Shown here in pieces: positions 1 to 64,000 of a stretch of 64,000 bases of DNA (position 1 is its first letter; every line of letters starts with the position of its first letter). The stretch is taken from NCBI GenBank assembly GCA_002104905.1, contig MCFE01000239.1, forward strand, positions 55,624 to 119,623, read 5' to 3'. The stretch comes from Basidiobolus meristosporus CBS 931.73. Its lineage: Eukaryota > Basidiobolomycota > Basidiobolomycetes > Basidiobolales > Basidiobolaceae. The notes beneath the pieces are model-generated. The model saw only the letters and a list, made by a program, of their open reading frames with translations, ran no database searches and was not told the DNA's origin. A program made the translations under genes and the position numbers.

Positions 1-1339
1 ATGGCACCATGATTGGACATCAGGACACCATGAAATAACAGCTGCAACGCTGACGCGGACTAGCTCATCAAGGAACGCTGGCATAGTTTGGTTGGCTTTA
101 TGATAAACACAGCTGGCCGTCAGGATGGTCCCCAAGTGCCAGAGGTATCCAGCAGCATCTTTTAGGCACTATGTCGATAAGAATCGCCGTAGAGCTATGC
201 GGGTACATTTCCTAATTTGATGCCCTGAAGCCTACCAGATAACTCCAAATGCGCCCTCCTAATTGAAAACGGGATGGTTCATCCAAAAATCGCCGCTGAT
301 GTACAAAATGGTCAGATAAGGCAGAGGACTTATATATTTGCCTTAGCCGGGAGGTTTCTGTGAACCTATCCCCGGATGCTGGCACCAATATCAGGCCTCC
401 GCTAAACGTATTGGTTTCGTTACGGGATCAACCATATGCTAGGGAGGTGGTCGAAAACAAATACACTTCCCGCCACAGCCCGTAGAGCTGCTGCGTGCAT
501 GGGCTATTCTGAATAGGATTATTTACCACATAGTCTAGCTGCCCGGCCTCTACCCCTGGCTGTCAACATGTACACAGTCAAGTGAATTGCGGGCTGACAA
601 TGTAAAGCCGGATCTACTGCATGGCCAAGGCTTCTTGTACCCTGACTAATGCGGTTCAGTCCCATTTATTCTCCCAGTAACTCGTCCTTGAATCACACTT
701 CCAGCTGCTAGTGCCGACCATTTGCTAGGCTAGGTCGCTTCTTGCACACGAACTGATGGGCCCAGCGCCGTGTAAGTATACTTGCTACAGGAAACGGAGC
801 AGTGGTGCACATGCTCGAGAGGGAACACGTCAACCGACGATGATTACTCTCCAGTGATTCGATCCCGGGAATAAGCGATCTATCGAAAGATTGGAGTAGA
901 TTGTGCAGGGAATGTCACTAGATAAGAGCAATCAGATGCTTGATTTTATCCGACTGCTCAGCTGCCCCTCATGACCGCGAAACCGCCCAACTCTCATCGA
1001 TCTACCACAGCATGGGCCTTCGCTCACCCAGTATCCACTTCACTTGGAGTAGGCATCATTCGGCCACCAATCCGCTACTCGTGGTTCGTACCAATGAGAA
1101 CCAACAAGGCTCCTAGCAGATGCAAACAGCGCTATCTAGTAGTTGGCAACCATATATGCTTAGTATGTTTGGATAGCTTGGGATGTGGCCAATAGAGAAC
1201 ATGCTAATTTGGTGCTACCGTGATCTTCAACCTCTAAGATTGTCAGCTTGAGTGATTGTGATTGATATTGAGTCATTTGTGTTTCCTAAATAGAGCGATT
1301 TGAGAAATCTTTTTCCAAAAGAAACAGTATTGGTAGCGT
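1..1339. other. Intergenic, no supported gene
   Basis: Only short overlapping open frames are present (the longest is about 74 codons, at 971-1195). None shows a recognisable domain, a plausible splice partner or a composition different from its surroundings. No tRNA, repeat or telomeric sequence was seen. It may hold the upstream region of the gene at 1410. Confidence 0.6.
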
Positions 1340-1350
1340 TAGCTCCATCC

Positions 1351-1361
1351 GTATATATATG
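1351..1361 (+). promoter_or_regulatory. TATA-like box of HIS5
   Basis: The sequence GTATATATATG lies about 50-60 bp before the ATG at 1410, a plausible TATA element. This is inferred from position and composition only. Confidence 0.45.
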
Positions 1362-1409
1362 TAGATCCATCACCAGGGAAGCATCATAGTTCAGCATACC
1401 CTCATCAAA

Positions 1410-2681
1410 ATGTCCGATTTCTCTTTAGAGCGTATAGTACGTCCAAATATTCTTGCTTTGGCCCCATACCGTTGTGCCCGTGACGACTATTCCGAGGGTA
1501 TTCTCTTGGACGCAAACGAAAACTCCTACGGCCCCTCTCTGTCCGACACATCCATCTCAGACCTCCCCAACCTTGAAAGATACCCCGATCCTCTTCACAA
1601 CGAGATCAAAGAACGACTTTGTCTGCTACGCGACCTCCCCTCTCCCAAAAACCTCTTTTTAGGTGTAGGCTCCGATGAGGCCATCGACTTACTGGTCCGT
1701 ATTTTCTGCGTTCCCGGAAAGGACAAAATCCTGGTGACCCCACCCACTTACGGCATGTATTCTGTGTGTGCCCAAGTAAACGACGTCGGAGTCGTCAAAG
1801 TACCTCTCAATCTCGATGATGGGAAGTTCCAACTTCAAACCGATAAGGTACCCAACCCCTGCCTTCATCCCTTGATATTTCTGGTATTCACTGACCTTTC
1901 TCCTTAAGGTTCTCGAGTCACTCGAGCAAAACCCCGACGTCAAAATTGTCTTTTTGTGCTCACCCGGAAATCCCACAGGCTCGCTTCTCGCCAAAGAAGA
2001 TGTCCAAAAGATCCTCACCTTCCCTGGGTACCAGGGCATCGTGATTGTTGATGAGGCCTATATCGACTTCGTAGAAACAGATAAAGGATCCTCCACAGCC
2101 CCTTGGGTAACTAAATATCCAAATCTCGTAGTCTTGCAGACTCTGAGCAAAAGTTTCGGCTTGGCTGGCATTAGGTAAGTTGCGCTCGCCTTGGCACTTC
2201 CCACGACGTTGAAGATTAACCCTCATCACGCAGAGTCGGTATTGCCGCTTCCACACCCGAAATCATCGCATTGATGAACAACACCAAGGCTCCTTATAAC
2301 ATCTGCTCGCTCAGTGCCCAAGTTGCCCTTAGCGCCCTTCAAGATTCATCAATTGATTTGATGAAGTCGCGTGTACAGAAAGTCCGTGAAGAGCGCAAGA
2401 AACTCATCGAGAAAGTCGTGAAAATCCCAGGAATCGGCCTTGTTAAGGGCACCAATGATGCCAACTTCGTATTGGTAGAGGTCCTGGATAAAGAAAACAA
2501 GGTACCTTGCAATGAGCGTGCCACTAAGATCTACACGTACTTGGCTGAAGAGCGAGGTATTGTTATCCGACTTCGTTGCAAGGAGCCAGGTTGTCTTGGT
2601 TGCCTAAGAATTACCATTGGCACGCCAGAAGAAAATGTCAAGCTTCTCCAAGAATTGGAGGAGGCACTGAAACTGTTCTAA
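1410..2681 (+). CDS. HIS5: Histidinol-phosphate aminotransferase
   Basis: This enzyme converts imidazole-acetol phosphate and glutamate to histidinol phosphate in histidine biosynthesis, using pyridoxal phosphate (PLP). Three exons give one frame: 1410-1847, 1909-2174 and 2234-2681, with GT-AG introns of 61 and 59 bp. The product is 383 residues, close to the yeast enzyme. Fold type I aminotransferase landmarks are in order: LDANENSYGP near the N-terminus, GVGSDEAIDLL, SPGNPTG, the PLP-binding Asp194 in VDEAY, the Schiff-base Lys227 in LSKSFGLAGIR, and the C-terminal GCLRITIGT. The second intron splits the Arg codon of GLAGIR, and joining the exons restores the family motif exactly. The ATG at 1410 is the first in frame and precedes the conserved N-terminus at the usual distance. 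The open frame overlapping intron 1 on the opposite strand is a shadow. Confidence 0.95.
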
Positions 2682-2918
2682 ACCATCTGTCACTCGCCGC
2701 ATCCCCCCCCCACCTGCCACTTACCATCAGAATAAATTAGAGATGATATGAAGTTTTTTATATCTGACCATGTATTGTTCTTAGATTATCGTTCAAACAA
2801 TTCAACAAACAATGTTCTATTGCCAAGCCATTGATGGTACTTGAAATGATCTCCTACATGGATCGAAAGCTAACGATTTGTAGGTCTGTTTTAGCTGGCT
2901 ATTTTATGACGGGGTACT

Positions 2919-4482
2919 GTTGTAAAATTCCTAATTATACCTAAATATTCCATTTTAACTTGGTCACTCAGATCAAAGTCTATGAATCTTAGTATCTTGC
3001 CCAATTCCTTACTTGTCCAAAGGTCCCCAAACTTTGCACACAAGCTCTTGTGGCCTTCCTATATATGTTGTACATGTTTGCTTTGCTAATGTTGTAAATA
3101 TTCAGTTTACATCTAAACCACTCATATAGCTTAAGATTCTATTTAGTTAACTGCTAAGTTATGAATCATTTACGTAAGATTTAGTTTGCAAGATATCGAC
3201 CAATTCTTCGATTTAGTGAAGGCCTGATGAAGGCTTTCAATATTTTCAAACTCGACCAATAGCCCTCGAACTCTGTGCACAGCTTCCTAGTACCTTCTTT
3301 AAACATTCTTATCATTGGTCTCGTAGAGTTTCTTTCACAGTTTAAGTACTTGATTTGACCCAATAAAACAACAGAGGAATTTCATGCAAATCTTTTGTTT
3401 GCCTAATCACTTCAAATACTCCTTCATATCTTGCAACAGCTAACACCATATAAATATGAGTACCACCTTTACCTTTAATAGATCACTGAGTGAGAACCAC
3501 ACAATATTCTTGCTCTTCCAATTATGCCTAATATCTTCAAGAAGCTCTCACAGCATAATCTGCTATCTGACTATTTGGACCAAGTGTATAATGTATGGTA
3601 GTATTCTGAGCAGGATGTATATCAGATTGATGACAAAAATTGCCAAGTAAATCCGGTTGTAAAAGCGTATTACACTATCACATGGTCTTGGCAAAAAAAT
3701 ACGTGGAATATTTTTAGGGAGGTCCCAAGAGCATGTGTGCAAAGTTTGGAGTTGTTTGTAGAACTTATCAATGTTTCATGTTCTGGATACCCGATGTTTT
3801 GGTGAAAATATTCCAAGTAAATCCCAACAAGGAACTCGGCCAGAATTTTGTAAGAGTTGTAGACTATGAGCCAAGTGACCAAGCTAGGTTAATACATAGG
3901 TGTAATTGCTGTCCTGGGTTCCTGATATTTGGTAGGATATTTGAAGTAAACCTCAGCAAGCAACTTGAACATAATACTTTAAGATCTGTGGGCCATGATC
4001 TAAGGGACTAAGTAAATGGAGTACTTAAGTAAAATCAATAAATTCATAACAGTTGGATCCATCCAGCATTTCAGCAGAGGGAAAAGTTCCAGTAATAGAG
4101 ATTCCAGATTATTACACCTTGGTATGCATAGTCTGTTGTGAGAGTCATGGAGATAATGTAAGTAATCGGAAGACTAAGCAGAATATGTGGCATTCATTTA
4201 ACCATTTGCTTATTATAAAGTAGTATTTACACTTTTACAAGGTCTTGGCACCACAAACATATACAAAATGTTAAAGAATGTCCCAAGAACATGTGTGAGA
4301 ATTTTGGGCGCTTTTAGACAACTTATCAGCTTCTCATGTTCTGGGTACTTGACATTGTGTGGAAAAGATTCCTAGTATATCCCGACAGAATTTGGACAGG
4401 AAATAGTGAAGCTCATAAGCTATGATCCAAGTGGCGAAGCTGATGGATTATTTAGGTGTAAATACGAAATTTACAACAGTTA
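2919..4482. mobile_element. Cluster of decayed copia LTRs
   Basis: At least four diverged copies of the LTR family seen intact at 18574-18905 are nested here. A plus-strand copy starts with TGTTGTAA at 2919. An older plus-strand copy spans about 3088-3555. Minus-strand copies lie at about 3656-3930 and 4150-4482, and the last ends in TTACAACA-like sequence. Shared landmarks are a 'CCCCAAACTTTGCACACA'-like block, the CTTGGGACCTTCC block and TATAAATA-like boxes. Around 4050-4110 an inverted piece of the internal region matches 19299-19350. No coding capacity remains. Confidence 0.75.
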
Positions 4483-7260
4483 TAAGGGGTTAGGAATATT
4501 GGGAATTGAAAAGGATCTGCAGGATCCCATAGTTTATTGAGTAGAAGCGAGGTATTTGTGCATCTTATAGAGCCTGGCGGAATAAACCATTGGAAGGTGT
4601 TTTAGAAGAGCATAGAAAAATAGGGGAAAGTTCGGGGCATTTGGGCCCCTTAGAAGAAGCTCATAAATAGACTAGATATGTTCTTAGACAGTAGCATTGG
4701 GTAGAGAGCTGGTTATTTGTAAAGGGTTGTTATCGTTGCATTAAGCTTCCGGAGGGCAGCAGGAGGGGAGTGGAAACAAGCATTTTGGACAGTTTCATGT
4801 TACGAAGGTCAGCGTGGGAAACCCCGGGGACCTCGAATAGTTTAGCAAATATCTATTCGAAATTCCCATCACTCACCTAATCGGACCTGGGGTTCAGCCG
4901 ACTACTGGAAATTTTGGGAAATCAGGATATGCGGAGCGACACCAGACAACGACCAAGAGCACAAGCCGACCTGTGGAATCGAAGTACAGGTGACCGTCGA
5001 AGGTTTGCAAACCTATGGATGAAATTCTACACCACTCAGGACATTTTAGATAACTTCGAGTCACCATTGTATTCATGTGGAGATCGAGTCTTTCACCATA
5101 GGACTATGTAATATGGGAGGCAATCTAATTTTGAGCCACCGGTTGACCAATAATCCCCATAAACAAAATCAGTACCACGTATGTTTGTCTGGACTAGGTG
5201 AAATTAATTTAGGCTTTGGGCTATCGCCCAAACGTTGAGAGAATCGGTGATTTCAATCATTTGTAGATTCTCCGCATCAACCCCAGCAACCTCAATAGCA
5301 GTGCAACTCACCACCGGCACTAGCTTCCTGACCCAGCAGCCTCACCACCTGCTCTTCCAGCCACCTTGCTACCGCAAGACATAGCACCCAAGCCGACCAT
5401 CAAGTGCCATCAAGATCTTGGTGCTGATTTAATAATCATAGGTATAATTTATTAACTGATAATCGTGACGATGGGTACGTTGTAGGACACGCGGCTGCCA
5501 TATCGATTGGTTGATTTCGACACATGGAGTTTGCGGGCGATTTCGCTGAAGTATAGAGATTGTTGGGGAATGCAGCACAACCAAGATAGTGACTGCGTAC
5601 GAGGCGGAACACATACTGACTATCACTTGCCTATGATTTGAATCGTAGCTGGGGACGGTCTGTTATCAGCTGGCATCCCCATTCCAGTAACGTGACCGGA
5701 CAGATAAGACTGCAACGGATTTACGATATACGATTTGGCTAGATGAGAGTATCGCTGAGGTGGAGTACGTACTTCGCATGAAACGGCTCCTTAGAACCCT
5801 GGCGTTGTGTATCGGGAGTATCATGAGCATACACAAATGTCGGATACGCTCCAGGGATCTGATGACACTTACTCTGTCAACATCCACCACGCCGATTCCA
5901 AATGATGGAGCAATCGCAACAACCACAGCAACATGTTTGTCCATAGGTGACAGCACCGTGCAAACCAGAATACCGTATTAGGCGTATGTGTATCTGTTCA
6001 TATCCCAGCTGGTCAACCAACACCGATACAACCTCCCCAAAATGACGGTCGGTTGTTACAAGGAGAATATTCCTAATTTTCCCATATGGAACTGGTTTCC
6101 GGCCTCATGATGGATATTTCCTAAACTGCGACTCAGATCTGGTGAGCGCACAACATATACCAGTAAAGCCTCGCCTACCATTCTAGGCCCTTCCTTAATT
6201 TTGGCCGATATCAATGCCCACCACATCAACAGACATTGCGAAACCTGCGTCCGGCTGGGTTGTGCGCCCGCTCAACGGAGTATCCAAGCAGTAATGCTAC
6301 AGGATTTCCACCGATAGAATCTTTTCCTCTTTCAGTCGAAAGAGCAATCATGGAAAATTTCTTCAAAACAAAGACCGAAAGCATAAATCCCTTTTTCGGA
6401 GTATCCGAATCAAGCACACTGGCATAATTCCAATCCAGCCTGGGACAAGGAGCAGCCCTTCTATTGAACTGTTTCGACAGCAGTAGTAGTTTAAGAGTGG
6501 ACCATCAGCAATCACAGAGCAGCGCTCATTTCAACGTCGCACGCAAGGCCTCTCTGCGTCGTCGTATAACTGGAATGGCCCAAAACATCATGCCGACCAG
6601 TCCATATATGGAACAACACCCTAAACCACCGAAACGCAGTAAACAGCTTGATGATATTTTCCAAGTCCTTATCGATTGCTATTGCCTGTTTGATCGAACT
6701 GGGTCAGACGGCTTGCCGAAATCAGCTGAATCTTGATACATCGCCTTTGAAACCCTCAGTCTATATTTAGAAGTGTCTATTCTTACTTCCTATCATTGAA
6801 ACAGCCCTACTCTATTAAGCTTACCATTTTGTGCATTGGTTTCAGATCAATCAGCCTATTTGTATCAGGATGTAAATACGCCATGTATTGTGTATAACTC
6901 TTTTCATCGATTTTGTTGGACAATAATACAATAGCAGTAACAATAGTACAGACCTCCAAGCTGGTTGACTGCTTTTGGATATTTGGGAACGGTACCGATG
7001 CCTGGCTCGTTGCTATGCATTGACACTGATTTTTCAATTTGGCCAGACCAGTGTTATCGGAGCGTTGGTGTTTATGGCACCCATAGCTCGGAAACCGTTG
7101 AAAAAGCTGGCTTGTCGGATTACTTTGAATGGTACAGGTGGATACTTTAATGATACACAGATTACTATTGATGATATATGGAGATTATGGGTTGTGGTAC
7201 AGTGAGAGGGAATTGGCTCATGGATAATATTACAAAAGCGAAAGATCATTTGAACGCAGA
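4483..7260. other. Gene-poor interval
   Basis: I see no gene I can support in these 2.8 kb. Short open frames at 5666-5980 and 6236-6736 on both strands are not joined by convincing splice sites and match no family I recognise. The frame at 6975-7205 has a hydrophobic stretch followed by basic residues and could be a decayed membrane-protein exon, but this is weak. No repeats of the LTR family were seen after 4482. Confidence 0.55.
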
Positions 7261-8658
7261 TTAGAAAGGAGTGAAGAATACGGTTTTGGGCCTCATGATG
7301 AGCTCTGCCGAGGTTTGGGCCAATTTCAATGTGTTCATGTTCATTTTCACTAGCTGCAGAATCTTGTGGTTGGCGACCGCATGAACAACGCTCTCCGTGA
7401 CTACCACTCTGCCAAATTCTAAACTGCAGAGTGACTGGCATTCTGTTATCAATTGACAAAGCATCTCCTCTGCAGCGACTTCTGATGGCTCCCGACAATT
7501 TCCTAGAACCAGGGTTTTCAACCGCTTGAGGTTGGAAATGCATTTCATGTCCGAAAGTGTATAGGGAAGTCCACGAATATCTAAGTGCTGCAGTTGAGGG
7601 CAGTACTTCGAAATGGCTGGCAGTACGGCTTCCACAATATGGTTGGAGTTCTGGGAGAGGATGATTCGTTTAAGATTAAGACCTAGTTTCTTGACCATGT
7701 TAATGATGCCAGTGGCAGTCACGGAGGTGGCGGAAAGGTCAATTTCTTCCAGTAAGTGGCATTTGCTAGCAATCTCAGCAATGCACTGATCATCAACACA
7801 TTTACAACAGGAAAGCTCGAGTACACGGAGGTTGGGTAATTCAGAGATTCGCAAGATAGCGTCCTTGTTGGCCTGAGTGAAGAACAGTCCACAAGACTGG
7901 AATCCAAAGCGAAGCTCAGTACAACTGTACTGATGATGCTTGATTAACGCATCAATTGTATCGCTGATGGAGCGAATTCCGCGATCACACACCAAAAACA
8001 ATTCCTTCAAATTTTGTGGCTTTTGCGCAGAAATGATCTTTGCGATGGCTGCATCCTCAATATAGTGCGCACGGATTCTTAGTTCCTGGATACTCTTACA
8101 AGCACGAGCGATTACCATGGTATGGGATAGCTCCAAATCTTCGATGTGAAGGCATAGGCTTTGCAAGGACGGGTAGGTTATGTTGGTTGGAAAAACCTCG
8201 GTCAAGCTGAGTAATTCTACAAAAACAAGCTTCTCGAGTACTGAGGAGCACTGGTCTCTAACCAGTCTCCATAGCTTATGTGCTACCTTGTCTCCCGTAG
8301 TCAAACTAAAATCACCATGCCAGGGTGCCATATAACGAAAATCGAAGGCTCTTAACACAGGTAAGAAGTTCGAGTATGCCTTAATCTCCTGGCTTTGAAT
8401 AAAGTCGAGCTCTTCCTTGGGTAGTGTCAAGGTGCTAGAGCCAAGCAGTGTACGGATTAGTTTTTTAACTCTTTGCTCGTCACCGTCCGAGTATTTTCCA
8501 TATCTCGGAAGCGCTAGAGCAGCCCAAGGGTTGCGGTAAAGTCTATGGACTGTAGCTTGTCGCCAAGCACGCGAAACTTGAGCGCAACAATGGAGGGTTG
8601 CGAGGTCGTTTCCTAGGAAACTAAAGGAGAGCTCCAGGCATTCAATGGGTAATTGCAT
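7261..8658 (-). CDS. F-box / leucine-rich repeat protein
   Basis: An intronless 465-residue protein. The N-terminus (MQLPIECLELSFSFLG, then CAQVSRAWRQATVHRLYRNP) has the F-box pattern: a Pro-Ile start, a hydrophobic helix, and a 'CAQVSRAWR' segment followed by 'LYRNPW'. F-box proteins bind Skp1 and recruit substrates to SCF ubiquitin ligases. From about residue 135 to the end there are repeated LRR-like units, for example LPNLRVLELSCCKCVDDQC, CHLLEEIDLSATSVT, LNLKRIILSQNS and CPQLQHLDIRGLP. This resembles the Grr1/FBXL cysteine-containing class. The substrate cannot be read from the sequence. The start is the first Met and sits directly before the F-box. There are no close neighbours, so context gives no clue to function. 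Confidence 0.85.
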   Translation of the reverse strand: MQLPIECLELSFSFLGNDLATLHCCAQVSRAWRQATVHRLYRNPWAALALPRYGKYSDGDEQRVKKLIRTLLGSSTLTLPKEELDFIQSQEIKAYSNFLPVLRAFDFRYMAPWHGDFSLTTGDKVAHKLWRLVRDQCSSVLEKLVFVELLSLTEVFPTNITYPSLQSLCLHIEDLELSHTMVIARACKSIQELRIRAHYIEDAAIAKIISAQKPQNLKELFLVCDRGIRSISDTIDALIKHHQYSCTELRFGFQSCGLFFTQANKDAILRISELPNLRVLELSCCKCVDDQCIAEIASKCHLLEEIDLSATSVTATGIINMVKKLGLNLKRIILSQNSNHIVEAVLPAISKYCPQLQHLDIRGLPYTLSDMKCISNLKRLKTLVLGNCREPSEVAAEEMLCQLITECQSLCSLEFGRVVVTESVVHAVANHKILQLVKMNMNTLKLAQTSAELIMRPKTVFFTPF

Positions 8659-10206
8659 TGTTGCAATCGATCGTAATGGTGCAAATTGGTAGCAAAGTCA
8701 GGAAGGGCTCAAATTGAAACCACCAAAGATTTCAATTAATAATTCAGAGAAGCACCGTCTAGTGCAGCGGTAAGCCTTTATAAGTGCGTCGAACCACAAC
8801 AAAGATAGATCAATTTCTAAGACCGAAATCATCGGCAATCTGGGTAGCTCAGAACATAATAGGAAAATAATCAGGCATTATAGGAATATATTAAGGGCTG
8901 GTTTCATTTGTTCATAAATAAATAGATTAAAGAACATCCAATGTTAGTCGCCCGATCCTGGGCCCAAAATAGATTTGTGTTGATGGCCTCAAAAAATTCA
9001 GCTAACCCAACGCCGATTACGACAATGATAAAGCTAACTTACTGCATTAGGCAACAGGTCTCTATTATCACAGATCTTTCTTTTTCATAGGATTTGAATC
9101 GCCCCATGTTTGATATGTGATGATATGGATGATATATGGGTGCTCACCTGATTCGCCAAGCAGTCATCCATCATTAAGTGTGTACACTAACAGTACAATG
9201 TCTATCATTGCATCCATTTGATTGCGTGCCACATAAACCTTAAATAATCGGTTCCATGAATGTTGTTCGACATGGTCATGGTGACCAAGATGGATTTCCG
9301 AAACAATGACGAATGTCGTCGTGTAGTAATTGTCAGCCTATTACTCCCCATTGACATAGAGGAGCAGGCGCGAGTTCTGGCAATGTGCTGCATAGGTTGC
9401 CCGTTCTGCCAAATACGAAGAATGAGGATGTATCCCGGATCGATTTGGGCGATTGTATCCATGGGCATTGATATGGTAATGGTTGTTTACCTGCCACGTC
9501 GTTTCCAAATACCAACTTCTCTGACCTGTTATCGGATTTTCTTTCGGAAGGGTTCAGATTAAGGATATGCCGTATCCACACCAAGGAACACTCGATAACA
9601 TGGATAGATGAGGCACTTCAGTAGTCTCTGGTGAATTCTTGGGCCTGGCATGGCGAGGACCCGCACTCAGCCGTCATCTCGACGGCACCCCTTTACAGAT
9701 AGCAATCGTAAAAATGATTCGGTGCCCTTGAAATACTTGGGGCATAATGTGAGTGATGGAGATATACCTTTATTTTCCTAATATGTGGTGGCACTTCTAG
9801 AAATCCCTATTCAACCAGTGATTCCTAGGTATTTGACTCTGTACACAGTCTTTAGTACATATGGGGGTATCCAGTGCTGACACTATGGTTGGTTGCTATG
9901 TGGGTGCTGGTGTAGGCACGGTCACGTAGTACCCCAACTGAATTAAATGTCCTTTAGGGACGTTGCTGCGAGAGCTGATATGAATCACTTCAGCTTTCAA
10001 AACCGATCATAATAATCTTGGTCAATCCGAACATCATTATTATATATATTGAGGGTAATTCCATGTAGCAAATAAAACGAAACTACAGGCTAATATCCAC
10101 ATCGCCAATGCTGAATTAATGGAGCTTCAGGAATTGATATTCTGTAGAAAACAGAGTAGATTGCATCTTACTCGACGAACATAATGGAATTATCAGAGTA
10201 GGGGCT
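8659..10206. other. Gene-poor interval
   Basis: About 1.5 kb between two divergently spaced minus-strand genes. Overlapping frames of 83-100 codons on both strands at 9205-9584 lack recognisable domains and look like chance or decayed sequence. The part nearest 8660 presumably carries the promoter of the F-box gene. No tRNA or repeat was identified. Confidence 0.55.
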
Positions 10207-11655
10207 TTAGTCGTCTGTGGCGCCGTCATCGACACCATTCAAGTTTGACCGGCTTCTTTGGCGAAGGGACGAGAATAGCAATCGTAGTAAATTGCCATCT
10301 TGAGAGGACGTATTTCGGCTTCCCAGTCTGTTTCTTGTGAGATATTGTCCACTTTCGGAATTAGGTGATCGATAATTGCGCCTGGATTGCTGCATAGTTC
10401 TCAAAGTATCATACGGAGAGAAATCGCTGTATTTTCCTGGTGAATTTCGTGGAGATATTTGACTATATAATCTCAGTAAGTCATCGATGGAGAGCTTTCT
10501 TCTACGTTTCGGATTACGCACTCTGAGCAGAGCATTCCTCAATAACGTTCTAAGAGCGTTGACGAATTTCCTGAACTCATCATCGGCACTTGCGCTATTT
10601 TCTTGATATGGCTGTGTCTCACCTTTAAGGCGCTTGGCTTCGTCATTTGTGCTACTCTCTTGATTTGATTGTGCTTTGGCTCTAGGACGCCGGGCCTCAC
10701 CATTAGCGACATCTTGATTTGGTTGTGCATTGATCCCTTCGCCATTAGAGGTAGATTTGATAAATGACTTGAAAAAGTTGCTTGGAAAATTCAATGTGAT
10801 TAATGACGTGCTTATGGTTGGTTGTCCTGAATATCTTCGTGGATATAAATCCCGTTCATCAGCCAGCTTCGATGCCCTTGGCCGCTCAGTTACAAAAGAG
10901 CCAAGGCGCTGCTTAGGCATATCGTCGTTCTCCAAGCGGGCTTGATAGTTTCCATTTTGCTGTAGTAATGTCAGTAGATCCCTTGAAATGCTCACCGAAT
11001 ATTTATCATTTATCATAATATTGTATTTAGGATCCTCTGCGCTGCTTATGTTGATGGAGGATGGGGGCTCCCGGCTTATGATCTTCGGAGATTGCATCTT
11101 GATTGGTTCAGGCTTCACCTTTCTTGCTACCTTGCGATTTTCTTCAGTGGGATTAGCGCGATTGATGCGTTTTTCAGCTTTCCAGTAACTATGTTGTAGT
11201 GACTTGGTCGTAACTGAGTCGCCTTCCATGAGTATTGTGATGTTTGTTGGTTCGGCGGATTTGGTTGAGGTGGATTGGGAATACACACTAGTTGCCTCGG
11301 ATTTCTGCGGTACGTCTCGTAGATCTTGCGTATTTCCGGCAAGCATGGCGCCCGCCCCTGTTCTTTTCTCTGCAGCTAGTGCTGCTTCCACTTTGAATCC
11401 TGTGTTACTATTCTCATAACTCTCTGAATTCTCAGCATCGAACGTCTCGAGGGCGTATGAGCCTGGCTCTTGATAAACTATCACCAATTCCTCGGAACCA
11501 TCCGTTGCGGTCACGGTTTGAGTGATTGTTGAGGGTGGTTCATTGGTGGAGGTCAGGGTTCCACCTTGCGGATTCGCAGTCCGAGTAGGCGGGGATGTTA
11601 TAGCATAAGTACACGCAGCCAGCAAAGGAATACTGATCAGATGCTGGATCAACAT
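10207..11655 (-). CDS. Secreted repetitive Arg/Ser-rich protein
   Basis: A 482-residue single-exon protein I do not recognise. The first 18 residues (MLIQHLISIPLLAACTYA) form a classical signal peptide with a likely cleavage after Ala18, so it is probably secreted or wall-associated. A Thr/Ser/Pro-rich segment follows. The middle carries three imperfect units of about 18-21 residues of the pattern NQxx-(T/A)NxEA(R/K)RxxxxxQ (about residues 305-360). The C-terminal third is strongly basic, with Arg/Ser runs such as NPKRRRKLS and SLRQRSRSNLNG. No Cys-rich motif or catalytic domain is visible. It could be a cell-wall protein, a processed peptide precursor (KR and RR sites are abundant) or an effector-like secreted protein, and the sequence does not decide between these. 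Confidence 0.65.
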   Translation of the reverse strand: MLIQHLISIPLLAACTYAITSPPTRTANPQGGTLTSTNEPPSTITQTVTATDGSEELVIVYQEPGSYALETFDAENSESYENSNTGFKVEAALAAEKRTGAGAMLAGNTQDLRDVPQKSEATSVYSQSTSTKSAEPTNITILMEGDSVTTKSLQHSYWKAEKRINRANPTEENRKVARKVKPEPIKMQSPKIISREPPSSINISSAEDPKYNIMINDKYSVSISRDLLTLLQQNGNYQARLENDDMPKQRLGSFVTERPRASKLADERDLYPRRYSGQPTISTSLITLNFPSNFFKSFIKSTSNGEGINAQPNQDVANGEARRPRAKAQSNQESSTNDEAKRLKGETQPYQENSASADDEFRKFVNALRTLLRNALLRVRNPKRRRKLSIDDLLRLYSQISPRNSPGKYSDFSPYDTLRTMQQSRRNYRSPNSESGQYLTRNRLGSRNTSSQDGNLLRLLFSSLRQRSRSNLNGVDDGATDD

Positions 11656-12073
11656 TATATGTGTTTATAGTGTCACAGCTCAGATGAACTAACGAAAGTC
11701 AGCACAAGCGTTGCAAGGAGCTCGAGGCTCTACATGCTGTTTACATTTATAACACTTTGATTCTGATACGATATGCTGTGACAATGTTTCTCAAACGAAA
11801 TCCTGATTCATATGGGGTGGCCACAGTGTTTCGAGCATGTTTGGATTTGGTGTCCTACCCAAAGGCTCAGAATCGCTAACTATTCATGTTTAGAAGTGCA
11901 TTTGGGGAATGCTAATCTTGACGTATAGCCAATCAGGGATTTCCTCACCCTGTAACATTTTGGAGGGATGCTCCAGTGCCAATTGGCTGAATTTGTGGGC
12001 GATTTATTTTGCAATACAGAGCATAAGATGTGCCTGATCGTACATCGCTAGTAAGAAAGAATCAACTGCACAC
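11656..12073. other. Intergenic, no feature seen
   Basis: This is the upstream region of the secreted-protein gene and the downstream region of the Pom33-type gene. No coding or repeat signal was found. Confidence 0.6.
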
Positions 12074-13114
12074 TCATTTAACCTCATTGGCTGTTGTGGT
12101 GGCGAATCTACTCTGCAGGGTAATGAGTCCATCTCTAACGAAAGTATATCCACTTCTTACAAATGCCGGGATCTTTGGATTGGCCGTTGGTGAAAGAATC
12201 CATTTATCCATTCGGATGCGAATTTGACCGAATACATGACGAATGTGTGGTGAGGTGGCGTACCGAAGTCTCAGGAAATTGCCATAGAAAAAAACGGCCA
12301 GGGGAGAGATTCTCAAGCTAAATTCAAAAGCATTAATGTAATGAAAATCACAGCATGCTAGTAGAAGAAATGATTACGTGAATGTTTCTTTTAGTAGGAT
12401 GAGCATAACGCCTAGAACTTCGATATAGGAAATGAATCCTATACATTTCTCGTAGTAAGCATCCTCAAATTGCTTGACAGCGCCAATACTCTGCTCCGAG
12501 ACTCCGCGCTTATCCGCAGTAGGGAACAGAATTGGGAGCATCGTTGTGCGGATGTAATCGATTACATGGAATGAGGAATACGCCCCAAAGGGGATCAATG
12601 TTACTGGATTTCCAAAGTTGAGCCCAAATTACTAATGATAAGGATATGGAGGACATACTTAAGACCGGTGAAGAAAGTAGCCAAATAATGGTCATTACAA
12701 AGTACTGAGCATTCTCATCGTTGATGATCTTCTGGAAGAAGGTACTATCGAGAAGAGGTATCTAGAATACGGAATTTAATCGCAGAGTTTAGAATGGAGT
12801 ACAGATGCGAACTTACGCCGTAGGTTTTCCATAATGCCAATCCGTAGCTGAGTAAGGTTCCCATATAGGCCAAATAATACCATGGCTTGGAGTCGCTATA
12901 ACTAAAGGGTCTTTTCAAAATGTAGATTAAGGTGGACACTGTGGCAACAGCATGGCCCAACCACCACACAAAACGAACATTCTAATAAAAAACTTGAATT
13001 AGCAAAATTCTCAAGATGTTTCACAAGACATATCACCGTAGTCAACAACTTAACCCGGCCAAGAAAGGGTATGGTAGAGATTTGCGTAGGCTTTGACGAA
13101 ATTTTAGTAGACAT
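12074..13114 (-). CDS. POM33: Pom33/Tts1/TMEM33-family ER-nuclear envelope protein
   Basis: Five exons read on the minus strand: 13114-13037, 12981-12817, 12761-12659, 12603-12378 and 12317-12074. All introns are GT-AG, and the phases close to a 271-residue protein, the normal size for the family. Members are multi-pass ER membrane proteins that shape tubules and help nuclear-pore distribution. Landmarks: VWWLGHAVATVSTLIYIL, YYLAYMGTLLSYGLALWK, DENAQYFVMTIIWLLSSP, TLIPFGAYSSFHVIDYIR, then the amphipathic C-terminal part FLRLRYATSPHIRHVFGQ and PAFVRSGYTFVRDGL. Four hydrophobic segments are expected and visible. The start (MSTKISSKPTQIS) gives a short cytosolic tail before the first segment. 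Longer upstream Met codons in the same frame would add sequence unlike the family and are less likely. The POM33 name is by family resemblance; orthology was not tested. Confidence 0.88.
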
Positions 13115-15255
13115 GACGTGAAAGTGGAGATATACAGAATGTACAAGAGTTGGAAGACGAAGAGGCGGATGGCGCGTTAATAAAGCGAATGCGAGCAATG
13201 CTTTACTCTTGTCACGGAATACGAAAATGGTCACAGGAGTGTCATTCGATTCGTTGATGATAAGGTTCAATCCAAATTTAATCCGAAATGGTTATTTGGC
13301 ATTCAAAAACGATACGGTGTTAAACGTCAGCATGAAGTGACCTATGATCGACGCTGGCGTACATGATTCCCTTCATAGTTTAGTCATGAGAATATATAAC
13401 GTCAACGGTGTCATCATGATTGAAGCCCCAATGAACCAGAGGTTGAAGCTAGGTTGACGTCTAACCAAGGGAGTTGCCGTTTTCTGCTTGCTCAGGTCGT
13501 CATTATACATTTATAGGATGGTGGCTGATAGGATTCATATTTACGAATCATTTTTAATCTATCTTATGTGCTGCATGAATAACGTTAAGGCGTTGCATTC
13601 CAGCATGCCAAACCAAACTTGGGTAAGAGTGTAGTAGGAACATGTTCTAATACAGTATTACTAATCCAACGAATATATATATATATGATTTTTGGTTGAG
13701 AATAGGCATATCCCCTTATCATAGAGTCTGATCTTTAATACTAGACGTATTTCACTGCAAGACAATCTTGAGAGCACATCTAAGCACTTTGCTGCCGAAG
13801 TTGATGTACATCTCTTATATTATATCAGGCATAAGGCTTATGAGATTACTTTGGAAAATAAAAACTATTTTCGAGAACCAATCTCACCACGTGGGATATA
13901 TATAAATATCGGAGTTCAGTACGGCATGGAAGTCTAAATATTTGTGTAAGTACAATGCCGATTTCAGGAGATATATCTTCAATGTGTTGTTACAAAAGGA
14001 TCTAGCTTCCAGTGTAATGTGAAATAATCCTAGTACATCATTGATATCCATTATAATCAGTAAAATATCACTTGTCGTATTTCTCAAGTAATTCAGCACA
14101 ATAAATTGTGACTGCTTTATTGGTTGAAAATCACCAGTGTTAATTGAATGGAATAGTATCGTCCCAAGCTGTACTTTCAGCTTTCCGCAATACAGCCACA
14201 TGGTTTGGTATGCTTGCTACTAATCGACCGTACGCCCCTTTTCTAGTCTGTCTTAAGTTTATCCCAAAATAAAAGATGTCAACACTTTTCTTCGTGGTAC
14301 AAGTGATGCCGACAATTTTGTAATGTGCATATTTAATGCCCAGTTTAATCACTCACAATGTGGGTTATATGATTCCTATATCAACTTCCAGCTATCTTCA
14401 TATTAGGTTATGCCGAAGAGATTTGAACAATTGCAAACCTTAGAACATGATGCAATTTCCAAGTCAAAAAGGCGTATACTTTGAGCATCTACCAATATTT
14501 GATCCTTCGGCTTCTAAAGCTGTATTTATGTGTCACCTTGAAACTCTATGGACAAGAGTTATCTTACACAAGACACCTATTGGATATGAAGAAGACAAGT
14601 CAAGAGCTAATAGTCATAGGCATCTTGGGTTTACTCTAGATTTAGAGTGTACTTGAATTCCTACCAATATTGCACATGTTTGGTAGAAGACAATTATTGT
14701 ATACAGCCTTCTCAAAAATAACATCTCTACTGAGAGTATTATGAGTTTATATATATCACTCAAGCTGGTCAAAGGGCTTCTCAAACCACATCCCGGAATC
14801 TTGTTCATATTCTAAACGAGGGGTTTTTTGGCATTCTGGGTGGCACCATATATAGATATCATTTGAAATGATCATCCACAAATAATTACAGGAGCACTGA
14901 GGCCCTTCATGACCGACTATCAATATGTTTGTGATACAATAGTATTTGATTGGCCTGCAGCAAAAATACTACACTCTGTCATAGCATACGAGTAATTATC
15001 AATTGTATTCAGGGTTTTCAAATTTACAGAAGCTATATACATATTCATATGGGGATGCGTGGGCTATAAAACCATCAGTCTGTTTCATCATTCCACATGT
15101 TTAAACTCTTGATCAAGCTTGGCAATATTAATGTAACCAGGCTAGCAATATAATTACTAAATGTGGAAATAGATAAATAATTTACTAAACTTAAAGGCTA
15201 TCATTACTGTCACCATTGAGCGTCCCTTTCAATACTTCGCTATTCGCACTACAGT
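13115..15255. other. Gene-poor AT-rich interval
   Basis: About 2.1 kb with no supported gene. A short (AT)n run lies at about 13673-13687. Minus-strand frames at 13884-14352 overlap out of frame. One segment (residues 'HYKIVGITCTTKKSVDIFYF') faintly recalls MULE-type transposases, but too little remains to call it. The last 200 bp probably include the promoter of the copine gene. Confidence 0.5.
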
Positions 15256-18101
15256 ATGTCAGAGAATCCTGAATTTAACATTATCGCTAATCTTGAAACG
15301 CCTGAGTCGTGTCTGGAGCTGCGTATCAGTTGCAAGTAAGAATACTTCTCATCTTTCTAGTGCTTCAAAACAAAAGGTAATCGAAGTGTTCAGAAATCTA
15401 GCAAAGATGGATATTTGTTTTCCATCTGACCCATTGGTTGTATGCCAGGTCTTCAAAGAAGGGGTTTGGCAGGAGTTTGGCCGGACAGAATTCATCAAGA
15501 ATGACTCAAACCCGAACTTTACCACCTCATTTAAACTTGAGTATCGCTTTTCAGATGCTTTACCTTTGAAGTAAGTCATCTAAAAACTGTTCTTTGGAGA
15601 GAATAGCTATTACATTAATACTGACTATCTGAAGGTTCCACGTTTATGATATAGATGATCCTACGCATTCCATTGAGAAAGCTGATTATATTGGCAGTCT
15701 TGAAACTACATTGTCGGAAATTGGTATCTAACTCTTGCAGCCTTGAGAATATAGAATATGGTTTCATTAATGGAATTTTAGTGAATGCTCCCAGCCATGT
15801 GTTGGAGAGACACTTGAAGAATTCTAAACTTTCAAACCCTGGAATAATTAGGGTGGTTGCTGAAGAAGTGGTGGATTACAAAGATATTCTCAAGTGAGTA
15901 GATTGGCAAAACCGGTTTTCATCAGTACATTTCTAATTTCGACTCCAATCTTTGCGAAAGCTTTCACCTGAGTGGAAGGGATTTGAAGAAACCGGTTTGT
16001 ATTGCAATCTTCGGTCCACTTGATCTGTGAGTTAGCTCACTAGTTATATCATGCTAGAGCTTCTTTTCTCGATGCAAATTCTTCTACCGAATCAGTCGTT
16101 TTCAAGATGGTACAGTGCTAAGCGAGCCATTGATGCTGGTTGATTTGACTTGTGTTGGAGGCTTACGATGTCCCATATATTTTAGATGGAAGCTACGTGC
16201 TGGTGCACCAGAGTGAGGTCCAGCACAAAAGCACCAACCCTGGATGGTCTCCGGCTTCAGGTGAGTGGTGGAGGGGGGGAGGAGGGGTGAAGGCAGAGCA
16301 GGGGGCGTATGAGTACTGGACCTGATTGCTGACACCCTCCACTTTACAGTTCCCGTTGTGAATATCTGCAATGGAGATTACGAGAGGCCATTGCTCATAG
16401 AGGTGATGGACTGGAGTAGATTTGGGAGTGAGTTTCATGGCACCAAGTGGCATATATATGTGTCGAACCTATTTCACTAACATGCACTCTAGATCATACA
16501 TTGATTGGCTACTGTAGCACGACTATCAGTGAATTATCTGGTAATGTCGGATCTGAACTACTACTAAGTAACTCAAACAATAAGAAAGGAGGAATTCGAG
16601 GAAAGATATTTGTCAGTGCGTGTAGAATTGAGAAGAGTGATACGTAAGAGCATCTTGAACAGTCTTTGAACATCTCAAAGTTCGTTTGTACTGAGCCGCT
16701 TTTACCAGTTTTCTCGACTATCTGCGCGCTGGTGCTGAGCTGAGTATGACTGTGGCCATTGACCTGTCCGAGTCTAACGGTATGTCCATCGAGGTATTTG
16801 CTCGACTTGCGAACGCATGCTAAGCCACTCTCCCTAACACGATGACAGGCAAATTCGCGGATCCCACCTCGCTACACTTCCAGTCAGGGACCCAGTACAA
16901 CTACTATCAAGACGCAATCCTGTCCATTGGTAATGCTCACGAAACAGTGGGACTTGTCGACAGACCACCGAAACTTACGAATCTATCACAGGCGGTATAT
17001 TGGAGCCTTACGACTCTGATCGCAAATTCCCTGTAAGTTCATCACACCGAGGCCTATGTTGGTTAGGATCATGCACCAATGGGACATCTACGAGTAGGTT
17101 TATGGATTTGGGGCTGGGCTGCCAGGCGGAGCCAATCCTCCCTTCTTTGCTCTAAATGGAAACATCACCCAGGTAAGCTTAGCTTCAGCTCTACCCTTGA
17201 TGACAAAGTACGCAGCCACACTCTGACGCTGCAGCATTAGCCTGAAGTGATAGGTGCCAGGGGAATATTCAACGCTTACAACAATGTCGTCGGGAATATT
17301 GTGCAGACTGAGCCAACGCTACTAGCGCCAGTAAGTGGCTCTCGCCTACATCTGAGGAGTATGCAAGTGACCGCAGCACTAACGAACGCCAAAGTTGATC
17401 AGCTCCGTCTGCGATAAGATTGAGAAAGGCCTTGCCGTCCCCTCAGTTAGTGGAGCACAGAACTACCACATCTTGGTTATCATTACTGATGTGAGTATCT
17501 GAATATGCTTGCTTGGAATCCTGTGGTCAGACTTACAGTGACAACATTCCACTCTAGGGACAAATCAACGATATGGAGGATACGGTGAAGGCAGTGATCC
17601 GAGGTTCTAAGCTCCCCTTGAGTATTGTGATTGTGGGGATAGGCAGCAATGATTTCGCCAACATGAGTATACTGGATGCTGATGAGAGCATCTTGGAGGT
17701 AAGTGGGCACTCAGGATATCCAGGTGGATGAGTGGTGCGAACGTGGTATTGACGATATTCATGATATTCTCATCGAAAAGGCCAATGGTGTTGAGGCAGA
17801 GAGGTAAGCGGAAATCCGGAATACTGGTGGAGGATGCGAACACTGATACAGCCTGGACTGTCAACAGAGATATAGTACAGTTTGTGCCGATGAATGAGTT
17901 TTGTGACGGAGATCTTACAAAGCTGACAAGCGAGGTAAGTATATTCCACGATGTATTGGTATTGCTAATTGCAAGAGTCATACTTGAGCACTCTAGGTTC
18001 TGCGTGAGGTGCCCACACAATATCTGCAGTATATGAAGAGTCGAAACATCAAGCCTATTCCGGTTATTGACCACAGAAGAACCAGTTGGAGACTATACTA
18101 A
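15256..18101 (+). CDS. Copine 1 (C2A-C2B-vWA protein)
   Basis: Eighteen exons, all with GT-AG introns and consistent phase, give 564 residues: 15256-15335, 15394-15570, 15635-15723, 15782-15893, 15961-16026, 16107-16138, 16186-16260, 16350-16427, 16493-16643, 16709-16779, 16849-16929, 16992-17032, 17098-17172, 17241-17330, 17395-17490, 17558-17698, 17800-17934, 17997-18101. Copines are cytosolic proteins that dock on phospholipid membranes with calcium through two C2 domains and bind partners through a vWA-like domain. C2A covers about residues 20-150 (CKNLAKMDICFPSDPLVV), C2B about 160-287 (FHLSGRDLKKP, LVHQSEVQHKSTNPGW, DHTLIGYCSTTISEL), and the linker is FLDYLRAGAEL. The copine domain starts at TVAIDLSESNG, with MIDAS residues in D305LSES309. 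Later landmarks are VYGFGAGLP, LVIITDGQINDMEDT, SIVIVGIGSNDFANM and RDIVQFVPMNEF. Several C2 aspartates are replaced, so calcium dependence is uncertain. The paralogue is at 23807. Confidence 0.9.
15859..18088 (+). repeat. Duplicated block, copy 1
   Basis: This 2.23 kb is nearly identical, introns included, to 24410-26640. Only scattered single-base differences and one extra G in a G run of an intron are visible, apart from a sharply diverged patch at about 16497-16610 inside exon 9. Sequence before this block (exons 1-4) is clearly diverged between the two genes, as is everything after the last shared exon. Confidence 0.9.
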
Positions 18102-18573
18102 ACTGTATATCCGCTAATCCCCCATTATTACCTAACGGATATTCTAGTGTGATAATTTAATAGCACCTTACCTACTTTATACACTTTTTCATAAATCGAT
18201 TTCCATGTTATTTTATTTTACCTTAGCCAATCCTGGTAAGTGTATCCAAAAGACTTACCACAAAACATTAGAACGAGTTGGAAGCTATTATCTGACTTTG
18301 CTTGTAGGTTCAATGAAGTTGGCTGGTTGTATAGAAACTTTGTATATTGCAAAATGATGGTATAGCAATGTAAGTTGTTATAAAGGGCATGCTGAGGACA
18401 ATGTGCCAAGCAGGATTGAAGCTAACAAAACAAACTCTCCCAAAGCCTTATGATTTGTAGCCTAAAATGATAGCTATGTATACACTTGCTGTGTATTTAA
18501 AGCAGATGTATTTACATGAGAGTTCATATCAAGCTATCTGTGGCTAGAAACCATTTCACACACTACATATAAG
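18102..18573. other. Intergenic, no feature seen
   Basis: AT-rich sequence between the end of the copine gene and the first LTR of the copia nest. The only open frame (63 codons, minus strand) has no support. Confidence 0.6.
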
Positions 18574-18905
18574 TGTTGTAAAAATTCGGAATTCCACCTA
18601 AATATTCACCTAACTTAGTCACTTAGATCATTACCTTCAAATCCATGAGAATACTGACCAAATTCCTTGTCGGCATTTACTTGGAATATTTACCCAGAAC
18701 ATAAAAATTAGATAAGTTGTCTAAACAGCCCCAAACTTTGCACACATGTTCTTGGGACCTTCCTTAACCTATTCTACGTGTTTGTAATGCCAAGACCATG
18801 TAAAAGTATAAATACTACTTTTACATTCAATAAATAATTAAGTGAAAACCACATAATCTACTTGTTCTCCAAATCACTTCCAATATCTCCAAGACTCTTA
18901 CAACA
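18574..18905 (+). mobile_element. Solo copia LTR with target-site duplication
   Basis: A complete 332 bp LTR starting TGTTGTAA and ending TTACAACA, an 8 bp terminal inverted repeat. It is flanked by the 5 bp direct repeat ATAAG at 18569-18573 and 18906-18910. It contains a TATAAATA box and an AATAAAT sequence, as expected for an LTR promoter and polyadenylation signal. The exact flanking duplication shows insertion of a full element followed by LTR-LTR recombination. This is the best-preserved reference copy of the family. Confidence 0.92.
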
Positions 18906-18913
18906 ATAAGCAA

Positions 18914-20545
18914 TGTTTTAAATATCTTAATTACCCCTAAACATTCACCTAACTTGGTCACCTAGATCATTGCCTACATTTCTTAGAGAATTTTGACTAA
19001 ATTCCTTGTCAAGATTCACTTAGAAAATTATCACCAAAATATCAGGTACCCAGAGCATTAAAATTGACTAGTTGTCCAAACAGGCCTAAATTCTGCACAC
19101 ATGCTCTTGGGACCTTCCTGAACATACCCAACATGTTTTTTTGCCAAGACTATGCAAAAATGTAAACACTATTCCTACACTCAATATATCATTGAGTGAA
19201 AATCACATAATCTATTTGCTCTCCCAATCACTTCCAATATCTCCAAAGTTCTTACAACAGGTTATGAGCTCCAAGCTGTCACTTTCTGGAATATCTACTA
19301 CTGCTATTACCAGAAATCTTCCCTCTACTGAAAGACTGGATGGATCTACCCACTAAATCTGGAAGGTGTGGATTAGGATGCCTCACAGGAAAGAGGCCCT
19401 TGAGATTTTGTTATATGCAAATAATGCCCTCCTAAAGGTGGAGGAGAAGAAACCTCAAAGTACCAGAAGAAACAACACAGTGCCCTTAAATACATTTGCC
19501 TTAATGTCAAAGATAAGTTGCTATTTCAATGCTCCAGAGCAAAAACAGCAAAGAAGGCCTGGAAGGCATTAGAAGGCACCAATCAGTCAAGTTCAGCTGC
19601 TAAGAAAATGTATCATTGATGAAACTCCTTGCTACAAAGATACTGCAGGATACAAAATGAAAAATCCAACCAATAGAATTTCTCTATTGGTTGATGAGCT
19701 GGAATCAATGGGTGTACAAACTACTGAGGATCAAGTGATAGTCACCTTTAAGAATAGCCTGACAGGCAAGCTTCAGGGCCTTATATCAGCCCTAGAGCTT
19801 GGAGTTGAAGATCTGGCCTTAAATTCTTCAAATGGAAGGCTCTTGAAAGAAGAGCTAGGAAAATTTTGTGTCAATAATAAGGAAGAAAAAGATGGTTTAA
19901 GAAGCAGCTGTAACCACCTAGTGAGGTATGTATGACCCTTTAAAGGCAACAGCAGCAATTCTTGGAGCTCCTGCACATAGAAAATACAAATATCAGACTA
20001 GTGCTTGAGGAAGGGAGATAATCAGCAAGAAAATTATAAATATGGAAATGCTACAATCACTGGAGATACACTGCACAAACCTGCATTTAGAATGACAACC
20101 AACAAGGATTTTCAGACATGGTATATTGACTCTGAGCATTTGAATAAATTACACACCAAACAGAACTTTTTACCCAATATCAAGAAGTTCCAATTAAGAA
20201 GGTTTTTATGGGGGACAATAAAACACTTGACGTAGTTGCACAAGGAATATCCAGGTATGCTTCAGAAAACATGAAGGCAGCCATACACTTACCTGCAATG
20301 AAGAACTCTTTATACCAGAAATAGGCAAGATCCTTTCAACTGTACACAAGGCCATGGCAGAAGGACCAACTTTCAGTTTTAACAATTCTAGAGGTAGGAT
20401 CACTGATCAAAGTGGTGCCCATATAACTTTGGGTATCAGATGTTAGAACCTGTACTAGTAAGCCTATATTCTATCATGTCTGGAAGTCAATATGAGCAGC
20501 TTGAAATAGTAGACATTGCAGAGTGACTGCACAAGGCTTGTAACT
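18914..20545 (+). mobile_element. Truncated Ty1/copia element: 5' LTR, gag and protease remnants
   Basis: A 346 bp 5' LTR (18914-19259, ending TTACAACA) is followed by a primer-binding site and about 1.3 kb of decayed internal sequence. Frames at 19366-19572 and 19657-19935 look like copia gag: AWKALEGTNQSSSAAKKMY, then ISLLVDELESMGVQTTEDQ resembling the UBN2 'L-x(7)-G-x(4)-ED' pattern. At about 20101-20235, 'FQTWYIDSEHLNKLHTKQNF' corresponds to the copia protease start (W-x-IDS-G-A-S-x-H-M), with the catalytic region degraded. Several stops and frameshifts interrupt it. Integrase and reverse transcriptase are missing. It ends against the minus-strand LTR at 20546. Confidence 0.8.
19260..19272 (+). 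promoter_or_regulatory. Primer-binding site, initiator-tRNA-Met anticodon type
   Basis: GGTTATGAGCTCC immediately follows the LTR end TTACAACA. GGTTATGAGC is complementary to GCTCATAACC, the anticodon-loop segment of initiator tRNA-Met. This is the half-tRNA priming known for Drosophila copia and related Ty1/copia elements. The same GGTTATGAG is found at 57335 after another LTR of the family. Confidence 0.75.
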
Positions 20546-20891
20546 TGTTGTAAGAAGGTTGGAGATATTGGAAGTAATTGAGGGAACAAGTAGATTAGGT
20601 GGTTTTACTTAATGATTTATTGAATGTAAAAGTAGTATTTGTACTTTTCATGGTCTTGGCATAGCAAACATGTAGGATATGCTTGGGAAGGTCCCAAGAG
20701 CATGTGCACAGAGTTTGGGGCTGACTGGACAGCTTATCAATGCTTCATGTTCTGGGTGCCTGATGTTTTAGTCAAAATATCCTAACTAAATCCTGGCAAG
20801 GAATTTTGTCAGTATTCTCTGAGATCTGTAGTAATGATTTAATTGACTAAGTTAGGTGAATATTTGGGTGGAATAACAAACTCTTACAAGA
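20546..20891 (-). mobile_element. Copia-family LTR, inverted
   Basis: A 346 bp LTR of the same family in the opposite orientation, starting TGTTGTAAGAAGG on the plus strand and ending in TTACAAGA. It contains the inverted GGAAGGTCCCAAGAGCATGT block. Because it opposes the LTR at 18914, the two are not the ends of one element unless an inversion occurred. Confidence 0.82.
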
Positions 20892-21199
20892 TGAAGTGTT
20901 ACACCTTGCAGTGCCAGCTGAAGTCCAGAATATATGGGGGCTAGTGGGTGAACAATGGCATAGAGGCATTGGGTTCCTCCCAAAGTCATGGAAAAAGGGT
21001 GTAACAGCAGAAACTCTTATTGGATAGTGATATTCAATGGAGTTAGTTGTTGAGTGTGATGTTGGGCTTAATGTAAGTGCTGGTATAGAGACTTGTATAG
21101 GTCAGTACAGTTGGCAATTGAGGTACAACTGAAGTTTCAACAGAAATAAATCAATTCATATGCATGAAAAGTAAGAGCAATGGTTAAGTTGGGAAGTAA

Positions 21200-21520
21200 G
21201 GAGTGTGAAAAAGAGTCAATAGCCAATTCTTTCAATTATAACTTTATTTCTCTCCTGGGAGCATCTAGGTAGTAAGCAATTTTGCCCAAGATGCATTTTC
21301 AAAGTAGCTGTACACAACTCATATATGTCTTCTAGTGCCTTCCATACATCCCCTGCTGTGCTTTCTCCTGAGCATTGCATTTGCAATTTGCCTTGAGCAT
21401 AAAAATATATGGGGTTTGAGGCACTTTGTTCTCACTACTGGTACTTTAAGGCTGATTTTCCTACACCTGTAGGAGGGCATTTTTCTCCTAGAATAATTAT
21501 CCAAAGGCCTCTTGCCATCT
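21200..21520 (-). pseudogene. Decayed copia gag fragment
   Basis: On the minus strand the sequence reads, with stops and a frame change, ILGEKCPPTGVGKSALKYQ and then STAGDVWKALEDIYELCTAT followed by LKMHLGQNC. 'A-x-D-V-W-K-A-L-E-D-I-Y' matches the conserved copia gag (UBN2/DUF4219) pattern also seen at 19563 (KAWKALEG). It belongs to an inverted element. The sequence from 20892 to 21200 carries nothing I recognise. Confidence 0.6.
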
Positions 21521-21868
21521 TGTTGTAATTATTAAGTTGTCGACTGAATATTCATGCTAACTTAGTCACATAGATCTTATTCTGTGATTAGCATTCTGTC
21601 CTGACCAAATTCTTTGTCAGGATTTACTTAGAATATTTTCACCAAATTATCACAAACCCAGATTGTGATCTTTCTGAAAGTTGTCCACAAACCCCAAACT
21701 TTGCACACATATTCTTGGGACCTTCCTTAACAAACACTACATGTTTCATTGCTCTACTTTATCAAAGGTATAAATACCATACTTTTGATCAATAAATCAA
21801 CAAGTGAATAAAATGTGAATCCTCCAGTTCTCCACATCACTGCCAATACTCCTCAGAATATTTCAACA
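21521..21868 (+). mobile_element. Copia-family LTR, diverged
   Basis: A 348 bp plus-strand LTR from TGTTGTAATT to TTTCAACA. It contains CCCCAAACTTTGCACACAT, CTTGGGACCTTCCTTAAC and TATAAATACC. No matching 5 bp flanking repeats were found, so it may be half of a deleted element. Confidence 0.8.
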
Positions 21869-21961
21869 CATCTGCACCTTGAAATTTTTGTAAGAATTTT
21901 TGTAGATTTTACAAGTATTTGGGAAACAATCATACTTTTTGATTTTCACTTGATGATGTCT

Positions 21962-22293
21962 TGTTGTAGGAGTCTTGGAGATATTGGGTGTGATTGGGAG
22001 AACAAGTAGATTATGTGGGTTTCACTTAATGATTTATTCAATGCAAAAGTAGTATTTATACTTTTAAATGGTCTTGGCATAACAAGCACGTAGAGTTTGT
22101 TAAGGAAGGTCCCAAGAACATGTGTGCAAAGTTTGGGGCTGTTTGAACAACTTACCTAATTTTTATGTTCTGGGTAAATATTCCAAGTAAATCCCAACAA
22201 GGATTTTGGTCAGTATTCTCTAGGATTTGAAGGTAATGATCAAAGTGACTAAGCTAGGTGAATACTTAGGTGGAATTCCGAATTTTTACAACA
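21962..22293 (-). mobile_element. Copia-family LTR, inverted, well preserved
   Basis: A 332 bp inverted LTR from TGTTGTAG to TTTACAACA, the same length as the solo LTR at 18574 and close to its reverse complement. Flanks are TGTCT and CTGAG, so no target-site duplication remains. Confidence 0.85.
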
Positions 22294-22710
22294 CTGAGTA
22301 CCTGATGTTGCAATGAAAATATTTCATACAAATCCCACAAGAAAGTTGGGTTAAACTCTCTAAACCAGGTACAATATGGTCTAGGTGACTCCTTTATGTA
22401 ACTTTATAGGTGTAATCGAAAGATTCATAACAAATAGAGACTTTAATATAATGTTTATTGAATATATGAGTAGTATGTATACTTTAAATGGACTTGGCCG
22501 AAAAAACACATTAGATATGCTTTTGAAGGGCCTAATCATATTTGCTTAAGATATAGGGCAGTTGGGACAACTCTGAGATCTTTCATGTCCTGAATACCTA
22601 ATATTTGGTGCAATGCCAACACAATATTTGGCCAGAATACTCTAGATTTGTAGAACGTGATCTAGTTGATCAAGTTGTGTGAGTATTGAGGTGAATTTGC
22701 AAAGTTGACA
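22294..22710 (-). mobile_element. Old copia LTR remnant, inverted
   Basis: Weak but collinear similarity to the inverted LTR: a 'CATGTCCTGAATACCTAATATTTGGTG'-type block, a 'GGCCAGAATACTCTAGATTTGTAG' block, a TATACTTTAAATGG box region and a final gtgaGTATTGAGGTGAATT. It is much more diverged than its neighbours. Confidence 0.6.
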
Positions 22711-23806
22711 TCATTATTGCCATCATCTGATGTTATTTTCTATTGATTGATGAGTTTTCATCCAACAATACCATGTTTGGACCTGCTCAGCTTCTTTGTT
22801 TTTGTATTGTAGAGTTTGTGAGCCACATTCCCATCTCAGTTACCCGAAAAATTAAGCATCCTCCTATCTGTAAATGATAGCTGCATCAAAATACATAACT
22901 TTTGAGAAGTGGCGTGTAGGTACTCATGGAGAGTGTATACATGCAGCCAGATTGTATTTAGCACCAGATATGTGCTTTTTCCTCTGAGAAGTCATAGGTC
23001 TGCGTACCACAATATACTCAGCCATCGACATATGCATGTTCACCACAAAACTTACATACACCAGGTTAAAAACAACCATCTCAATACAGAGGGACCATGC
23101 TATCCATCCATCTACAGGTAAGCTTCGATCCCCAAAAGCTAGCCATCCAAAGTTGGCCAAATGACCACCTTAGTTAAGCTTCCGAGCACAGATAATTGGC
23201 AATCCGCTGTGGAGTGTAAGGCACCATTTCAATTCAGTATTTTACAATCCACCATGGCCTGGTTTCACAAGGGTTTGCCAATAGAACCTTGGACTACTTC
23301 GAAGATTCATTACCTATCGAGAATGGCTGAATCAAGAAAACTGGCTTGCCCTCACCGTTGCAGACATAACTCTCACTACTCGCATATATGCAATCATGTG
23401 TCAAGATTTCGTAGAAACTATTAGCCTGTCCGAAAAGCATATTGGAAATTATATTGTGGATAGGCTCCATCGCTGAGTCACCCTAGAATAAATCGCAACC
23501 CTTGGTGATACCAATATTGATCGCTACCAAGGTTGATCATATGGTTGGATAATACGTGAGATACAAGTGTTCCTCAAGAGTCTGGTATGTTATAGAATAG
23601 CAGGGTTGGTGCCACTTGCAGAGAAGGCGGGCTGACGAACCCCCGAGTCAAACTAGTTGGTATAACATTTCAATGAATCACTCTTAGATGTTACTTGATG
23701 CGAGAAAAGTAGATCACATGACTCCGGTGCCAAGTATATAGTGATTGCCAGAAACAAGAAACCCTGAACTAACAATCATTGCATTATCACTTCGGCTTGA
23801 TACGGT
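22711..23806. other. Interval with possible decayed receptor exon
   Basis: No intact gene. On the minus strand at 22924-23160 an open frame includes IAWSLCIEMVVFNLVYVSF, then MSMAEYIVVRRPMTSQRKK, which recalls TM3 and the D-R-Y-x-x-x-x-R-P region of rhodopsin-like receptors. No exons could be joined to it, so at most it is a receptor fragment. The sequence from 23420 to 23806 shows nothing and presumably includes the promoter of copine 2. Confidence 0.35.
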
Positions 23807-26653
23807 ATGCTACAGAGCTCAGAGTATAATGTCATAGCCAACCTGGAAAAGCCAGATTCGTGCCTGGAGCTGCGTCTCGCTTGCAAGTAAAGTGCATTTC
23901 ACAATTGAGAATAGCTTGTCCAGCACGAGACGGCTAAATTCCATCTTCGAAAGAAATCTTGTCAAGTTGGATATATTCTCTCCCTCAGACCCCATGATAG
24001 TGTGTCTGTCATATACAAATGACAGATGGGAGGAATTTGGCCGTACTGAATACATCGAAAATGATGCAAACCCAAAGTTCTTGAAAACATTGAGGCTTGA
24101 GTATCGGTTTGCTGATGCTTTACCTCTAAGGTTTGCTACCATCTTGACTCTTTCTAGCGTTGATAATCGTAACACTCTCTCAATTTCAGGTTTCACGTTT
24201 ATGATATTGATGACCCCACTCATTCGTTAGAGAATGCTGATTCTATCGGCTATCTTGAAACTACGTTGTCGGAAATTGGTATGTGACCAGTATTGCTTAA
24301 TTTGTACAATCATTATATTGAAGTAACCCCAGTGAGTGCACGTGATATGGTTTTGGAGAAACAATTAGTCAACCCCAAGTATTCCGACCCTGGAGCAATC
24401 AGGATAGTGGCTGAAGAAGTGGTGGATTACAAAGATATTCTCAAGTGAGTAGATTGGCAAAACCGGTTTTCATCAGTACATTTCTAATTTCGACTCCAAT
24501 CTTTGCGAAAGCTTTCACCTGAGTGGAAGGGATTTGAAGAAACCGGTTTGTATTGCAATCTTCGGTCCACTTGATCTGTGAGTTAGCTCACTAGTTATAT
24601 CATGCTAGAGCTTCTTTTCTCGATGCAAATTCTTCTACCGAATCAGTCGTTTTCAAGATGGTACAGTGCTAAGCGAGCCATTGATGCTGGTTGATTTGAC
24701 TTGTGTTGGAGGCTTACGATGTCCCATATATTTTAGATGGAAGCTACGTGCTGGTGCACCAGAGTGAGGTCCAGCACAAAAGCACCAACCCTGGATGGTC
24801 TCCGGCTTCAGGTGAGTGGTGGAGGGGGGGGAGGAGGGGTGAAGGCAGAGCAGGGGGCATATGAGTACTGGACCTGATTGCTGACACCCTCCACTTTACA
24901 GTTCCCGTTGTGAATATCTGCAATGGAGATTACGAGAGGCCATTGCTCATAGAGGTGATGGACTGGAGTAGATTTGGGAGTGAGTTTCATGGCACCAAGT
25001 GGCATATATATGTGTCGAACCTATTTCACTAACATGCACTCTAGATCATACATTAATAGGACATTGTAGCACGACTATTAGTGAACTATTTGCCAAGATT
25101 GGATGCGAATTATCTCTTTCAAATAAAGAGAATGAAAAATCAGGAATTCGAGGAAAGGTATTTGTCAGTGCGTGTAGAATTGAGAAGAGTGATACGTAAG
25201 AGCATCTTGAACAGTCTTTGAACATCTCAAAGTTCGTTTGTACTGAGCCGCTTTGACCAGTTTTCTCGACTATCTGCGCGCTGGTGCTGAGCTGAGTATG
25301 ACTGTGGCTATTGACCTGTCCGAGTCCAACGGTATGTCCATCGAGGTATTTGCTCGACTTGTGAACGCATGCTAAGCCACTCTCCCTAACACGATGACAG
25401 GCAAATTCGCGGATCCCACCTCGCTACACTTCCAGTCAGGGACCCAGTACAACTACTATCAAGACGCAATCCTGTCCATTGGTAATGCTCACGAAACAGT
25501 GGGACTTGTCGACAGACCACCGAAACTTACAAATCTATCACAGGCGGTATATTGGAGCCTTATGACTCTGATCGCAAATTCCCTGTAAGTTCACCACACC
25601 GAGGCCTATGTTGGTTAGGATCATGCACTAATGGGTCATCTACGAGTAGGTTTATGGATTTGGGGCTGGGCTGCCAGGCGGAGCCAATCCTCCCTTCTTT
25701 GCTCTAAATGGAAACATCACCCAGGTAAGCTTAGCTTCAGCTCTACCCTTGATGACAAAGTACGCAGCCACACTCTGACGCTGCAGCATTAGCCTGAAGT
25801 GATAGGTGCCAGGGGAATATTCAACGCTTACAACAATGTCGTCGGGAATATTGTGCAGACTGAGCCAACGCTACTAGCGCCAGTAAGTGGCTCTCACCTA
25901 CATCTGAGGAGTATGCAAGTGACCGCAGCACTAACGAATGCCAAAGTTGATCAGCTCCGTCTGCGATAAGATTGAGAAAGGCCTTGCCGTCCCCTCAGTT
26001 AGTGGAGCACAGAACTACCACATCTTGGTTATCATTACTGATGTGAGTATCTGAATATGCTTGCTTGGAATCCTGTGGTCAGACTTATAGTGACAACATT
26101 CCACTCCAGGGACAAATCAACGATATGGAGGATACGGTGAAGGCAGTGATCCGGGGTTCTAAGCTCCCCTTGAGTATTGTGATTGTGGGGATAGGCAGCA
26201 ATGATTTCGCCAACATGAGTATACTGGATGCTGATGAGAGCATCTTGGAGGTAAGTGGGCACTCAGGATATCCAGGTGGATGAGTGGTGCGAACGTGGTA
26301 TTGACGATATTCATGATATTCTCATCGAAAAGGCCAATGGTGTTGAGGCAGAGAGGTAAGCGGAAATCCGGAATACTGGTGGAGGATGCGAACACTGATA
26401 CAGCCTGGACTGTCAACAGAGATATAGTACAGTTTGTGCCGATGAATGAGTTTTGTGACGGAGATCTTACAAAGCTGACAAGCGAGGTAAGTATATTCCA
26501 CGATGTATTGGTATTGCTAATTGCAAGAGTCATACTTGAGCACTTTAGGTTCTGCGTGAGGTGCCCACACAATATCTGCAGTATATGAAGAGTCGAAACA
26601 TCAAGCCTATTCCGGTTATTGACCACAGAAGAACCAGTTGGAAGCTTTATTAG
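23807..26653 (+). CDS. Copine 2 (C2A-C2B-vWA protein)
   Basis: Same 18-exon structure as the gene at 15256: exons 23807-23886, 23954-24130, 24190-24278, 24324-24444, 24512-24577, 24658-24689, 24737-24811, 24902-24979, 25045-25195, 25261-25331, 25401-25481, 25544-25584, 25650-25724, 25793-25882, 25947-26042, 26110-26250, 26352-26486, 26549-26653. The product is 567 residues. C2A begins LELRLACKNLVKLDIFSPSDP; C2B includes NHTLIGHCSTTISELFAKIG; the vWA part has DLSESNGKFADP and ITDGQINDMEDT. Exons 1-4 are clearly diverged from copine 1, exons 5-8 and 10-18 are almost identical, and exon 9 is diverged again. The last residues differ (KLY-stop here, RLY-stop there). Both copies keep intact frames and splice sites, so both are probably expressed. 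Neither shows stop codons or broken introns. Confidence 0.9.
24410..26640 (+). repeat. Duplicated block, copy 2
   Basis: Counterpart of 15859-18088 at an offset of 8551-8552 bp. The diverged island corresponds to about 25049-25162 in exon 9. Introns on both sides of the island match almost base for base. Confidence 0.9.
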
Positions 26654-27321
26654 CTTATTCAAGTGATCACAGCACCGATATTCCACTGTATATGATTATT
26701 CACGTCAAAGACAAGATAACGCAAGCTTATCCTCTTCTTAAGTGTGGTGGTCCTTACTATTAAGAACCATGAAAAACACTCTAGAATCTAGAAAGTGACT
26801 ATAACTTATTATGATTCTATATGTAATAAAACTCGAACCCAGATTGTCATCAAATGTTACATGTGCAGGGTAAAGAACCATTTAATTGTATTCCTTGTCT
26901 CGTAGACTTGGATGATTTGTTTGGCTGTTAGCCTCTGTGATGCATAAACACTGTGGAGAATACCATATTTCCTATTACCGCAGTGCATAGCTGGAAATTA
27001 ATGGTGACATTTTTATATCTAATAAATATAGCATAATGTAGAAGTAAATTTCAAGTTGCATTTACTGTAAAAATGGTCTGATAGGTGCATGATAGGAAAA
27101 AAAATAACCGGTGACTGTTTCAATGCTCATGGTTTTTTTACTAGACATTGAGTCAAATTAACCTCAGGTAAAATCTTCTCATGTGACCATTAGTAGAAAA
27201 AAAGATCATTCAACAGACGTATCCAAAATGGAATCAAATCCATTATACATATGTACTCCAAAAAGGTGGAACTTCGCGTTTCTCTAGTTTCATGTTGGGT
27301 TTTTAACAACTTTGTAACGCC
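26654..27321. other. Intergenic, AT-rich
   Basis: No coding frame, repeat or RNA gene was identified. The region separates two co-oriented genes and should include the copine 2 terminator and the MIP1 promoter. Confidence 0.6.
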
Positions 27322-30300
27322 ATGAACGTTGTGCGACTAGGTCGTCCTAAGGGTGGTTTAAATGCACCACTACACTCGATATCTCTCCTACGGTTTAAAT
27401 TATATCCTCGATCTCGCTTTGCTTATGTAAAGTTTCGTTTGAAATCTGATACTCTCAACTCGCCAGCTTCTGGTAAATTTATTCACCTACAGATCTATTA
27501 CTTCTAAGTACGTATGGAGAATATATATTAATCGGTTTTTTATTAGACATCCCTCGCAATGAACTAGGAATTCAGATGTTAAGCAAAGAGTTAAAGGAAC
27601 AGATCTTTCCAGGCACGAAAAGCTCTGTTCCAAAAATCAAGGCAGCTCTTGCTGTTGAGCATTTGAAGCGGCAAAATATCTGGGGAAAGAATGTGCAACC
27701 AGTACCTAACACCGGATTCAAACTCCCTCCACTAAAAGGTGGCAATATTGAAGAGCACTTCAAGATACTAGGAAAGAATCAGTCTGAACCTTATTTGAGT
27801 CGTGCAAAAGCCTGGTCAAATTCCAAAGAGTTGCCACCGCGACCAACCAATTGGCAGTTTATATCTGGTTGGACAAAATATGACTTGGATGGATCCGCAA
27901 TACCTGTAAAATATCCTGAAGACGATTTCTTAGTTTTCGACATTGAAACTTTATTATCAGAAAGTGATTATCCTTTATTTGCAGTGGCTGTCGGTTCTTC
28001 TGGCTGGTATGCCTGGGTGTCTCCTCGGTTAACCGGTGAAAGTGACAAACTCAGCCATCTCATTCCTATGGGTAACACCGGAAAAGTTATTGTTGGTCAC
28101 AACGTCGGTTTCGATCGTGCTAGAATCTTAGAGGAATACAATGGATCTGGATCAAACAACGTGTTTTTAGATACGATGTCGCTTCATATCGCAGTCGGAG
28201 GGCTCTCAAGTCATCAGAGAGTTAGTTGGATAAACTATGCCAAAGCGGTAGAGAAGAATGATTCGGAGTATTTGCAAAACGAGCAAGTTACGGGTAGATA
28301 TTTCGGCGTGAGCTCCATCAACCGACTTTCAGAAGTAGCCAAGCTATATTGTGGGATTCACCTTGACAAGTCTGCCAGAGATCTTCTAGTTAGTGGCACT
28401 ATTGAGGAGATCAGAGATGAAATATATCCGTTAATGGACTATTGTGCAAGTGATGTATCGGCTACCCACGAGGTGTTCAAAAAGGTTTTCCCCCGATTTC
28501 TTCGGAAATGCCCTCATCCCGTCTCCTTTGCTGGGATACTTCATATGGGTAACTCGTTCTTGACCGTTAATAGGACCTGGGAGGAGTATATCGAAAAATC
28601 TGAAAAAACCTATAACGATATGTCGAGAAGTATTGAGAACAAACTTAAGGAGCTAGCATTGGCAGCAATGAAAACGTCAGAGGATGGTTCTTTTGCGGAT
28701 GATGATTGGTTGAAGCACCTGGACTGGACGACTACTCCATTAAAGATGACCAAGCCAAAGTTCAAGAAGGATGGAACCTACGCTAAAAATGGAGAACCTC
28801 GCCCCTATACGAATCAATTTCTTCCTGGATATCCTGAATGGTACAAGGCTAGCTACGATAAGAAGAGCAATGATTTACGCATCACTACACGTACTCGTAT
28901 CGCGCCGTATTTACTCAAGCTGAAATGGCGGGGCTACCCGGTTTATTACTCGAAAGGTCACGGTTGGACCTTCCGTGTCCCCGTAGAAGATGATATTGGT
29001 GGAAATGTCAAGCCCTGTACCTTCACTGAGGACCCGTTGGACCCAAACTACGAAGAATACCCTATCTCAGATGTAGCTGGAAAATACTATCGAATCCCAC
29101 ACAAAGATGGTGAGCAAGCAAAGTGTGGGAATCCCCTAAGTAAAGGGTATATCAATGCCTTTGAGGATGGGATTTTAACATCAGAATACCCTGCTGCAAG
29201 AGAGGCGTTGAACATGAATGCAATGTGCTCCTATTGGATTAGTGCACGAGAGCGTATCCGGTCGCAGTTTGTCGTTTGGAACAAGGAAAATGAGCATGTT
29301 GGGAATTTAGGATTCGCAGAGCAAGAACCGGACAATGAGGTTGGTATAATTCTGCCCCAGACTGCTACCATGGGAACTATCACTCGCAGAGCTGTAGAAG
29401 CTACTTGGTTAACGGCCAGTAATGCCAAAAAGAATCGTATTGGATCCGAATTGAAGTCAATGATTCGTGCACCGCCAGGTTACTTAATTGTTGGTGCTGA
29501 TGTAGATTCAGAGGAGCTGTGGATTTCTAGCTTGATGGGAGATGGCCAATTCGGATTACATGGTGCCACGGCCCTCGGTTGGATGACGCTTCAGGGGACG
29601 AAATCTCAAGGAACTGATCTTCATTCAAAGACTGCATCCATCGTCGGCATCAATCGAGATCAAGCTAAGATCTTCAACTATGGGCGTATCTATGGCGCAG
29701 GCTTGAAGTTTGCAACACAGCTACTGTTGCAGTTTAATCCAGAAGTGGACGAAAAAACAGCGGTGGAACGTTCAACCACATTATACAACGCTACGAAAGG
29801 TGTCAAAGAGAGAAGCTTGAAATATTTCGGAAAGCCTTTTTGGCATGGCGGAACCGAAAGTTATATGTTCAATTGTTTAGAGCATATTGCTACCTCGGCA
29901 AACCCTACCACGCCAGTACTTGGATGTACCATTCCTGACGCATTGCTTCCCGAAAATGTTGAGAACCAGGTACCTTCAGAGTTCTCATTCCTGTAATCAC
30001 CAATTGATCTAACATTTGATAGTTTATGACTTCCAGAGTTAATTGGGTGGTGCAATCATCTGGTGTAGACTATTTACATTTACTTCTAGTGTCCATGAAG
30101 TATTTGATCGATAGATACAACATCCAAGCACGTTTCATGGTCTCTGTCCATGATGAAGTTCGATACTTGGTTAAAAAGGAAGACCAGTATAGAGCAGCAT
30201 TAGCCATGCAGATTAGTAATTTATGGACACGTTCTTTATTCAGTTACAAAGTTGGAATTCATGATTTACCTCAAGTAAGTAGGAATAATACTCAGAAATG

Positions 30301-30901
30301 GGTTTACAGTAATTTAACTCCATTCTAGTCGGTGGGCTTCTTTTCCTGTGTTGACATCGATCATGTCCTCCGCAAAGAAACCGATATGGACTGCGTGACA
30401 CCGTCAAACCCAGAACCCATTCCTCACGGGCATCAGTATACTATCGAGGATATCCTCGAAAAAACGAATAACGGTCAATTGGGAGATCCCATCGAAGAGA
30501 CTGTTGAAGAAAATACACCCAATGCCTCTAAAAAACCGACTTTTGAGTTCGAGGAATATTTTGACCGAGAATATCTAGAAGCTCAGATGTATACTGATAT
30601 TAGTGACATCGAGGCTGTTCTATCCGGACGGCAAAGCCCATTCATAGAGGATAACCTTCGTGAGATCGAGAAAATCTCCAACCCGGGTGATTCAGAGGAG
30701 ATAATTGTAGATATAGAAACAGCACTTGGTGAGCCTAAATCTAAACCGGAAACGAAAGAGGTCGATGCGTCATCCCCAACCTACATCACAGGTTCGTTGA
30801 ATCAGCTGCTAGGCAAGAAGGCACCAGGAGCTCGCGGAAACTCTAAGCGTAGATCCCAACTAAACAAATTCATCAATCAAGCATCGAGAAGTAATGAATG
30901 A
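27322..30901 (+). CDS. MIP1: Mitochondrial DNA polymerase gamma
   Basis: Replicates and proofreads mitochondrial DNA. Four exons (27322-27472, 27547-29969, 30023-30274, 30329-30901) with GT-AG introns give 1132 residues, within the fungal range. The N-terminus is rich in Arg, Leu and Ser with few acidic residues, as in a mitochondrial presequence. The 3'-5' exonuclease motifs are intact: Exo I FDIETL (Asp182, Glu184), Exo [12 protein letters not shown] and Exo [14 protein letters not shown]. Family A polymerase motifs follow: motif [11 protein letters not shown] (Asp702), motif [17 protein letters not shown] and motif C VHDEV (His901-Asp-Glu). Exon joins restore conserved segments: NELGIQML at the first, [13 protein letters not shown] at the second, DLPQSVGFFS at the third. 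The C-terminal exon encodes an acidic tail of about 150 residues after CVTPSNPEP, ending in a basic stretch. Such fungal-specific tails are known in yeast Mip1 but vary in sequence. Confidence 0.96.
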
Positions 30902-31755
30902 GTAGTGGTACATGTTTACTCGAATGAAAGCTTTTCCAAATCCAATCATTAGATAAGCCAGCCGTATATAGCATATACACCCATTATTGTCATATGTAGT
31001 TTGTTTTTGCCTCGTTCATATGATCCATTCCAATATACAAATCTCTGTACAGTCATGAAAAATCGCCACGTTTTTCGAGCAGTCCAAGTAGCACTCCTGG
31101 CGCAACAATCCAATGAGCTTCCGCTCGGTGCAGGAAGTTCAGCAGGAAACAGGAGATATCCACTTATTTACTTCTAGTCAATAAATTCGACCAGATCATA
31201 GAGTCTAGAGGAGGAGCCAGCAGTAACAAGACTTCAATTTCCAAACTGTCGGTAGAAATCGAAGTGTCCTAGGCTAAGCCTTGAGTTGTATGCCGTAACT
31301 AGTAATATTTCGAGCTGACGGTGACAATGGATTTTATACAATGGCGATTCAGTTGCGCGCTAGGGGCTACCAAGAAAGAAATCGGATTGAATCGAGTAGG
31401 CTTGGGCTGATTCGAATAGGATTAGGCTTGGCCTGTTCTATCCGTTTACGTAGGTACCAGTTCACTCAGTAGACCTTTTGAGGCGGTTTAGACACCAACA
31501 GAAGATGATAAGCAATCGAATCTATCCAATCTTCCGACAGATGGTGTACATAAGAAATGAAGGGGGTGTTGATGATGGATTATATGGCAGGGACGGGCTT
31601 AGAAACCAGCCCAGCTTAGCCATATAAATGGCTCGCCGCTGCTCCAAACTTGTGGCACATCGAAAAGTATTTTTCATAGGAATCACAATCATTCTGGAGA
31701 GTAGGTAACAAGCAAAGTGAACTAACCGAACTAGATTCACTTCTTCAAAATCGCC
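30902..31755. other. Intergenic, receptor upstream region
   Basis: No supported gene. A TATAAAT sequence at about 31623-31629, some 130 bp before the ATG at 31756, could be a promoter element of the receptor gene. A short near-repeat of 'GATT(C/G)GAATAGG' occurs at about 31385-31425. Confidence 0.5.
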
Positions 31756-32754
31756 ATGGCCTCAGCATTTCACCAGCCTCCGGGAACCTTTCCGGAACTT
31801 GAAAAAACCGTCCAGTGGATCAACCTAGCATCGTTGGCAACAACTCTGTTCGTTGCTGTAGACCTCACCTCGGTCATCATCACTCGACGGTATCTGATAA
31901 ATCGGTTTTCCGGCCGGATGGTGTTACGACTATGTGTGGCGGATATCATGGTGGCCGTGAGCAATATCTTGAGTGAGAGGTTCACCACTGTTTCTGGGTG
32001 CATCGTTCTGAACGCTATCAATCAATTTGGCATGCTGGTTTCAGCACTGCTGACCGTGGCCCTGGTTCATAACTTGCGGCTTGTGCTGGTGGAGGGAAAG
32101 CGTGATACCTCGAGACATGAACGAATGTATGTGGTGGCGACCGTCGTGGTATCGCTAGTTGCCACCCTGATCCCAGCCATCTTTGGCTGGGTGAATGGAG
32201 TGTGTGTGGGATATGAATCGATTAGCCCGGCCCCAATAAGGCTCCTGTCCATTTACCTCACATATTTCTTGTGGATCCTGCTCGCACTTCTGTATTCAAT
32301 CTTTGCCATCCCCATTGTCCTGATGCGCCGACCTAAGAAGTCTCGCGTGCTATCGACCTCGAGCACGAGCGCGGCGTCAGCAAAATACGGCCAGGTATCC
32401 AAAAAAGCTGCCCCGTCCACTGCAGAGAGAGAGATCCGCGCCACAGTTTTTAGGATCGTTGGGTACGCCTGGGTTTTGCTGCTCACTCACTTGCCGGTTG
32501 TGTTATCGGTCACCTACAACACAATCCATGCCAGCGAGTCAGGGTCAACGTTTCTGACTTACCTGATGTACGTTACTGCGCCTACCTTGGGTTTACTTCA
32601 CTTCATTATTTTCCTGTTTGATCCAGCCTTCAGGTATGTATTTCCACTGCGCAAGAAGGAGAGTCTTGGAGAACAGGCATGGCAGCTTGTGGATGATGTA
32701 GCTAGCTTAGAGATGCCCTCAGCCGATAATATGCATATCATGAAGTTGATCTAA
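31756..32754 (+). CDS. Seven-transmembrane GPCR-like protein
   Basis: An intronless 332-residue membrane protein with seven hydrophobic segments at about residues 20-42, 56-75, 84-108, 125-147, 158-185, 238-258 and 266-290. The segment TM3 to loop (FGMLVSALLTVALVHNLRLV) ends in a basic stretch rather than a DRY motif. The third cytoplasmic loop (about 190-235) is long, basic and Ser-rich (RRPKKSRVLSTSSTSAAS). The tail after TM7 (LFDPAFRYVF) resembles the N-P-x-x-Y/F region plus helix 8 of G-protein-coupled receptors. It probably senses an extracellular ligand and couples to a heterotrimeric G protein. The class (rhodopsin-like or cAMP-receptor-like) cannot be settled by eye. No signal peptide precedes TM1. 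Confidence 0.75.
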   Translation: MASAFHQPPGTFPELEKTVQWINLASLATTLFVAVDLTSVIITRRYLINRFSGRMVLRLCVADIMVAVSNILSERFTTVSGCIVLNAINQFGMLVSALLTVALVHNLRLVLVEGKRDTSRHERMYVVATVVVSLVATLIPAIFGWVNGVCVGYESISPAPIRLLSIYLTYFLWILLALLYSIFAIPIVLMRRPKKSRVLSTSSTSAASAKYGQVSKKAAPSTAEREIRATVFRIVGYAWVLLLTHLPVVLSVTYNTIHASESGSTFLTYLMYVTAPTLGLLHFIIFLFDPAFRYVFPLRKKESLGEQAWQLVDDVASLEMPSADNMHIMKLI

Positions 32755-33135
32755 CCCCGATTGGTGCAATTCGTGGCATCTACTCGTTTCCTTTCAGACT
32801 CACTTCGAACGCTCCCCCATGCTTTGACATCTTCCGCACCATCTTTTTATCTTTGGGACACTTGATACCTGCTGTTTGGGTAAGAAATTTGCATCCACCC
32901 GATACCATCTACATCACGAACCACTCTGTACCATAACCATGCTTAAGCTCGTAGAGGAAGAGAAGGTACGTAGCGCACTGCCCTATACATTTCCCACCAG
33001 ATATTCACCGTTTTCTCGAGCAAGCTTCCGATATCATCCATTCATTTCTTCCTTCATCAAGTTAACTCTTCGAAACACCCAAGAATCTCTACAGTCTGTA
33101 GATACATGCTGCTGCTCTATATTTTACCGCAATAA
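32755..33135. other. Intergenic, no firm feature
   Basis: Pyrimidine-rich sequence. A short frame MLKLVEEEK at 32939-32965 runs into GTACGT, a possible 5' splice site, but no acceptor joins it in frame to the small gene downstream. Confidence 0.45.
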
Positions 33136-33486
33136 ATGCCATATGTCACACACTGCTGCCGCCTTCCTTCCGGCTGTTCCCTCTTCATGCATCCGGATCC
33201 CAAATGGATTCTTCGGGAATGGCTGGCTACGAGTGCAGAACTCCGACAAGAATCGAGGCCCAAAAGGGGATGGCAATTGGATTACACATCAGATACAGTC
33301 ATTGGGGAAGCGATAGCTAGAAAAGGAAGACCAGTTTGTTGGTTTTGGTATCGGCAGATACGCGTACGTTTATTCGTGCGAAAGGAAATTTGCTATGTGA
33401 CGAGATCTACAAACCATATATAGGCGTCCACCGATAATCCACTGGAAATGCGCAGATATCGCAGGATCCCGGTGGGTAGAAGCTAA
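33136..33486 (+). CDS. Possible two-exon small protein
   Basis: Exons 33136-33363 and 33424-33486, separated by a 60 bp GT-AG intron (GTACGT...TATATAG), give a 96-residue frame. The second exon is open, in phase, and ends in TAA 21 codons later. An internal Met at 33187 would give 79 residues and may be the real start. The central part is rich in Trp, Arg and charged residues (WILREWLATSAELRQES, GRPVCWFWYRQIR), unlike random AT-rich sequence here, and the C-terminus is basic (MRRYRRIPVGRS). I do not recognise the family, and no membrane segment or signal is visible. Confidence 0.4.
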
Positions 33487-33609
33487 TGCATTAGGCGAGT
33501 GAATGCGAAGGAATCGTTCTCGAGGAGAGGCGCTAGTATTCAACGGATAATGTACAAATTGTTACAGAGTTCACCACTCACGGGTGCTTGGGGCAACCAA
33601 CGCTAGGGA

Positions 33610-34639
33610 CTAGATCTTACTCGTGATCCTGTTCCACTCGTACCATCTGTTCCCGAAGCCCAGTATCACTTGCGCTAGGTCTCGGATGAACTTCTTTCGA
33701 TTTCCAAGGTCAAATCTGATGCTTGCGGGCAATTCCACCTGCAACGTGTCCAGCCCGCCGACCTTCCAGTATCTGTACGTGCAGTATCCGCCACGATAGT
33801 ACTTCTCACTGCTGGGAGAGGGGTGCTGCGGCGACGGGACTGTCTTATATCCTAAGGACTCCAGTAATCCACCGAACGACTCGTCGCCTCTGAGCAGCTC
33901 GCCGATTTTGGTGTTCGGATGACGGGCAAGCAGACGGCTAAGGCTGAACGGACCAGCATACGAGTCCAACTCCTGGTCAGTGTGCTCGAGCTCGGAGCTA
34001 TTCAAAAGATACCCTAGCTCGATCCAGTTTTGCGGGTGCCTTTGTCCTGCGATTGGGTGGGTGCGTGGATGCGTGGATTGCAGACACAAATTAGGGAATC
34101 CAGGTTGCATATGGGCAGTCGATTAGAGAAGGCTTACCATGAATATCCAAATAAATCCCGGTTCCGTACAGATTTTGGATCTCCTCACAGGCTTGTGACA
34201 GTCTGGCGTGGTATTTAAAATAAACCTCGGCCGCTTTGGTGTTGTCGTAGGCCAAACTCCCAGGCCTCCTGTTCATATCCACCTTGCTACGACGTAAGTG
34301 GCATATCACCAGGTACGGCCTTTTGCCCATATCACCGAGATACTCAACCAGCAGTCGAGCAATCTCCTGCGTGTGTAGATCCCCCAGCAGACTGGCATTT
34401 GGCGACTTCCGTCTCTCCGGAAACTCTGCTGGGTCTAAATAGCCGCCGTGTGAGGCGCTGATGACTAAGGGGAAGTTGCCTGGGATGTACTCCACATAAT
34501 CGGTGGTAGGCATGTCTTTCGGGAAGGCATGCTTGCTGGTGAATTTCGAGATGGCGCCGGGGTCGATGCTCTCAGCGGTTGGACAGGTGTCTTTTAGGAG
34601 CGAGTTAGCGAGCAGGGATTCTAAGTGGACCTGTTTCAT
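33610..34639 (-). CDS. N-formylglutamate amidohydrolase-like protein
   Basis: Two exons on the minus strand (34639-34138 and 34046-33610) with a 91 bp GT-AG intron give 312 residues. Family signatures are in order: PLVISASHGGYLDP, ERR, GDLHTQEIA, then VICHLRRSKVDMNR, a YHARLSQA segment, the LDIHG motif and the following ELGYLL. The intron interrupts the Gly codon of LDIHG, and joining gives LDIHGQRHPQNWIELGY. The bacterial enzyme (HutG type) hydrolyses N-formyl-L-glutamate in histidine breakdown. Fungal members are of unproven substrate, so only the zinc-hydrolase fold and family are claimed. The C-terminal third (YYRGGYCTYRYW and on) is the less conserved fungal part. The first Met at 34639 fits the family length. 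Confidence 0.82.
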
Positions 34640-35746
34640 CAGTGCGTCGGGTTGCTTTGTGTCAAGGGGATGGTGGGCAACACCAGCTCGATTACAGTAT
34701 ATTTAAGGGAGTGGGGATGGCCTAATAATCATTACGTGTATGCGAAGACTAGTTGCCTCATATTCACAAACCATGTCCAGCGAGTCTCGTGAGTCTTCAC
34801 CTCCAACCAAATCCGGCAATCCACCGCTTTTCAATATACGTGATTACATATTCAGTGATAATCAAGAAGCAGACGCTGTGCATAAATCACAACTCTAAGC
34901 TTATTTGAATCAGCTGAGTTGCTGCAAATGGCTTCGCGCCAAGGGTAAAACCGGATGAAGCACCGTCAAGAAGGGTGCTGGATATATCGGAAGAATCGGA
35001 TCTTGAAACCACTGGCAGCGAAAGGAATGAGGCAATAGGGACATATAGGAGGATGGGAGGATATGCGTGATTGCATCTCCAGCTCAAACATGGACGCTGG
35101 CACCCTACCACCGATCAGCCTGCGCTGGTCAGCCGCAATCAAATGACATCTAGGAATAGCGTAGTCTCAGATGTCGATTCCAGCAGATCATCTTCCTCTC
35201 AGTCGCCATAGATGGTAGGCTGTGGTGATTCCCATAGGCGGAGCGTGCGGGAATGCTAGGTAAATCGCGCCGTGAACCAGGTTGCTGCACAGAGAACCAC
35301 AATGCGATGTCATATTTGTTTGGATAGGCGAAATGAGTCACTGCCTTCTGTATATCTATATCTAGATGGGATTTTTTGGTAGATTTGATTGATTGTAGCC
35401 ATCGGACGCTATGTTGGCTTCCAACCCACCACACCATACGGCAAAATTATCGGGACCAAATCGGGATGCCCGGGTTTGCTATCAGCCAACTTAGGCAACA
35501 CTGGGTTACACTACCCAGGAATGGACCAAACTCAGATTGGCATATCAAAATTAGAACCATTAGATGGAAGGTAGTCAAGGCGAGTGAAGCTTATAAGTGG
35601 TGGAAGAGAGTTTTTTGACAAGACCATTCCTGTAGATAAATAGATATTGGCTGGTACCGCGTGTTGGCCATTTGTTTCCACTCTTCCCGGAAACAACGTA
35701 GAACTAGCTCGAAAGCTCCCTTCCTCTCGCCCTGTGCATATTCACT
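34640..35746. other. Interval with weak coding signals
   Basis: A possible small two-exon gene lies at 34773-35070 (exons 34773-34839 and 34919-35070, GT-AG, in phase, 72 residues; start MSSESRESSPPTKSG, end TYRRMGGYA). It has no recognisable domain and could be chance. Overlapping frames at 35376-35618 are not supported. The last part should include the promoter of the carrier gene. Confidence 0.3.
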
Positions 35747-37086
35747 ATGGAAAGCAACAGAACACTAAGCGTCTACGAGAGCGCCGTCATTTCGGCCATC
35801 GCTCCGGCGATTGCAGTTTTTTTCAGTAACCCTTTCGACGTTGGTACGTGATCAATCGTTTTTCTTCCCCCTACTCCACTGTGATGTTGACAGCCGTCGT
35901 CTAGCCAAAGTGAGGATGCAGCTTCAAGGGGAAAACCAGGCAGTCGGCAGAGTACGTATCTCCCTCTTCCGGCCGTTGTCAACATTGAATCTAACTCTCC
36001 GTTGCAACCCCAATCACAGGCCTACAAGCATAGCTTTGACTGTATTTATAAGATGGGAAGTCAAGAAGGTGAGCTTTGACTCCAGCTTACCATTGATGGC
36101 TGTGTCAAGTAGATCTAAATGTTTGCACAAGGTTTCCACGCGTTGTACAAAGGAATCGTTCCTGCAGTATTCCGGGAAGCTTCCAAAAACCTGTTTCGCA
36201 TTGTAAGCTCAAGAAATTGGTGAATTGTACTTCCAATGTATAGTGGTTGATGCTCTCTCTTCTAGGGAATGTTCGAGCCTATTCTAAACACCATACACAA
36301 TCCGAACAGCGGAACAAGCGCTCCTGCTTGGAAAAGAATGGTCGTCGGTTGTTTGTGTGGTGCTATGGGCGCCTTGAGCTGCAACCCGTTCGAATTAGCA
36401 AAGACGAGGTACCTGAAGACTCTAACTGATCTCTACTCAAATTATACTGACGCTGATCGAATCGCTCTAGGCTTCAATCATCAGTGAAAAGTGTTGCAGG
36501 TGCCAAGGTTGGCTTTCAGCATGGTTACACTGGCTTGTGGGATGCGCTTCGCAGCATCGTAAAAAGAGATGGCTTCTCGGGGCTATATCGGGGTTCGACC
36601 ATGTCGATGACTCGTTCCTTGGTTGGAAGCGGGTCAAACATGACCATTTACTCACTGACGAAGGAATCCATGTTGCGTAGAGGATATGCCGACGTTGCTT
36701 GGGTAGATACCGGCTGTGGTTTCTTCAGCGCCTTCTGGTCAGTTATATGCATGAACCCAATTGACACACTCAGAGTAAGCACCAGTCTCATTCAACACGG
36801 CAAGCTTGCATTTCTAATCTCTTATTTAAAGACTCGTTACTACAATCAACCCACTTTCCCTGACGGAAGAGGCCAGCTATATTCCAGCGGCTTTGACGCA
36901 TTCAGAAAAGTAACCAAGGCCGAAGGCTACTCAGCCCTATACAAAGGCTTCGTATCGCATTTTCTTAGAATAGGGCCTCATTTCGCATTATCCTTTTGCT
37001 TTATTGGGATACTTCGTCGCCAGTACTGGGCATATCAAGATTATCGCGAAAATAGGTCTAGCATCAAGCGTTTGTCGTTGAACTAG
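35747..37086 (+). CDS. Mitochondrial carrier (OAC1 / SLC25A34-35-like)
   Basis: Seven exons (35747-35843, 35905-35951, 36020-36068, 36132-36202, 36266-36408, 36471-36774, 36832-37086) give 321 residues, typical of inner-membrane carriers with three tandem repeats of about 100 residues. The signature P-x-(D/E)-x-x-(K/R) appears three times: PFDVAKVRMQLQGE, PFELAKTRLQSSVKS and PIDTLRTRYYNQP. Each is followed by a matrix-loop segment of the G-(F/L)-x-x-L-Y-(K/R)-G type (FHALYKGIVPAVFREA, FSGLYRGSTMSMTRS, YSALYKGFVSHFLRIGP). Spacing and the second-repeat sequence resemble the oxaloacetate/sulfate carrier Oac1 and SLC25A34/35, but substrate contact residues were not compared, so transport specificity is inference. 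Every exon junction falls inside a conserved motif and restores it, which supports the intron calls. There is no presequence, as usual for this family. Confidence 0.88.
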
Positions 37087-39571
37087 TTTTGGAGCTCTTC
37101 CGCCCTTGAATTTTTGTAAAGCACTCTTCAGTCCTCTTCCTCATTTATTAGAAGTAGCGTTGTTGGAAAGAAAGTCCCTATCCACGAACGCGATAATGCA
37201 TAGAGACCATCAGAGAAAGTCATAATCTTTATCACATAATCACCCACCCTTCACACATCTTGACAATATAGATTGATTTCGCCAATTAAAGCATATCGAT
37301 TTGATTTTTGGAGTATATGGATGCTCACCAGGATGCGGCTGATTAACTGATCCTGGTTGAAAGCCCGATAGCATTGTGATCGATGCCAGGATTGGCACTG
37401 TTTGGGGGCGAGGACAGCTGAACCAACTAATTGCGGACGAATATTGGCCCTTGCAATTGGGATTCATGCCTATTATGGCGAGGCAGGAACGTAGCATTCC
37501 AGATCGCCCGTTGAAGTTGGGCCGGTAATCGTACGAGCTGTAGCATCGAAGACATGGATTGCGATGCAGATGGCATTCACCTCGGGATCAGGATGGACTT
37601 GGGGTTGGACCGCCCTGAAATTTGGCTGAAAAGTCACGGGGGCTGTTGCAATGTTGGTTGCTGCCTCCCTGTCAACCGAAAACAACGGCCATTCAATGAT
37701 CGGAAGAGTTGGCTCTCGGCGAGGATTCACCAGCCGCTTGATATCCCTCAACCGCACTCATTCTTGTTTCGAACGATGGAAAGCGCAAGCAGAGCGATCA
37801 TCAAAGTTCTATTTGAGCCGACGTTATGCAGCGCTTGCAGTGGGCCCTCTGATGCATAGATGAGTCCACCCTCATGAATCAACGTAACCAACTCCACGAA
37901 ATTATCGCCACCCATCGGTGCGATGCCCATATCCAGTAACCGCGCGAGCAACGACTATCCCCCATCAGCATTCTTTCCTTTTACGTACAAATGATATGCA
38001 ACGCCTCTTTGTTTTGTGAATGAACTTCAGCATCAAGGCACTGTCTTTTGTTTCTCGTATACATGGGTGGCTTCCAAATAGAAGTCGCATGACGATATGC
38101 GAGATGGGCTGCAATGTAAGGATCCAAGGTTTAGCATTAGGCTGTCACACCTGGACTGCCCATCACTGAAGACTGCCTAGCTTGGACTGCATGAAACTGT
38201 GGTAATCGAAGGGTCAGCATGAGGGCCAATCCTTCAATTGGGTTGAAGCCTTCCGGGTATGGCAGAGGTGTCTCATTTAGCCATCCATTCCACATTCTAG
38301 AAATATCCGAAATCGTACAATTAGCGTTTGTGAAACTCCAGGCGATATCGATTATTCTCCTTTCATCACTTTTTTCTTTCTAGAATCCATCGGGAATGAA
38401 ACAAGCGCTTGGCTCTGGTTACATCATAAGGTTGCAGATGTGCGGAATACTATGCCCAGGTAGTCCTGATCAGACATCCGATGACTCTGCTTAAAGTGCG
38501 AATGGTCTGGAGTGAATACAACGATTAACGCAAGTGGAGACCGTGTAAGGGGCAACGTGATTCTACCCGCCTTGAAAGAGCTGGTTTTTGCACGGGGATT
38601 CTTTCCTGGGCCTGCATCCGACTCAAAGAACTGCGGTTGGCAAGATCGGCAGTTGTCGTGACAGGTAGCTGCACCTCGTGTGTGCCAGATATAATTAAGA
38701 GTAGGCAAGAGAGTCGGTAAACATCGAAGTTGCATGACGTTTCATTTGTAGCACGCGCATACCGCGCATCCACAACAAACGGCTGCTGCATGTTTGAGCA
38801 GCCCATTCTACAATCATTGCTAGCCTTGGCCTCGCTTCTTGGTTCGCGCTTTGGACATCATTGTTTTGATGTTGAGCAATAAGATTCCATACATATATTA
38901 TGCCAGTCAGCTGAGCCATTGGTGATTACATCCTGAATTAATGTACCTGAATCAAATGCTCTGCCTATCACTGGCTGGCTTGCAACAACTGACACAGTTA
39001 CCTGTCTCATCTGAAAGCAGCAACGATGAAGACAATGTAATCTATTGAGCGTTAAGCAAATGAGTCCTTTACATTGTTTAGGGAAATTAGCCTGTACATC
39101 CTGTGATCCGGCCGAATTAAGTAAGAATGCATTCTTGACTCCAAGATCAATATTGTTCACTGTCCATTCTCAAATAGAGAGGGCATTCTTATTTGCGAGA
39201 CGGTATAATTGGTGGAGGATCCATTTTCGCGGTCCCTGTGTCAGTCTAGCAGTAACAGATGCCCATTTCGGGATTGAGCATATAAGTAATCAGGGTGAAC
39301 CCAATGTCCACTTGGTTAAAGGGGCTTCCTCACTTTGTCGTACCTTCCGTCTCGTTTAACTAAATATCTCTTGTCTTAAAAATTGCCTAAATAAGTCACT
39401 AACATCGCTTTTTCGCAAGCATTACCCAAAACCAAGAATCATCCTTTGCAAACCTCCTTTCCCTAAATACCACTTCCCTCTGTATTTTTGGTCCCCCTTA
39501 CATATCGTTCTTGGGATAATATCCAACGCAAGTGTACATTTTAACCGCAGTTTTTATTGGCTCACCTAGTC
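37087..39571. other. Gene-poor interval with minus-strand open frames
   Basis: Nearly 2.5 kb without a gene I can support. Minus-strand frames at 37473-37951 (94 and 67 codons, adjoining out of frame; e.g. GGLIYASEGPLQALHNVG) and at 38424-39160 have fairly balanced composition and could be eroded exons. I could not join them by splice sites or assign a family. No copia LTR sequence was recognised here. Confidence 0.45.
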
Positions 39572-41988
39572 ATGGCGAACTACAAAGAAAGGTACTCGTG
39601 ATACCTGCGTTGGGTTCCTGCTGTAGAATTCTCTAACTCCTGGGTTTAGGCTACGCCGTTTTCGCGACATCACTAACGTCCACTCATATTCCCAAACTGT
39701 TGATGTAACGTACATGAAAAAACTATGCTTCCAAGGTACCCAGTTTCCCCCACGGGCTCTTCAAGCCTTGTGCTAACACGCAGTATAGGAATTCCTGACG
39801 AGCAGGGAATCAGGCCAACCTGTTGGAAGGTATTTTAGCCGCGAACCCGCATGTAGTTTCCCTTTCGATGCTAATCTCTCCCGTTTATAGCTTCTTCTTG
39901 GGTATCTGCCACCCGACAAAACTCAGTGGGGTAGTATTTTGACTGAGAACCGAGTTTGTTATTATGTGAGTCCAAAGCGCGAAATGATAGTTCGCTGGAG
40001 CCACGCTAATAATGTTTGTAGAATTTTGTAAAAGATTTGATAGTCAACCCGGGGGAAGAAGACTCTGTTTCTCCGACCGGTAGCGACCATGTAATTAGCT
40101 TTCACTCGCGCTTGATAGCCCATCTGTATTAACGTTTCCACCCTCAACCAAGCCTTTAAATAACGCACCAGATAGCAAATGGAACACGTATTTCAAGGAC
40201 AACGTTATACTGGAGCAGATTGATAAAGATGTACGCCGTACCCTCCCGGATTTCGCATTCTTTCAACAACCAGTAGAAACATCCCACTTCTCGCCGCTTT
40301 CACCCCACCCTCTGGAATCACAGCCCGTTCCCAGCAAGGAAACTTCAAGACTGTTTGAACCAATCAAGGGCAGACGTGCTTTGTTCAAGCGTTTACAGAC
40401 CATCAACAAGAACTTCGGCGCTCGAAGTCGAAACATCAGCAAACGTTCGCCTAAACCTACCAGAAAGATTTCCCTTAACATCGCAGTTAGCCCATCTTCC
40501 GAGGGCGTGGTAGACCCAGCAACTCCGTCGGAGAAAGTTGGGGACGATGAGACTTGTGATCTTCATTGGGAGGCTATCGAGCGACTTTTGTTTATATACG
40601 CGAAGCTGAACCCTGGCGTTGGATATGTTCAAGGAATGAATGAGATTTTGGGTCCTATTTATTATACCATGGCCAATGATCCAGACGAGGAGACACGAGG
40701 TAATTCCCTTCGCTTCATATGCCGCCGCACTTCCAAATTACTGACTGCATTGAATGAAGCCCACGCGGAAGCCGATTCATTCTTCGTGTTCACCCTTCTG
40801 ATGTCGAATATCAGAGATCATTTTGTAAAGTCTTTAGATCATAATACTGACTCTGGGATCAATGCATCGATGAAGCGGATGAACGAGCTGCTTAAAGAGA
40901 TGGACTACGAGCTGTGGCAGAATTTGGTAAGATCAACAGCCCTCCTAGGGAAACCAAACGAAATGATCTAACATCGTAACAAAGGAGGACAAAAATATAC
41001 TTCCGACGTATTACGCGTTCAGGTGGTTAACGGTGATGTGTACACAAGAATTCAGCCTACCTGAGGTGATCCGACTTTGGGACTCCATCCTTGCTGACCA
41101 AGACAGAGGCAACGGCTTCGGATTCCTTGATACCTTCTGTTGTGCAATGGTGATGTAAGTATGATCGAGGAATGGTGATGCTTTTATGCAAGTGCTGAAC
41201 CTTCCGCTTTTGTAGCTGCATCCGGACGGAAATCCTTTCAACCTCCTTTGTAAATACTGTCAAACTTCTGCAGGTATATCGGCATTGTAGATGATTGTTG
41301 ATTTCTTAGTGCTGACCTTTCTATCTAGAACTATCCAATCTCTGATATCCATGTTGTGCTCCAGAAAGCCTACGAACTACGGAAGCTTCAACAGCCACGT
41401 CCAGCAGGTCCCGTAACCCAGCAAGCTCCAGGAGATCCAGAGAAGGTGGAGTCCGACCTAGCAGATGGGTATCCGTCTATCCCCATCTCACCCACATGTT
41501 CTGATGTTGGTATCAATGAAAAAACTGCCGATGAGCTTCACTACAAAGCCCCTAAATTGACGGAGTACCCAACAGATGAAAGCGACGACGACGGAGAATT
41601 GTGCTTATTCAGCACCATCCCTACACCAAAGAGTCTTGGCATCAGTGAGTTAGCACATCCAACAACGCCGCCAACAACGCCACCGCGTCCGTCACCACCC
41701 AATGTACGACTGAACGGCTTGTACAAAGTGGTAGGAGGGTATGCATCGAAGGAGCGCACCAACGATTTCGAAGAAGTAGACCTTAGAAGCGACATTGATA
41801 CCCAATATCCATCAAGCAATCATGTTTCGGAAAACAAGGGGCTTCAGTTCTTGAAGTCCAAGGTGAACATATTCAGCAAGCTGAACACCAACCACGATGC
41901 TTTAGTGAGTGCTGGTTCAGTGGCATCAAAATTAGGTCAGGGCGGAAGGCGATTTGCCGCATTCTGGAAAGAGCGTAAGGCCAACTAG
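39572..41988 (+). CDS. TBC-domain Rab GTPase-activating protein (TBC1D13-like)
   Basis: Ten exons (39572-39591, 39650-39735, 39789-39829, 39891-39965, 40022-40090, 40153-40699, 40760-40926, 40985-41154, 41216-41273, 41329-41988), all GT-AG and in phase, give 630 residues. TBC proteins stimulate GTP hydrolysis by Rab GTPases with a dual finger. Both catalytic residues are present: Arg126 in IDKDVRRT (IxxDxxR) and Gln257 in VGYVQGMNEI (YxQ). Upstream is the LCFQGIPDEQGIRPTCWKLL box. Downstream are HAEADSFFVFTLLM, LPTYYAFRWLTVMCTQEF and VIRLWDSILA, the normal order. The roughly 100-residue insert between the two fingers and the HAEAD segment resemble TBC1D13 (Rab35 GAP in animals). A tail of about 220 residues after the domain is acidic, Pro/Thr-rich and probably disordered. 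The first exon encodes only six whole codons, but its phase and the following motif support the ATG at 39572. Confidence 0.92.
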
Positions 41989-42666
41989 GGCCATTTCGAA
42001 CCTAATCAGTTCTAGTAATTGTGCATAGGAAACATCATCAGTCGTAGTAGCTTTATATATATTCTATACATTTGTTATGCAAATATATTTCATATTTCGT
42101 TCGTTTAGTAATTTGATGGTCTCTGCCCAACTTCCCATGTAACTATACATCTAATCAGACCAAATGATTTAGCTCCCCCTCCCAAACGAGGAAACCGTGG
42201 CCTCATATGCTCCTATATTTCTCATTTTCATGATTTTCCTTCGCATCCCTTCCAACACTGACTCGCCCTACTGTTACTTCGCGACTTGCCGTTTCAGCAA
42301 TTAGGGAATAAATGAACCCAAACTGACCTGGTGTTGTTTCCAAATCGCTGTGCGTCCTGTTCCAAACATGGGAAATTACCATCGGGAGATCAGGATTCAT
42401 TCTGGTACCGCGAGATCGTTCTGGTGGAAATGGCTGCCATATTTGGTGCTCGGTGTAATATTATTACCATTCAGAGTCCGGGGTAAACCCCAATTAGACG
42501 TATCTGCACCTTGTGTCATGAAGGTTTCAAGTCTCTCTTGAGATGATGCAACAAGTCGAGTGGGGTTCAGACTTTTAACTCAACAAAATATGAACAGAGA
42601 ATAGACAAGCGGAGCTTTTATAATACATGGGATTGGTATTCACATAACTCTTAATATTCTTCAGGA
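41989..42666. other. Convergent intergenic region
   Basis: Lies between the 3' end of the TBC gene and the 3' end of the minus-strand gene at 42667. AT-rich sequence with several AATAAA-like motifs near 42020-42110, suitable for polyadenylation. No supported gene. Confidence 0.55.
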
Positions 42667-43503
42667 TCAGGACAAGAGGTTTGGGGTCAAGGCCAGCCGA
42701 ATTGTTTCGTTCTGATAATTCGGATCAATGATCATTCTTTCAAAACTCTCCACTTTCTGCAGTTTGCTCTCAAACTCTGGCGAAGTGCACTCAACAGATT
42801 CTGAGGATCTGGTATGTGCAGATGTGGAGGTGCGCTTCGTTAGATCACCTTGCTTCCTCTGCTTTCTACCACTAAACAATGCACCAATCAATCTCGTATC
42901 TCCGCTTGGCCCTTTTCTGCCTGAGAGAGCTCTTGCGGATTTTCTGCTCTTCAACAAAGACCCAGTAATAAAAACAGACTTCTTGGGCTTCTGGTCTTCT
43001 AAGTATTTGCTCTGTGCTCGCTCGAACTCGCAAGGACATCTCTTCTTCGGACTCTTTGGAACAGTATAGCAGCTTTCACAGTTCTTTCTCACCTCAAGCT
43101 GTTTCTCCAGCGAAACCGCTTTACTACTGTCATCTTGGGGCTTTTCACATCCATTCAATGGAGGCTGAAACTCTGGCATCCCTATATTGGTCTTTGCGCC
43201 TCGTTTGTCTGAGTCGAGGGCAGTGCGTTTCACCCAGAAAGAGGCTTGATTGGATAAACTGTCGTGTGAGGCATGTTTCTCATTCTTCTGAAGAATCTGG
43301 GTGACCCGTACGTTCTCCAGGCGTGGTATATGCAGTGTCATCGGCTCCCAAGCAGCAGCTTCCGAACTTTCCAGAGCTTCTCCCTTCCCCTCAACACTAG
43401 CAGAGGTTTCGGTGTGTTTCGACGAGCTGCGTTTGATGAACCTGTTCGATAGGAGCTTACGAAAGGAGTAGGTGATGGATTGGGTGAAGTGATTCGAGGG
43501 CAT
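42667..43503 (-). CDS. Basic, probably disordered hypothetical protein
   Basis: A 278-residue single-exon frame I do not recognise. It is rich in Lys, Arg, Ser and Glu, has no hydrophobic segment or signal peptide, and contains clustered basic stretches (KSRKSARALSGRKGPSG, FSGRKQRKQGDLTKR) that could be nuclear-localisation signals. A small Cys cluster (CESCYTVPKSPKKRCPCEF) might bind metal or be incidental. The C-terminus ends ETIRLALTPNLLS. The length of the frame and its non-random composition argue for a real gene. Function cannot be inferred. Confidence 0.6.
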   Translation of the reverse strand: MPSNHFTQSITYSFRKLLSNRFIKRSSSKHTETSASVEGKGEALESSEAAAWEPMTLHIPRLENVRVTQILQKNEKHASHDSLSNQASFWVKRTALDSDKRGAKTNIGMPEFQPPLNGCEKPQDDSSKAVSLEKQLEVRKNCESCYTVPKSPKKRCPCEFERAQSKYLEDQKPKKSVFITGSLLKSRKSARALSGRKGPSGDTRLIGALFSGRKQRKQGDLTKRTSTSAHTRSSESVECTSPEFESKLQKVESFERMIIDPNYQNETIRLALTPNLLS

Positions 43504-44862
43504 ATTTGTCTAACGAAAGAAGCGGATGTGAAAGTATATACAAACGATGGGCTATCCTAATGCACAGTATAATTTCCTACTACTGGGCAGGCGTGCGTTG
43601 TTTAGTATATGTAGGAAAAACAAATATGGATCCCCCCAGGCATCAAGCTATATACCCCTTGTCAGCACTATTAATACTAAAGGATCAGTAAATATACTTA
43701 TTTTTAGAGTAATAAAATGCCAAATGTTATACTTAACCTCCTTCTCAGAAGGAGATCCATCCAGGGTAAGTGTAGTACAACTAGGGTGGCTGATATATCC
43801 CGCATCCTGTATCTACTACCCATTTGTGGTTCAAATCATCTATGCACCACACAGTCAATCCCTTGTCTAGAATCCAAAAGAGCAGCCATTAATACCTAAG
43901 CCATCAGAGTAGGGATCGGCGTTTCTTTAGCTATGGACGGCTGTAAGCTCGCTAAATCCCATGATTCAGATGAGCTGGTTCAGTTACGCCCCATTAATGA
44001 TCTTTCTTCCAACATTGGCAATATGCTCCAACATCCACATATATCAGCTTCTGGGGCTTGCTTCGATCGGTATCAGAAATTCCAATGATCATCGATGATC
44101 GAATTTAAGTGGAAAGCGGTGTCTTGAATACGTCAACCTAATTCTACCCTTGGGGGCCATGTGACCCTTCATCAGCACTCTGCTCTGCACCGTTCAGGGT
44201 ATTTTACCATTAAACGGGTGTTAATGGCTAGAGATCAGGTAAGGTAATATTGATTTCTTCGGTTAGACACCTCTCCAGAGGAATCGAAGGCATCATGAAA
44301 TTTATTATACAGATCTATATGGGTCTTGATAATACTTGTAGATGAGACATGAGTGTTTCATAGCAAGTGACGATTGCATATTTAACACTAATCAACTGTC
44401 GTACCCCGGGTAGGATCTAAATCGAGTCATTCAGCCTTTAGGCTGTCGAGATTAGTTGAAACTGCGCACGTTCAGCTGTCGACGCTTGACTAGCTTAAAT
44501 ATGTAGACCATTGGTCCGTTGGCTACGCAGCCCAGAAATAAACTGATTACGCTATGGTTGATGGCTTAAATTTATTAAATCTGGTAGTCTGCTGGATGAT
44601 ATTGGGTTAGGGAGCAGTGAGCTTCGAATTAAAAAATATGTCACCAATTATTCATGGGACAAAACGACATTTGTAATGATCACGCGATTCAATCAATTAA
44701 ATGAGCTTGTGACTGTTAATTTGAATTCCTCAAACTCTACTATACAGCTGCGGAGCTCACTTAAATGACATCCGTTTTCCACTGTGACTTGGTTACGATT
44801 TTTGTTTCTGCTCCGCTCTAATTCTATCTCCCGAACATTATCCTTTAGTTGCCACTTGACTC
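43504..44862. other. Divergent intergenic region
   Basis: Shared upstream region of the minus-strand gene at 42667 and the BTB gene at 44863. Frames of 60-107 codons at 43506-43899 overlap one another and have no family resemblance. Nothing else was identified. Confidence 0.55.
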
Positions 44863-46610
44863 ATGACTTCTCCAACTTCTCTAAGAATGACACCCGCCGA
44901 ATTACAAACCTTCTACAAACCTCCTGAAAATACCCTCTTCGGCGATGTATACCAGATATTTGGTGATACTTGGGATGACCAAGACCTGAGACAAAGAGTT
45001 CTTCAGTTGTTACCACTCAAGAGCGGTCAAACCGGGGATAAAGAGCTGTTAAGCGAGGAGCTGGAGAATCTCTTAACCTGGGAAATCAACACTGATGTGA
45101 GCCTCACTCTGGTGGAAGAATCGACTCCCAATACCACCACTGTATTCAAAGCGCACAGAGATATACTGTCATTAAGAGTGGAGTATTTCCACGTTTTATT
45201 TTCGCATGAGTTTTTAGAGACCACCACTTCGGATATTTCTTTGAGCCCGAAGATATTCACGGCCGATTCTCTGAAATTAATCCTTCAGTATATCTACACC
45301 GGTCAATTTAAGCGCGGCCCTAGAGTAAAAACTTTGATGGAAGTCTGGACTGGTGCCGATTACTTGGGCCTGCAAAGCCTGTGTGACTACTGTCTTTTGC
45401 GTATCGAGCAGAACTGCCATTATCTACGGTGTGACTGCAAGCAATGCAAGATGATGCTCCCACGAGTACTGGAGTTTGCTTTTCGTAAACGCATCGATTC
45501 ACTAAAGGATATCGTTACCACCACCATGGTTATACTTCAAAGACACCTGTGGATAAGTAAAAGTTTTGCTCAATTAGAGGCCGATATCCGAGGTTACGTG
45601 TTGCAGGAGTCCATACAGGCCATCAACTCGAGTAACGTCTTTCGAACACTGAAGTGCTGCTATGAGGCACTCGATGAGATGGTCATCAAAGGCCGATCCA
45701 GCCCGTGGATGGATGTTTTGGAGGAGATAACGGGGGAGCTCAAAGATGCAAGTATTCGTTTGCTTGTATCGAAGTTTGAATGGGTTTGCAATAACGACCA
45801 AGATTTCATACAAGCCATAGACGGAGTGGGATGGAACGCAGATCTATTGGAAAAGGTCATGGACAGTTTAATTCAGAATCTCAAAGATGAATTCGTACTG
45901 CCTATCTATCACCAACTAGATCGGAACCTATTGCAGAGAGAGGCGGTCATATATGCTGGAAGAAACAGCCCGATCACCAGGCTTCTGATCGACGCGCGGG
46001 TTGCTTGTCTAGAGTACATAAAGAGAAGATGGATGGGAATCCGACTCACAGGAGGGTTCAACTATGCAGATGAAGAACTGCTATCATTGATCGCATTAGG
46101 TACATATGTAGCTTACCAAAGTTGCCTGCAGCCGAACCACTTGATAATCTTTTTTGTCTAGAGTTAAATATAGAGGAGCATGACTTACGTGAGGAGAACT
46201 TGCCGGTATTTGCAAATAGATCAAGCAGCACGCAGAAGTCAGATGTCTTGCCGAAGGGATTTCTTGCAAACATGATTGTAAGCCCCCTACCAAGTGGGAT
46301 TTACACACAAGAGGGCACGGAGATGAGCTATCCAGAGCTCAATGTTGGTGATAGAGTGTTGATATTTACATCTCGACGTTACGGCCAAGTGGCTTATATC
46401 GGCCGGACAGAATTCGGCTTAGGAGAATGGATTGGTATAGTGCTGGACAATGCAGGTACACTTCCTTCCAAAATAAGTATTAGTTAAAGAGGTGTGCTAA
46501 TGAAGGTTACAGACGGCCGACACGATGGAACCGTCAATGGAGTCCAGTACTTCACCACCAGCAACAAACGTGGGGTTTTCGTTCGAAGAGAATCACTCAG
46601 AACGGTCTAA
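44863..46610 (+). CDS. BTB domain plus C-terminal CAP-Gly domain protein
   Basis: Three exons (44863-46099, 46132-46455, 46513-46610) give 552 residues. A BTB/POZ domain occupies about residues 77-175: DVSLTLVEE, FKAHRDILSLRVEYFHVLF, then LKLILQYIYTGQF, and continues into a BACK-like helical region (ADYLGLQSLCDYCLLRIE). A Cys-containing stretch (HYLRCDCKQCKMM) follows. The last 70 residues are a CAP-Gly microtubule-end or EB-tail binding domain: VGDRVLIFTSRRYGQVAYIG, FGLGEWIGIVLDNADGRHDG, then GVQYFTTSNKRGVFVRRESL. The canonical GKNDG is here GRHDG. The CAP-Gly coding sequence is split by the last intron inside LDNADG. BTB domains usually dimerise or bind Cul3, so the protein could link ubiquitination or dimerisation to microtubules; that is inference. 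The first intron is only 32 bp, and reading through it would end the protein within 21 codons and lose the CAP-Gly part. Confidence 0.85.
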
Positions 46611-49600
46611 GCACAGAAACGGATTTGCTGAGCAGTAGGAACACCTGATATGCCATATGTTTTGGGAAGAGGCTAGATGTGAGGATTAGACGGCCAGCTC
46701 GATGACCTGGCCAATTCTTAATTATCCTTAAGCCAAATGAACTGGCTTGAATCTATTCCATTTACTATGAACCTCTAAGTGGACTAGGACCCTGGCTATA
46801 AAACTTATCAATTGGGTGAACAAATGCTTTAATATACATTCACATATATAAATAGCCCGAAAGCTGTCAAGATCTATATGAACTGGGAATTGTATCCGGA
46901 TCTACATATTGGCAACACAACACATAGTAAAGCTCCTCTTTCCATTGGAATTTCGACTCATCTCGTATTGAGACCAGTAGAGGTTCAGAATCATTGGTTG
47001 AAGTGGTGGCCGTTCTGTGAGAGACAGCATAAACGTACCCTGAATCAATTCATGGATGACTTTGTGAATAAAGGGCAGTGAGTTCGGAAGTACAGGTCTC
47101 CGGCAATGGTCTGTAGTGATCACGTTCATTTCAATTCGAGTTTAGACTTAAAGAGGCATGTAGCAAGCAAATAGCCCCAAGTATCACATTCATACTCGCA
47201 GTCCCCCAGCAGGTGTTTATTACTGATTCTTGTTTTATCAGATGGATCGGTTTATTGTTGAGCATCATTTGACGTGATTGTGTGAATGGTGTTAGTAATG
47301 AGAGGTAATACCATTTCACTCTTTATAACAGGGCAATCTGAATGACGTCAACCATGATATGAGGCGCCTATTGGTTAAGGTCTGTGCAATTGCTGGTATA
47401 GGAGTAGTATGGTATCTACACCCATACCATCTACACCCAATGGATCAGGAAACGGGTTTGCTAGTCCTACCGTTGCCGAACGTGCATGTTGACATGATTT
47501 CGGTTAGGCGTTTTGAAATTGCACCATTTCCCAGTATGGATGAAATGAATGAGCTAACATTAGGGATTTCAAACAACCTCCGTCGTTCTCTTGACCTGGG
47601 AGCGGATTCCAGATGGAGCCAGGTTATTACGCTTTAGATGGTGGTTAAAACGTCGACCTTACTCCTTCCCACGTGCTGTTTTGCGTCACTTAACAATGGC
47701 CATAACGGAGTAGCTGATTATTGGATTCGCACCCATACCAGCAATATCTGTACACTAGCCGGCGATTCCCGTTGTCTCCCGATTTGCACCATCAGCTTGT
47801 AGAATGGAAGGATCAAGATCTGCTGAAATGGGGAATAGGTGAGCTCCACAAGCAACAGCTCAACGGCTCATTCCAAAAACCGACCGGAATTGGGTATACA
47901 AGGATTGACTACTACTATTCAGAATTAGCCAATATTGCCTACATCGATTGTTACCCACATTACAATCATTAGGTACGTAGTAGAAGGGATGCAGTCTATC
48001 AACCGTGTATCATTTCATCATTTATTGTTGGGAAGTAAATTAGCTTTGGATCAATGACAACACAGAAACAGTGCCACGAGTTGTCGTCTTTTGGTAGTCC
48101 GGACCGCTATCCCATGCTTAATCCCTGCATCTGTTCAACATAGATGATCGTATAGCTCCCAATGATGTTTGGTGTGCCTTGGTCAAAGTCCCGGGTAAAC
48201 CTGCCTGGTAGCTTTTAATGCCTCGGAATGGATGCCAAGCAATAAGCCTCAGGTTGAAAACCTGGTTCGCAGAACTTGTGAAAGCAGCAACAGCCTAAAA
48301 TACTTCGGTCAAGCCTGATCCCATTTCAACAAAAGTGCTCCAGATATATAACCTAGTTATCGACAGCCGCACAGTTGAGGGCACGTGTACAATCAATAAG
48401 ACGACAATCCCAACCGACCTTCAAAGCCACCACCAACAGATACGATCCCTTATGGATCATAGATTTGCCGAATTATTGCTCAAAGCCCATCAATTTGCAA
48501 CTATGCAAAGGTGTTGCAATTAAGAGTATCGCCTACACTCGCTAGTTGCACCAGGATCCAAATATATCTTGTCAATACATTTGGTTCAAAAGCTATTAAA
48601 TATATCGCACCAAATACAGAAGACACAATCATTGGTCATATCAGGATATTCCCAATATGTAAGCATGAAAGGGTTGTTTGCTTTGGCTGATTATCATGTA
48701 GAATACCATATTACCACGTGATCGGGTAACTACTGTCACCACTACCGTTTCCGCTATTGTGGAAGTTGTAAACGATTGGGTACAAGACTGGGGAGACTGC
48801 TAATTGAACAATGGACCAGATGAGTGATAGATATAGAGTGGGCTCCAAAGTAGCCGTCATAAAATTCAAAGTTACAACAAGCGTATGTGGAAGCTTCTCA
48901 AATCAACACCATTCCTAAGACGACGCGTCGCTGAAACTACAGAACCTTGCGAATGCACAAGTCGTTAGGCAATGTTTGAATTACTTCAAACATCGGCTGC
49001 AATCGTGTAGAGAGGCCTCATCAGTTTGCTTTTGCAGGTGTAATGCCAAGTATCGCTGTAACGTCTATATCAAATAATGGCCGTCCTTCCTAGCTGTATC
49101 TACGCAGAAATGTTATTGAACGAAATAGTTCTACCGAACGGGTCGCGAATCATTGCAGATGTAAGGGCTACTCTTTACTTTCCAAGATGGTAAATGCCAT
49201 CATACTATACTAGCTAGCTCAGCTTAATATCAATAGCATTACGCTATGGAACATATCATCTTCTTCTTTGGGGGGGGACTGTATGGAGCATAACTGTTAA
49301 GTTAAGCTTCTATGCATAATGGAAACAAAGCACACTTGAAGTGTCTTCAGAATCAAAATTGTATCTTACGAGTGTCGTATATGTATGGTTGCTTTAGAGT
49401 CGGAATATGCAATTCAGAAAACATGCTTCTGATGTCTCAGTAGTAGGCAGGCCTGCCCATCCAGTACTGAAATAAACCTCTTCTGTGGATGCCTTAATAA
49501 TAGCAATAATTCACAACAGTAAGGAGAATCCAATTAGTATCTTGGAGTGGCGCAATTAGGCTGAGGAAGTCTATCGATGGTGGACAGCCATCTGCCAGAG

Positions 49601-50129
49601 TGAAGAGGGTATTATCACGTACATAATTAAGGTGTGTGGACACTGAAGGTTCTACACAAATATCCATTCAAACGGGATTGCATCACCGACCGGTCCCACC
49701 AGGACCACGTCTGGGAGATTGAATCGGAATCTGGCCCCTATAAAAACTCAGCCGTCTATCAAAGCGCTGGAAATATTTGCAAGCTTGACAGCAAGATGAA
49801 CTTGGGTATTGGATCATCAAATTTAGGGAAGTAGGGGCAGAAGATGGTTTACTATTCCTATTGGGCCTAATTGCAAGTATACGAGAATATACGTTATACG
49901 CAATCGAATCTGGCTACCTAAGGCTATTAAAGTAGCCAACACCCTATCTGAATACACCCTACCTGGCTAGTCTCCCTGCACAATTCGAGAGACCAAGCTC
50001 GAGCGTGTACAGGAATGACAACTAAGAGATGATAAACCACCTTTTGGACTCGAGAGATCCACTTCATTCAGTTGCATATGCTGACTTCCATATTCAATTT
50101 GAAGTTTATCTAGAGCCTTAACAACCTAC
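46611..50129. other. Gene-poor interval
   Basis: About 3.5 kb without a supported gene. Open frames at 46878-47081 (67 codons, Trp-rich: NHWLKWWPFCERQ), 47359-47637 (92 codons, hydrophobic start) and 47721-47972 (83 codons, GELHKQQLNGSFQKPTG) lie in series on the plus strand and might be eroded exons of one gene, but I found no consistent splice joins and recognise no family. A (G)9 run is at about 49271. Confidence 0.45.
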
Positions 50130-50880
50130 CCACATAGACCCTGGATACTGCAAGAATCCTGGTTTACGCCGATATTTTTAGGAAATGTGGTATTTCTGAT
50201 ACTTCGTCCACTGATGAAAAAATCATCTATCTTGATGACCCTGCGTCACGTGGCCCTATATCACACAAAAGACTGGTAATCTGTGCACCATATGGTGCTT
50301 CACTCGATAGTTATGTGATGGACTACGGACTCAAACTTGGTGAGAAGGGCGTTCAAGAATCAAGATATTTTTACTAGAGATCGGCAGCACATCCCAATCA
50401 GATATTTTAAATTTGTATTTTTGGATGGTATTCATACCTTTTCAATACGGTCTTGTGATGGTACTCCACCTCAAATACAGCTATAGATTTGGTATCGCTC
50501 GCAACCTTTCAGAAAGTTTGTAGCTAGGCGTCATAGTTTCCCTAGAAATAGTGCATGTGACGATCTATGTATTGCATGTGGTATTATACCTAGACATGGG
50601 CCTAATCCTCAATTCAGTGAAGTTGTAAGTTCAATCCAAGTTGGATTTCTGCTGATTCTCATATGGTATTCTGATGGTGTCCATATAGATACGGACAGCG
50701 CTGCGCATGCCAAATAAATTAATAGCTTTTAAAACTATATTTCAAATGAACTTCATTTTTTAGAACGATGAAGATGTAAAAGTACAGGATTCTGAAGACC
50801 ATACTGGGTATTCTATGTTGCATGTTACAAGTCCAGCATCTAATTTTTCATATATTTAGATGTGTACGTTCATCTATATG
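50130..50880 (+). pseudogene. Possible decayed gene of unknown family
   Basis: Plus-strand segments with coding-like composition follow one another with stops between them. At 50155-50376 the frame reads LVYADIFRKCGISDTS, then DPASRGPISHKRLVICAPYG. At about 50450-50625 it reads CDGTPPQIQL-stop, then FRKFVARRHSFPRNSACDD and LCIACGIIPRHGPNPQFSE. At about 50763 it reads NDEDVKVQDSEDHTGYSM. No intact frame or splice chain can be built. I do not recognise the family, and this could be an intron-rich gene I failed to resolve. Confidence 0.3.
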
Positions 50881-52614
50881 AAATGAAGTTCATTGACTTG
50901 GAAATAATTTGTATGAAATTCACTAAATTCCTTGAAGTTGTGAAGATACCAAACATGCCCGATAAGCCCGGAGGTCTACCAACAATCTCCAGGGACCATC
51001 CACGAAAAATTCTTATCTTGGTCGCTACGAGTTTCACCAATAGTATATGTACTTTGTGTAATAAGTGAAAGCCACCCTCTTTTTCAAATTCTCTAAATCG
51101 CTTCCAGAAGCCCACTGCTACTTTCAACATCCTAAACTCTGAGAATATCTTTCCAAGATTTTCAAGGAACCATCCTGCTCCTTACTTCTCTGAGCCCTAC
51201 TTGAACAATTTTCAATCATAGTCGAAGGTATGTACTCTTTCCCGTTTATCAAAACTGCATTAATGGTAACCAAGCTAGGGAGCTATCCATGAGGTATTTC
51301 GCCTGGTGCTCAATTTAATCGGATTATTCGTTCACAATAAACACTTTCACTGAAGAACAACTACCACTATTCAGAAGCGTTCTATTGAGAAGCTGAAGTT
51401 GCGGAAGTCTTTGAGGAATTAAAAACACTTGTATAGCTTACAACAAGACCAAGAAGTTGCAATACTATAATGACGGTAACGGGGTTGAGTTTGTAGGTCA
51501 TCGTATTCTGATGATTCATGTCTAACAAGACTAAGAATATTTATGTCGATCACTGAAATCACTCGGGCTTTTTCTTAAAAGAGGTAAAGCTGAGTTTTAT
51601 GCCGAACTATACAGGAAATACTAAAGTGCTCACAGTGTAAGCCAGTTTTTCCAGTCGAAGTGCCCACCTGTAATTCACAGGGGTGTAGACCCAAAATGTA
51701 TGGTCCCACCGAGATCTTTCCGTAGTCCAAATATCAATGATAGGATACGGTAGAATGGATTCATGATTATCTGTATGGTTCAGATGATTTCGCATACATT
51801 ACTGCGGCTAAATTGCAAACAAGGATTTTGGGTTGAATTCCAATACTTCGCAGCATTTCTACCCGGTGCTTGTAGACTTCGCTTTCATTTGAACCATTTT
51901 GATGTCCGAAATTGGCGTCAAGTGAATATCTTCATCCCACGCTCTCGTTCAATTCCTTTTCTTATTTGACGATCGTTTCTAGAATAGCTTAATAACTTCT
52001 GCGGATCCTCCAAATCTTGCGATCACGACATCACGGCCTGTTTCTCTCCGAATTGATAGCTACATTCTTTAATCTCATTTGTAGTGTGTGGAATGTATTG
52101 CACTGCGTCATCTGAACACTCGCCTGGGCGCTCATCCTAACGGGTGCCTGCGCACACTTTTCCTATGAGGATATTACCACTTTTGTTTAGATTGACATGA
52201 GTAAAACTTTTGTAATGTCCGCAGCCATAATGCTTCTGCCTAAAGAAGGCACGGCGCCTCCTAGCACAAAAATATACTTGGTCATGATGGTTGTACTTCC
52301 TAAAAACTTATGCGTTATACAAATTCAAAGAATCTAAGGAGATTTCATGAGTTTTATGGCCTATTCGCTAGCTCTATCTCCTTAAATATCCCACGTCAAG
52401 CAAGGTTATTTGCAATCGCCATTATAGTGCAAATCCTCATCAGATCCTTGTGCTTTGTCATCATATTCTCAGGCCCCATTCCTCCATCAAGTATAACATC
52501 GTTTGAGTCGTTTCTATCAAAACTTCATCGTAAGAAGACAGCAACTTATCCGATTAATCTACCGTGCTATCATACCCATACACCCGCTTAGAGTTCAACA
52601 TAAACGCAAACAAA
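50881..52614. other. Gene-poor interval
   Basis: Short frames at 50862-51130 (both strands), 51763-51969 and 52310-52591 lack support. The segment before 52615 is the presumed promoter of the acetyltransferase gene. No repeat family was recognised. Confidence 0.5.
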
Positions 52615-53082
52615 ATGGAGGTACGCACTGAGCGCTGCTTTATACGCCCGTTTAAAGAACGTGATATAGACGATTTCATGGTCTACAGAAACGACATGGA
52701 CTGGATGAAGTATCAAGGGTTTAAAGGCTTGTCAAAAGAAGAATACAGAAAAGAGCTTCTTCCTGACCATTCCTTACAGGATGGAAGGCAGCTTGCGATA
52801 GTCTCCAACAAAACTGATGCCGTTATAGGGGATATATTCCTGAAACAGGAGGAAGACTCCGTATTTTGGATCGGATACACCATACATCCATCCAGCGCTC
52901 GACAAGGTTATGCCTACGAAGCAGTCTTGGGAGTTATCGAGGCATTAAAATCGAAAGGAGCTACTTGCGTGAAAGCGGGAGTGGAATCTGAGAATGCTGC
53001 TTCAATACAACTACTCAAAAAGCTGGATTTTCATTACATTGGCTTCGAAGAAGACGAAGAAGTATTTATGTTAAGTTTGTAA
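52615..53082 (+). CDS. GNAT-family N-acetyltransferase, bacterial RimJ-like
   Basis: An intronless 155-residue protein that transfers acetyl from acetyl-CoA to an amine. The start MEVRTERCFIRPFKERDIDDF is the RimJ/RimL-type N-terminus (E-T-E-R-L-x-I-R-P). WIGYTIHPSSARQGYAYEA carries the acetyl-CoA pyrophosphate loop (R-Q-G-Y-A, about residues 96-101). The C-terminal KAGVESENAASIQLLKKLDF has the E-N-x-x-S-x-x-L-x-x-K-x-G-F pattern, with the usual Gly replaced by Asp in KLDF. The closest look is of stand-alone Firmicute-type acetyltransferases, and the absence of introns among intron-rich neighbours fits horizontal acquisition. The Met at 52615 is preferred over the in-frame Met at 52564 because the family motif begins there. 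The substrate is unknown. Confidence 0.82.
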   Translation: MEVRTERCFIRPFKERDIDDFMVYRNDMDWMKYQGFKGLSKEEYRKELLPDHSLQDGRQLAIVSNKTDAVIGDIFLKQEEDSVFWIGYTIHPSSARQGYAYEAVLGVIEALKSKGATCVKAGVESENAASIQLLKKLDFHYIGFEEDEEVFMLSL

Positions 53083-54900
53083 AACATTTGTATGGAGTGT
53101 CCCAGGTGTCGTCCTGCTATGTGGAACCATAATTCCATTGACGCTTATGGCTAACACATTCACAAAATGTTGACACCCCCTTCGATTACCCTTGACAAAA
53201 AGTAATATGCTGCCTAATAGATACTAAACTCTATATACAGCCTCCTGAGATCTTCCTTAAGACATTCTTGTCATTTTACATGTATTTCTACTAAAAGTAT
53301 ATATACTTTGATGTAATAAATCAACGGTATTTATGGAATGAGGAATTTTTCTCAAGCGTTGACTTGCAACCGAGGTGATATGCCTAATATATATGTCCAA
53401 TCTGGTAAACCAACCATTACTAACTCGTTCTCTTAAGGGTAATTAGGTAGAGACAACGCCAGCTCCCTGGACAACATGGTAATTATTGATCATTTAAGCA
53501 GGCCTCCTCCCTTTCTTTTCTAGAGACCAGGAACGAATTATACTGCTCTTGGAAATTCCTAGAATTTGCAAACGTGTAAAATCACTATCCTGACATGCAG
53601 GCCTTGCTGAATTCAAGAATAGGCAGACACACGATGAAAGGTTCTGTAAAATGGGCTACCAAAGATGCGCAAGGATACATGACTAGCAATAGTAAAGCAT
53701 AGATATCAGGACTAAAAGCTCCTCGCAACTGCTCCACTCCGTATCTGATCCAGTCATGATTGTATTATCATAACCAATCCTCCTTGAATTACACGACCAG
53801 ATTTCAAGAGAGGACAGTATACTCAATAAGTCTTGCCAAATGTGGCATTCATCATTCTTTTTTTGCACCGGCAATTGAGAGCTGAATGCAATATCATCAG
53901 ATATTCACTATCTTAATATTCTGTCGGATGGTGATGTCCAACGGGTAAGGAATATGGGGCATCTGTGAGCATGGCCAATCATGCTCTCTAAAAGCCGAAG
54001 TTGCCTCGCCAAATATGACATCATACCGAGGGAGTAAACAATATAGATTAGAGTACTTGCTAAAAACGGCGTATTAAATATACAATTAAAGCAAATTTGC
54101 ACGTAGTCGTGATTTATATCCCACCTGGTAGGTGGATAAAAATTGACCGTGCCAGCGAATCTCTTCAATGATTAACATGGCAGAACCTGAATTAAGGGTT
54201 AGGCTGAGCAGGAGCGGCTATTCCAGCCTTGGTATGAACTTCAATCATGTTGTATCGCCCTGCCCTGGCTAATCCAATGTATGACTGCTGCTTTCTGACG
54301 TTAATAGACGACATGGATAGGAAATTCGGAAAGGAATTCGATCAGACAGTAAGAGCTGCAACTGGTGCTTCAGGTAGTGCTTATATTTGGGCCAACCGAA
54401 CCAGCAAGCCCGCAAATTTATATTCTCAACTAGCAATCATTTTAGCTACCGAAAGAGCTATCAATATCTAGCAGCATCTTGGCCTCTAGAATCTAGTACC
54501 TATTTGAAGGCTATCTTGTGTAACTACCAGGGGTAGAGTCTGAAGCACCCAGATACCCAATCAGTTACGGGATATTCTCCTCTGACCTCACGTACAGCTT
54601 CCAAAGGCATCCAAGACATTATTAGGGCTCGAGGCATCTAGAAGAAGCTGGGAATTCTATCATTGCCTGGGTAGCCTTATTTCGAAAAGCATTTCAATGA
54701 TCAGCCGGTGGGTAAATGTCGGCTAATTAGCCTACCGAGACCGGGAAAGTTTAAATTTGGATCACGTGAATTACTGTCTCAAGGCATGGGCTGCCTAATT
54801 CATTAATAGTTATGTAACATGAGGCTTACTACAATTTGTACATGTGGGTGGTGTTAATGGTGGTTGCAAGAATGCTTACTTTAACCGCGGTATCAACCAT
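53083..54900. other. Gene-poor interval
   Basis: No gene I can support. A 74-codon frame at 54247-54471 (DDMDRKFGKEFDQTVRAAT) has reasonable composition but no partner exon or known domain. AT-rich sequence around 53250-53330 carries the only TATA-like and AATAAA-like motifs noticed. Confidence 0.5.
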
Positions 54901-55782
54901 TCACTTGATCTCAATTGCGGCAAGATCTGTATTGAGGTCATTCATCGGGGTAAGTTCACTGGACTTCCAACCTTTTGAGCGCCATAGGTGCGATCTCCAG
55001 ATCTGCTCAGTCATTAATTTGCAAGATACAGCCCCTGGAACAATAGGTTAGTATTCTGGTGAGGAGGTTGGCGCACCACATAAAAGCTACTCACATCCAA
55101 TGCTGAATAGATCCTTATGACCCATTACATTGGTAAACTTCAGGATTACAATGAAGAAATAGAACAGGCAAACGGACAACAAGAAGATCAGCCCATCCTT
55201 TATGAGAAAGGAATAGATCGCCCGAGGAGACTCTTTGTATTGTAGGTAGATAATGTTCAAGAACAGAATCGTCAGGAACATGGTGATCATCGTCTCAACT
55301 ACGATTGGGATGAGCATTTCGTACGATTTTGCTAGGCTGGTGCATATGTCTACCGTTATACCTATACGAAAGATCTTCACATCCGCGATAAGCTTGATCC
55401 ACATTGCCAAATGCAACAGCCTAAATATAATGTAGATTGAGGTGAGGAGCTTTGGTCTCTTGTTGACTGACTTTGCCTTGAGATACAGTATGGTGTCCAT
55501 TGATATCACGCTGATGGTGAAGGTGATAGCGAAAACCAAATAGCGAGCTCTACAAGGGAGATTATTGACGAAGCACCCACACAGCTGAACAACCGAATTG
55601 AACAGAAGGAGAACTGCAGGTATTAAGTTCAACTTGAATATCGGATGCTTATTGTGCATAACCGTAATGATGCTGCGGTATATAGTGCTTATAGCAACAG
55701 GAATTGACATGGAAGCAATTACTAAGCCAATATCGTGGTGCAAGACTGGATTCTGGGACGCTAACGGTATTTCACTGGCCAT
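54901..55782 (-). CDS. Multi-pass membrane protein, probable 7TM receptor
   Basis: Two exons on the minus strand (55782-55095 and 55034-54901), with a 60 bp GT-AG intron that splits a Trp codon, give 273 residues. Seven hydrophobic segments lie at about residues 18-38, 50-70, 82-102, 115-135, 152-180, 188-206 and 208-230, followed by a cytoplasmic tail (KLMTEQIWRSHLWRSKGWK). The arrangement suggests a receptor, but there is no DRY- or NPxxY-like motif to fix the class. The start ATG is directly preceded by ACAG, a possible splice acceptor. An upstream minus-strand exon at 56249-56001 (83 codons, five Cys, ending at GTGAGT in phase 0) could be joined to it across a 218 bp intron, giving an ectodomain-bearing 356-residue form. 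That join is a hypothesis only. Confidence 0.68.
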
Positions 55783-56985
55783 CTGTGTACCTATTCAAGA
55801 GCTATTTTGATAAAAATGTACCGATTCTGTAATGTCGAAAAAAGGACGAGGAGAGAAGTGCATGCAAATCCAAAATTATTGATGGAGTGCTGAAACCGAT
55901 TATCTAACATTTATACTTGTGCCAAGATATGTATAGCCTATTACTGGCTATTGCAAATAAAGAAACTTCTCTGGTTTATTTGAGCCATATATCGACTCAC
56001 CCGAAGATGGAAAACGCCCACACAATCAACACCAGCATTAATGGCTAGACGTGGGCATAAGGGCTGCCGGAATTCTATTGGAGCAGGTGAAAGTGGGAGG
56101 AAAGTAGCGCTGAGTAGCCCAGTCTTCTTGCCATTCCCGCAATATTTCATGAGTGCAGTGACCTGGTCGGGCTGAACAGATACGTCGGTAACGTTAAATA
56201 CAGATGATAGGCTTATAGAAGGATAGCATCCCCTGGATGCAGAGTACATTTTCAATATTCTTCATATGACTATATTAAAGACCCCTTAAGGTAATCGAGC
56301 ATTCCAAAACGATTGCACTGTTTTTGCTCAAATATCAACACGTTCACGTTGATGGATATTAGGTTCTGATACGCTATGATCATTTTCCACCAGAAATAAT
56401 AAGTCCACGTGGTGGTAACGACGGTATGGTTCTATCCATCCATCACCGTGCTCGAGGTAGATGAGTAGGTATTGCTTATTATATAATACTTTACAAGGAT
56501 ATAGGTCTCATTGTGGCCAACAATTTAGTTTCTATTTACCAATATGCTTGAAGATTTGAAAACGCTCATTTAGGGAAAGAGGAGGGAAAGTTACCAAGTT
56601 AGTAAACTCTTGAATTTAAATCAATATGGGTCTAAATGCAAGATGACGAAGCCAAGCGCTGCATGGGTAGCTTGCTCAAAAGTAAATAAAAAAATGGCCA
56701 TTTTGGGGAAGCCTATCAGAAAGGTCATCAAGTTTGCCATATGAAAAATATCATACATGGAATTCATATGATATTCTGCTGGTATTCTGACGGTATTTTA
56801 CAGGATTTCAGCTGGTGTTTTTCCTTCAATTTTTGAGCTGTAAATAATAGTGGAAGTAGTAGGTAGCCTATTACCAACTTTGGTATGAAGGTTAAGTAGC
56901 AGGAAAACTAGTGTAATTTATTTGATGCCAGAGTATCCAGAACTGGATTTTTATCATAAATGCTAATAGAGTGGGTAGTTGAAAT
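55783..56985. other. Upstream region with possible 5' exon
   Basis: Contains the candidate exon at 56001-56249 on the minus strand described with the 7TM gene (VTDVSVQPDQVTALMKYCGN and on). The rest, 56250-56985, shows no coding or repeat signal and leads into the copia LTR. Confidence 0.4.
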
Positions 56986-57670
56986 TGTTGTAAAAAACTT
57001 GCAATTCCACCTAAATATTCACCTACCTTGATCACTTAGATCATTGCCTACAAATCTTAGTGAATACTGACCAAATTCCTTGTTGGGATTTACTTTGAGA
57101 ATTTTCTTGTTCTGGGTACCTGATATTTTGGTGAAAATACTCTAAGTTGTCCAAACTGCCTCAAGCTTTGCAAACATATTCTTGGGACCTTCCTGAGCTG
57201 ATTCTACATGTTTGTAATGCCAAGACCATGTAAATGAATAAGTACTACTTTTCCATTCATAAATCATTAAGTGAAAACCACATAATCTACTTGCACTCCC
57301 AATCACTTTCAATATCTCCAGAACTCTTACATCAGGTTATGAGTTGCAAGCTGTCACTCTCTGCAATGTCTACTACTGCTATTGCTGGAATTTTTCCCTC
57401 TGCTGAAAAGTTGGATGGATCTAACACCAAGTGTGGAAGGTGAAGATAAAGATACTGTAACAAGAAAGAGGCCTTTAGGATATTGTTATTGGAGAAGAGT
57501 GCTCTCCTAAAAACATAAGAGAGGGAGCCTTCAAGTACCAGAAGAAAAAACAAAGTGCCTTTAACTGTGTTTGCCCTAATGTTAGAGACAAATTGCAATT
57601 CAATGCTCTAGAGCAAACACCAACCAATCATGTTTAGCTGCTAAGAAAATGTATCTTGGATGCAAATGCC
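56986..57670 (+). mobile_element. Copia element cut off at the old chromosome end
   Basis: An LTR of 349 bp (56986-57334, TGTTGTAA to TTACATCA) is followed by the primer-binding site GGTTATGAG at 57335 and about 335 bp of internal sequence. That sequence is collinear with 19260-19630, including the CTGTCACTCTCTGCAATGTC and GCTGCTAAGAAAATGTATC blocks. The match stops at about 57657-57670, where TAGGGGAGGG and the first telomeric retroelement begin. No 3' part or second LTR is present to the right. A block of about 65 bp in the LTR (around 57098-57145) differs from other copies and looks like a local rearrangement. Confidence 0.85.
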
Positions 57671-57680
57671 TAGGGGAGGG

Positions 57681-58588
57681 AAAGTAACCAAGGTAGGTGA
57701 AATCTTTATTTGATTTCAGACAAGTCTAACTACAAATAAAGAAGCCAGCTGGGAATAGAAGATTCCCAAAGTAAACACCAAGTTGAATATGAATAAATCT
57801 AAGCTAAAGTTAAATCAGTATCCCAGAGTACACCAGAGCTCAGGTTCATGGGGAGTGAAGTAGATAAGCTTGAGAGATATAATAATCTTTCAGGAAGTGG
57901 GTAACAGCAGGTGAAGGGGAGTTTTTGATAAGTGAAGTGAATCTTGAGAGCAGAGATTCCTCTAATGAGAAGGTCTTGTAAACTGGAGAATCAGGAAACT
58001 CTTTAAAGGCATGGTCAGTAGGTTCCCAGTAAAACTGGTCAGAGACATTTTGAGAGAATTCTTTAGCAATACTTTTGTCAAGTACTACCTCCAGAGTGTG
58101 ATGGCTCATAAATCTCATGTTAACAATCTTGATAAGTTGTAACCTTGTTGCTTGAGATACATCCTATGCTCAGATATAGGAATAAACTCCACATTGGCAA
58201 AGTAGCAGACAACCCAGTCAGTAGCAGGAGGCAAATCAGAGGTGGCAGGAGACTTTCTTTTAGTCTTGGGAGGAGCAGCAGGATGGCTTGCGGAAGCAGG
58301 AACAGACTTTTTGACAGCTCCAGAGTAGGAAGAGTGAGCAGAAGCAGATGCCTTTTGTGGAGTCTTGTTGGCAGGAAGAGTTGGCACAGGGACAATAGAT
58401 TCTTGCAGATCAGAGAAGGCAGACAACAGCTTTTGAACTTGTTTCTTGAGTAGAGCATTTTCAGCTTCAACAAGTACAAGCCTTTCCTCCAGGAAAGAAA
58501 TATGAAGGGAATGGAGTGAAGGCATAAGAAATAAGAAGAAGAGGGTAGGAAAGGGTGGATGGGTAGGAAAATTAGCGGGGAGAAGAGA
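57681..58588 (-). mobile_element. Telomeric retroelement A (family 1, ORF1-only)
   Basis: Sense is the minus strand. The 3' end is at 57681, against TAGGGGAGGG (57671-57680). The 5' end is at about 58588, against GGGTTAGGGTAGGGGG. It carries one gene for an ORF1-like protein and no reverse transcriptase. The 3' untranslated part (57681-57845) includes the stem CTTTATTTG / CAAATAAAG and a hairpin whose right arm is mutated (GGTTA in place of GGTGA). It is the longest family 1 copy and may be close to full length, since its ATG is followed upstream by about 60 bp before telomeric repeats. Confidence 0.85.
57846..58525 (-). pseudogene. LINE ORF1-like protein, frameshifted
   Basis: ATG at 58525 (MPSLHSLHISFLEERLVLV). 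A coiled-coil heptad region follows (VEAENALLKKQVQKLLSAF), then a Lys/Ser/Pro/Ala-rich linker. The C-terminal domain starts DWVVCYFANVEFIPISEHRM and resembles the nucleic-acid-binding C-terminal region of ORF1 in zygomycete LINEs ('YFA-x(4)-IPISE-x(3)-L-x(2)-G'). One C is missing near 58131 compared with element C, where the frame runs on as YNLSKIVNMRF. The protein therefore breaks into an upstream frame ending at 58115 and a downstream frame 58118-57846. Confidence 0.75.
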
Positions 58589-58617
58589 AGGGTTAGGGTA
58601 GGGGGTAGGGGGGGGGA

Positions 58618-59910
58618 AACCACTGGTTGGTGTAATCTTTATTGTCAATCATTGTGAAAATAAAGAAGTCAGGGATTGATTCTGGAGTCTTGTAACATAT
58701 TTGTACTGACACTTTGGGCTAATATGTAGATAGGTTGCTATTTCTTGTAGTTCCTCTGCATTGAATAGAGTGTTGAGAGGGAGTGGTGGTAGCACTAGCA
58801 ATAATAACTTATGATCTATGTATTGTGATGTGCTTTTGCCAATTGGTGATATAAAGCAAAGAAATGGGGTTTGCTGATTTACATACTCTTGCCATAGTTG
58901 ATAAAGATACTTGCTATATGCTTCTTTGGGGTTTCTTCTCCCCTCTATTGCTTTGACAAATTGCTGGACTTTTGGGCACCCAATGATACTTGTCCAACAG
59001 GAGTTATTTTGAAGCATCTTGCGTGAAACCCATGCTTGTATCAACTCATTTGTTGATTTTTGGAGTTGAATATGTAGTCTTGTATGGAGGTACAAAATTC
59101 TAATTGAATACAGGAGTAGTCCAAAAGTTGCCAGAACTGTGTGGTGATACTGTGTTGGTGGGAGCCATGGTAATAAAGTATAAATGCTGTGAGAAACAAA
59201 CTTGTCCAGTTTTGTCAGGTATCTTGTTGGAATAGGCATTATTGCCAATCCAAACACCAGTACTGGGAGCACAAACTGCTTGAGTAACAAGTGACATTGG
59301 CTCAAAGATAAATCTGGTGGTGTAACAGAGACTAACTTGTGTAAAGCATGCCATGCAAGTGCTATTTGCCTCCACACATGTGCTTTTACATCCAGACCAG
59401 ATGCAGTAAATGGAAGCCCTAGATAGCTGACAGTTTCTGCTGGGTGCAGAGTTTGAGAGTTCAGCATGATACTGCATCCAACTGGCTTGGTTTTTGCCAT
59501 TGAGAGACTAAGATTGTTTTGTGTAAGGTAGCTGACAATCAGGTCAGAGTCTTTTTTCAAATTACTGGAAGAGATACAAATATCATCTGAGTATAGAGTT
59601 GTAAGTGCAGAGGCTTCCAAGGCAGGAAAGTTGTTCATAAAGATGGCAAATAGTAGAGGGCATAGTACAGATCCCTGCACTACCCCATTTGGAACATCAT
59701 AAGTGGTAGATTGCATATTTGGATGCAAAATGTAGGCCTTTGAGTCCTGATATAAAGCCATGATAAGAGCTGTAATTGAAGGTCCAGCAAAAGCTTCAAG
59801 TTTTCTCCAAAGTAGGTTACGGTCAACTGCATCAAATGCATGGGTAATATCCAAGAGTACTGCTGGAAATTTGTTACAGAGTGTGTGGTCATGGCTTAGC
59901 ATCACAGCCA
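58618..59910 (-). mobile_element. Telomeric LINE B (family 2), 5'-truncated
   Basis: The 3' end at 58618 abuts a degenerate telomeric run (58589-58617: GGGTTAGGGTAGGGGG then TAGGG and extra G). The 5' end at 59910 abuts TTAGGGGGGAGGG. The 3' untranslated region is only about 31 nt and carries the shared module in diverged form: CTTTATT / AATAAAG stem, then an ACCA-ACCAG-TGGT hairpin in place of TCACC / GGTGA. This is the only family 2 copy in the window. Confidence 0.88.
58649..59910 (-). CDS. LINE reverse transcriptase, C-terminal 420 residues
   Basis: An open frame that enters from the truncated 5' end. RT motifs in order: KFPAVLLDITHAFDAVDRNL (catalytic Asp of motif A), PNGVVQGSVLCPLLFAIFMN (motif B), TTLYSDDICISSS (motif C, catalytic Asp-Asp but YSDD instead of the common YADD or FADD), then TVSYLGLPFTASGL and a long C-terminal region (WVSRKMLQNNSCW). 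Endonuclease and the finger subdomain are lost by truncation. No stop interrupts the remaining frame, so the element was added recently or is under little decay. Confidence 0.88.
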
Positions 59911-59922
59911 TTAGGGGGGAGG

Positions 59923-60458
59923 GAAAGTCACCAAGGTAGGTGAAATCTTTATTTGATTTCAGACAAGTCTAACTACAAATAAAGAAGCCAGCTGGGAATA
60001 GAAGATTCCCAAAGTAAACACAAAGTTGAAAATAAATAAATCTAAGCTAAAGTTAAGGCAGTATCCCAGAGTACACTGGAGTTCAGGTTCATGGGGGAGT
60101 GAAGTAGATAAGCTTGAGAAATATAATAATCTTTTAAGAAGTGGGTAACAGCAGGAGAAGGGGAGTTTTTGATAAGTGAGGTGAATCTGGAGAGCAGAGA
60201 TTCCTCTAAGGAGAAGGTCTTGTAAACTGGAGAATCAGGAAACTCTTTAAAGGCATGGTCAGTAGGTTCCCAGAAAAACTGGTCAGAGACATTTTGAGAG
60301 AATTGTTTAGCAATACTTTTGTCAAGTACTACCTCTAGAGTGTGATGGTTGATAAATCTCATGTTAACAATCTTGGATAAATTATAACCTTGTTGCTTGA
60401 GATACATCCTATGCTCAGATATGGGAATGAACTCCACATTGGCAAAGTAGCAGACAGC
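59923..60458 (-). mobile_element. Telomeric retroelement C (family 1), 5'-truncated
   Basis: Matches the 3' 530 bp of element A, with a perfect TCACC-TACCTT-GGTGA hairpin. The 3' junction is TTAGGGGGGAGGG (59911-59922). The 5' truncation at 60458 falls inside ORF1 (codons for CYFANVEF) and meets TTAGGGTTAGGGGGG. The ORF1 C-terminal part is intact at 60042-60437 (131 codons from the first Met) and shows what element A lost by frameshift. Confidence 0.88.
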
Positions 60459-60473
60459 TTAGGGTTAGGGGGG

Positions 60474-61828
60474 AGACAGTCACCAACAGGTGAAATCTTT
60501 ATTTCAGCTGAAACAAAGAAGCCAGCGCTACTGTGGTAGCTTTGATACAAGAGTGTGTAGCTGAGGGGAATTTGTAGGTAAGTTAATAAGAAGTGATGAT
60601 AGTTCTTCAGTGCTAAACACACTGTTCAGTGGGAAGGGGGGTAGCAAGAGAGGTAAGAATGACTTGTGAACAACATTAATGAGGGGAATGTGATAAGGAT
60701 TGATATTCATCATAAAGGGAGTGTGCTGCTGCAGATATTGTTGCCAAAGGTCTGTCAAGTACTTCAGGTAGGCCAGCTTGGGTTTTTCTGACTGCAGAAT
60801 ATAGTGAGCAAACTTCTTGACTTCAGGATCTCCAAGTATAGTTCTCCTGCAGGAGTCAGGTGTAGTGTGGTGTGTTCTCTTCCAGGCCTTAATCAGTGGG
60901 TTGTTGCAGTTGTGAAGTCTGAGGTATAATCTGGTTCTAAGGTAGAGAAGTCTGATCTTATAGGGCATAAACCCAAAAGCACCAAGAATAGCATGTCTGT
61001 AGGGGCATTCAGGCAAATGAGGCACCAAGGAGGTAATGCACCATACTGCAAACTTGTCAAGCTTAGTGCAGTCTCTAGAAGTAAGAGAGAGAAGTGGTAA
61101 GCCAAATTCCAGGACAGGGAAGACAAACTGCTTGAGTAGAAGGAGGCAGCTGGGAGCTGAAGTGGTAGGAGGAGTAACAGCCAGTAGCTTGTGGAGTGCC
61201 TGTCTTGCCAGGATAATTCTCTTCTTCAGGTGTGCTCCAGAGTCTAGTCCAGTAGGAAGGAAAGGAAAGCCAAGATATGTAGCAGAAACCTGAGCAGGTA
61301 GAGTGGAGTTCTCCAAGTTGATGGGAGAGCCCAAAGGTACTGTCTTTGCAATGGAAAGCTGGAGATTATTCTTCTGCAGATACTGGTGGATGGTCTGGGA
61401 GTCTTGTTGCACATTGGAGGAGGAAGTTCTGATGTCATCAGCAAAGAGAGTAACCAGGCAGTCAGCTGAGAGTCTTGGGAAATCACTCAGGAAGATGGCA
61501 AACAGTATAGGACCAAGCACAGAGCCTTGAACCACTCCATTAGGAACTGAGAACACAGCTGATTGCTCACTTGGGTGCAGAATTCTTGCTTGTGGATCCA
61601 GAAACAGAGACCTGACAAGGAGGGTGAGAGAGATACTGGAGAAGCATTGCAACTTGGACCAAAGCAGATTTCTGTCAACTGAATCAAAGGCCTTAGTAAT
61701 ATCAAACAGAACAGAGGGATACTTGCACTGGAAAGAGTGATCTTGGCTAAGTATGACTGCATATTCCAAGGAGAGGCCAGGAACAAAGCCAAACTGTGCA
61801 GGATGAAACTTGAGGGAGTCAGAGTAGA
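60474..61828 (-). mobile_element. Telomeric LINE D (family 3), 5'-truncated
   Basis: The 3' end abuts TTAGGGTTAGGGGGG (60459-60473). The 5' end at 61828 abuts GGGTTAGGGGGGGG. The 3' untranslated part is 54 nt and contains the near-perfect inverted repeat CTTTGTTTCAG / CTGAAATAAAG, then TCACC-TGTT-GGTGA, then ACTGTCTCCCCCC. It is the longest RT-bearing copy. Confidence 0.9.
60528..61828 (-). CDS. LINE reverse transcriptase, C-terminal part (family 3)
   Basis: An open frame of about 433 residues from the truncation to TAA at 60528. Motifs: FGFVPGLSLEYAVILSQDHS, then PSVLFDITKAFDSVDRNLLW (motif A), NGVVQGSVLGPILFAIFLSD (motif B), LFADDIRTSSS (motif C, FADD), SATYLGFPFLPTGLDSG, and a C-terminal region shared with B (LLLKQFVFPVLEFGLPLLSL; LWQQYLQQHTPF). 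Any endonuclease and ORF1 would lie upstream and are absent. The few codons read across the junction are telomeric sequence and not part of the protein. Confidence 0.9.
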
Positions 61829-61916
61829 GGGTTAGGGGGGGGAAAGTCACCAAGTGGTGAAATCTTTATTTACTTATGACAAGTATCTAAAGAAGCCAAG
61901 TTAATCTGAAGTAATT

Positions 61917-62035
61917 CCTAGAAAGCTAGGTCTGAGAGATATCTTCCTGGTAAGCCAGGTCTGAGAGTTGAGAAGCTGAGTGGTACTATATTTCCTAGTT
62001 AGCTAGGTCCGAGAGAGGTTTCCTGGAAAGCCAGG
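61917..62035 (-). repeat. Four covarying mini-hairpins in SINE E
   Basis: CCTAGAAAGCTAGG (61917-61930), CCTGGTAAGCCAGG (61946-61959), CCTAGTTAGCTAGG (61994-62007) and CCTGGAAAGCCAGG (62022-62035), each followed by TCTGAGAG or a variant. The fourth stem pair is A-T in two units and G-C in two. The same four occur in SINE G at 62516-62634. Confidence 0.8.
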
Positions 62036-62293
62036 CCTGAGAAGTGAGAATCTGAATATATCTGAGCTAAGTTATCATGGTTTGCGGTAGCGGAATTGTG
62101 GCCAGAATGGCCAGTAGACTGGGGGAACTGAGATGAATTTCTGGGCGATCACTGGCCAAATTTACTAGGCAAATCTGGCCAATTAGCATTTCAAGGATTT
62201 CAGCCAATCAGAGCCTTTACTTTGCCCGATGGTTGATCAAGCCATCTCCCAATGAGCACACATCAATTTATTAATCAAATTTTGCTGGATCCA

Positions 62294-62347
62294 GGATTTG
62301 AACCCACATCCATGGGTATGGAAGGGTTAGGGATAACCACAAGGCTA
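62294..62347 (-). promoter_or_regulatory. RNA polymerase III A and B boxes of SINE E
   Basis: On the minus strand, TAGCCTTGTGG (62347-62337) matches the A box TRGCNNAGYNGG with one change and one missing base. GGTTCAAATCC (62304-62294) matches the B box GGTTCRANTCC. The 32-base spacing between them is that of a tRNA gene. The T-stem pairs poorly, so this is a tRNA-derived promoter rather than a working tRNA. Confidence 0.7.
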
Positions 62348-62380
62348 AGTGTTCTTGGTTAAGGGTTAGGGTTAGGGGGG

Positions 62381-62427
62381 AGACAGTCACCAACAGGTGA
62401 AATCTTTATTTCAGTTGAAACAAAGAA
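62381..62427 (-). mobile_element. Telomeric retroelement F: 47 bp family 3 stub
   Basis: Only the last 47 nt of family 3 are present (from the AAAGAAG base of the first stem to the AGACAGTCACC end), between TTAGGGTTAGGGGGG on the left and GGGTTAGGGGGAGG on the right. It is thus little more than the two-hairpin module and gives a lower bound on the sequence joined to the telomere. Confidence 0.88.
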
Positions 62428-62441
62428 GGGTTAGGGGGAGG

Positions 62442-62913
62442 AAAGTCACCAAGTGGTGAAATCTTTATTTACTTATGACAAGTATCTAAAGAAGCCAAGT
62501 TAATCTGAAGTAATTCCTAGAAAGCTAGGTCTGAGAGATATCTTCCTGGTAAGCCAGGTCTGAGAGTTGAGAAGCTGAGTGGTACTATATTTCCTAGTTA
62601 GCTAGGTCTGAGAGAGGTTTCCTGGAAAGCCAGGCCTGAGAAGTGAGAATCTGAGTATATCTGAGGTGAGTTGTACTGATTTGCGGTAGCTTGTTTGTGG
62701 CCAGAATGGCCAGTAGACTGGGGGAACTGAGGGGTATTTCTGGGCGATCACTGGCCAAATTTACTAGGCAAATTTGACCAATTAGCATTTCAAGGATTTC
62801 AGCCAATCAGAGCCTTTACTTTGCCCGATGGTTGATCAATTTATTGATCAAATTTTGTTGGATCCATGATTTGAACCCACAACCATGGGTATGGAAGGGT
62901 TAGGGATAACCAC
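62442..62913 (-). mobile_element. Telomeric SINE G (family 4), 5'-truncated in the A box
   Basis: Close copy of SINE E at an offset of 599 bp through the hairpin region, with a short internal deletion (about 25 bp) before the tRNA-like head. It is truncated at 62913 within the A-box region (AACCAC then TTAGGGG). The B box here is GGTTCAAATCA, one base from consensus. Confidence 0.87.
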
Positions 62914-62923
62914 TTAGGGGGGG

Positions 62924-63789
62924 AGACAGTCACCAACAGGTGAAATCTTTATTTCAGTTGAAACAAAGAAGCCAGCGCTACTGTTGTAGCTTTGATACAA
63001 GAGTGTGTAGCTGAGGGGAATTTGTAGGTAAGTTAATAAGAAGTGATGATAGTTCTTCAGTGCTCAAGACACTGTTCAGTGGGAAGGGGGGTAGCAAGAG
63101 AGGTAAGAATGACTTGTGAACAACATTAATGAGGGGAATGTGATAAGGATTGATATTCATCATAAAGGGAGTGTGCTGCTGCAGATATTGCTGCCAAAGG
63201 TCTGTCAAGTACTTCAGGTAGGCCAGCTTGGGTTTTTCTGACTGCAGAATATAGTGAGCAAACTTCTTGACTTCAGGATCTCCAAGTATAGTTCTCCAGC
63301 AGGAGTCAGGTGTAGTGTGGTGTGTTCTCTTCCAGGCCTTAATCAGTGGGTTGTTGCAGTTGTGAAGTCTGAGGTATAATCTGGTTCTAAGGTAGAGAAG
63401 TCTGATCTTATAGGGCATAAACCCAAAAGCACCAAGAATAGCATGTCTGTAGGGGCATTCAGGCAAATGAGGCACCAAGGAGGTAATGCACCATACTGCA
63501 AACTTGTCAAGCTTAGTGCAGTCTCTAGAAGTAAGAGAGAGAAGTGGTAAGCCAAATTCCAGGACAGGGAAGACAAACTGCTTGAGTAGAAGGAGGCAGC
63601 TGGGAGCTGAAGTTGTAGGAGGAGTAACAGCCAGTAGCTTGTGGAGTGCCTGTCTTGCCAGGATAATTCTCTTCTTCAGGTGTGCTCCAGAGTCTAGTCC
63701 AGTAGGAAGGAAAGGAAAGCCAAGATATGTAGCAGAAACCTGAGCAGGTAGAGTGGAGTTCTCCAAGTTGATGGAGAGCCCAAAGGTAC
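62924..63789 (-). mobile_element. Telomeric LINE H (family 3), outermost element
   Basis: Nearly identical to the 3' 866 bp of LINE D. The 3' end is against TTAGGGGGGG (62914-62923), and the truncated 5' end at about 63789 is directly capped by the telomere. A T shared between element and repeat (GGTAC-T-TAGGG) makes the exact join ambiguous by one base. Near identity to D points to a recent insertion. Confidence 0.92.
62978..63789 (-). pseudogene. LINE reverse transcriptase fragment (after the catalytic motif)
   Basis: Codes for the C-terminal 262 residues of the family 3 RT from MENSTLPAQVSATYLGFPF to the stop at 62978. It lacks motifs A-C and so cannot be active. One base is missing near 63770 relative to D (GGAGAGCCC in place of GGGAGAGCCC on the plus strand), which shifts the last few codons before the truncation. 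Confidence 0.85.
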
Positions 63790-64000
63790 TTAGGGTTAGG
63801 GTTAGGGTTAGGGTTAGGGTTAGGGTTAGGGTTAGGGTTAGGGTTAGGGTTAGGGTTAGGGTTAGGGTTAGGGTTAGGGTTAGGGTTAGGGTTAGGGTTA
63901 GTTAGGTTAGGGTTAGGGTTAGGGTTAGGGTTAGGGTTAGGGTTAGGGTTAGGGTTAGGGTTAGGGTTAGGGTTAGGGTTAGGGTTAGGGTTAGGTTAGG
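63790..64000 (+). repeat. Terminal telomere repeat array, TTAGGG
   Basis: About 35 tandem TTAGGG units running to the window end, G-rich strand 3' outward, as at a true right-hand chromosome end. Irregular units occur at about 63897-63909 (TTAG and TTAGG) and in the last dozen bases (TTAGG). These may be telomerase slips or assembly noise. Confidence 0.97.

What the first reader, a model, noticed from the sequence alone, without database searches (positions are those of the whole stretch)
57671..64000. Chromosome end built from a chain of eight telomere-joined retroelements
Seen: elements A-H (four families) lie head-to-tail, all on the minus strand, separated only by a partial repeat to about three TTAGGG repeats, and capped by a TTAGGG array. 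Known: Drosophila HeT-A/TART/TAHRE chains, Bombyx SART/TRAS, Magnaporthe MoTeR and rotifer Athena elements use telomeres. Inference: this fungus extends or repairs its ends by alternating TTAGGG addition and retroelement addition. RT LINEs, an ORF1-only family and a SINE mixed in one chain with the same 3' module is not an arrangement I know of as described.
Basis: partly seen in the sequence, partly recalled or inferred. Interest (0 to 1): 0.93.

Follow-up and report, generated by a model that had tools for sequence, protein, structure and literature searches.

The report
Chromosome ends built from stacked retroelements
In the soil and gut fungus Basidiobolus meristosporus, chromosome ends carry stacks of related jumping genes that look as if they were added tail-first onto nearly bare ends and then re-capped with ordinary telomere repeats, a separate relative of systems known from blast fungus, silkworm and fly.

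Summary
Window 57671-64000 is the end of contig C468 (119,623 bp) of Basidiobolus meristosporus: eight minus-strand elements of four families, split by about 0.5-2.5 TTAGGG units, capped by about 35. It is genome-wide: one 3' module pattern has 1441 forward and 129 reverse matches. Of 100 listed LINE-B modules, 37 lie on contigs of at least 160 kb; all 37 are within 18.3 kb of an end, 5' ends outward. Six families (three LINEs about 50% alike, an ORF1-only element, a SINE-like element, one unclassified) share a two-hairpin 3' module ending in a C-run and CCCTAA, without poly(A). Tracts below elements are short: 13 LINE-B-type junctions have three clean repeats against 636 exact modules. Truncation points share microhomology with TTAGGG (18 of 20), as telomerase healing predicts. 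TERT-domain sequence is present. The LINE has an AP-type endonuclease, unlike RLE-type MoTeR/FoTeR/Cnl1. Best reading: an independently evolved telomere-specific LINE with parasites that primes on short G-strand ends, alternating with telomerase. Mixed chains are known (MoTeR1/2), so this is a new variant. Activity and host benefit are inferred.

The parts
57671..58592 (-). Element 1, family D (ORF1-only). 3' module at 57674-57749; ORF1 from an ATG at about 58525, frame-broken near 58120 relative to element 3
   Evidence: ORF1 homology of family D to LINE-B ORF1 was tested on element 3
58606..59910 (-). Element 2, LINE family C, 5'-truncated; RT ORF 58649-59911; 3' module 58611-58672 (second hairpin differs)
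   Evidence: RVT_1 E=4.9e-17; 50% identical to family B RT; nine other copies at 84-93% in the listed rows
59917..60458 (-). Element 3, family D, 5'-truncated; ORF1 C-terminal part 60045-60455; 3' module 59917-59992
   Evidence: 48/140 identities to LINE-B ORF1, E=2e-15 for the single comparison
60459..60470 (.). Two TTAGGG units between elements 3 and 4
60471..61829 (-). Element 4, LINE family B, 5'-truncated inside RT; RT ORF 60528-61853
   Evidence: RVT_1 E=1.2e-18; 5' junction has 2-nt microhomology with TTAGGG
61838..62365 (-). Element 5, family A SINE-like; A-box-like and B-box-like motifs near its 5' (right) end; 3' module 61837-61899
   Evidence: taken as reference: 8 of 12 rows (itself included) reach its 5' end; fold of tail; tRNA origin by motif only (negative)
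62366..62377 (.). Two TTAGGG units between elements 5 and 6
62378..62428 (-). Element 6, LINE family B reduced to its last about 50 nt (3' module only)
   Evidence: alignment to LINE-B stops at reference base 68
62437..62913 (-). Element 7, family A, 5'-truncated near the A-box-like motif, with an internal deletion relative to element 5
62920..63789 (-). Element 8 (outermost), LINE family B, 5'-truncated; ORF 62978-63766; 3' module 62917-62975
   Evidence: 1-nt microhomology at the cap junction
63790..64000 (+). Telomere cap, about 35 TTAGGG units, end of contig C468
56571..56625 (-). Decayed module-like stretch inward of the chain, perhaps an older element end
   Evidence: seen by eye; not scored by any tool

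Best explanation
A telomere-specific non-LTR retrotransposon lineage (LINE B, C, F) with an AP-type endonuclease (seen in family B), plus an ORF1-only element (D), a SINE-like element (A) and an unclassified family (E), all carrying one kind of 3' RNA tail: two hairpins, then a C-run that runs into CCCUAA. SHOWN: chain order, polarity, terminal location of the copies tested, shared module, short tracts, microhomology at truncation points, caps, presence of TERT-domain sequence. INFERRED: (1) the RT recognises the two-hairpin tail of any family; (2) the C-run/CCCUAA 3' end pairs with the 3' end of the G strand (TTAGGG-3') of a chromosome end that has only about one or two repeats left, and that end primes first-strand synthesis, which gives the observed 3'-proximal/5'-distal polarity and the lack of poly(A); (3) synthesis usually stops early (5' truncation) or the new end later erodes; (4) telomerase re-primes on a few matching nucleotides and rebuilds the cap; (5) when a cap is lost again the cycle repeats. 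The endonuclease domain looks to be under purifying selection with the catalytic Glu changed to Asp, so it probably still trims or nicks the telomeric end rather than being dispensable. ORF2 is probably made by read-through of a UGA-CUA stop after ORF1.
For: Polarity and place: 37 of 37 modules on 23 contigs of 160 kb or more, out of 100 listed of 636; all within 18.3 kb of an end and 5'-outward; C291 has one at each end on opposite strands; 63 of 67 listed LINE-B ORF2 rows on the minus strand; 40 of 40 listed ORF1 matches in one orientation; of 20 contigs given lengths, 19 fit terminal position (within 8.8 kb) and polarity. Microhomology: 18 of 20, mean 2.10 nt against 0.75 for random joins, 0 of 20,000 resamples; 15 of 16 when only breaks followed by clear TTAGGG sequence are kept. 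Shared tail: five of six tails fold with z -2.7 to -4.5; 95% of cells paired against 39-49% when slid. Length and truncation: SINE-like copies reach the same 5' end in 8 of 12 rows, LINE-B copies break at many points. TERT. EN: (dN/dS about 0.19 in EN from 7 copies, 0.23 in RT). TGA-CTA: 4 of 4 copies that reach ORF1; 31 of 67 rows have a frame of exactly 922 aa.
Against: No transposition event, RNA 3' end or raw read was seen. The module stems barely vary, so there is no covariation support (0 pairs changed on both sides) and family C folds poorly (z -1.27). 13 of 85 compared modules lack an exact TTAGGG within 14 nt. One LINE-B copy is internal with odd polarity (C726). Tandem 120-bp units in C2 and a cap junction shared by C22 and C25 show that recombination or copying between ends also builds chains. 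Longer interstitial tracts exist (C95, seven units; C225). Five of twelve ends had no module in the last 2.8 kb. In four of the 20 microhomology junctions the break runs straight into the next tail or degenerate sequence, not clear TTAGGG. The dN/dS counts use closely related copies against one reference and are not independent; one copy has a stop in RT.
Confidence: 0.65

Rival explanations
1. TRAS/SART-like target-site insertion: the endonuclease nicks inside an ordinary telomeric array, elements insert there, and later terminal truncation plus telomerase healing creates the truncated ends and short tracts.
For: AP-type endonuclease apparently kept by selection; SART1 of silkworm targets telomeric repeats (PMC7265360 abstract) and TRAS/SART arrays end silkworm chromosomes (PMC10088271 passages).
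Against: Insertion at random places in a cap of about 33 units should leave long proximal tracts; only 13 LINE-B-type junctions have three clean repeats, and the outermost modules found also sit on about 1-2 units in 11 of 11 capped ends with a module. SART1Bm needs at least three repeats and a poly(A) tail (PMC7265360 abstract); no poly(A) is seen here.
Confidence: 0.2
2. Mostly recombination: a few old telomeric insertions are copied between ends by break-induced replication and tandem duplication, with telomerase healing; retrotransposition is now rare.
For: Tandem 120-bp units in C2, shared cap junction in C22 and C25; MoTeR arrays rearrange this way (PMC7367193 passages).
Against: Mostly distinct truncation points among the 21 LINE-B copies kept (a few pairs nearly coincide); 65 of the 67 best-scoring LINE-B ORF2 matches have no stop over the matched 663 aa (a list biased to intact copies) and listed pairs are 97.4-99.9% alike.
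Confidence: 0.13
3. Assembly artefact: repeats collapsed or chimeric joins at contig tips.
For: Array starts are almost only forward (345 forward, 6 reverse), which points to an assembler quirk; raw reads were not available.
Against: Chains differ between ends; hundreds of junctions obey the same polarity and phase rules; reversed-pattern controls give 0 matches (13 and 1 for the pure telomere patterns).
Confidence: 0.02

Closest known systems
MoTeR1/MoTeR2 of Magnaporthe (Pyricularia) oryzae
   Same: Fungal telomeric non-LTR elements, heterogeneous head-to-tail arrays, 5' ends outward, (TTAGGG)n spacers, RT-less partner with shared 3' end, 5' truncations healed at in-frame telomere seeds (PMC7367193: introduction and passages)
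   Different: MoTeR1 RT is similar to SLACS/CRE1 with a putative restriction-like endonuclease; here an AP-type endonuclease with LINE-type RT. Six families seen here including a SINE-like one; MoTeR spacers reach more than 20 units, here mostly 1-2
FoTeR (Fusarium oxysporum) and Cnl1 (named there as kin)
   Same: Fungal telomere-associated non-LTR elements with truncated copies; telomeric motifs at both ends (PMC12857005, abstract and sections 18, 19 read)
   Different: CRE-type RT and REL domain (section 18); 3' telomeric tracts typically 3-7 units (section 19) against mostly 1-2 here
TRAS/SART of Bombyx mori
   Same: LINEs that live in telomeric repeats, several lineages, telomeric repeats present (PMC10088271 passages); AP-type endonuclease (recalled)
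   Different: SART1 needs three or more repeats and a long poly(A) tail (PMC7265360 abstract); TRAS and SART insert in opposite orientations (PMC10088271 passages); here one polarity, no poly(A), very short tracts, shared hairpin tail
HeT-A/TART/TAHRE of Drosophila
   Same: Chains of several LINE families at chromosome ends (start of abstract of PMC5537684 seen in a listing); 3'-end-first attachment and a gag-only member, HeT-A, compared with family D here (recalled)
   Different: Drosophila lacks telomerase; here TERT-domain sequence and TTAGGG caps exist. HeT-A joins by oligo(A) (recalled); here by C-run/CCCTAA
Athena Penelope-like elements
   Same: Retroelements associated with telomeres of rotifers (start of abstract of PMC3846280 seen in a listing); short telomeric repeats between copies and fungal cases recalled
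   Different: Penelope-type RT without endonuclease; here LINE-type RT with AP-type endonuclease
Stringent LINE/SINE pairs with a shared 3' tail
   Same: SINE and LINE share a structured 3' tail thought to be recognised by the LINE RT (recalled)
   Different: Here the shared tail also ends in telomere complement and sits at chromosome ends

Membership tests
CRE clade (MoTeR/FoTeR/Cnl1) | Restriction-like endonuclease C-terminal to RT, no AP endonuclease | tested here: not met
   LINE-B ORF2 of 922 aa: PF14529/PF03372-like N-terminal domain, RVT_1, no further Pfam family at E up to 1; a divergent RLE that Pfam misses is not excluded
CRE clade (MoTeR/FoTeR/Cnl1) | RT clusters with CRE/SLACS | not tested
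   No CRE reference sequences were fetched; best solved-structure hits are LINE-1 ORF2p (E=6.6e-13); 8gh6, an R2-type RT by my recall, E=0.11
Works like MoTeR arrays | Head-to-tail, 5' outward, mixed autonomous/non-autonomous elements, (TTAGGG)n spacers | tested here: met
TRAS/SART | AP-type endonuclease + RT | tested here: met
   NxN, YxPP, GDxN, D-W, SDH motifs; Pfam scores below curated cut-offs; catalytic Glu aligns with Asp. Seen in family B only; families C and F not covered that far
TRAS/SART | Insertion into arrays of three or more repeats, poly(A) tail at 3' junction | tested here: not met
   13 junctions with three clean repeats against 636 modules; junction strings carry no A-run
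TRAS/SART | R1-clade phylogeny | not tested
   No R1 references held; proteins beyond the five closest are 17-23% identical over whole alignments
HeT-A/TART/TAHRE | 3' end towards the chromosome body, chains of several families, gag-only member | tested here: met
HeT-A/TART/TAHRE | Replaces telomerase | tested here: not met
   TTAGGG caps and Telomerase_RBD matches on C880; telomerase activity itself not testable
Athena/Penelope | Penelope-type RT, no AP endonuclease | tested here: not met
SINE (family A) | tRNA/7SL/5S-derived pol III head | tested here: inconclusive
   A- and B-box-like motifs by eye; no ARAGORN or Rfam hit; head fold z -0.46
SINE (family A) | 3' tail shared with a partner LINE | tested here: met
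Stop-codon read-through gag-pol | ORF2 in frame behind a leaky stop context | tested here: inconclusive
   Sequence met: TGA-CTA in 4 of 4 copies, same frame; leakiness of UGA-CUA is recalled, not measured

The most novel reading that the evidence does not exclude
A dual telomere system: in a fungus that keeps telomerase, chromosome ends that have eroded to one or two repeats are routinely rescued by adding retroelements whose RNAs, from at least six families including a SINE-like and an ORF1-only one, share a telomerase-RNA-like tail (structured element plus CCCUAA template-like end), after which telomerase re-caps; the LINE machinery would be a domesticated or mutualistic back-up that evolved independently of MoTeR, TRAS/SART and HeT-A.
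Probability: 0.3. Interest if true: 0.92.

Novelty: new variant of a known kind. Interest (0 to 1): 0.75.

Why it matters
I found no description of this system in the papers listed (capped lists, open-licence papers only). It sits in a deep fungal lineage and uses an AP-endonuclease LINE where the fungal telomeric LINEs I could read about (MoTeR1, FoTeR, Cnl1) carry restriction-like enzymes. More than 1500 exact modules in one genome give hundreds of readable junctions, so the open question whether telomeric LINEs insert into arrays or attach to eroded ends becomes testable by counting. It also shows several LINE families, an ORF1-only element and a SINE-like element sharing one telomere-directed tail, which bears on how telomerase and retroelement reverse transcription are related.

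Tried and rejected
Rejected: Penelope/Athena origin (RT is LINE-type); CRE-type enzyme; loss of the endonuclease (my first reading, note, was that the catalytic Glu was lost; the alignment shows Glu to Asp, and one search suggests selection on the domain, so I dropped it); telomerase loss; chance TTAGGG (controls). Led nowhere: Rfam and tRNA scans; the 15 contig starts sampled carry no exact module (one with two mismatches in C467), perhaps because this assembly loses left-hand tips; the 5' end of full-length LINE-B remains open (one search shows two TTAGGG and then unknown sequence before a cap); the EN region of families C and F was not reached; structure prediction never ran. No covariation support for the hairpins.


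Full report
IDENTITY. The window is the last 64 kb of contig C468 (119,623 bp) of an 89.0-Mb, 1311-contig assembly. Three of the four closest database proteins to the LINE-B RT are named Basidiobolus meristosporus CBS 931.73, so I take the host to be that fungus or a near-identical genome.

WHAT IS THERE. Searches show eight minus-strand elements head to tail between 57671 and 63789, then a TTAGGG cap to the contig end. Families in order from inside: D, C, D, B, A, B, A, B. B and C carry LINE-type reverse transcriptase (RVT_1) and are 50% identical. Family D shows only ORF1 sequence in the copies read; its C-terminal part is 34% identical to LINE-B ORF1. Family A is about 530 bp with A-box- and B-box-like motifs (my reading; two searches found no tRNA). 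Further families with the same tail occur elsewhere: F, a third LINE 49% identical to B, and E (L038), whose coding content I did not resolve.

THE SHARED 3' MODULE. The tails read, in the sense strand, CTTCTTT...AATAAAGATT.CACC...then GGTGA (family C departs here), a C-run, then CCCTAA. Folded alone as RNA, six of six family tails give two hairpins; z-scores are -3.87 (B), -2.71 (A), -4.45 (D), -3.74 (F), -3.42 (E) and only -1.27 (C). On nine tails 95.2% of cells pair, against 39-49% when the partners are slid, but no pair changes on both sides, so covariation neither supports nor refutes it. The junction strings show no poly(A).

GENOME-WIDE. The pattern CACCAAN{2,6}GGTGAAATCTTTATTT has 1441 forward and 129 reverse matches, reversed-pattern controls 0 and 0. 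My hand tally of the 100 places listed by loop sequence: B 50, A 28, D 12, F 6, E 3, one other. The 29-base LINE-B module has 594 forward and 42 reverse matches. Of its 100 listed places, 37 lie on 23 contigs of 160 kb or more whose lengths I had; all 37 are within 18.3 kb of an end and all point 5'-outward, log10 P about -27 for random placement. The other 63 are on contigs left out of that test, mostly short ones. C291 carries one at its left end on the minus strand and one at its right end on the plus strand. TTAGGG lies within 14 nt of the module in 72 of the 85 places compared. Of 67 listed LINE-B ORF2 matches (the best-scoring of 1517 first-look candidates), 63 are on the minus strand. 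For 20 contigs with matches I took lengths: 19 fit the terminal position, within 8.8 kb, and the polarity; C726 does not. All 40 listed matches to an ORF1 piece have one orientation.

TRACT LENGTHS. Caps are 175-232 bp with 27-38 units counted in 16 of 17 contig ends examined (29-40 when counted over the last 260 bp); the seventeenth (C95) ends in a SINE-like element beyond an interstitial tract of seven units. A further end, C1019, has about 40 units. Between elements the tract is mostly one or two units. Genome-wide, three clean units within 8 nt of a LINE-B-type tail occur 12 + 1 times, against 636 exact modules (the two patterns are not nested exactly, so this is a rough ratio of 2%). In the 11 capped ends with a module in hand the outermost module found also sits on about one to two units. 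Random insertion into a cap of about 33 units would rarely give this. Longer interstitial arrays do exist (C225, C381). Five of the 12 ends fetched had no module within about 2.8 kb: C400 is a long LINE-B, C58 ends in sequence that looks like LTR gag (by eye), and C114, C208 and C352 are not resolved.

5' JUNCTIONS. In one search, LINE-B matches in 25 sequences were compared with one existing copy: of 34 rows, 7 lacked the 3' end and 6 ran off the locus, leaving 21 (counts). One (L048) does not run into telomeric sequence and was dropped. In the other 20, 18 share at least 1 nt, 13 at least 2 nt and 8 at least 3 nt with TTAGGG at the break, mean 2.10 nt; for random breakpoints and phases the mean is 0.75 and P(at least 1) is 0.48; 0 of 20,000 resamples reached the observed mean. 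With only the 16 breaks followed by clear TTAGGG sequence it is 15 of 16, mean 2.13. This resembles the in-frame telomere seeds of truncated MoTeRs (17 of 23; PMC7367193 passage) and is what telomerase healing predicts. SINE-like copies reach one 5' end in 8 of 12 rows, the reference included; six of these continue AGGG.

THE ENZYME. LINE-B has ORF1 with an N-terminal zinc-ribbon-like and coiled-coil region (weak Pfam scores), then TGA-CTA, then a 922-aa ORF2 frame in the same reading frame without an ATG ahead of its first motifs. TGA-CTA is present in 4 of 4 loci that cover it; 31 of 67 rows have a frame of exactly 922 aa. UGA-CUA as a leaky stop is recalled, not tested. ORF2 begins with an AP-endonuclease-like domain (PF14529 E=3.6e-4, PF03372 E=0.017, both under the curated cut-off). 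Motifs NxN, YxPP, GDxN, VDW and SDH are kept; the catalytic Glu of CLTET (role recalled) aligns with Asp in CLIDV in L043, P0121 and P0122. Compared with L044, dN/dS is 0.19 in EN (7 copies cover it), 0.53 in the linker, 0.23 in RT and 0.29 in the C-terminal part, so EN seems to be needed. Listed copies are 97.4-99.9% identical over 1.9-4.1 kb, which suggests recent activity.

TELOMERASE. Two Telomerase_RBD matches above the cut-off lie on C880 (E 1.6e-8 and 9.7e-7; one holds a TAG, perhaps in an intron). So the retroelements do not obviously replace telomerase.

MECHANISM. Polarity, C-run/CCCTAA at the 3' end and absence of poly(A) fit priming by the G-strand 3' end. The short tracts fit attachment to nearly bare ends. 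The microhomology and uniform caps fit telomerase re-capping. Recombination contributes (C2 tandem units, shared C22/C25 cap junction). The role of EN at a free end is unknown; trimming of the end is my guess.

COMPARISON. MoTeR1/2 arrays are the nearest in architecture, but MoTeR, FoTeR and Cnl1 are placed with CRE-type RLE elements (PMC12857005 section 18). TRAS/SART share the AP endonuclease (recalled) but SART1 needs three or more repeats and poly(A) (PMC7265360 abstract). HeT-A/TART share polarity and the gag-only partner (recalled) but not telomerase. I found no paper on telomeric retroelements in Basidiobolus: one search returned three papers holding both words, seen only in the listing; the papers listed (25 of 190; 4 of 6; 15 of 111; 10 of 37; 12 of 257; 10 of 63) show none by title or abstract start. 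Most subscription papers are not covered.

VERDICT. New variant of a known kind.

Noticed in passing
whole assembly: Telomere array starts are 345 forward but 6 reverse: caps are almost only at right-hand contig tips, probably an assembler habit of losing left-hand tips. By my estimate there are roughly 240 capped contigs, more than I would expect for one chromosome set; many are short (10-20 kb), perhaps alternative versions of the same ends.
   Followed up: partly
L044 4264-4266 (minus strand): LINE-B ORF1 and ORF2 are in one frame separated by TGA-CTA, a known leaky-stop context (recalled), an unusual gag-pol arrangement for a LINE.
   Followed up: partly
C2:259990-260258 (L013 4983-5240): Three LINE-B tails about 120 bp apart, two of them truncated at nearly the same place: looks like tandem amplification at an end.
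   Followed up: no
L034 (C58 end) and window about 57340-57670: LTR-retrotransposon gag-like fragments (by eye) sit at or next to ends; in C58 the TTAGGG cap is joined directly to such sequence, so telomerase may also heal non-LINE breaks.
   Followed up: no
C726:57230-59218 (+): LINE-B ORF2 copy about 10 kb from the right-hand tip of a 69,561-bp contig with polarity opposite to the rule.
   Followed up: partly
L033 about 880-925 (C45): A short TTAGGG tract followed by only a few bases of a family A tail and then another TTAGGG: an element cut back to almost nothing.
   Followed up: no
window 17607-18074 and 26159-26686 (-): Two near-identical ORFs about 8.5 kb apart, a duplicated unit, nature unknown.
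   Followed up: no
L096 (C1019:40890-41314): 5' of LINE-B ORF1 the sequence holds two TTAGGG units and then about 140 bp of unknown sequence before a cap of about 40 units; whether this is the LINE 5' UTR or another element is open.
   Followed up: partly
SINE-like element head, window about 62320-62345: The SINE-like head itself contains CCCTAACCC, so part of its head mimics telomere sequence.
   Followed up: no
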